From: Planctomycetota bacterium
Lineage (GTDB): Bacteria > Planctomycetota > Phycisphaerae > WQYP01
Length of the DNA: 33,656 nucleotides
NCBI GenBank assembly: GCA_021805985.1
Contig: JAJZDN010000046.1
Location: forward strand, 1-33,656
Direction: 5' to 3'
Numbering within the stretch: the first letter of the stretch is position 1; each line of letters starts with the position of its first letter. Of the stretch, positions 1 through 33,656 are shown piece by piece. The notes under the pieces were generated by a model. It searched no databases and was not told the DNA's origin. It saw nothing but the letters and a program-made list of their open reading frames with translations. The position numbers and the translations under genes are program-made.

Positions 1-352
1 CGGCGGAAGCAGGCTTACAATTTCGCGCCGCCGAGTTACCCGCACCCCTGCTGCGCCTGGCTCCGACAGGCCGCTCCGCAGGGGTGGTGGTAACGTCGGA
101 AATGGTATCAGGAGGCAGCGGAGGTAATCGGAGGACCAACGATTACCACGGATCAGAAAGTTTGGGGTCCTGATGATTTGTTCATTGTTCCTTGATATTT
201 GAGCGCAGCGCCATCTCGGTTGGCGACAGAGTGAGTCTCGTCGCTCCGGCGTTGACGCAGCTGGGAGTGTCAGGGTCGTAGCGTGACACTCGATAACGGA
301 AGCTATACGCGGCCCACTTCGCACGGCACCAATTGCGCCGGCGGCGTAACGG
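1..352. other. Gene-free region rich in nested inverted repeats (possible structured RNA)
   Basis: No convincing protein is encoded here. Successive inverted repeats are visible. CACCCCTG (43-50) pairs with CAGGGGTG (79-86) and encloses GCCTG (55-59)/CAGGC (67-71). ATCAGGA (107-113) pairs with TCCTGAT (168-174) and encloses GGTAATCG (123-130)/CGATTACC (140-147). GCGAC..GTCGC (223-244) and GAGTGTCA (265-272)/TGACACTC (284-291) follow. None has a T-run, so none is an ordinary intrinsic terminator. I looked for hallmarks of tmRNA, RNase P RNA, SRP RNA and tRNA and found none. It could be an unrecognised RNA gene, or the 3' region beyond rho with chance pairings. The sequence is cut at the left edge. 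Confidence 0.35.
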
Positions 353-1981
353 TTAATCCAGATTCATGGTCAGCAGGAATTCGCCGTTGGTTTTCTTCTT
401 TTCCAGGCGGTTCTTCAGCAGTTCCACGGCTTCAATGGCGTTCATGTCGGCCAGGACTTTCCGCAGGCGATAAACCAGTTCCAGTTCACGCTTATCCAGC
501 AGCAGTTCTTCCTTACGGGTACCGCTGGCTCCGATATTGATGGCAGGATAGGTGCGGCGTTCTACCAGGCGCCGGTCCAGATGCAATTCGCTGTTGCCGG
601 TGCCTTTAAATTCTTCAAAAATAACTTCGTCCATCTTGGAGCCGGTTTCTACCAGGGCGGTGCCAATGATGGTCAGTGAGCCGCCTTCTTCAATGTTGCG
701 GGCCGCACCGAAGAATCGCTTGGGCTTCTGCAAGGCGTTAGCGTCCACGCCGCCGGTAAGAATCTTGCCGGAGTGGGGGACTTCCGTATTGTAAGCCCGC
801 GCCAGACGGGTAATGGAATCCAGAAGAATCACTACGTCCCGACCATATTCTACAAGGCGTTTGGCTTTTTCAATGACCATTTCAGCCACGCTGACATGCC
901 GGCTGGCCGGTTCGTCAAACGTGGAGCTGACCACTTCGGCCTTGGTGGCGCGTTGCATTTCGGTCACTTCTTCCGGACGCTCGTCGATGAGCAGGATGAT
1001 CAGATACACTTCCGGATGATTGGTGGAAATAGCGTTGGCAATTTTCTGCAGCAGCACGGTTTTTCCGGTGCGCGGCGGTGCCACGATCAGCATGCGCTGA
1101 CCTTTGCCGATGGGGGTAACAATATCCACGATACGCATATTGATTTCTTCCGGAGTGGTCTCCAGAAAGAAGCGTTTGTTCGGATGCAGCGGGGTAAGAT
1201 CTTCAAAGTTCACCTTTTCGGTGAGCATGTTTGGATCTTCAAAATTAATGGCCTCCACACGTAAAAGTGCAAAGTACCGTTCTGATTCTTTGGGCGGGCG
1301 AATCTGGCCGGTGATAATATTTCCTGTCCGCAGGCCAAAGCGGCGAATCTGGGAGGGGGAAACGTAGATATCATCCGGACAGGGAATGTAGTTATATTCC
1401 GGGGAGCGCAGGAAGCCAAAGCCGTCCGGGAGAATTTCCAAAACGCCTTCGCCGACCATCAGGCCGTTATCTGTAATGCGCTTTTTAAGAACCTTAAAAA
1501 CCAATTCCTGTTTCTTCAGTCCGATGTATTCGTCAATTCCCTCTTTCTTGCAAATTTCGTGCAGATCATTGACTGTCATTTTCTGCAGGTCAATAAGGTG
1601 CAATTCGCTGCGTTTTACCTGTTCATATTTCTGATGGGTTTCATCATCGTAAACGTCACCGTCATCGTCACTAATCCCGCCGCCCATACCCACCATGGCC
1701 GAGCCGATCATAGTGGCACCATCCACCGATGGCGCTGGTTGTTGATTTCCATTAATATCCCCCTCCGGTTTGGCGGGTTCGGCCGCAGCAACGACTTCGC
1801 CGTTCTCTCTGGGGGCTTCGCCATTTTCCGCGGGGATCTCTGCGGTAGTTTCCGCAGGTAGATTATCCAGCAAGGGGCTTTGAGTTTCAGCAGCCTCGCG
1901 CTTTTGCTTCGGTTCTTCTTCCACAGCGACGGCTGCGGCGGCCGCAGCAGCGGCCTTCTTGCTCTTGGTTGTTCTTGCCAT
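353..1981 (-). CDS. rho: Transcription termination factor Rho
   Basis: Rho is the hexameric RNA-dependent ATPase that ends transcription by translocating along nascent RNA. The 542-aa product has an Ala/Glu/Pro-rich extension (about residues 10-110) ending in a Gly-Met and Asp-rich patch. A Rho N-terminal helical domain follows (about 130-170, [20 protein letters not shown]), then the RNA-binding cold-shock-like domain (about 176-245, [15 protein letters not shown]). The ATPase domain has Walker A APPRTGKT (301-308), then [24 protein letters not shown] and [14 protein letters not shown]-loop residues ([11 protein letters not shown]) are present, so the enzyme looks intact. E. coli Rho is about 419 aa; the extra length is the N-terminal extension. 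AAGGAG lies about 8 nt before the ATG. It is downstream of coaE with a 350-nt gap, so it may have its own promoter. Confidence 0.98.
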
Positions 1982-2331
1982 AATTATTCTCCTTGGTAAA
2001 TTTTATGGTATGTTTTCCGCGGGTTATTTAGCCCATCAGGGGGTGAGGTTCGAGTTACCATTAATCCTTGATGGAACATGCCGCACTGAGTCGTTACGAT
2101 AAAGCCGAAATTACGTTTAACGGTCCGGCTGACACCGTTGTATCCCAAGTTACTTAGGGGTGTTCGGGTTCGTGCTGAGGGAATAACCCAAACCGGGTGC
2201 TGTACCTTTAATTATCTTATCGGCCATATTCAAAGAAAACTAAAGAAATGGCCGCTCTTTTCCTCCACCCTGGCTGCACCGTCTGGCGATAAGCTGCATC
2301 CCGATAAGGTGCTGCTAACGAACACTATCCT
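1982..2331. other. coaE-rho intergenic region / probable rho leader
   Basis: This 350-nt stretch has no credible gene. Because both neighbours are on the minus strand it should contain the rho 5' leader. The rho ribosome-binding site (AAGGAG) is at its left end. One hairpin is visible, CGGCCAT (2221-2227) with ATGGCCG (2248-2254), with a 20-nt A-rich loop. On the plus strand it is followed by a pyrimidine-rich stretch, but nothing terminates transcription clearly on the minus strand. No riboswitch class was recognised. Rho leaders in other bacteria often mediate autoregulation; whether this one does cannot be told from sequence. Confidence 0.4.
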
Positions 2332-2988
2332 TTATAAAATCCGCCCAAATCTCGCTAAAACCGTGGTAAGAACTTCGCGGACTTGACTACATAGCAACGC
2401 CGGTTCCCCGTCGTTGGAAAGAATATGATCCGCGATTTCTCGCTTTTTGTCCAGTGGTGCCTGAAAATTTTCTCGTCGGGCCAACTCGGCGGCATCCCAG
2501 CCTCGGCTTTCCATCACGCGTTTCCGGCGAGTTCCCACGGGGGCATCCAAAAATATTATAGCATCGCACTGCCGGTATAATCCACTTTCCACTAACAATG
2601 GTGAATCCAGCACCACTGCAAGTGCCGTAGAAGTATTGCGCACAGACTCCATAATTTCCTGCCGCAGTTGCTCCACGCGGGGATGTACCAGTGAGTTAAG
2701 TCGGTTAATACCTTCAGAATTGCGGAAAACAAGGCCGCCTAGTTTTCGACGGTCAATTTTACCGGCCGTCGAGATAATTTCCTGGCCGTACCATTTTATC
2801 AGTTCGGATCGTATGGCCGGTTCATCTATTGCCTGATGCGCCAAGCGGTCGCTATCAATAACCACACATCCCAATTTTTGCAGTTCCTGCGCTACCAAGC
2901 TTTTGCCGGCACCGATGCCCCCAACGATGCCGATAATCGGTTTGGGATAATTCGCGTGAGCACGCCGGCCGTCGGATGTTTCTACCAT
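2332..2988 (-). CDS. coaE: Dephospho-CoA kinase
   Basis: CoaE phosphorylates the 3'-hydroxyl of dephospho-CoA, the last step of coenzyme A synthesis. The 218-aa product carries the P-loop GGIGAGKS (about residues 23-30), the family's DSDRLAHQ segment, and the HPRVEQL and LDSPLLVESGLY motifs. Length is normal for the family. I prefer the ATG at 2988 because GGAAGG lies 5 nt upstream. A GTG at 3006 in the same frame would add six residues and overlap the smc stop as GTGA, and cannot be excluded. The tight junction with smc implies one transcript. Confidence 0.95.
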   Translation of the reverse strand: MVETSDGRRAHANYPKPIIGIVGGIGAGKSLVAQELQKLGCVVIDSDRLAHQAIDEPAIRSELIKWYGQEIISTAGKIDRRKLGGLVFRNSEGINRLNSLVHPRVEQLRQEIMESVRNTSTALAVVLDSPLLVESGLYRQCDAIIFLDAPVGTRRKRVMESRGWDAAELARRENFQAPLDKKREIADHILSNDGEPALLCSQVREVLTTVLARFGRIL

Positions 2989-3002
2989 GTCCACCTTCCG
3001 TG

Positions 3003-6000
3003 TCACGCCGCTTCCGAAGCGCCTGTCGCTACCGGTTCTGCGGCGGGGCGGTCGGCCTGAGTCTTACCATCAAACCGAACCGCCACGCGTTTGCTTACGC
3101 CTTGCTCTTGCATGGTAATTCCATAGAGTAAATTGGCAATCGCCATCATTCGCTTGTTGTGCGTAATGACAATGAATTGACTGTGGGTCAGGAATTCCTG
3201 AATGATCGCTGCGAATCGCCCGGTATTAGCTTCATCCAGCGGGGCATCCACTTCATCGAGCACGCAAAAGGGCGACGGCTTGCTTTTAAACACGGCCAGC
3301 ACCAAGGCAATGGCCGTCATGGCCTTTTCACCACCGGAAAGCAGGGAAATGGACTGCAATTCTTTTCCGGGCGGCCGTGCCAGAATATCAATACCCGATT
3401 CCAGTACATCTTCCGGGGTTTCAAGAACAATATCCGCTTTTCCGCCGCCAAAGAGCTTGCGGAAAATTTCATGGAATTCCTTGCGGACGGCTTCAAACGT
3501 GTCAATAAAGCGCTGCCGGGAATCTTCATTGATTTTTTCAATCAGTTCCTCGAGTTGTTTTTTAGCGTCCAGAATGTCGGCAATTTGCGCGGACAGAAAT
3601 TCCTGTCGCTTTTCCAACTCCGCCAATTCGTTGACCGCGTCGAGATTCACATTCCCCAACCGGGCCATCCGGCCTTTGAGATCCGCAATTTCAGCGGTAA
3701 TGACCTCCCAGTTGGCCTCGGCCGGGGCTTCGTAGCCGTGGTGAGCTTCTACCAGGTTTACCTGCAATTCTTCGCCCGCGCGTTCTACCAGTGTTTCCAG
3801 TCGAACGCTGACTTCATTTTCTGCCAATGATAATTCATGTTCCTGTCGCCCAAGCTCATCGGCGCTGCGCGTTACTTCTGCCACGGAATTATTGGTCTGG
3901 GCGGCGGATTGCCGGATCGCCGCCAGCCGGGTACTGTTTTCCGAGACATGATTTCTTGCCTTAATGCAGTTTTGTTCAAGGTTGGCCGCGGTTGCGGCAG
4001 CTCGCTGTCCGGTTTCCTCCGATTCCTTTATCCGCCGGTCCAGCGCAGAAATTTCCTCACTGATATTCTGGGCCTGCCGCAGAGTTTCCTGATGATTCTG
4101 CCGGGCGGCTAAGAGTTCCCGCACCTGCGATGCCCGCTGTTCCTGCGTTTGCCCGACTGTGACACGCAAGGTAGTTGCCTGCTCGGCCACCCGCGCCAAT
4201 TCCTGCCGGTTACGCAGCACTTGCTGATCCAATTCCTTCACCAGTTTTTCAGCCGCCAGCGACTTGGCATCTAATTCCGCCGCCCGGGCGGTTAATACGG
4301 TGTGTTGCTGCGAACACTCGGCGGACTGCCGCGCGATTCCCGCGGCCTCCGCCTCTAAAATTGGAATTTCACCTTTCGTCCGATCAGCAACCTGTTGATT
4401 CTGTTGCCATGCCGCATTGGCCTGGGCGTGGCGCGTTTCAAGCGACAACAACTGATCCCGCAGATTCTGCTGATCTGCCGCCAGTGCTTTGCCGTTCTGA
4501 TCACATTGTCCGCTTTGTTCCGCCAGCGTATTAATTTCCCCGTCAAGGAGCCGCAAATCTTCCGCCAGGCGATTCAACTCACCGCGTCGGGTAATGGCAC
4601 CAACTTTGCGGGATAGATCCCCGAGTTGAATCAGCCCGTCGCTTTGCACAACTTCGCCCCGGCGCGTGACGAAGCGATAACTGCGTGCCCCGGCTGAGCG
4701 CAAACTCACAGCGTCCGCCAGAGTATCAACCAGAATCGTCCTTCCCAGCAGATGCAACGCCGCTGTTCTGTACTCCGGTGCATAACGTACCAGATCAATT
4801 AAACGCACAGCGGTGCAATTCTCTGGAATTTGCCAATTCCCGTCTTCCCGGTAACCTGGCAACGAATCCAGACAGATCGCTGTGATGCGACCGGGTTGTT
4901 TACTCCAGACGTCGCTATCAGAAAGCAAATCGGAATTCTTTTCAATAACCAGGGCGTTCTGGAGTTCTCCAAGCGCCGCTTCCACGACCGGTGCAATTTC
5001 CAGATCAGCTTCAAATAATTCGCCTACCATGGCTTTGACGCAGGCGAATCCTTTACCGGCGTCCCGCGCTTTGAGCACGTCCCGTACCGCATCGGATACG
5101 CCTTCGCGACGACGTTGCAAATCCTCCAAAACAGCCTGTCGACTTTGCAGGCCGCTGCGGGCTTCGCGTTTTTTTCCCAGCTGGTTCAGCAGGTCCGACA
5201 ATTTTTGATTATTGGCCTGCTGGTGCCCGCGGACGGTCTCCATGTGTGATCTGAGAGTCTGAATCTGCGTGGTCAGTTCCTGTCTTTGCTGCTGCAGCCC
5301 CTGGGCCTGCTGCGCCAGCTCGTCGACGCGCGATGTAAGCTGGCTTTTTTGTCCGGCAATTCGTTCTGCCTGTTTGCCCAAATTCTCCAAGCGTATCTGC
5401 AGGGCGTTGACCTGACTTTGCACACGGGCCGATTCTCTAAGCAATTCAACAGCGCCAGATTTTTCCGCTTCAAGTTTATGATTTAGCTCCGCGGTTTCCC
5501 GGGCGGCGGTCTGCTGAATATTCTGGGCTTGCGCCAATTCCCGCTGGCGATCTTCCAGTAATTGTTCTATTTTTGTGACATCGCCTTGACGCTGTTGAAT
5601 TAAAGCGGCTAGTTCTTCCTGCCGCTGTTGCATTTCCTGGCCCCGCCGGGTCATGGATTGCTGTTGCTGGGCCAACTCCCGGCCCTGTTGCTGCGCAAAT
5701 TGGGACTGCTGTACAGCCGTTTGTCGCTGACTTTCCAGTGAGGATAATTCCCGCTCCGCTTCCCGCACCGCCTGCTGCAAGGCGTCAATTTCCAACTGCA
5801 TATCCTGTTGCCGCTGGCGGAATTCCTCGATCTGGCGTTTTTTTGCAGCCAGCGCATCGGTCACGTCGCTTCTCTGGCTGCTGACTTCCGAAAGCCGGCG
5901 ATGCAGTTGGTCATATTCATGCAGGCTATGCATACGTCGCAGTTCATCGACGCGCGTATTATATTCCTGATAACTCTTGGCTCTTCCCGCCTGGACTTTC

Positions 6001-6614
6001 ACACTGCGCAGTTGCCGTTCCACTTCCTGGAGCACCAGTTGGGTTTGCGCCAGATTCTGATCCGTGCGTTCGAGGCGGCGCAGCGTTTCTTTCTTACGCG
6101 CTTTGAAGCGCGATATCCCGGCCGCCTCTTCAAATATTTCACGACGGTCAATATTATTGGATTCCAGCAGGACGGAAATTTTCCCCTGCTCAATTAATGA
6201 ATACGCATCAACGCCAATGCCGGTATCCAGAAACATCTCCCGGATATCTTTCAGGCGAACCGTGCGGTTATTGACCAGATATTCCGAAGTGGCGTCCCGA
6301 TAAAGACGACGGGTAATTTTTACTTCAGGGTCTTCCACGGGCAATCGCCGGTCTTCATTACTGAACAACAGCGAAACCTCCGCCATGCCCATGGGTTTAC
6401 GCGTGGATGAACCGTTAAAAATGACATCCAGCATGGCTTCGCCGCGGAGACTTTTCGCGGACATTTCCCCCAGCACCCATTTAACGGCATCCATGACATT
6501 GGACTTGCCGCACCCATTTGGACCGACAATTCCGGTTATGCCGTCATCAAATTTCAGGACGGTGGTATCGGCAAATGATTTAAACCCTGATAGTTCCAGC
6601 GAAAGCAGTTTCAT
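3003..6614 (-). CDS. smc: Chromosome segregation protein SMC
   Basis: SMC is the long coiled-coil ATPase of the bacterial condensin, which loads on DNA and organises and segregates chromosomes with ScpA/ScpB. The 1203-aa protein begins MKLLSLELSGFKSFAD and has Walker A GPNGCGKS (31-38). Two very long Gln/Glu/Arg-rich coiled coils flank a hinge domain in the middle (around GVSDAVRDVLKARDAGKGF). The C-terminal head has the signature LLSGGEKAMTAIAL and Walker B VLDEVDAPLDEAN. The first in-frame start is at 6656, but the ATG at 6614 fits the family's N-terminus and has GGAGG about 10 nt upstream. A short Ala/Pro-rich tail follows the head domain. It is first in a smc-coaE(-rho) cluster; no scp genes are in the window. 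Confidence 0.98.
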   Translation of the reverse strand: MKLLSLELSGFKSFADTTVLKFDDGITGIVGPNGCGKSNVMDAVKWVLGEMSAKSLRGEAMLDVIFNGSSTRKPMGMAEVSLLFSNEDRRLPVEDPEVKITRRLYRDATSEYLVNNRTVRLKDIREMFLDTGIGVDAYSLIEQGKISVLLESNNIDRREIFEEAAGISRFKARKKETLRRLERTDQNLAQTQLVLQEVERQLRSVKVQAGRAKSYQEYNTRVDELRRMHSLHEYDQLHRRLSEVSSQRSDVTDALAAKKRQIEEFRQRQQDMQLEIDALQQAVREAERELSSLESQRQTAVQQSQFAQQQGRELAQQQQSMTRRGQEMQQRQEELAALIQQRQGDVTKIEQLLEDRQRELAQAQNIQQTAARETAELNHKLEAEKSGAVELLRESARVQSQVNALQIRLENLGKQAERIAGQKSQLTSRVDELAQQAQGLQQQRQELTTQIQTLRSHMETVRGHQQANNQKLSDLLNQLGKKREARSGLQSRQAVLEDLQRRREGVSDAVRDVLKARDAGKGFACVKAMVGELFEADLEIAPVVEAALGELQNALVIEKNSDLLSDSDVWSKQPGRITAICLDSLPGYREDGNWQIPENCTAVRLIDLVRYAPEYRTAALHLLGRTILVDTLADAVSLRSAGARSYRFVTRRGEVVQSDGLIQLGDLSRKVGAITRRGELNRLAEDLRLLDGEINTLAEQSGQCDQNGKALAADQQNLRDQLLSLETRHAQANAAWQQNQQVADRTKGEIPILEAEAAGIARQSAECSQQHTVLTARAAELDAKSLAAEKLVKELDQQVLRNRQELARVAEQATTLRVTVGQTQEQRASQVRELLAARQNHQETLRQAQNISEEISALDRRIKESEETGQRAAATAANLEQNCIKARNHVSENSTRLAAIRQSAAQTNNSVAEVTRSADELGRQEHELSLAENEVSVRLETLVERAGEELQVNLVEAHHGYEAPAEANWEVITAEIADLKGRMARLGNVNLDAVNELAELEKRQEFLSAQIADILDAKKQLEELIEKINEDSRQRFIDTFEAVRKEFHEIFRKLFGGGKADIVLETPEDVLESGIDILARPPGKELQSISLLSGGEKAMTAIALVLAVFKSKPSPFCVLDEVDAPLDEANTGRFAAIIQEFLTHSQFIVITHNKRMMAIANLLYGITMQEQGVSKRVAVRFDGKTQADRPAAEPVATGASEAA

Positions 6615-7019
6615 GGCAGCCGGACCTCCGTGTCTTGCAAACGCACGTTCCTGCATGGTTGGCGTGTAATACGCCGTTGCACACCAGCAGTAGTGTCATC
6701 AATTCAACAGTATACCGTATATGGCGAATTGGCAAAATGGCTGATGCGATTCCACAGCTTTGGGCGTGGCAATATCTCCGGGCAAGCGGCGAAATCGCCG
6801 GCATCAATGCTGGCGGCAGGAGAACCGTTCCTCGTGGGTACTTACACTCCAGTGGCCTGCCCGGATTTGTTGCCACGCCCACAGCTTTCCGGGCGATCAC
6901 CAGCCCTTGCCGGTATACGCGATTCGGCCGTTGTGGTTTTAATGTAACGGCATCATGCACGCGGTGCAGCATCAATATTTTTTGCCCGTCGCCGGTATGC
7001 TGGCCTAAAGGCGCCTAGC
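6615..7019. other. Divergent intergenic region between smc and the PEGA lipoprotein gene
   Basis: This 405-nt stretch separates smc (minus) from the lipoprotein gene (plus) and must carry both promoters. Apart from the inverted-repeat element at 6754-6888 I see no gene, no convincing paired -35/-10 boxes, and no tRNA or riboswitch signature. If the element is an insertion, the ancestral intergenic region was about 280 nt. Confidence 0.4.
6754..6888. mobile_element. MITE-like 119-bp element with terminal inverted repeats and 8-bp target duplication
   Basis: The segment 6762-6880 starts GGGCGTGGCAA (6762-6772) and ends TTGCCACGCCC (6870-6880), a perfect 11-bp inverted repeat. The match continues inwards: after about five mostly mismatched positions, CCGGGCA (6778-6784) pairs with TGCCCGG (6858-6864), giving about 22 of 26 identical positions at the two ends. 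The element is flanked on both sides by the perfect direct repeat ACAGCTTT (6754-6761 and 6881-6888), as expected of a target-site duplication. It has no coding capacity and contains smaller inner palindromes (GGCGA/TCGCC near 6790). This is the architecture of a non-autonomous transposable element. No transposase is in the window, and I cannot assign the IS family. An alternative is a long stem-loop RNA. Confidence 0.6.
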
Positions 7020-7517
7020 GTGGTTACAATTTACTTTATGATGCTGGAAAAAAATCAGTGTGTCGGACGTTTTGGTTCCTGGCTTGGCGGGGCGTTGCTG
7101 TGCACCTTGCTGCTTACGGTGGGAGGATGCGTGGAGCGTTCGGTTACGCTGGTAAGCGATCCGCCGGGAAGCTTGGTCTATTTAAATGATGTTGAACAGG
7201 GTACCACGCCCTGTACCGTGCCGTTTAAATGGTACGGAGATTACAGTGTGCGGCTGCGAAAAAAAGTAAATGTCGGCACGCCATTAAAGCCTAAAAATGA
7301 ATATTACTATCTGCACACGCATAAAACCATGCCGCGGCCATGGTACCAATGGTATGGCGTCGACCTTTTTGCCAGTATTCTTCCCATTGAATTTAAGGAT
7401 CATCAGATTTGGGCATTTATCGTGCCCAAAGTGCCGGCATTGACAACCCCGGAATTAATTAAGAAAGCCAACGAGTTGAAAGCCAAACTTCCGCCGCCAA
7501 AACCGGCCGGCCCCTGA
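7020..7517 (+). CDS. PEGA-domain lipoprotein
   Basis: This is a short predicted lipoprotein of 165 aa if the GTG at 7020 is used. In-frame ATGs at 7038 and 7041 are equally plausible, and none has a strong ribosome-binding site. A hydrophobic segment (LLCTLLLTVGGC) ends in a lipobox-like VGGC with the lipidated Cys at about residue 37. The next segment (RSVTLVSDPPGSLVYLNDV, then GTTPCTVPF and YGDYSVRLRK) is a PEGA repeat, a surface beta domain in which a small strand-turn carries the P-G-A/S signature. The C-terminus is Pro/Lys-rich (KAKLPPPKPAGP). Such single-PEGA lipoproteins are common in planctomycetes and have no assigned role. The next gene starts 28 nt downstream, suggesting one transcript. 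Confidence 0.8.
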   Translation: MVTIYFMMLEKNQCVGRFGSWLGGALLCTLLLTVGGCVERSVTLVSDPPGSLVYLNDVEQGTTPCTVPFKWYGDYSVRLRKKVNVGTPLKPKNEYYYLHTHKTMPRPWYQWYGVDLFASILPIEFKDHQIWAFIVPKVPALTTPELIKKANELKAKLPPPKPAGP

Positions 7518-7545
7518 TTTTTCTTCGGCTAAATGGAGTAACACG

Positions 7546-9315
7546 ATGAGATGCTATTTATTTATTGTTGCGGCAATATGTTCGGCAGTCGGCTCCATAA
7601 GTTTGGCAATTCCGCCGTTGCATGCGGTTGCGCCCACGGCCTTCCCGGCACCCCTGGCGGACCGAATTCCATCGAATGCGCAGGTTTATGTTGGATGGGC
7701 GGGACCGGTGGCCAAATGGCCGGGCTACAAAACATCCAATCTCCGCATGGTCGTTTCCCATACGCAGATCGCTGATTTTATCCAAGGCAATCTGCCGATG
7801 TTGCTCCATCGCTTCAATGCATTGCCCGCGGCACGCAACTCCCAGTTGCACATTTCGGAATTCAAAAAAGCATTCGCCATCGGCTCATTGTTAATGACGC
7901 ATCCCTTTGCCTTCTATTTTCGGCCTATCAGCACGGGTATACGCAATGTGGTTCCGGTGCCACAGGTGGTGCTGGTTATGAATGCCGGAAAATATCCGGC
8001 GGCCGTGCTGGCAATATTCAAAAAGCTGCCCTGGGAGCTTTATCCTACCGGTCCGCGCATTAGCGTGGGGGCTGTTGGTTCCATGGTCTACGCCGGCATC
8101 CATATCACGCCGGACGTGCGAAACGCATTGGCCCACCAGGGCAAGACACTGGCGACGGCAGCGGGCTTTTGCAGCACCATGCGCTTTATGCCGGCCCATC
8201 CCGTATCCGCGGAATTTGCTGATTTAACGCGTCTGCGTGCCTATGCCAACACCCTTTTAGATCAGGCCCTGCAACATGCCGCACCGCGCGGCTCGCCGGA
8301 AGTCAAACAACAGCGCATCATTCTTAATAGCGCTAAGATTATTCTTAACGGCCGCTCATTTCATAACGCGGTCGCCTTCGCATCGGCTGACGGTTTTGTT
8401 GGTAAACAGTGGCTGGACGCCTCATTTTTACCCATGCGCCATGCGGCACCAAAACCCGCGCCCGGTGCAGCGGATATGCTGGCTCGGGCACCCGAAGATT
8501 CACCCACCGTTGCCGTTACACATTTTGACGTGGGAGCATTTGTCCGCACGTTCAAAACCTACCTGGAAGCTACCGGTCCTACGGTGCACCGCAAAGTGCA
8601 AAAGGCCTTAACGATGGTTAACGGCATCACCGGGGTTGATATCGAAAAGGATTTGATCAACGCATGGGGCCCCTATTGGTTGACTTACCAAAGCCCGGCC
8701 ATGCCCAAGAGCAGTTCTCTCGGGCAGGTGCTGATCAATAAGCCTACCCATCCCGAGCGTCTTTCCCGGGCATTGCAGATATTAACTCCCATGGCGTTGC
8801 TGGCGGTCAATGCCGCAATGCGGCAGCGCGGATACAGCGGCAAGCCAGCCCAATTTAGAATCCTCCATTCGCATGGCACCATTATTTATTACATCAAAGC
8901 CGGCACCGTTATGCCCGCTTGGGCGATCTCCCACGGATATTTTTATTGTTCTGCCTTCCCCCGGCCCATTGAAGTAGCGCTGGCCCGTAAGGCTGACGCA
9001 CCGTCAATTCTTGATAACAAAAAGTTCATAGCGCTGCAAAAACAGCTCGGCTGCATGCGCAATTACACCAACGTCGCGTTTGTTGACCAGCCACGATTGT
9101 TGCCGAACGCCTATGCGACACTCACCACCGTGGCGGCAACCTATTCAGTGCTGCTGGGGCTGCACTTCAATCCGCCGATAAGTTCTTTGATTCCCCGGCT
9201 TTCCGATTTACAGAAAGCCACCACCACGTCTGGATCGGTCACCTGGACAGATCAATCCGGTTGGCACAGCCGAAGTATTTCGGGTTATCCCGGCAGCAGC
9301 TTGTTGGTGCCGTGA
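7546..9315 (+). CDS. Secreted protein of unknown function
   Basis: The 589-aa product has an N-terminal signal-like segment (LFIVAAICSAVGSISLAIPP) and no further obvious membrane span, so it is probably exported. The mature start, with LADRIPSNAQVYVGWAG, resembles the opening of large planctomycete proteins of the DUF3352 type, in which a 'P-A-D-A/T-x-x-Y-V' segment begins a repeated alpha/beta fold. This likeness is from memory and weak. No catalytic motif, metal site or repeat was recognised. The sequence is rich in Ala, Pro and His, with few Cys. GGAG precedes the ATG by about 8 nt. It follows the PEGA lipoprotein gene closely, so the two may act together at the envelope. I cannot name a function. 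Confidence 0.75.
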   Translation: MRCYLFIVAAICSAVGSISLAIPPLHAVAPTAFPAPLADRIPSNAQVYVGWAGPVAKWPGYKTSNLRMVVSHTQIADFIQGNLPMLLHRFNALPAARNSQLHISEFKKAFAIGSLLMTHPFAFYFRPISTGIRNVVPVPQVVLVMNAGKYPAAVLAIFKKLPWELYPTGPRISVGAVGSMVYAGIHITPDVRNALAHQGKTLATAAGFCSTMRFMPAHPVSAEFADLTRLRAYANTLLDQALQHAAPRGSPEVKQQRIILNSAKIILNGRSFHNAVAFASADGFVGKQWLDASFLPMRHAAPKPAPGAADMLARAPEDSPTVAVTHFDVGAFVRTFKTYLEATGPTVHRKVQKALTMVNGITGVDIEKDLINAWGPYWLTYQSPAMPKSSSLGQVLINKPTHPERLSRALQILTPMALLAVNAAMRQRGYSGKPAQFRILHSHGTIIYYIKAGTVMPAWAISHGYFYCSAFPRPIEVALARKADAPSILDNKKFIALQKQLGCMRNYTNVAFVDQPRLLPNAYATLTTVAATYSVLLGLHFNPPISSLIPRLSDLQKATTTSGSVTWTDQSGWHSRSISGYPGSSLLVP

Positions 9316-9418
9316 ATCGCGATTTTTCCGTTTGCGTCCCTTGCCGTGGGTGTTGTGGCAAACGACCTGGGGAGTTCAGCGGTCGTGTAATATAAGAAAA
9401 GCGTTTGCTCAATGGGTT

Positions 9419-10738
9419 CTAACGCGGGGTGGTTCGGAGCAATTTCGGATCTTCTGGATTCACGATGTATTGTGCATTGTCAGTGAATCGGGCAGTCAGG
9501 ATGACTGCAGCCAGCGTAAGTGAGGACCAGAGCACCACATCCACCGTGTCGATATAGTGGCGGCCATTGGGACCTAATACTCTGGCCAATTCCGAGGTCC
9601 AAAGCATGAGAAACGCGGTAAGACTTAGTGCTATCCAGGCGAATTTGCGGCTGGATTGGGCCGCAAATGTGTCCTCGGCGATCATCCCCGCTGCCATGAG
9701 TGCAAAAATCAACGTGACATAATGCGGTACCCAGGTGCGTTCCGAGGCCCAGAGCATAAACATGCCCACACACGCAATTTCCATGGCATATCGGCGGGTG
9801 CGCAGGCTCGGCAGCTTTTTCCGCGCCCACCAGATGCCGCCAATCGCGATAAGCAGAACGATGAGGCGGCCGATCAAATGCGCGATGTTTTGCGGTAGAC
9901 GGACCAGCGTTAAATAATGATTCTGCACCACGCCGTTGTGCATGGTTTTCCATGCTGGAACATGAGCAAACAGTCGCAGGACAAATTCCGGAATCGACTC
10001 GCCATTACCAAATTTAATTTTGTCATGCAGAATATAGGGAGCGATCATGATATGGCCCCATTGGCCCAACCATGTGATGTTCTGACTCCATCCGAAAAAA
10101 ATCGCGGGAACCAGAAATATCCAGATCCCTATGCCGCCAACAATTGCGGCGCCGATGATCCATCGTCGGCGATAAAGAAAATAGGCCAGAAATGCCAGCG
10201 GGGTTACCTTGATGCAGATCGCCATGGCCACCAGCAACCCGGCAGCGACGTCGCCCGCCGGGGATTCTTCCTGCGCCATCCATAATCCAGCGGCCAGTGG
10301 CAGGAGCATCAGCAGATTCATCTGCCCCTCCTGAATATCCCCGATGACCGGAAAAAACCACCCTGCACCAATCAGCAATAGTGCACCGGGCAGCACGTTG
10401 CCTCCACCGCGGCGAATAATGGACAGTGCCAGCAGAAAAATCGGTACAAAGAAAAACGGTTTACAGATAACCCACGCCGCCTGCGCGTCGGGGCGGGATA
10501 AAAGCGTAAAAGGGGCCACGAACAGCATTGCAAATGGCGGTAATGGAAAGCGGTCACTGCGATAGGGCTTATGGTCATGAATAAACAGCGGAACGGTTTT
10601 CATGTAGGAATCAAAGGCGTCAATATGCTTTTGACGAGTCATTTCATGGGCGATTTTATGATGCGCCTGCACCGCCAACACAACAGTGGCTATGGCAATA
10701 ATCACCAGGGCAATGGTTAAAATCATTCGTCGGGGCAT
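9419..10738 (-). CDS. GT87-family (DUF2029) polytopic membrane glycosyltransferase
   Basis: The 439-aa protein is almost entirely hydrophobic, with about ten membrane segments starting at LTIALVIIAIATVVLAV. The features of the GT87/DUF2029 group are visible: an early acidic-aromatic extracytoplasmic loop (HIDAFDSYMKTVPLF), the segment YRSDRFPLPPFAMLF, and the conserved GDIQEGQMNLLMLLPLAAG helix followed by AICIKVTPLAFLAYFLYRR. Members transfer sugars, such as mannose or arabinose, from polyprenyl-phosphate donors on the outer face of the cytoplasmic membrane. The acceptor cannot be inferred from sequence. GGAG lies 5-6 nt before the ATG. The gene starts 25 nt after the Kdo hydroxylase gene, so the two are probably one operon and the substrate may be lipid A/core or another envelope glycan. 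Confidence 0.8.
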   Translation of the reverse strand: MPRRMILTIALVIIAIATVVLAVQAHHKIAHEMTRQKHIDAFDSYMKTVPLFIHDHKPYRSDRFPLPPFAMLFVAPFTLLSRPDAQAAWVICKPFFFVPIFLLALSIIRRGGGNVLPGALLLIGAGWFFPVIGDIQEGQMNLLMLLPLAAGLWMAQEESPAGDVAAGLLVAMAICIKVTPLAFLAYFLYRRRWIIGAAIVGGIGIWIFLVPAIFFGWSQNITWLGQWGHIMIAPYILHDKIKFGNGESIPEFVLRLFAHVPAWKTMHNGVVQNHYLTLVRLPQNIAHLIGRLIVLLIAIGGIWWARKKLPSLRTRRYAMEIACVGMFMLWASERTWVPHYVTLIFALMAAGMIAEDTFAAQSSRKFAWIALSLTAFLMLWTSELARVLGPNGRHYIDTVDVVLWSSLTLAAVILTARFTDNAQYIVNPEDPKLLRTTPR

Positions 10739-10763
10739 ACATCTCCAATAGTCGCTTTGGATG

Positions 10764-11645
10764 TCAAACCAACGTTTTCCCAGTCATCCCTTCCAAGACC
10801 CGCAGCGGTGACTTTTCCGGATTTTTCATCGCTTCCACCGGCAGGAGGTAGGTTTGTTCCAATAAATATTGCCCGGCATCCACCGCGTGCAGCACCTCGT
10901 CGGTAAAGCAGGTCCACGTACAGTGAGGGGGAAATACAAACGGGGTTTGGGAGGCGTTTTTTTGATACTGCTCATCCATTTTCGCCTGATCATGAAGTTG
11001 CAGCATGTAGTGATCGTACGCGGTGCGCGGGCTGCGGGTAATACGCAACAGGTACATGAACTCCCGGGAGCCGGGGAGCGGCGCTTTGAGCCGGGGAACA
11101 AACTTTTTGGCGAAATCCGCGAACGGTTCACCAATGCGCCAATCGCGACCTTTGCCTTGGGGATTGACGTTGCAAAATATCCGGATAATGCGCTTACCAC
11201 CAACGGGCCGGGCCGGAAATTGGTCCGGATGCAGTCGTGTATCATCTTTGGTAATTTTGCTGGCCCGACCTTTGATTTCAACGGGGCGGTAGCTGGTTCG
11301 CATACGCAGCAAGGCGGATTTATATTGAGGGAAAAGCCCCTGCATGAGCGTAAGGGTGCTTTCAGAATAGCGTTTCAATAGTGCAGCCAATTCCCGTTGC
11401 GCTGCATCGTCACCTTCCATGCCCTGAATGCGGCCATTGCGATGGTCATAACTGATGTTTTTGGCCCCGCCGTTGCTCCATACCGGGGTAAGAAACTTTT
11501 GTTCGTCGGGCAAGAACGTAAAATCCAGCCCGGGCAAATAAACCACATTGCCCGATTCCATCGCCGCCGTAGCTCCATTCTGCTGTTCCGAGGAAAACGG
11601 GCCATTCCATTGCGTTAAGTCAACGTTATAAATTCGATTCGTCAT
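10764..11645 (-). CDS. kdoO: Kdo 3-hydroxylase-like Fe(II)/2-oxoglutarate dioxygenase
   Basis: The 293-aa product matches the Kdo hydroxylase family, which converts the outer Kdo of lipid A-Kdo2 to Ko (D-glycero-D-talo-oct-2-ulosonic acid) using Fe(II), O2 and 2-oxoglutarate. The H-x-D iron motif is at LHPDQFPARP (H139, D141) and the distal His at TDEVLHAVDAGQ (H253). Further family segments are RIFCNVNPQGKGRDWRIGEP, YDHYMLQLHDQAKMDEQYQ, LLEQTYLLPVEAM and SPLRVLEGMTGK. The frame extends upstream to 11819, but the ATG at 11645 has GGAG 7 nt before it and fits the family's length. The upstream extension looks non-coding. Its presence argues that the organism makes Kdo-containing LPS. A GT87-type transferase gene follows it. 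Confidence 0.88.
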   Translation of the reverse strand: MTNRIYNVDLTQWNGPFSSEQQNGATAAMESGNVVYLPGLDFTFLPDEQKFLTPVWSNGGAKNISYDHRNGRIQGMEGDDAAQRELAALLKRYSESTLTLMQGLFPQYKSALLRMRTSYRPVEIKGRASKITKDDTRLHPDQFPARPVGGKRIIRIFCNVNPQGKGRDWRIGEPFADFAKKFVPRLKAPLPGSREFMYLLRITRSPRTAYDHYMLQLHDQAKMDEQYQKNASQTPFVFPPHCTWTCFTDEVLHAVDAGQYLLEQTYLLPVEAMKNPEKSPLRVLEGMTGKTLV

Positions 11646-11924
11646 AAAACACTCCACATGATCAGCAATACCATCGTTGCAACTTTGCCGGTAGCATACC
11701 GCAGAAGTGGCGGAACATTCCACTGGTGCTCGGTGACCGCAAGAAAATTTGGGCCTTAACCCACACCACTCTTGGCGATACCTGCCTGCATGCCCTGATT
11801 TGCAGGCGTGAAAGCCCACCAGGCAGCGGAGTTGACTTTAAGATAGAGCGGAAAAACCTGGATTAACTTTCGCACAATTAACTCCACGCTGCCGCATGGA
11901 GCTATTGGCCCGTGTCATGGTGGG
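11646..11924. repeat. dtxR-kdoO intergenic region with two inverted repeats
   Basis: This 279-nt gap lies between two minus-strand genes. It contains GCCTGCA (11784-11790) with TGCAGGC (11801-11807). A longer interrupted stem pairs GGCAGCGGAGTT (11822-11833) with AACTC (11880-11884) and CGCTGCC (11887-11893), with a 2-nt bulge. Neither is followed by a T-run on the minus strand, so they are not textbook terminators. They could attenuate or protect the dtxR 3' end, or be the ends of a decayed repeat. No gene is visible. Confidence 0.45.
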
Positions 11925-12620
11925 TCAGGATGATTTTCTGCGCCGCTGGCCCGCTGTGGCACAAGGCCGCACCAGAAATTTGGCCGCCGCCGTCATGGAC
12001 AGAATCACGGGTGGTTTACCATCGGGCCGGGCGGAAATAGCACCAGCCTGCGGATTGTTATGTTCAATGACCACCGCGGCTTTAGGTACCAAACCGCTGG
12101 TCTGTGCGAATCGCAAAAATTCAGAGCTTTGATCCATAATCCTGACAATTACGGTCCTGCTGCCGGTCTGTAATTCGGCCAGACTGCATAATTCCGGTGC
12201 TTCCACTTTTCCGGCAGACGAGGGAATAGGATCACCATGCGGATCTACCGACGGGTGCCCCAGCAGTAGATCTATTCGCGCCAAAACCGTTTCAGAAATG
12301 ACATGTTCGAGTTCCTCCGCTTCGCCGTGCGCTTCCGACCAGTCAATGCCCAGAATCTCAACGAGAAATAATTCCAGCAAACGGTGACGGCGCAAAACGT
12401 GCAGCGCCAGTTGCTCACCGGCTCTCGTAAGCCGAACGCCGGCTCGCGGGGCATATTTCGCCAGGCCGGAATCCGCGATAGCTTTGACCATGGTGGTAGC
12501 GGTTCCTGCAGTCACGCCGACCAGGGCCGCAAGCTTTCCCATGGGCACATATTTGCCGCGCGATTCCTGCTGCTGCAGCCACAGTTGCTTAAGATAATTT
12601 TCAATGGTTCTGCTGGCCAT
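11925..12620 (-). CDS. DtxR/MntR-family metal-dependent transcriptional regulator
   Basis: The 231-aa protein has the order of the DtxR family. A winged-helix domain occupies about residues 1-70 (MASRTIENYLKQLW, GVTAGTATTMVKAI, YAPRAGVRLTRAGEQLA). A dimerisation and metal-binding domain follows (HRLLELFLVEILGIDW, EELEHVISETVLARIDLLLG, HPSVDPHGDPIP), then a C-terminal FeoA/SH3-like domain (LCSLAELQTGSRTVIVRIMD). The Glu/His residues in EELEH and the HPxxDPHGDPIP segment supply metal ligands in the family. Divergence from an NRAMP gene suggests a manganese- or iron-responsive repressor. The start has no clear Shine-Dalgarno sequence. A minus-strand TATAAT (12700-12705) beside a perfect palindrome (12718-12731) suggests autoregulation. 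Which metal it senses is not decidable from sequence. Confidence 0.9.
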   Translation of the reverse strand: MASRTIENYLKQLWLQQQESRGKYVPMGKLAALVGVTAGTATTMVKAIADSGLAKYAPRAGVRLTRAGEQLALHVLRRHRLLELFLVEILGIDWSEAHGEAEELEHVISETVLARIDLLLGHPSVDPHGDPIPSSAGKVEAPELCSLAELQTGSRTVIVRIMDQSSEFLRFAQTSGLVPKAAVVIEHNNPQAGAISARPDGKPPVILSMTAAAKFLVRPCATAGQRRRKSS

Positions 12621-12699
12621 GCGTGGAAGTCCATAAAAAAAATTCGCTCGTACGATCGTTCAGAATATGATCCGTGATTGCCCCCTGAAAAGCAAGTCG

Positions 12700-12731
12700 A
12701 TTATACAAATAAAAAAGTTTGAGTACTCAAA
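12700..12731 (-). promoter_or_regulatory. Candidate dtxR promoter and DtxR-type operator
   Basis: On the minus strand TATAAT occupies 12705-12700. Upstream of it lies the perfect 14-bp palindrome TTTGAGTACTCAAA (12718-12731), which covers where a -35 box would sit. A related half-site, GCTCAAAC, is at 12747-12754, just before the divergent NRAMP promoter. A dyad of this size between a DtxR-family gene and its metal transporter is the expected position for the regulator's operator. The sequence is not the classical DtxR or MntR consensus, so the assignment rests on position and symmetry. Confidence 0.6.
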
Positions 12732-12760
12732 GTATTAAACACGAACGCTCAAACTACTTC

Positions 12761-12789
12761 TTGACAACGGCTTGCTGGCATCGTATATA
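12761..12789 (+). promoter_or_regulatory. Strong sigma70-type promoter for the NRAMP gene
   Basis: TTGACA (12761-12766) and TATATA (12784-12789) are separated by exactly 17 nt, an almost ideal sigma70 promoter. Transcription would start near 12796, giving a leader of about 157 nt before the NRAMP start at 12953. The half-site GCTCAAAC (12747-12754) abuts the -35 box, and the palindrome at 12718-12731 lies about 30 bp further upstream. Confidence 0.8.
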
Positions 12790-12797
12790 GTGACACC

Positions 12798-12965
12798 ATG
12801 GGATTGCGGGCCAAGGGCCTCATCATCATCCGGAATCGCCGCCGGGGTAATAGGGAGACGTTGGAAGCGTGTGAAGATCTCAACGGTGTGGTGACGGACG
12901 AATTAAAATGCGTTCGCAATGAAAAACAAATAAGTGAAAGCATTCTCTCATTATGGGTAGAATAA
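12798..12965 (+). CDS. Possible 55-codon leader ORF overlapping the NRAMP start
   Basis: An ATG only about two bases after the predicted transcription start opens a 55-codon frame (MGLRAKGLIIIRNRRRGN..., ending LSLWVE). Its stop overlaps the first codons of the NRAMP gene in another frame. The NRAMP start has no good ribosome-binding site, so translational coupling is conceivable. There is no room for a Shine-Dalgarno sequence before this ATG, so it would be translated leaderless. The peptide resembles nothing I know. It could be a chance frame in a long regulatory leader. Confidence 0.25.
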   Translation: MGLRAKGLIIIRNRRRGNRETLEACEDLNGVVTDELKCVRNEKQISESILSLWVE

Positions 12966-14383
12966 ATCAAAATTCAGAATCAAGTGGATCCGGAATTGGC
13001 ACTTCCCCTGCTGCCCATGAAAGCTCACCGGCACATGCGGGCACGTGCGCCGATCCGCTGACGGGGGAGGATATTTCCCGTGCGCGTGATCGCCTGGCCG
13101 TGGCCAAGGCCCGCAGCATCGCACAACCCCACGCGCGCTGGCGATGGATGCGGCTTTTATGGCTGCTGGCGGGACCGGGGGTTCTGGTATTTCTCGGCGA
13201 AAATGACGCGCCCAGCATGTTGTCCTATGCCGCCACCGGGTCGCAATTCGGTATCGGATTTTTTCTTCCGTTTATCCTTGTGACATTTATAGCCGGATGG
13301 ATTGTTCAGGAAATGACCGTTCGCCTGGGTTCGGTAACGCACCGTGGTCATGCTGAATTAATATTTGACCGATTCGGTCCATTCTGGGGCTTTTTTTCCA
13401 TGGCTGATTTGGTGCTGGGAAATTTTCTCACGCTGGTGACGGAATTCATCGGAATCCGTGCCGGTCTGGGTTATTTCGGAATACCGCCGCTGGTAGCTGT
13501 GGGAGGAGCCATTGCGCTTATTTTGGCGGTAACCATGACGCATCGCTATTGGACATGGGAACGCATCCTGCTTGGCCTGGCTTTGTTCAATGGACTGTTT
13601 GTTCCCGTGGCGCTGATGACCCATCCCGACTGGCCCGCCGTGGGGCATGCGTTTATTACCTTTGGCCCGCTACCCGGCGGTCTAGGTTCACAAAATATTC
13701 TTCTGATGATGGCCGATATCGGCGCTACTGTTACGCCTTGGATGCTGTTTTTTCAGCAGGGGGCCACCACCGACAAAGGCATGCAGCCGCGGGACATTGG
13801 ATTTGGCCGCTGGGACACATCTATTGGCACACTTCTGGCGGCCGTATTTGGTATGGCAGTGGTGCTGGCGACCGTTCCGCTATATACGCATGGGATCAGC
13901 ACAGAGAATTATCAGGGAGCCCAATTTGCGCAAGCCCTGCAGCCTTACGTCGGCAAACTTGGTTCAAGCCTCTTTGCCTTGGGCCTGGTAGAAGCGGGGC
14001 TGGTGGCGGCTATCAGCATTTCCACGTCGTCCGGTTATGCCTTTGGTGAAGTCATGCACCACGCCCATAGCCTCAATCGCAGCATCAAAGAGGCGTGGCC
14101 TTTTTATCTCACGTTGCTTGGCTCGGCGATCGCCGCCGGTGCCATCGTCTTAATTCCCCATGCCCCCTTGGAGTTTGTTGTGCTGATTGTCAATGTCATC
14201 GCGGTGCTGGCCATGCCACCGGCCTTGCTGTTTCTGCTACTGCTGGTCAATGACCGTGAAATTATGGGAGAAAGCGTCAATGGCCTATGGCTTAATATCG
14301 CAGGCATCGCGGTAACGGTGCTTCTGATTATCGCCGGTTTGGGTTATGGCCTAACCACTGTATTTCCCAAACTGCTCTCATGA
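12953..14383 (+). CDS. NRAMP-family divalent metal transporter, atypical metal-site type
   Basis: The 476-aa polytopic protein has a hydrophilic N-terminus of about 65 residues and then eleven or so membrane segments. It matches the NRAMP family overall (LLAGPGVLVFLGENDAPSML in TM1, GATVTPWMLFFQQGA in TM6). Canonical NRAMP carriers for Mn/Fe have DPGN in TM1 and MPHN in TM6. Here these read NDAPS (84-88) and TPWM (261-264), so the substrate site differs. Proteins of this subtype are widespread and usually annotated as divalent metal transporters, but their substrate is uncertain. The neighbouring DtxR-type gene supports a transition metal. The ATG at 12953 is the first start after an in-frame stop and lacks a strong ribosome-binding site. 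The next gene follows after 12 nt. Confidence 0.88.
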   Translation: MGRINQNSESSGSGIGTSPAAHESSPAHAGTCADPLTGEDISRARDRLAVAKARSIAQPHARWRWMRLLWLLAGPGVLVFLGENDAPSMLSYAATGSQFGIGFFLPFILVTFIAGWIVQEMTVRLGSVTHRGHAELIFDRFGPFWGFFSMADLVLGNFLTLVTEFIGIRAGLGYFGIPPLVAVGGAIALILAVTMTHRYWTWERILLGLALFNGLFVPVALMTHPDWPAVGHAFITFGPLPGGLGSQNILLMMADIGATVTPWMLFFQQGATTDKGMQPRDIGFGRWDTSIGTLLAAVFGMAVVLATVPLYTHGISTENYQGAQFAQALQPYVGKLGSSLFALGLVEAGLVAAISISTSSGYAFGEVMHHAHSLNRSIKEAWPFYLTLLGSAIAAGAIVLIPHAPLEFVVLIVNVIAVLAMPPALLFLLLLVNDREIMGESVNGLWLNIAGIAVTVLLIIAGLGYGLTTVFPKLLS

Positions 14384-14395
14384 GGATCCGACACC

Positions 14396-14644
14396 ATGAA
14401 TATTGATTTAAAACCTGATAACCCTCCTGATAACCATAACGTGAAAAGCACGGAACTTTCTCAACGCCATGATGTGGTGCGCTCACTCCTGGAAGAAGAT
14501 CAGCTTGTCGCCTTCAAGCAGCGCACGCGCTTCGGGCGGCGGAAATTCTCACCGGGGCTGAAGATTCTGCTCTGGGCCTTGCGAATTTATGTCATTGGGA
14601 TGCTAATTATCGTCATTATTCAAATTGTGCGAACCTTGCATTAA
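14396..14644 (+). CDS. Small single-pass membrane protein of unknown function
   Basis: The 82-aa product has a polar N-terminal half (RHDVVRSLLEEDQLVAFKQR), a basic patch (RTRFGRRKF) and one C-terminal membrane span (LRIYVIGMLIIVIIQIVRTL). Basic residues before the span suggest the N-terminus is cytoplasmic. It starts 12 nt after the NRAMP stop with GAGG upstream, so it is almost certainly cotranscribed. It could be an accessory or regulatory subunit of the transporter; this is inference from position only. Confidence 0.7.
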   Translation: MNIDLKPDNPPDNHNVKSTELSQRHDVVRSLLEEDQLVAFKQRTRFGRRKFSPGLKILLWALRIYVIGMLIIVIIQIVRTLH

Positions 14645-14714
14645 AAAAAGCCCACAGCGTATAGCGCACATCTGCCCGTAACGGGTACCGATACCGGGCC
14701 TGCAGCAGCGTCAA

Positions 14715-14780
14715 TTTTTACAAAAGCCTGGATCCTGAGCCTTTATCTTTACAGCATTTTGATACCACCGCGGATAAAAT
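14715..14780 (+). promoter_or_regulatory. Kdp-type tandem T-tract motif and promoter of the glycosidase-like gene
   Basis: TTTTTACA begins at 14715, and a second copy, TCTTTACA-GC-ATTTTGATACC, runs 14746-14766. A -10-like TAAAAT lies at 14775-14780. The second copy matches the one in front of the kdp operon (16321-16341) at 18 of 21 positions. The distance from its first base to the TAAAAT is 29 nt in both places. Such conservation of sequence and spacing in two separate promoters points to one shared activator, probably of the KdpE type. Confidence 0.6.
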
Positions 14781-14897
14781 CATCTGATGTGCTACGCCAT
14801 AGCTGTCTGGCCGGACCGCCACTTTTTGACGACATGACGTATATTTACGGAAATTGCAGGGTTGCACATGCCATTTATTTGTCAGGAGATTGATTAA

Positions 14898-16244
14898 ATG
14901 GATAAGCCGCACGGTCACACATCGGGAACTGAACGTAAAGGATACTCCGCAAGCGGGCGTCGCGATTTCCTCCTGTCGTCATTGGCGACAGTGTCGCAAT
15001 TGTCAAGGATTTCAAAGAAACGGCTCGTACCTCCCTCATCCCAGCCGGTGCGGTTTAAGCAGGATCGATTCTGCATCAGCTTCTGGGTGGATCCGCCGGC
15101 CGGCGCGGAAATGGAAGCGCATTATGCCCAGCTTGCCGCGGCCAACTTCACGGTGGCTCTGGGCAGCTTTGGAGCCAATACACCAGCAACAGACCGCCAA
15201 CAATTGGATTTGTGCCAGAAGTACGGGTTGAAAGCACTCGTGTTCTTACCGGGTTACGAAGAGGGTGCGACGCAGGGCGTTGCCGATATTGACGACATCA
15301 GGCAAGCGGATAAATTTCCGAATTATCCAGCGTGCTGGGGATATATGCTCCACGACGAACCTAAGGCGGAAATATTCCCCGACCTTCGATACATGGTGAA
15401 TCACCTTCGCCGTGTACGCACCGGAAAGTTGGGGTTCATCAACCTGCTTCCAGCGTATGCCGGCGCGGCAAAATTGGGAACGCATACCTACGAAGAGTAC
15501 GTCGCGCGATACGTGCGGGAGGTGAATCCGGATGTGCTTTGTGTAGACTATTACCCGATGATGAAACCCCACCTGGACGGCCGGGACGGGTATTGTTCCA
15601 ATCTGGCCATCCTGCGTAAATATGCCCTGCGGAAAAATATACCCTTCTGGAATTTTTTCAATGCCATGCCCTTTGGGTCCTTCAGCGATCCGACCGAGGC
15701 TCAGATACGTTGGCAGATATACACGTCTCTCGCGTATGGAGCTAAAGGCGTGCTATATTTCTGTTATTGGACGCCATCGGGCGCAGAGTTTCCCCGGGGA
15801 GGCGCTCTTGTCAATGCGGATGGCATCCCTACGCGCCACTATCACCAGGCGCGCAGAATCAATGCGCATTTGAAACATCTCGGGCCAACCCTCATGCAGT
15901 TGACCAGTGCGCGTGTGTACCGAATTTTGCGCGGCACCAATCCAGCGGCGGTTCTTAAAGGATCGCCGCTCAAAAGTCTTACGCCCGGAGACTACCTGAT
16001 CGGAGTTTTCAAACACACCGATGGCAGGACCGCCGTATTGCTGAATAACTACAGTTATTGCTATTCCGCATGGCCGACAGTCGAGTTCGCCGCGCCCTTG
16101 GGGAGCATCACTGAGCTTGATCGGGCCACAGGCAGGGAGATACCCGTGGTTGACGCCAGTCCAGGGATGCGCGGGCTGCAAATTTCCCTTGGTGCCGCCG
16201 AGGGGAGACTATTTTTAATCGGACAGCAGCACGCACAGAGATAG
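14898..16244 (+). CDS. Exported TIM-barrel glycosidase-like protein
   Basis: The 448-aa protein begins with an RRDFLL segment (residues 21-26) preceding a short hydrophobic stretch, a plausible but weak twin-arginine signal. The body looks like a (beta/alpha)8 glycoside hydrolase: FTVALGSFGAN, LKALVFLPGY, CWGYMLHDEPKAEIFPDL (acid candidate E154), LCVDYYPMMKP, and GAKGVLYFCYWTP. A small beta domain follows (LIGVFKHTDGRTAVLLNNYS). The 'GYxLxDEP' element is typical of several poorly defined bacterial glycosidase families. I cannot name one. AGGAG lies 8-9 nt upstream of the ATG. Its promoter shares a motif with kdp, suggesting expression under potassium or osmotic stress. No partner glycan gene is adjacent. 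Confidence 0.65.
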   Translation: MDKPHGHTSGTERKGYSASGRRDFLLSSLATVSQLSRISKKRLVPPSSQPVRFKQDRFCISFWVDPPAGAEMEAHYAQLAAANFTVALGSFGANTPATDRQQLDLCQKYGLKALVFLPGYEEGATQGVADIDDIRQADKFPNYPACWGYMLHDEPKAEIFPDLRYMVNHLRRVRTGKLGFINLLPAYAGAAKLGTHTYEEYVARYVREVNPDVLCVDYYPMMKPHLDGRDGYCSNLAILRKYALRKNIPFWNFFNAMPFGSFSDPTEAQIRWQIYTSLAYGAKGVLYFCYWTPSGAEFPRGGALVNADGIPTRHYHQARRINAHLKHLGPTLMQLTSARVYRILRGTNPAAVLKGSPLKSLTPGDYLIGVFKHTDGRTAVLLNNYSYCYSAWPTVEFAAPLGSITELDRATGREIPVVDASPGMRGLQISLGAAEGRLFLIGQQHAQR

Positions 16245-16288
16245 AATTTAGTAGTTTTACGCACGGCAGCATCAGAATTATCCCGGCA

Positions 16289-16355
16289 TTTTTACACAAT
16301 CTTTATATCTTCAGCACTTTTTTTTACAGCATCTTGATATCGCGGCAGATAAAAT
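16289..16355 (+). promoter_or_regulatory. kdp promoter with tandem KdpE-like sites
   Basis: Two 21-bp direct repeats occur, TTTTTACA-CA-ATCTTTATATC (16289-16309) and TTTTTACA-GC-ATCTTGATATC (16321-16341). They have 18 of 21 identical bases and a 32-bp period, about three helical turns. A TAAAAT box (16350-16355) lies 29 nt from the start of the second repeat. The E. coli KdpE site, as I recall it, is also a T-tract ending in TTTACA just upstream of the kdp promoter. Tandem phased repeats are typical of OmpR-family response regulator sites. A small hairpin ACGCG/CGCGT (16368-16382) sits in the leader before the first ribosome-binding site. Confidence 0.65.
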
Positions 16356-16402
16356 TACAGACATGCAACGCGAAAAACGCGTGCCTGACAAGGAGTGTTA
16401 CC

Positions 16403-16495
16403 ATGGACATTTTATACATCGGAGCCATGATTCTGCTGGGCGTTGTCACATGGCTGCTGGTGAAACTATGTGAATACTTAGGAGATCGAAGATGA
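16403..16495 (+). CDS. 30-residue membrane peptide at head of kdp operon
   Basis: This very small gene encodes a single membrane helix flanked by charged ends (MDILYIGAMILLG, then TWLLVKLCEYLGDRR). AAGGAG lies 7 nt before its ATG, the strongest ribosome-binding site in the operon leader. Its stop overlaps the kdpF start as ATGA, which indicates translational coupling. Short peptides of the form 'hydrophobic helix, then W-x-x-V-x-L-C-E/D-x-L' occur ahead of kdpF in other bacteria as I recall, usually unannotated. It may be a second small subunit or a regulator of the KdpFABC complex. No function is established from sequence. Confidence 0.75.
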   Translation: MDILYIGAMILLGVVTWLLVKLCEYLGDRR

Positions 16496-16581
16496 GTATC
16501 ATGGATTTCATCGGTCTGGTGCTGGCGGCAGCTATCCTGATTTACCTGATTATCGCAATGCTTTTTCCGGAGAAATTTTAA
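16492..16581 (+). CDS. kdpF: K+-transporting ATPase subunit KdpF
   Basis: The 29-aa product is one membrane helix (MSIMDFIGLVLAAAILIYLI, then IAMLFPEKF). It has the size and C-terminal charge pattern of KdpF, which stabilises the KdpABC complex in the membrane. AGGAG lies about 8 nt before the start, inside the preceding small gene. The gene overlaps that gene by 4 nt, and its TAA overlaps the kdpA ATG by one base. The compact coupling supports equimolar translation. Confidence 0.88.
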   Translation: MSIMDFIGLVLAAAILIYLIIAMLFPEKF

Positions 16582-18359
16582 TGACTCCTAACACGTGGAT
16601 CCAAATGGGAGTATTTCTGCTGGTGCTCTGCGCGCTGGTTAAGCCGCTTGGGGCATTTATGGCCCGGGTTTATGAGGGACAGCCGTGCGGGCTGGATAAA
16701 CCGCTGGGTTGGCTGGAACGGCTAACGTATCGGGCGGCGGGAATCAAGCCCGATCAGCCGATGACGTGGAAAACCTATGCCGTGGCACTGCTGCTGTTTA
16801 ATCTGCTGGGCGGAGTGGCGGTTTATGCGCTGCAGCGGTTGCAGGGATTTTTGCCCTTGAATCCGGAACATCTAAGTGCGGTATCCCCCGATCTGGCGTG
16901 GAATACCGCGGTCAGCTTTATCAGCAACACCAACTGGCAGAGCTACAACGGCGAAACCACCATGAGCTATCTGACGCAAATGCTGGCGCTGACGGTGCAA
17001 AATTTTGTCTCGGCGGCCACCGGCATGGCGGTGCTGGTGGCGCTGATCCGCGGTATCCGCAGTAAACAGACCGACAACATCGGAAATTTCTGGGTTGATC
17101 TGGTGCGTAGCACACTTTATATACTGCTGCCGCTATCGTTTGTCCTGGCCCTGCTGCTGGTTTCGCAGGGCGTGGTGCAGACGTTTTCGCCGTATAAAAA
17201 AGTTCCGCTGCTTCAGCCGGTCAGCTATGTGCAATCCAGCACCAACGCAGCGGGCAAAACGAATAATAAGACCGTATGGGTTAAACACCAGGTATTGCCC
17301 TTAGGCCCGGCGGCCTCCCAGATTGCCATCAAACAACTGGGCACCAACGGGGGCGGATTTTTCGGCGTCAACTCAGCCCATCCGTTTGAAAATCCCAATC
17401 CCTTAAGCAATTTCATGGAAGTACTGGCCATTTTGCTGATTCCTGCCGCACTGTGCTACACCTTTGGCCGCATGGTCGGGGACACGCGCCAGGGCTGGGC
17501 AATTTTTGCAGCCATGATGATTATTTTTGTACCGCTGATGGTCGGCTGTGTGTGGGCGGAACATTCCGGTAATCCGAAATTGACTGCTCTGGGGGTTAAT
17601 CAAAGCCCCTCTGGCCTGATGTCCGGCGGCAACATGGAGGGAAAGGAAACGCGTTTCGGCGTTACCGATTCTGCCATCTGGGCCGCCACCACCACCGCTG
17701 CTTCCAATGGCTCAGTAAACTCCATGCACGATTCGTACACACCGCTGGGCGGATTAGTACCGATGTGGCTGATGGAACTGGGCGAAGTGATTTTCGGCGG
17801 CGTGGGGTCGGGCCTGTATGGCATGTTGATGTTTGTCATCGTGGCCGTCTTTATTGCCGGGCTGATGGTGGGCCGCACGCCGGAATATCTGGGCAAGAAA
17901 ATTGAAGCCTTTGAAATGAAAATGGCGACGATTTGTGTGCTGGTTCCACCGGCCCTGGTATTGGTGACCGCAGCGATCGCCTGCGTGGCCGTTATGGGCA
18001 CCAGCGCATTGGCAAATCCCGGTGCCCACGGTTTTTCAGAAATTCTCTACTGGGCGAGTTCCGTAGGAAATAACAACGGCAGCGCCTTCGCCGGTCTAGG
18101 CACCAATACGCCATTCTACAATATCGCCGGCGGCACTCTTATGTGGGTATCGCGCTATTTTCTAATTGTGCCGACGCTGGCTCTGGCCGGCTCTCTGGCC
18201 AGAAAAAAGCAGATTCCTGTTTCCAGCGGAACGCTTCCGACGCATGACGCGCTATTTACCGCGTGGCTGGTCGCGACGGTAGTGCTTATTGGCGCTTTGA
18301 CGTTCCTGCCCGCCCTGGCGTTAGGCCCGATAGTTGAATCTTTGCATCTTTGGCATTGA
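16581..18359 (+). CDS. kdpA: K+-transporting ATPase subunit KdpA
   Basis: KdpA is the potassium-selective channel-like subunit of the high-affinity KdpFABC pump. The 592-aa protein has about ten membrane spans and the characteristic pore segments: FISNTNWQSYNGETTMSYLT (first pore loop region), GTNGGGFFGVNSAHPFENP (about residues 254-272), and GNNNGSAFAGLGTNTPFYN near the C-terminus. It is slightly longer than E. coli KdpA (557 aa), partly through a Lys/Asn-rich extracytoplasmic loop (around NAAGKTNNKTVWVKHQ). GGAG precedes the start. It lies between kdpF and kdpB. Confidence 0.98.
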   Translation: MTPNTWIQMGVFLLVLCALVKPLGAFMARVYEGQPCGLDKPLGWLERLTYRAAGIKPDQPMTWKTYAVALLLFNLLGGVAVYALQRLQGFLPLNPEHLSAVSPDLAWNTAVSFISNTNWQSYNGETTMSYLTQMLALTVQNFVSAATGMAVLVALIRGIRSKQTDNIGNFWVDLVRSTLYILLPLSFVLALLLVSQGVVQTFSPYKKVPLLQPVSYVQSSTNAAGKTNNKTVWVKHQVLPLGPAASQIAIKQLGTNGGGFFGVNSAHPFENPNPLSNFMEVLAILLIPAALCYTFGRMVGDTRQGWAIFAAMMIIFVPLMVGCVWAEHSGNPKLTALGVNQSPSGLMSGGNMEGKETRFGVTDSAIWAATTTAASNGSVNSMHDSYTPLGGLVPMWLMELGEVIFGGVGSGLYGMLMFVIVAVFIAGLMVGRTPEYLGKKIEAFEMKMATICVLVPPALVLVTAAIACVAVMGTSALANPGAHGFSEILYWASSVGNNNGSAFAGLGTNTPFYNIAGGTLMWVSRYFLIVPTLALAGSLARKKQIPVSSGTLPTHDALFTAWLVATVVLIGALTFLPALALGPIVESLHLWH

Positions 18360-18408
18360 CGTGACGGTATTCCTTTGACCATAAACACAAATTGGAGTTG
18401 CAATAATC

Positions 18409-20475
18409 ATGGCAGCGAAATCAAATTCTCTTTTCAACGGTGCCATTGCGCGGCGCGCTGTTCTTGAGTCCTTTAAAAAGCTCGACCCGCGAATCCAAGT
18501 GCGCAATCCCGTCATGTTTGTTGTCTATATCGGCAGTATGTTAACCAGTGTCTTATTTATCCAAGCGCTTTTCGGAAAGGGTGAAGCCTCGCCCGGATTT
18601 ATTCTTGGGGTCAGCCTGTGGCTCTGGTTCACCGTGCTCTTCGCCAATTTTGCCGAAGCCATGGCCGAAGGGCGCGGAAAGGCCCAGGCGGATACGCTGC
18701 GCCGCGCCCGGCGCGATACGCCCGCTAAAAAGCTGACCGAAGCGCGCCGCGATGCCCCGGTGCAAACCGTCTCGGCTACCGCTTTGCGAAAAGAGGACAT
18801 TCTCTTGGCGGAAGCCGGCGACTTAATTCCCGCCGACGGTGAAGTCATTGAGGGCGTAGCTTCAGTGGACGAGTCGGCCATAACCGGGGAATCGGCCCCG
18901 GTCATCCGGGAATCCGGCGGCGATCGCTCCAGTGTTACCGGCGGTACGCGTGTGCTTTCCGACTGGCTGATTATCCGCGTGGCCTGCAATCCCGGAGAAA
19001 CATTTCTGGATCGCATGATCGCCATGGTGGAAGGGGCTAAACGCCAGAAAACCCCCAATGAAATCGCCCTGAATATTCTCCTGGCCAAACTGACCATTAT
19101 CTTTCTACTGGCCACGGCCACGCTGCTGCCATTTTCCATATACGCGGTGAATGCCGCCGGCCACGGCGCTCCCGTCACGCTTACGGTGCTGGTTGCACTT
19201 TTGGTCTGCCTGATCCCCACGACCATCGGCGGTCTTTTATCCGCCATCGGCATCGCGGGCATGGATCGGATGATTCAAAAAAATGTCATTGCCACTTCCG
19301 GCCGCGCGGTGGAAGCCGCGGGCAATGTGGATGTGTTGCTGTTAGATAAAACCGGAACCATTACGCTTGGCAACCGTCAGGCGGTAAGTTTCATCCCTGC
19401 CAAGGGTGTAGCCGTTGAACAACTCGCAGACGCGGCGCAGCTATCGTCTCTGGCGGATGAAACGCCGGAGGGCCGCAGCATTGTGGTGCTGGCCAAGGAA
19501 CGCTACAAGTTGCGCGGCAGAGAATTAAGTTCCCTCCACGCCCAGTTCATACCCTTTACCGCCCAAACCCGCATGAGCGGTGTGGATTTTGACGGGAGAA
19601 AAATCCGCAAAGGAGCTGCTGAGGCCATTGCCGCGTATGTGGCCGAACTCGGCGGCGAATTTGCCGCATCGGTTAAGACTGCGGTGGACGAAATATCCCG
19701 CCGTGGTGGAACACCTCTGGCTGTAGCAGATGGTCCCAATGTTTTAGGCGTTATTGAACTCAAAGATATTGTCAAAGGCGGCATCAAAGAGCGTTTTGCA
19801 CAGCTCCGACGCATGGGTATTAAAACGGTGATGATTACGGGGGATAATCCCCTTACCGCCGCCGCCATCGCCGCCGAAGCGGGCGTGGATGATTTTCTTG
19901 CCCAGGCTACGCCGGAAGCCAAACTCAAACTCATCCGCGAATATCAGCAGGGCGGTCGGCTGGTCGCAATGACGGGGGACGGCACCAATGATGCGCCCGC
20001 CCTGGCACAGGCGGACGTGGCCGTGGCCATGAACTCCGGCACGCAGGCCGCCAAAGAAGCCGGCAACATGGTTGATCTGGATTCCAATCCAACCAAACTC
20101 ATTGAGGTTATTGAAAGCGGCAAACAACTTTTGATGACGCGCGGTTCATTAACCACGTTCTCCATTGCCAATGATGTCAGTAAATATTTTGCCATTATCC
20201 CGGCAATATTTGTGGGCATTTATCCCGCGATGGGGCGGCTGAATATCATGCATTTGGCCACCCCGGGTAGCGCCATTATGTCCGCCGTGATTTTCAATGC
20301 TCTGATTATCATCGTGCTGATTCCGCTGGCTCTGCGCGGTGTAAAATACCGCCCCATGCCTGCCGGAAAGCTGCTGTTGCAGAATATTCTGCTTTATGGC
20401 GTCGGAGGTCTTATCGTGCCGTTCATCGGAATTAAGCTCATTAACATGGCACTTGTGGCCATGCACCTGGCGTAA
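18409..20475 (+). CDS. kdpB: K+-transporting ATPase subunit KdpB (P-type ATPase)
   Basis: KdpB is the P1A-type ATPase that energises KdpA. The 688-aa protein has the actuator motif TGES (in [13 protein letters not shown]), whose Ser is the inhibitory phosphorylation site in E. coli. It has the catalytic DKTGT with Asp at about residue 313, the nucleotide-binding region, and the hinge motif [20 protein letters not shown]. Membrane helices at both ends match the family ([20 protein letters not shown] contains the CLIPTTIGG ion-path motif). Length is normal. It starts 49 nt after kdpA. Confidence 0.98.
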
Positions 20476-20502
20476 GTAACCGTTTTCGAAAGGATTTAAA
20501 TA

Positions 20503-21117
20503 ATGTGGTCCCAATGCCGTCCGGCAATAGTTGTGTTTGTCATCTTGTCCGCCATCACCGGTTTGGCGTATCCCTTGGTGGTTACGGGCGTTGCTGCCGT
20601 GGTGTTCCCATGGCAGGCCAATGGCAGCGTGTTAACAGATAGTGCCGGAAACCCCGTCGGATCGCGTCTGATCGGCCAATATTTTTCCGCTTCAAAATAC
20701 TTCTGGCCTCGGCCCTCTGCCACTTCACCGGTGCCGTATACCTCCTACAATGGCCCCTTGGGGGATTCCGGATCAGGCTCCAATACAGGGCCGACCAACC
20801 CGAAGCTGCTGGCCTCAGTGCAACGCCGGATCAAACGTCTTCGCGCCGCTGATCCAACGGAAAAAGGACCGGTTCCCGTGGATCTGGTAACTTCCAGCGC
20901 CAGCGGGTTGGACCCGGACATCAGCCCGGCGGCCGCATTTTATCAGGTGCAGCGCGTAGCGGAGGCGCGCGGTTTGCCGGTTTCCACTGTCAAAAACCTT
21001 GTTGAACATTTCTGCCAGGGACGTGATTTCGGTATTCTCGGCGCCCCAAGAGTCAATGTGCTGGAACTTAATTCAGCTTTAGATCGCTTATCGGCTGCCA
21101 AGGCTTCCAAAGACTGA
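20503..21117 (+). CDS. kdpC: K+-transporting ATPase subunit KdpC
   Basis: KdpC is the periplasm-facing single-span subunit that raises potassium affinity of the pump. The 204-aa product has one N-terminal membrane helix ([20 protein letters not shown]) with the family pattern T-G-x-x-Y-P-L. The conserved segments [40 protein letters not shown] and [15 protein letters not shown] follow. AAGG lies before the ATG, 27 nt after kdpB. It closes the pump genes; a porin gene follows after 170 nt. Confidence 0.97.
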
Positions 21118-21287
21118 TTGGTGGAGAATATGGTGCCAATAACGACAATAACGATAGGGGGGCGGCAACGGCACGCCGCGTCGAAATTCACCTTTCAAGG
21201 GATGTTCCACGTTGCGGCGCAGACTGCCGGAACGGATCTTGTTGAACAGTTACACATCCGGTTCTTGCATTTTTGAAGGAGAAACAA

Positions 21288-22685
21288 ATGCGACCATTTA
21301 CTACGTTGTTGGCCATGGCCGCTGTGTTGGCGACCGCTGGCCTGTCTCTGGCGGATTCGTCCACCCCTACGGCCGCACCGGCCGCACCGGCGGCAGCTCC
21401 GGCACCAGCCGCCGCCCCGGCGGCAGCTCCGGCACCAGCCGCCGCCCCGGCGGATACCAACCCGCTGCTGATGTATTCTCTGGATCAAATTAAGACCGGA
21501 GATACTTCCGTTGGACAAACTTTGTCCAATGCCGGTATTAACATCTATGGTTACCTGGAAATGGGTTACACGGCTGACCTCGCCGGGCCACCTCCTGCGG
21601 GCACCACCATTCCGGGCCGCGTATTTGACACGGAATACGGCAACCACCTTCAGATGGATCAGTTGGATCTGACCATTGCCAAGGCCATTAACTTTTCCGA
21701 TCCCAAGTATCTCAAACGCGGCTGGGATATCGGCGGCCATTTTGAATTCGTTTATGGTTATGACCCATCGTACGGCGGTGACAGTTTCCATTCCTCTGGT
21801 CTGGATTTTGGCTACAATCAATCCAAAGCGTTTTCACCGCTTTATCAAGCCGATATTGAACAGGCGTATGTCACCTTGGCCCTGCATCTCGGCGGAGCCG
21901 GCAACGTGAAGATCAAAGTCGGTAAGTTTGTGACGCTCATGGGTGAGGAAACTATCAACCCCACCACCAATTACCTCTACTCCCACACCTATTCCTTTGG
22001 CTACATGATTCCGTATACGCAAACCGGTGTTCTGGCGGAATATGTTCCCAATAGTCAATGGACGTTCTGGGGTGGTGTTACCCGCGGCTGGAATCAGACG
22101 TTTTATGATAACAACAGCAGTGTGGATTTCTTAGGCGAAGTTGGATACGTGCCAAACTCACAATGGGACTTCATTGTTAATGTATCAGAAGGGCCGCAGG
22201 ACGGTGCCATGGGCAACGCCACCTTAGGCAATAACAATGATTACCGCACGGTTGTTGAGCCATTGATCACCTATACACCGCCGATACTTAATAACGCGTT
22301 GACTCTGGTTTCCGATACGGTTGCCGGGTATGACGGTGCCGGCAACAGCACCAATGGCAATCAGTCTTCCGGCTGGTTGAGCGAAGCGTTGTATCAGAAC
22401 TATGCGCTTAACAGCCACTTCAGCTTTACCACCCGTGAAGAATATGCGTATGTCGGCTCGGGCCTGGGCAGTGCGGGAATTGGAATTAATCCCTTTGGTA
22501 TTGAAAATTACACCAACATGGGCGACCTGACGTTTGGTGTAAAAATTACTCCATTCCCCAATGGCAGCTTAAGCAAGAATTTCTATATTCGTCCGGAAAT
22601 TCGCGAAGACCTCGCTGACCATACCGTGTTTAACGGCAAACACTACCAAACAACTTTTGGTATCGACGCGATCTACCAGTTCTAA
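21288..22685 (+). CDS. Outer-membrane beta-barrel porin, BBP2/OmpL-like
   Basis: The 465-aa protein has a signal peptide (LLAMAAVLATAGLSLADS) and a low-complexity Ala-Pro linker (about residues 28-60). The rest is rich in Gly, Asn and aromatic residues arranged as alternating amphipathic strands (GYLEMGYTADLAG, FEFVYGYDPSYGG, VKIKVGKFVTLMGEETINP). It ends TTFGIDAIYQF with a terminal Phe, the outer-membrane insertion signature. This resembles the BBP2 'putative beta-barrel porin' family of Gram-negative bacteria. AAGGAG lies 8 nt before the ATG at 21288, preferred over an in-frame start at 21273. It sits between kdpC and kdpD, suggesting it helps K+ or osmolytes cross the outer membrane when Kdp is on. 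Confidence 0.85.
   Translation: MRPFTTLLAMAAVLATAGLSLADSSTPTAAPAAPAAAPAPAAAPAAAPAPAAAPADTNPLLMYSLDQIKTGDTSVGQTLSNAGINIYGYLEMGYTADLAGPPPAGTTIPGRVFDTEYGNHLQMDQLDLTIAKAINFSDPKYLKRGWDIGGHFEFVYGYDPSYGGDSFHSSGLDFGYNQSKAFSPLYQADIEQAYVTLALHLGGAGNVKIKVGKFVTLMGEETINPTTNYLYSHTYSFGYMIPYTQTGVLAEYVPNSQWTFWGGVTRGWNQTFYDNNSSVDFLGEVGYVPNSQWDFIVNVSEGPQDGAMGNATLGNNNDYRTVVEPLITYTPPILNNALTLVSDTVAGYDGAGNSTNGNQSSGWLSEALYQNYALNSHFSFTTREEYAYVGSGLGSAGIGINPFGIENYTNMGDLTFGVKITPFPNGSLSKNFYIRPEIREDLADHTVFNGKHYQTTFGIDAIYQF
21391..21450 (+). repeat. Two exact 30-bp tandem repeats in the porin linker
   Basis: The 30-bp unit at 21391-21420 is repeated without change at 21421-21450 and encodes the Ala/Pro run. Exact identity at the DNA level suggests recent duplication and a slippage-prone, length-variable linker between the signal peptide and the barrel. 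Confidence 0.9.
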
Positions 22686-22877
22686 GATCGTTTCGATGAT
22701 CATAGTTTTAACCCTTCACAGCGATCCGGTCGGTACGTCTGGAGGGGGAGTCCCGCAATGTGGGGCCGCCCCGGAAATGCAAATTGCGACCCAGATCACG
22801 GTTGCTGGGCCGTGTATAAGTATAATGGTTGACGGTTATCATATACTGACCTGATTAGTCTTTGGAAACCTTGGCAG

Positions 22878-25550
22878 ATGATGGAACAAGCGCCCAGACC
22901 CAATCCTGATGAACTGCTTCGGCTTCTTACCAAGCAGGAGGAATCGCTGCGCCGTGGCAAGCTGAAGATATTTTTCGGTGCCTCGGCCGGTGTTGGCAAA
23001 ACCTATACGATGCTGGAGGAAGCACAGCGACGGGCTATTGATGGCGTACGGGTGCTGGTCGGTTATGCAGAGCCGCACATTCGCCCGGAAACCGAAGCGT
23101 TGCTGCTGGGCCTGGATATACTTCCTTATAAACTCGTGGAATACCGCGGAGCCGTTCTCAAGGAATTGGACCTCGATGCAGCCTTGAGCAAAGCACCGGA
23201 ATTGATTCTGGTCGATGAACTGGCCCATTCCAACGCCCCTGGAATGCGGCACGCCAAACGCTGGCAGGACATAGCTGAACTTCTGGCCGCAGGTATTGAC
23301 GTGTATACAACACTCAATGTACAGCATCTCGAGTCTGTCAATGATATTGTAGAACGGGCCACAGGCGTCAAGGTTCGGGAGACGCTGCCTGATTCGGTTT
23401 TTCAAACTGCTGATGAAGTTCAGCTTGTGGACCTTCCTCCGGAAAAGCTCATTGAACGGCTGCAGGAAGGGAAAATTTACACACCCGATCGCACCGCCGC
23501 CGCCTTGCAGCATTTCTTCAGCATCGGAAATCTTCTGGCCCTTCGGGAATTGGCCCTGCGCCGCACGGCTGATCGCATTAACCAGGATATTGATGCCCTG
23601 CGGCAGGGGAGTGCCGCCGGCCGGACATCGGCCGTTTCTGAACGCATTTTAGTATGCGTCGGCCCCAGCCCGTTTTCGGCCAATCTGGTAAGAACCGCAT
23701 CTCGTATGGCCGCTGCCTGGAAAGCTCCCTGGATTGCGGTCTATGTTGAAACGGCAAAATCTCTGGGCTTATCCGAAGCCGATCGGCAGCGTGTGGCACG
23801 CACACTTGCTTTGGCCGAGCAACTCGGCGGCCAAGCGGTAACGCTTTCCGGCTTGCATCCGGATCAGGAGATTATCGCCTACGCCAAAAGCCGCCATGTG
23901 GCCCGCATCATCGTGGGAAAACCCGCTGGTCGCGGCTGGCGACGCCTACTCCAGCGATCGTTTGTGGACCGCCTGATTATGCGCAGCGGTGACATTCATC
24001 TTGAATTAATCCGTGAAGATGCCGAAAGCCATGCGCTGGCCCCTGTGAGTCGGAAAAAAAAGTGGGACCGACGGGGAATTGCCTGGGCCGCAGGGGTTGT
24101 GACTTTCAATACGGCGTGGGGTATTTTTCTTTATCACACGCTCGGGCTGTCGGATATCAATGTCATCATGTTTTATCTCCTGGGCGTGATCTGGATTTCC
24201 GCCCGCTACAGCCGATTTGCCGGCATTTTAACCGCTGTTCTTAGCGTCGCTGCGTTCGATTTTACTGTGGTAAAGCCCTACTATTCGTTCGCTATATCCG
24301 ATACCCAGTATTTACTCACGTTTGCCGCCATGTTGGTTACGGGTATTTATATCAGCACGCTTACGGCCCGTCTGCGCAATCAGGAACGCCTTTCTCGATC
24401 GCGTGAACAGCGCACCGAATCGCTGTTACGATTAAGCCGGGAATTAATTCTCTGTCGGGATCATGATGCCCTGTTGCAGGTTTCCCTCGGGCACGTCGCC
24501 GAGTTCTTCAATTCTCCGGCCGCTGTGATACTGCCCGATGCATCCGGCATTCCAATATTGACCCACAGTTCCGATGAGGTAACGCTTGATGACAAGGAAT
24601 TGTCCGTGGCGGATTGGGTCATCCGTCACGGAGAAAAAGCCGGTGCCGGCACTTCCACGCTGCCGTCGGCCAAAGCTATTTACCTGCCGTTAAGAGGCGT
24701 TAAATCTACACTTGGTTCCCTCTGTATCATTCCATCGGACCTTCAACGCTTCAACCACCCCGACGAATTACGCACGCTTGAAGCCTTTACCGCGCAGATT
24801 GCCGTGGCCCTGGAGCGCATGATGCTTTCCGAAGAATCCCACCGCGCCTGGGAACGCACCGAGCTTGAAGTGCTCCGCAATACACTCTTATCCGCCGTAT
24901 CGCACGACCTGCGCACGCCCCTGGCGGCCATCACCGGCTCGGCCAGCAGCATTCTTGAAGCCGGATCATCCATGTCCGCCGAAACCCGTGAAGAATTGCT
25001 GACCACCATCTCCCAGGAATCACAGCGTATGGAAGGCCTTATCGAAAAACTTTTGGAAATGACCCGGTTGGAATCGGGGAATCCGTCGATTCAAACGCAG
25101 ACTGTCGATGTCGGGGAAATTATCATTTCTGCGGTAGCTCGTTGGCGAAACAATGACCAGAATCGCGCATTTCACGTTGATATTCCTGAGTCGCTTCCTT
25201 TAGTTCAAGGCGACCCCGTTCTGCTGGAACAGGTTCTATCCAATTTACTGGAAAATGCCATCAATCATGCACCCGTATCCACCCCCATTGAAATCACTGC
25301 CATCGCCCGGCCTGATTCTGTACTTATCCGCGTTATGGACCGTGGCTCCGGACTTCCCATTCATGACACGCAAAGAATATTCGAAAAGTTTTATCGCGGG
25401 TCATCCTCTCCACGCCGCCCCGGCCTGGGCCTGGGCCTGGCGATCTGCCGCGCTATTCTCCACCTCCACCACGGCACGATCACCGCCCGCAACCGCGACG
25501 GCGGCGGTGCCGAGTTCCAAGTGGCAGTCCCCACTGCCACAACTCGTTGA
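22878..25550 (+). CDS. kdpD: Osmosensitive K+ channel histidine kinase KdpD
   Basis: KdpD senses potassium limitation and phosphorylates KdpE. The 890-aa protein has the full domain order: an N-terminal KdpD domain with Walker A GASAGVGKT (about residues 34-42), a Usp-like domain (SERILVCVGPSPFSANLV...GKPAGRGWRRLLQRS), four membrane spans (about 396-495), a GAF-like domain, and a kinase core. The phospho-acceptor is His at about 676 (SAVSHDLRTPLAAITGS). The N box is NLLENAINHAP, with G boxes DRGSGLP and GLGLGLAIC. Length equals that of E. coli KdpD (894 aa). The start is ATG-ATG, with a poor ribosome-binding site. It is 192 nt beyond the porin and is followed 30 nt later by a convergent gene, so no kdpE is linked. 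Confidence 0.97.
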   Translation: MMEQAPRPNPDELLRLLTKQEESLRRGKLKIFFGASAGVGKTYTMLEEAQRRAIDGVRVLVGYAEPHIRPETEALLLGLDILPYKLVEYRGAVLKELDLDAALSKAPELILVDELAHSNAPGMRHAKRWQDIAELLAAGIDVYTTLNVQHLESVNDIVERATGVKVRETLPDSVFQTADEVQLVDLPPEKLIERLQEGKIYTPDRTAAALQHFFSIGNLLALRELALRRTADRINQDIDALRQGSAAGRTSAVSERILVCVGPSPFSANLVRTASRMAAAWKAPWIAVYVETAKSLGLSEADRQRVARTLALAEQLGGQAVTLSGLHPDQEIIAYAKSRHVARIIVGKPAGRGWRRLLQRSFVDRLIMRSGDIHLELIREDAESHALAPVSRKKKWDRRGIAWAAGVVTFNTAWGIFLYHTLGLSDINVIMFYLLGVIWISARYSRFAGILTAVLSVAAFDFTVVKPYYSFAISDTQYLLTFAAMLVTGIYISTLTARLRNQERLSRSREQRTESLLRLSRELILCRDHDALLQVSLGHVAEFFNSPAAVILPDASGIPILTHSSDEVTLDDKELSVADWVIRHGEKAGAGTSTLPSAKAIYLPLRGVKSTLGSLCIIPSDLQRFNHPDELRTLEAFTAQIAVALERMMLSEESHRAWERTELEVLRNTLLSAVSHDLRTPLAAITGSASSILEAGSSMSAETREELLTTISQESQRMEGLIEKLLEMTRLESGNPSIQTQTVDVGEIIISAVARWRNNDQNRAFHVDIPESLPLVQGDPVLLEQVLSNLLENAINHAPVSTPIEITAIARPDSVLIRVMDRGSGLPIHDTQRIFEKFYRGSSSPRRPGLGLGLAICRAILHLHHGTITARNRDGGGAEFQVAVPTATTR

Positions 25551-25580
25551 ACCGCGGTATCAGCAATGATGGGTATCCCA

Positions 25581-26807
25581 TTACCTTGTCGTATATCCCT
25601 CGTTGTTGGTGACGAAAGATGGCCCTGTTCGCGAATCGGGTGAAGAGGGGACGGCATAGCGGTGCGTCTTGCGCATGTCCCGTGGCGTCTGTTTAAAATA
25701 TCTGTGAAAAGATGTGCTGAACTGCCGTGGTGACGAATAGCCGGCCGCTTCGGCAACCTGAGCAATGGGCATATCGGAATCCAGAATAAGTTGCCGGGCG
25801 GTTTCCATTTGAGTGCGTTGTATTTCCATGGCGGGAGTCCGATTCAGCGCCGCCAGAAATCGCCGATCCATGGTGGGGCGGGAAATCGCCATGTGGTCGG
25901 CCAGCCACTTCACAGACAGTCCGTTTCGCAATCGCTGTTGAATAAGGCCCAGGGCCTCACGTACCATTTCATCTTCTACCCCAAAAATATCCGACGATAA
26001 TCGCGTAATAACGCGCACTGGCTCAATGAGTACTGTGGAAGATCTGACTTTCCGTCCGTGCATCATGCGATAAAGTAACTCCATGGCCCGCAATCCAATT
26101 TCTTGGGTATTTTGCAGAATGCTGGATAAATGTGGCATGCGCAGTTGTCCGTAGAGGTCATCATTGTCAACGCCCAATAATGCCACATCTTCGGGTATTC
26201 GGATTTTTAAATGCTGGCAAGCCTCTACCAGATACGCTCCAAGATGATCGTCCGCCGCGAAAATACCGGCGGGCTGCGGCAAGTCCCTCAGCCATCGGGC
26301 GGCCGTGCTGGGAAATATTCCAGCGCGGTCTTCCGCCTCCGCATTTTCTTTTTGAAAACACTGCGCGATGATGCCATGCTTCTTGGCTTGTTGGAAAAAA
26401 CCTTCCCGACGCACGTCGGAGGAATAATGTTGTGACATTCCGTAGTAAACCAGCCGTCTAAATCCTCGATCAATAAAATAATCCGCCGCCATTCGTCCGA
26501 CCATGGCATCATCGGTTACAACGCGTGGAACACTTGATGGCTTAAGTTCTGCCGAAACGTCGACCGCTGGCAACCGGCGTTTGGCAATGGTCTCGGGTAG
26601 TCGCCATGCTGGCGGGCAACCCGCCGCAATCACGCCATGCACATTTCCTTGAAGAAGCCGCGGTATATCTGCGGATTCAAAGCTGTCCGGAAAAAAAACA
26701 CGAATTTCCGGTCGGGTGGCAGCGCATTTTGCTACCCCGCGCAGAACATCTCGATTGTAGGCAATCATTAGATTGCCGAGAAACAACACTCGCTTATCTT
26801 TTCGCAT
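25581..26807 (-). CDS. XylR-like transcriptional regulator (LacI-type sensor + AraC domain)
   Basis: The 408-aa protein starts with a periplasmic-binding-protein-like sensor (RVLFLGNLMIAYNRDVLRGV, VVTDDAMVGRMAADYFIDRG, GIFAADDHLGAYLVEAC, DVALLGVDNDD). It ends with two helix-turn-helix units of the AraC family (MAISRPTMDRRFLAALN, and PIAQVAEAAGYSSPRQFSTSFHRYFKQTP). This is the architecture of E. coli XylR, and paralogues are numerous in planctomycetes and Verrucomicrobia, where they usually control sugar use. The ligand cannot be told. It diverges from the PEP-CTERM gene across a 520-nt region holding repeated GCTTRAATGGTAA motifs. The start has no obvious Shine-Dalgarno sequence. Confidence 0.9.
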   Translation of the reverse strand: MRKDKRVLFLGNLMIAYNRDVLRGVAKCAATRPEIRVFFPDSFESADIPRLLQGNVHGVIAAGCPPAWRLPETIAKRRLPAVDVSAELKPSSVPRVVTDDAMVGRMAADYFIDRGFRRLVYYGMSQHYSSDVRREGFFQQAKKHGIIAQCFQKENAEAEDRAGIFPSTAARWLRDLPQPAGIFAADDHLGAYLVEACQHLKIRIPEDVALLGVDNDDLYGQLRMPHLSSILQNTQEIGLRAMELLYRMMHGRKVRSSTVLIEPVRVITRLSSDIFGVEDEMVREALGLIQQRLRNGLSVKWLADHMAISRPTMDRRFLAALNRTPAMEIQRTQMETARQLILDSDMPIAQVAEAAGYSSPRQFSTSFHRYFKQTPRDMRKTHRYAVPSSPDSRTGPSFVTNNEGYTTR

Positions 26808-27326
26808 ACGTTGATCGCACCTACTTTGACCACGATGATAACAGCCATTTTACCCTGCCGGGGAAGCCACAGGCTTAAATGGTAAAAAACAGAAGTTTTT
26901 TTGTAAATAATGGCCTATTATTTCTCCGGGGCCGGTCTATACTTTAACCAAGCTTGAATGGTAACCACATGTCGCATGTTACCGGCAGGAGCTTGGCACC
27001 GCTTGACGCCGAAACACGCTGTGGTGCGATTGACAACTTTGACCTCGTTCGGATGAGGTCAAAATGCTTGGCTGCAAAAAATTGATGGTCGGGTGCCTAT
27101 TGCATTGCGTCTCGGTCTTTTCGGTTTGGCTGCAGTTTGCGAAGGCGAGCTTGCGGCACATTAGCCGAGAAAGGAGTGTTTATCGCGGAAACGGATGAAT
27201 ATATGGTCCCGACGATTTGACGGGTCATCCGGCCATTTTATACGGTCTTCTCGACTTCATGTTTACTGACTATCCGGTCGGGTGGAGAAGAGAAAAAATA
27301 AAAGTTTTATTCATGGGAGTCTTATT
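26808..27326. promoter_or_regulatory. Long divergent regulatory region with repeats and palindromes
   Basis: No gene is visible in this 519-nt region. GCTTAAATGGTAA (26873-26885) recurs as GCTTGAATGGTAA (26952-26964). The second copy runs into an interrupted dyad, GGTAAC (26960-26965)...GTTACC (26978-26983), with inner ACATG-TCG-CATGT (26967-26979). A possible -10, TATACT, is at 26938-26943 without a clear -35. TTTGACCTC (27038-27046) and GAGGTCAAA (27055-27063) form a perfect 9-bp stem with an 8-nt loop and no T-run. These are plausible operators for the adjacent XylR-like regulator; the hairpin may lie in the leader of the PEP-CTERM gene. Confidence 0.45.
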
Positions 27327-28133
27327 ATGATATCAAAGCATTTTATGAAATTACACGCTAATGGCGCGGCGGCAGCCGCAGTAATCTTGGCGTTCGCGGG
27401 ATTGGCCGCAACAGCGTGTGCCACCACCGTCAACATCCAGTTTGAGGGCGTGGCAACGGTAAACACCACTGATTCTTTCAGCGGCCAGCAGGGGGTGTAC
27501 ACGGGTGATAACGTCGCCAGTCCCACATGGAACGTGCTTGCCGGCGGCCAGGGAACACAGAGCAATCTGCTGGACTCCAGCGGCAATGCGACCACAGATG
27601 CTGTGAGTTATGCTGGTAACGCGACCAGCGGCCCGGACTATAATTTTCAGACCAACCCGGCCAATGAGCTTCTCAGTGGATTTTTGCAGGACAGTACTCC
27701 GGAGGCGGTCACGCTGACTGGCTTGGCCAGCAACGGTTCGTATCAGCTCTACCTTTACGGCCAACCCGGCCAATTTGCCAGTTGGTATGACAGCCATCAT
27801 CGCGGTGCGGCATTTTCCATAACCACCGGTACCGGCGGCACTGTCAGTGGCAGCGCCGCATACACTCTGCAATATAATTCCGGCACGCAAAATGTTTTCC
27901 AGGAAAATACGAACTACGTCATTTTTCATGCGACGGCAAGCTCGACCGGCACGCTGGCCATTACCTGGACCAATACTCCAGCAGAGGCAACGCCGATTGG
28001 CACTAACGGGCAGGACGGAACTTTCAACGGACTACAACTGATCTCCGCCCCAGTTCCCGAACCATTAACCCTGGGTTTGTTGAGCGTCGGCGGCCTGGGA
28101 TTGCTGTTATTCAAGCGGCACCGGATAGTCTGA
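27327..28133 (+). CDS. PEP-CTERM sorting-domain exported protein
   Basis: The 268-aa product has a signal peptide (about residues 10-32, GAAAAAVILAFAGLAATACA) and a Gly/Ser/Thr/Asn-rich beta-type body. Its C-terminus carries VPEPLTLGLLSVGGLGLLLF followed by KRHR. That is the PEP-CTERM signal: a VPEP motif, a hydrophobic span and a basic tail, recognised by an exosortase that cuts and anchors the protein at the surface or in matrix. No exosortase is in the window. The start at 27327 has GGGAG about 9 nt upstream; an in-frame GTG at 27282 is less likely. The function of the body is unknown; it may be a carbohydrate-binding fold. A terminator follows the stop. Confidence 0.88.
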   Translation: MISKHFMKLHANGAAAAAVILAFAGLAATACATTVNIQFEGVATVNTTDSFSGQQGVYTGDNVASPTWNVLAGGQGTQSNLLDSSGNATTDAVSYAGNATSGPDYNFQTNPANELLSGFLQDSTPEAVTLTGLASNGSYQLYLYGQPGQFASWYDSHHRGAAFSITTGTGGTVSGSAAYTLQYNSGTQNVFQENTNYVIFHATASSTGTLAITWTNTPAEATPIGTNGQDGTFNGLQLISAPVPEPLTLGLLSVGGLGLLLFKRHRIV

Positions 28134-28144
28134 TGTTTTAATTG

Positions 28145-28185
28145 GGCTGGCCAATGTCGGAATCACACGTTGGCCGCCTTTTTTT
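28145..28185 (+). terminator. Intrinsic terminator after the PEP-CTERM gene
   Basis: GGC-T-GGCCAA (28145-28154) pairs with TTGGCC-GCC (28170-28178), with one bulged T. It is followed directly by seven T residues (28179-28185). It separates the PEP-CTERM gene from the pseudopilin-like gene, so the two are separate units. Confidence 0.88.
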
Positions 28186-28210
28186 CACGTTTCTAAATGA
28201 GGAGTTCACT

Positions 28211-29188
<978 letters not shown>

Positions 29189-29202
29189 CGGCACCAGTAA
29201 TA

Positions 29203-29237
29203 GGGCCGCCAAGGCGCGGGCTTTGGCGGTCCTTTTT
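29203..29237 (+). terminator. Intrinsic terminator after the pseudopilin-like gene
   Basis: GGGCCGCCAA (29203-29212) pairs over ten positions, one of them G-U, with TTGGCGGTCC (29223-29232). Five T residues follow (29233-29237). The stem is GC-rich and the loop is 10 nt, a textbook rho-independent terminator. Confidence 0.93.
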
Positions 29238-29368
29238 CGCTCCAGCGAGATAAGAATTTATCTGGGTTCACTTGCTCCAATCCAGGCGAGGAATGCTAAT
29301 TTTTACATAACGTCAAAGCTGCATCAGCCTGCTGGGCAATTATTTGGGTAACAGCGTCAGGGCTTAGC

Positions 29369-32335
29369 ATGCGGGTCAAGATCATTGGCGATGGAGACTT
29401 CATTGTGATGAAAAAATATTCGCGGATTCGCCATTTGCTGCAAATTCGCGGGGGTGTGTGGATCTTTTCAGCGGCGGCGATGGTACGCCCCCGAATCCGC
29501 ATCGGCAGAGGAAACACGAATCGAAATGCAAGCCGGCCTCTCAGCACGACAGCGGCCCTTGGTACAGCGCGTCTTTGGATACCTCTAATCGCGGCCTATG
29601 CGATGTTAATTCCGGGCATGTCCGCTATCAGATCGCAAAATGCGCCGCCGGTCATACATAAAACCGCAACGGACCGAATCATCACTCCGGTGGGCAAGGT
29701 GGCCGTGACGCCAAATTTTGCGATTGGTGTCGTCGGTGCCGGCAACCATGTGGTAGTGGAAGCAACGGGCGCGGCATTTCGGCAAACGCTGACGGTCTTG
29801 AACCCCCGTGATCTGTCCGAGGAATCACAAGTGGGGTTTCTGAAGAGTAAACCGGCTCGGGGTAGCTTAATTCCGGGCATGTCCAAGCAGAGCCTCTTTC
29901 AAGGGCTTGCCGCGGGGCCGCATGATATGGTTTACGCCGCTGGCGGTGTTTCTAACAACGTGCTGGCCTTCCACATGCAGGGCGATGGAAAACTAAAATT
30001 AATTCGCAAATATCCCTTGGCATTCCAGAGCTTTCCCAAGATGCAGTACCCCTATCAATACCAAGGGCGACAAACAGTCTTGAAAAACAGCAATGGACCA
30101 GCCACTGAGGGAAAAATTATTTCACAACCCAAGCGCCAGCGTGGAACTTGGAATTTTTATCCCGATTCAGTGGCGATAGGATTGCGTGGCATACACATAT
30201 TCACTTCCGGGCTATTAAGCAATAGCGTGGCGCGCATTAATATTAAAACCGGCCATACCAGTTATGCCAATGCCGGCGCTATGCCGTTTCAAGTAGCAGT
30301 CTGCGATGGGGGGCAGCGCTTGGTGGTCAGCGACTGGGGAGCAAATCGTGTAACTATTATCGATGCCCGGACCATGCAACCGTTGGGCTATGTCCGCATA
30401 GGCGCACCTACCGGCCCCCATAATCGCCTGCCCGGGGTACATCCCACAGCGTTGGCTTCGAATGGTAATTCGGCCCGCGTATGGGTGGCGTGCGCCAATG
30501 CGGATATTCTTACGGAGGTCGATGCCGGGAGCATGTCGATTGTCGGCATGGCTCTGGATCGCCCTTACCGCGATGCCCCGCCGGGATCATTTCCCGATGC
30601 GCTGGCGGTGGCGGACGGCAAGGTATTTGCGGGCAACGCGGGCAATGATGATGTGGCGGTATTTAATGCCACGACAGGCAAACTGGAAGGATTAATTCCC
30701 ACGGGCTGGTATCCCACTAGCTTATGTATTTATCAGCACGCAATGTATGTGGTTTCCGCGAAAGGACTGGGTTCCACACCCAATTTACACCATCAATGGG
30801 TTGGTGATTCCATGCCCGGCACGGTCCAACGCGTCGCCCTCGATGATTTGTCCGCCCATCTTGCCCGGTGGACCCATGCCGCTTTGGCAAACAACGGGTT
30901 TTCCCGGACCCAGAGGGCCAAGTTGGCGTTGCAAAATAAAATCGCCGCGCGGTTTATTGGCCGTGATATCCACTATGTTGTCTTTATTTTGCGGGAAAAT
31001 AAAACGTTTGACGAAAACTTCGGCGATTATAAGCGGGCCGGTAAATGGGCTGATCCACACTTGGATCTCTACAACCGCGCAGAACTACCGAATCTTTACG
31101 CCATGGCCGATCGGTTTGGATTGTGCGTGAATTTCTATATGGATGGAGAGGTAACCGCCCAGGGGCATCAATGGACGACCGCTGCGGAGGATTCCGATTA
31201 TATCCAACGCACCTGGCCCATGTATTATTCTGGCCGAGGGATAGCATCGAATGCGGGTTGGACGCAAGACCTGCGCCCGGCGGGTTATAGCACTAGAACG
31301 GGCTTTGGCGGCGGCGATAATCCGTATCCCTATGACCTCAACTTAGGCCGATTAAAACATTGGGCCAATCCGTGGATTTCCTATCCCGGCGGCATGTTCA
31401 TTTTTAATGATATGCTGACAAATCGGGTTTCTTTCATGAACTTTGGAGAATTTGTCGCGCGAAATCAAGCGGGAAAAATTAGCGCAGCCATGGTCAAACA
31501 CATTGGCAAGCCGTACCCGGAATGGAATCGCTTTATTCTGGATACCGACCGTGCACACGTGGTCCATGACTTTATTGCCGCTCATAAAAACAATCTGCCG
31601 CACTTCATGTATATCTGGCTGCCGGACGACCATACCGCCGGTCGATCACCCGGCTATTACACACCGCAGTATTACGTGGCCAACAATGATCTGGCCACGG
31701 GGCAGATTGTTGCGGAATTAAGCCGCACCCCGCAATGGAAGCACATGGCGATATTTATCACTGAAGATGATGCGCAATCCGGAGCGGATCATATTGACGC
31801 CCATCGGTCCTTTGCCGTCATCGTCAGCCCCTGGATAAAACCCGGTATGTTAATTACGCACCGTTATTCCCAAGTGAATCTCTTGCGCACCATTGAAGCC
31901 ATTACAGGTGTACCACCCATGTCCCAATGGGATGCCAATGCGCAGGTGGTTTCCGGAATATGGTCACGCCATCCGGATTTTGCTCCGTATGATGTGCAAC
32001 CGATTCGCGTACCGGTGGGATATAATCCCGGCAAAATGTGGCCGGGGGAGAAGCAGCGGCGTAAGGCGGGCAAGGCCGGTCATTGGCTTTCGACCCGCTG
32101 GCTCAAAGCCCACCAAGCGGCGGACGGCGCGGTGGGCGATTCCAATTTTACGCCAACCCAATTGATGAAAGTTCCCGGTCCGGAACAGATGCGGCAGGAA
32201 TGGATTGCGGTAAAAGGCAACGCCTCTTACCGGCGTGTGATGGCGTACCTGCGGCACCTGGCCAAAGCACAAGATCAACCGCTGACACATTACATTGCCA
32301 GTGACGCGGGCGACGGCCCGGCGGATGGAGATTAA
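29369..32335 (+). CDS. Secreted beta-propeller / phosphoesterase fusion protein
   Basis: The 988-aa product joins two parts. The first, about residues 110-500, is a YncE-like beta-propeller (VAICDGGQRLVVSDWGANRVTIIDARTMQPL-type repeats: 'RLVVSDWGANRVTIID', 'VWVACANADILTEVDAGSM', 'VFAGNAGNDDVAVFNATTGK'). The second, from about residue 530, is a phosphoesterase of the PF04185/alkaline-phosphatase-like group, starting HYVVFILRENKTFDENFGDY and containing WLPDDHTAGRSPG and ITEDDAQSGADHIDAHRS, likely metal ligands. Substrate is unknown. The N-terminus is uncertain: ATG 29369 has weak AGGG upstream, whereas GTG 29405/ATG 29408 follow GGAG. A hydrophobic segment (WIPLIAAYAMLIPGMSA, about residue 70) may be the signal or anchor. 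It follows a terminator, so it has its own promoter. Confidence 0.85.
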   Translation: MRVKIIGDGDFIVMKKYSRIRHLLQIRGGVWIFSAAAMVRPRIRIGRGNTNRNASRPLSTTAALGTARLWIPLIAAYAMLIPGMSAIRSQNAPPVIHKTATDRIITPVGKVAVTPNFAIGVVGAGNHVVVEATGAAFRQTLTVLNPRDLSEESQVGFLKSKPARGSLIPGMSKQSLFQGLAAGPHDMVYAAGGVSNNVLAFHMQGDGKLKLIRKYPLAFQSFPKMQYPYQYQGRQTVLKNSNGPATEGKIISQPKRQRGTWNFYPDSVAIGLRGIHIFTSGLLSNSVARINIKTGHTSYANAGAMPFQVAVCDGGQRLVVSDWGANRVTIIDARTMQPLGYVRIGAPTGPHNRLPGVHPTALASNGNSARVWVACANADILTEVDAGSMSIVGMALDRPYRDAPPGSFPDALAVADGKVFAGNAGNDDVAVFNATTGKLEGLIPTGWYPTSLCIYQHAMYVVSAKGLGSTPNLHHQWVGDSMPGTVQRVALDDLSAHLARWTHAALANNGFSRTQRAKLALQNKIAARFIGRDIHYVVFILRENKTFDENFGDYKRAGKWADPHLDLYNRAELPNLYAMADRFGLCVNFYMDGEVTAQGHQWTTAAEDSDYIQRTWPMYYSGRGIASNAGWTQDLRPAGYSTRTGFGGGDNPYPYDLNLGRLKHWANPWISYPGGMFIFNDMLTNRVSFMNFGEFVARNQAGKISAAMVKHIGKPYPEWNRFILDTDRAHVVHDFIAAHKNNLPHFMYIWLPDDHTAGRSPGYYTPQYYVANNDLATGQIVAELSRTPQWKHMAIFITEDDAQSGADHIDAHRSFAVIVSPWIKPGMLITHRYSQVNLLRTIEAITGVPPMSQWDANAQVVSGIWSRHPDFAPYDVQPIRVPVGYNPGKMWPGEKQRRKAGKAGHWLSTRWLKAHQAADGAVGDSNFTPTQLMKVPGPEQMRQEWIAVKGNASYRRVMAYLRHLAKAQDQPLTHYIASDAGDGPADGD

Positions 32336-32376
32336 ATGCGTGAATAGCCTGCTGGAACATCCGTTCTAATGTTAAA

Positions 32377-33656
32377 TTAACCGGAATTTACGGCGCGCTG
32401 CGACAATCCGCGGGAAGGACGAAAAATGGAGCCTCCATGAAATTCGGCTTTCTTGCCAAGGCGGTGCTGGATTCGTAACACTTCGTTCCATTTGGCCATA
32501 CGTTCACTGCGGGCGAAGGACCCGACTTTCAAAACCGGAGCGCGAGCGGCCACAGCCAGGTGCGAAATAAAAGTGTCCTCCGTTTCGCCGGAACGGGCAG
32601 AGACCACCGGCAGCCATCCGGCCTGCCGAGTCAGGGCGATGGCGTCAAGGGTTTGGCTGACCGTGCCGATCTGGTTGAGTTTAATCAACACCGCGTTGGC
32701 CAGATTCTCCTTAATTCCCTGCTCAATGCGTTGTAGATTGGTAACAAACAGATCATCGCCGATCAACGTAATTTTATCTCCCAGTTCCCTGTGGATAAGC
32801 CTCCATGTTTCATAATCAATATCGGCGGCGGGATCTTCCAATGCCACAACAGGATAGCGCCGGCACCAGTCCACCATCAGGTCGCAAAATTCTGATGAAT
32901 CAAATTTTCGTCCTTCCAGCTTGAATTCGTAGCACTTGGAATCAGCGTTGTAAAAGTCGCTGGCGGCGATATCCAGTGATAAAGCGACCTGGACGCCGGG
33001 GGTGTACCCGGCCTGTTCGATGCCGGCGATGCATAGGTCCAATGCTTCCCGATTTGTTTTCATTACTGGCCAGTAGCCGCCCTCATCGGCCAGGCCGCAC
33101 CGGAGGTTTTGACGCTCCAGCAGGTCGCCGACGGCGTGATAGACATTATGGGTGATTTCCAGCGTTTCCTCGTAGCAACGGGCACCCACGGCCGCGATCA
33201 TGATATCCTGGATATCGATCGCCCGATTGGCATGGGCTCCACCTCCGATGATCTGAATTTCCGGCAGCGGCAGGGTGAACGTGTTATCCGTAGATAAGTA
33301 CTCAAATATGTGAATATGTTTGCATTTTGCCGCAGCGTCAACTGCGGCCAGCGATACACCCAGAATGGCATTGGCCCCCAGGCGGGATTTATTTTCCGTG
33401 CCGTCCAGGGCCATCAGGGTTTGATCCAGTTGCCGCTGGTCGAATACATCGTGCCCGTGGATATGCGCGGCGATTTCACCGGTGACATTGGCCGCGGCCC
33501 GCAACACAGATTTTCCACGGAAGCGGGCGGGATCATGATCCCGCAGTTCCAGGGCCTCGTACCGGCCGGTGGAAGCACCGGAGGGGACCAAGCCGCGCCC
33601 CTGAATGCCGTTTTCCAGTGTGATCCAGACTTCCAGCGTGGGATTGCCACGGGAAT
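32377..33656 (-). CDS. Enolase-family protein, divergent type, 5' end beyond window
   Basis: The gene runs off the right edge; the first visible residues are SRGNPTLEVWITLENG, so about 13 N-terminal residues are missing. Enolase converts 2-phosphoglycerate to phosphoenolpyruvate. The mobile loop PSGASTG, catalytic Glu (ADEGGYWP) and Lys (VLIKLNQIGT), and metal ligands (SLDIAA, ALEDPA, IGDDLFVTN) are all present. Yet the usual SHRSGETEDT reads SARSGETEDT, replacing the substrate-contacting His with Ala (codon at 32596-32598). Segments such as LPLPEIQIIGGGAHANRAI and KVGSFARSERMAKWNE match a paralogous enolase clade seen in some proteobacteria as I recall it. It may have altered substrate use. 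Hence I give no symbol. It is convergent with the phosphoesterase gene. Confidence 0.9.
   Translation of the reverse strand, partial: SRGNPTLEVWITLENGIQGRGLVPSGASTGRYEALELRDHDPARFRGKSVLRAAANVTGEIAAHIHGHDVFDQRQLDQTLMALDGTENKSRLGANAILGVSLAAVDAAAKCKHIHIFEYLSTDNTFTLPLPEIQIIGGGAHANRAIDIQDIMIAAVGARCYEETLEITHNVYHAVGDLLERQNLRCGLADEGGYWPVMKTNREALDLCIAGIEQAGYTPGVQVALSLDIAASDFYNADSKCYEFKLEGRKFDSSEFCDLMVDWCRRYPVVALEDPAADIDYETWRLIHRELGDKITLIGDDLFVTNLQRIEQGIKENLANAVLIKLNQIGTVSQTLDAIALTRQAGWLPVVSARSGETEDTFISHLAVAARAPVLKVGSFARSERMAKWNEVLRIQHRLGKKAEFHGGSIFRPSRGLSQRAVNSG

Follow-up and report, generated by a model that had tools for sequence, protein, structure and literature searches.

A candidate KdpE operator at a planctomycete kdp promoter and at a diverged copy of that promoter before a glycosidase-like gene

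In the stretch of planctomycete DNA analysed here (33,656 nucleotides, hereafter the window), the promoter of the kdpFABC operon and that of a neighbouring glycosidase-like gene share a motif that can, with good support, be identified as a candidate operator of KdpE, the response regulator for potassium. On sequence criteria, the two promoters are related by descent, that of the glycosidase-like gene being a copy that has diverged from the kdp promoter. The combination of a KdpE operator with a captured copy of the kdp promoter suggests a lineage-specific event of promoter capture, through which the glycosidase-like gene is probably expressed with kdpFABC at low K+; a probability of about 0.78 is assigned to this reading. 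The genome that holds the window (G000) is a draft assembly of 197 contigs and 4.68 Mb; other G numbers denote relatives, C numbers contigs and L numbers loci.

Tandem half-sites at the kdp and glycosidase promoters

The shared motif starts at position 16321 in the kdp promoter (TTTTTACAGCATCTTGATATC) and at 14746 in the promoter of the glycosidase-like gene (TCTTTACAGCATTTTGATACC), with 18 of 21 bases identical. At both sites a TAAAAT hexamer lies exactly 29 nt 3' of the motif start, at 16350 and 14775 respectively, and an extra TTTACA copy is found on the 5' side, at 16291 (32 bp before 16323) and at 14717 (31 bp before 14748). The positions, the identity, the distance to TAAAAT and the upstream T-tract copies 31–32 bp away all agree with the initial annotation. 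Its portrayal of the repeats as T-tracts can be refined: the copies are present, and a complete one consists of two 6-bp half-sites, TTTACA-N5-TT(T/G)ATA, arranged in tandem with an 11-bp period. Both kdp boxes (16291 and 16323) and the glycosidase box at 14748 are intact. The upstream copy in the glycosidase promoter, TTTACAAAAGCCTGGAT, has kept the first half-site alone, and its PSSM score is 8.8 versus 30–37 for the other three boxes. The features of the window are as follows.

14709..14798, + strand: diverged copy of the kdp promoter, approximate extent with inferred limits, aligned with the kdp promoters of G007, G002 and G000
14717..14733, + strand: degenerate upstream candidate KdpE box of the glycosidase-like gene promoter; aligns with kdp box 1
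14748..14764, + strand: candidate KdpE box TTTACA-GCATT-TTGATA of the glycosidase-like gene promoter
14775..14780, + strand: -10-like TAAAAT of the glycosidase-like gene, 10 bp past the last half-site, with the geometry of congener kdp promoters
14898..16244, + strand: putative exported TIM-barrel glycoside-hydrolase-like protein, 448 aa, with a twin-arginine-type start
16291..16307, + strand: candidate kdp KdpE box 1, TTTACA-CAATC-TTTATA, kept in congeners
16323..16339, + strand: candidate kdp KdpE box 2, TTTACA-GCATC-TTGATA, 32 bp after box 1, kept in congeners
16350..16355, + strand: kdp -10-like TAAAAT, 10 bp past the last half-site
16403..16495, + strand: ORF of a 30-aa membrane peptide before kdpF, conserved across the class, no Pfam family
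16492..16581, + strand: kdpF (Pfam Potass_KdpF, E=8e-9)
16581..21117, + strand: kdpA, kdpB and kdpC (Pfam KdpA, E1-E2_ATPase and KdpC)
22878..25550, + strand: kdpD sensor kinase (Pfam KdpD)

Several other genes of the window deserve mention. A single-span peptide of ∼30 aa, with a pattern like MDxLYxxxxxFFxxxWxLxxLCxxL, is present in most of the 29 relatives and is possibly an additional small Kdp subunit or regulator. A gene for a BBP2-type outer-membrane porin (21273–22685, + strand) is interposed between kdpC and kdpD, and no separate KdpE box was detected for it. At 11925–14383 a DtxR/MntR-type repressor gene (− strand) is divergent from that of an Nramp transporter (+ strand), a pair also located upstream of kdp in congeners. 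The window further harbours a Kdo hydroxylase gene (Pfam Kdo_hydroxy; 10764–11819, − strand) and a gene for a sugar-binding AraC-type regulator (25581–26807, − strand) that has a close paralogue on G000:C121 (L010).

The putative regulator and its sites across relatives

The recognition sequence of Escherichia coli KdpE, as determined biochemically, comprises TTTATA and TTTACA, 5 bp apart (PMC3264566); the half-site letters and the 5-bp spacer of the boxes at 14748, 16291 and 16323 equal those of this site. The window lacks kdpE, an orthologue of which is found at G000:C175:39362-40096 (L007/L142). Its best PDB match is E. coli KdpE (4kny, 7.5e-75) and its top NCBIfam family is KdpE, with 278.6 bits, a value below the curated cut-off of 325 bits. 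Residues R193, R200 and T215 of the recognition helix and wing (numbered by our own count), which are important for KdpE binding in E. coli (PMC3264566), are conserved. Orthologues of kdpE lie inside the kdp cluster in G004, G010–G013, G028 and G032; in G000 and several congeners the gene is unlinked to kdpFABC-kdpD and adjoins nuoH-like and permease-like genes.

The kdp upstream regions of 29 relatives were compared. Every congener whose kdp upstream region is readable has retained both boxes at the 32-bp distance, and paired boxes at 32 bp are also present in other genera of the class, in which the half-sites drift to TTGATG. Boxes likewise precede kdp in G010, G011, G019, G023–G025, G069 and others. 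The last half-site is separated from the -10-like hexamer by 10 bp in G000, G002–G005, G007, G011, G019 and G023–G025, and by 11 bp in G008, G018 and G027; the kdp promoters of G010, G019 and G024 contain a single box with the 10-bp spacing kept. As far as sequence can tell, this spacing is a PhoB-like geometry. In pho box promoters the -35 position is replaced by PhoB boxes. As only 10 bp separate the promoter-proximal box from the -10, so that the box occupies the place of a -35, KdpE probably recruits RNA polymerase here in lieu of a -35 element. A sigma-70 scan detected a consensus promoter neither at kdp nor at the glycosidase-like gene, a result in line with replacement of the -35.

The distribution of the motif was surveyed with a 25-position profile whose training set consisted solely of kdp boxes from six genomes and did not include the boxes of the glycosidase-like gene and of C82; the best 150 candidates of a first pass were scored. 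Among these, the matches in the genome holding the window are the two kdp boxes (box 2, 24.5 bits; box 1, 23.3 bits), the glycosidase box (20.5 bits) and a box on C82 (20.3 bits), and the best background match reaches 12.6 bits, leaving an 8-bit gap below the four boxes. For the glycosidase box, the 20.5 bits correspond to E=0.0028 in 4.68 Mb, far above chance. Weak matches with three mismatches on C160 and C163 were not recovered by the profile scan and were dropped. The initial annotation had proposed such a genome scan, and its outcome is not a scatter of matches: among the candidates scored, the sole strong one beyond the window precedes an antiporter gene, in keeping with the expectation that the motif marks K+/osmotic genes.

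G000:C82:401-1921, − strand: Na_H_Exchanger+Usp antiporter (L004/L096; orthologues L113–L116), candidate KdpE box 31 bp before TAAACT

The antiporter, which combines Na_H_Exchanger with the universal-stress domain Usp (743 aa in G004), has kept its box in five genomes of two genera (G000, G002, G004, G006 and G019). The distance from the box to the -10-like TAAACT is 31 bp in all five, and in G006 and G019 the surroundings of the box have largely diverged. The box is degraded but partly left in G007 and in the antiporter paralogue on C94 of G000, and absent from the more distant homologues examined. A putative small, cation-linked KdpE regulon of the genus that includes this antiporter is well supported by these sites, and the box stands more anciently before the antiporter than before the glycosidase-like gene. 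On C82 a GH3 gene lies just upstream of the antiporter gene and has the same direction. In the part of the literature that was covered, neither a planctomycete KdpE regulon nor a KdpE-controlled antiporter was found; the sites reported here offer a testable KdpE regulon for a lineage with none described in that literature.

Origin of the glycosidase promoter

The predicted structure of the 448-aa protein (pLDDT 70.7, pTM 0.74) is a TIM barrel followed by a C-terminal beta domain, and the top PDB folds for this model are a GH164 beta-mannosidase, the best, and then GH51. No named Pfam or NCBIfam family matches the protein over the cut-off, a faint GH42 Pfam match recurs in all seven family members, and a PDB sequence search gave nothing meaningful. 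On the strength of the model, it is a putative clan A-like TIM-barrel protein of glycoside hydrolase type. The ORF is intact and, by its substitution pattern, under purifying selection, with dN<<dS versus G003 and G027 (dN 0.16 and dS 1.4 versus G003). Its GC and GC3 fit those of the neighbouring genes.

In the five congeners with readable synteny (G002, G003, G004, G005 and G007) the kdp promoter is immediately preceded by the genes for the Nramp transporter and an 82-aa protein, and no other gene intervenes. In G000 alone, the glycosidase-like gene is inserted between this pair and kdp, an arrangement thus known from one draft genome. A 75-nt profile of the whole kdp promoter matches the glycosidase promoter at 14732–14783 with 38.2 bits (E=4.8e-9 genome-wide), and the columns outside the half-sites and the -10, that is the spacers, also match the kdp set (p<5e-5). 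In contrast, antiporter promoters, which have the operator only, match this profile over the box alone. As its spacers match too, the glycosidase promoter appears to derive from a kdp promoter. The initial annotation had regarded the two as independent promoters that share sequence and spacing; the insertion seen only here, the E value and the matching spacers point instead to common descent. The duplication is not recent, as the longest exact match between the two window promoters is 10 bases and similarity between the copy and the kdp columns beyond the -10 is not significant in ungapped comparison. The copy aligns best with the kdp promoter of G007, not with the neighbouring one in its own genome.

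Orthologues of the glycosidase-like gene in G003, G004 and G027, and the paralogue on C55 of G000, lie elsewhere and not beside kdp; the box is absent at all of these and at L102–L111. No conserved glycosidase–kdp neighbourhood was found in 100 relatives and GTDB contigs. The lack of the box at orthologues argues against a conserved functional link between K+ and the glycosidase. The potassium regulon put forward in the initial annotation therefore holds in part: KdpE-type boxes, a KdpE orthologue and an antiporter target speak for it, and the glycosidase is not a conserved member. Between the glycosidase-like gene and kdp, the search for a terminator gave one weak candidate (16183–16207), no more than expected by chance, so that read-through into kdp stays possible.

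Regulation, competing readings and known systems

In the proposed mechanism, low K+ would act through KdpD to generate phospho-KdpE, a dimer of which would bind the two half-sites, 11 bp apart, in head-to-tail orientation. Occupation of the box that precedes the -10 by 10 bp would then allow polymerase recruitment, for kdp as well as for the captured promoter of the glycosidase-like gene, with KdpE presumably acting as an activator; the box of the antiporter lies two turns further upstream. The inserted glycosidase-like gene is preceded by a divergent kdp promoter copy and is therefore probably switched on with kdpFABC when K+ is low.

The boxes might instead serve another member of the OmpR/PhoB family, for which tandem half-sites with an 11-bp period are typical at large and of which the genome holds further representatives. 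The identity of the half-site letters with those of E. coli KdpE, the location of boxes at kdp promoters across the class and the conserved recognition residues make this very unlikely. An artefact of assembly, by which the gene was misjoined between the Nramp–82-aa pair and kdp, would suit a draft of 197 contigs and a gene order unseen in any other genome examined. It is nevertheless highly improbable: an assembler could have been misled by exact repeats, but none shared by the promoter copies exceeds 10 bases, the base composition of the gene fits its neighbours and box-bearing promoter sequence is found on both flanks.

Other alternatives concern the role of the captured promoter. It could be a passenger, the decaying relic of an insertion that drives no KdpE-dependent transcription, with the gene silent or expressed otherwise. 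The strong divergence of the copy, its degenerate upstream box and the box-free orthologues elsewhere fit this scenario, which is unlikely rather than negligible: decay has affected the upstream box but spared the proximal box, its 10-bp spacing and the -10, single-box kdp promoters with the same spacing exist in three relatives, and the ORF is intact and constrained. Conversely, the glycosidase could be a selected member of a potassium-stress regulon whose promoter arose for it, as the initial annotation had it. An intact box and a second, conserved non-kdp target favour this idea, but the box precedes the gene in one genome only, with orthologues elsewhere devoid of it, and the promoter duplicates the one next to it; we regard it as decidedly improbable. 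The most far-reaching proposal, a KdpE regulon beyond kdp that comprises the antiporter and the captured glycosidase, has a PhoB-like geometry unlike that of E. coli and renders the glycosidase useful at low K+ today, is unlikely as a whole. Promoter capture with probable co-induction is the reading preferred here. It would provide a clear natural case of how insertion into a regulated promoter can subject a gene to a stress regulator, and provides a reminder that similar neighbouring promoters need not be independent.

The sites resemble the E. coli kdpFABC operator (PMC3264566) in that two AT-rich, direct 6-bp half-sites with 5 bp between them lie upstream of kdpFABC. The half-site order is reversed in the planctomycete, with TTTACA first, and the boxes usually come as a pair at a distance of 32 bp, with 10 bp left between the second box and the -10. 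Similarity is also evident with the pho boxes of PhoB (PMC4415409), which are likewise 11-bp repeats in tandem; a regulator of the OmpR/PhoB family binds them head-to-tail and contacts sigma. The half-site letters differ, and the signal is phosphate there and K+ here. As for the regulon, the kdp operon is the main target in both organisms. In E. coli, kdpFABC was previously the sole known KdpE target, and adeP, uxaA and uxaC have been added as direct ones (PMC7657598). Compared with this essentially single target operon, the planctomycete displays a conserved second candidate target beside kdp, the cation antiporter, and in one genome a box at a glycosidase-like gene. Finally, the history of the glycosidase promoter is analogous to promoter capture by acquired genes (e.g. 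PMC11111574), in which a duplication places a promoter upstream and the acquired gene gains expression. That case arose under laboratory selection; the present one concerns an uncultured planctomycete, in which a copy of a stress promoter has diverged in nature.
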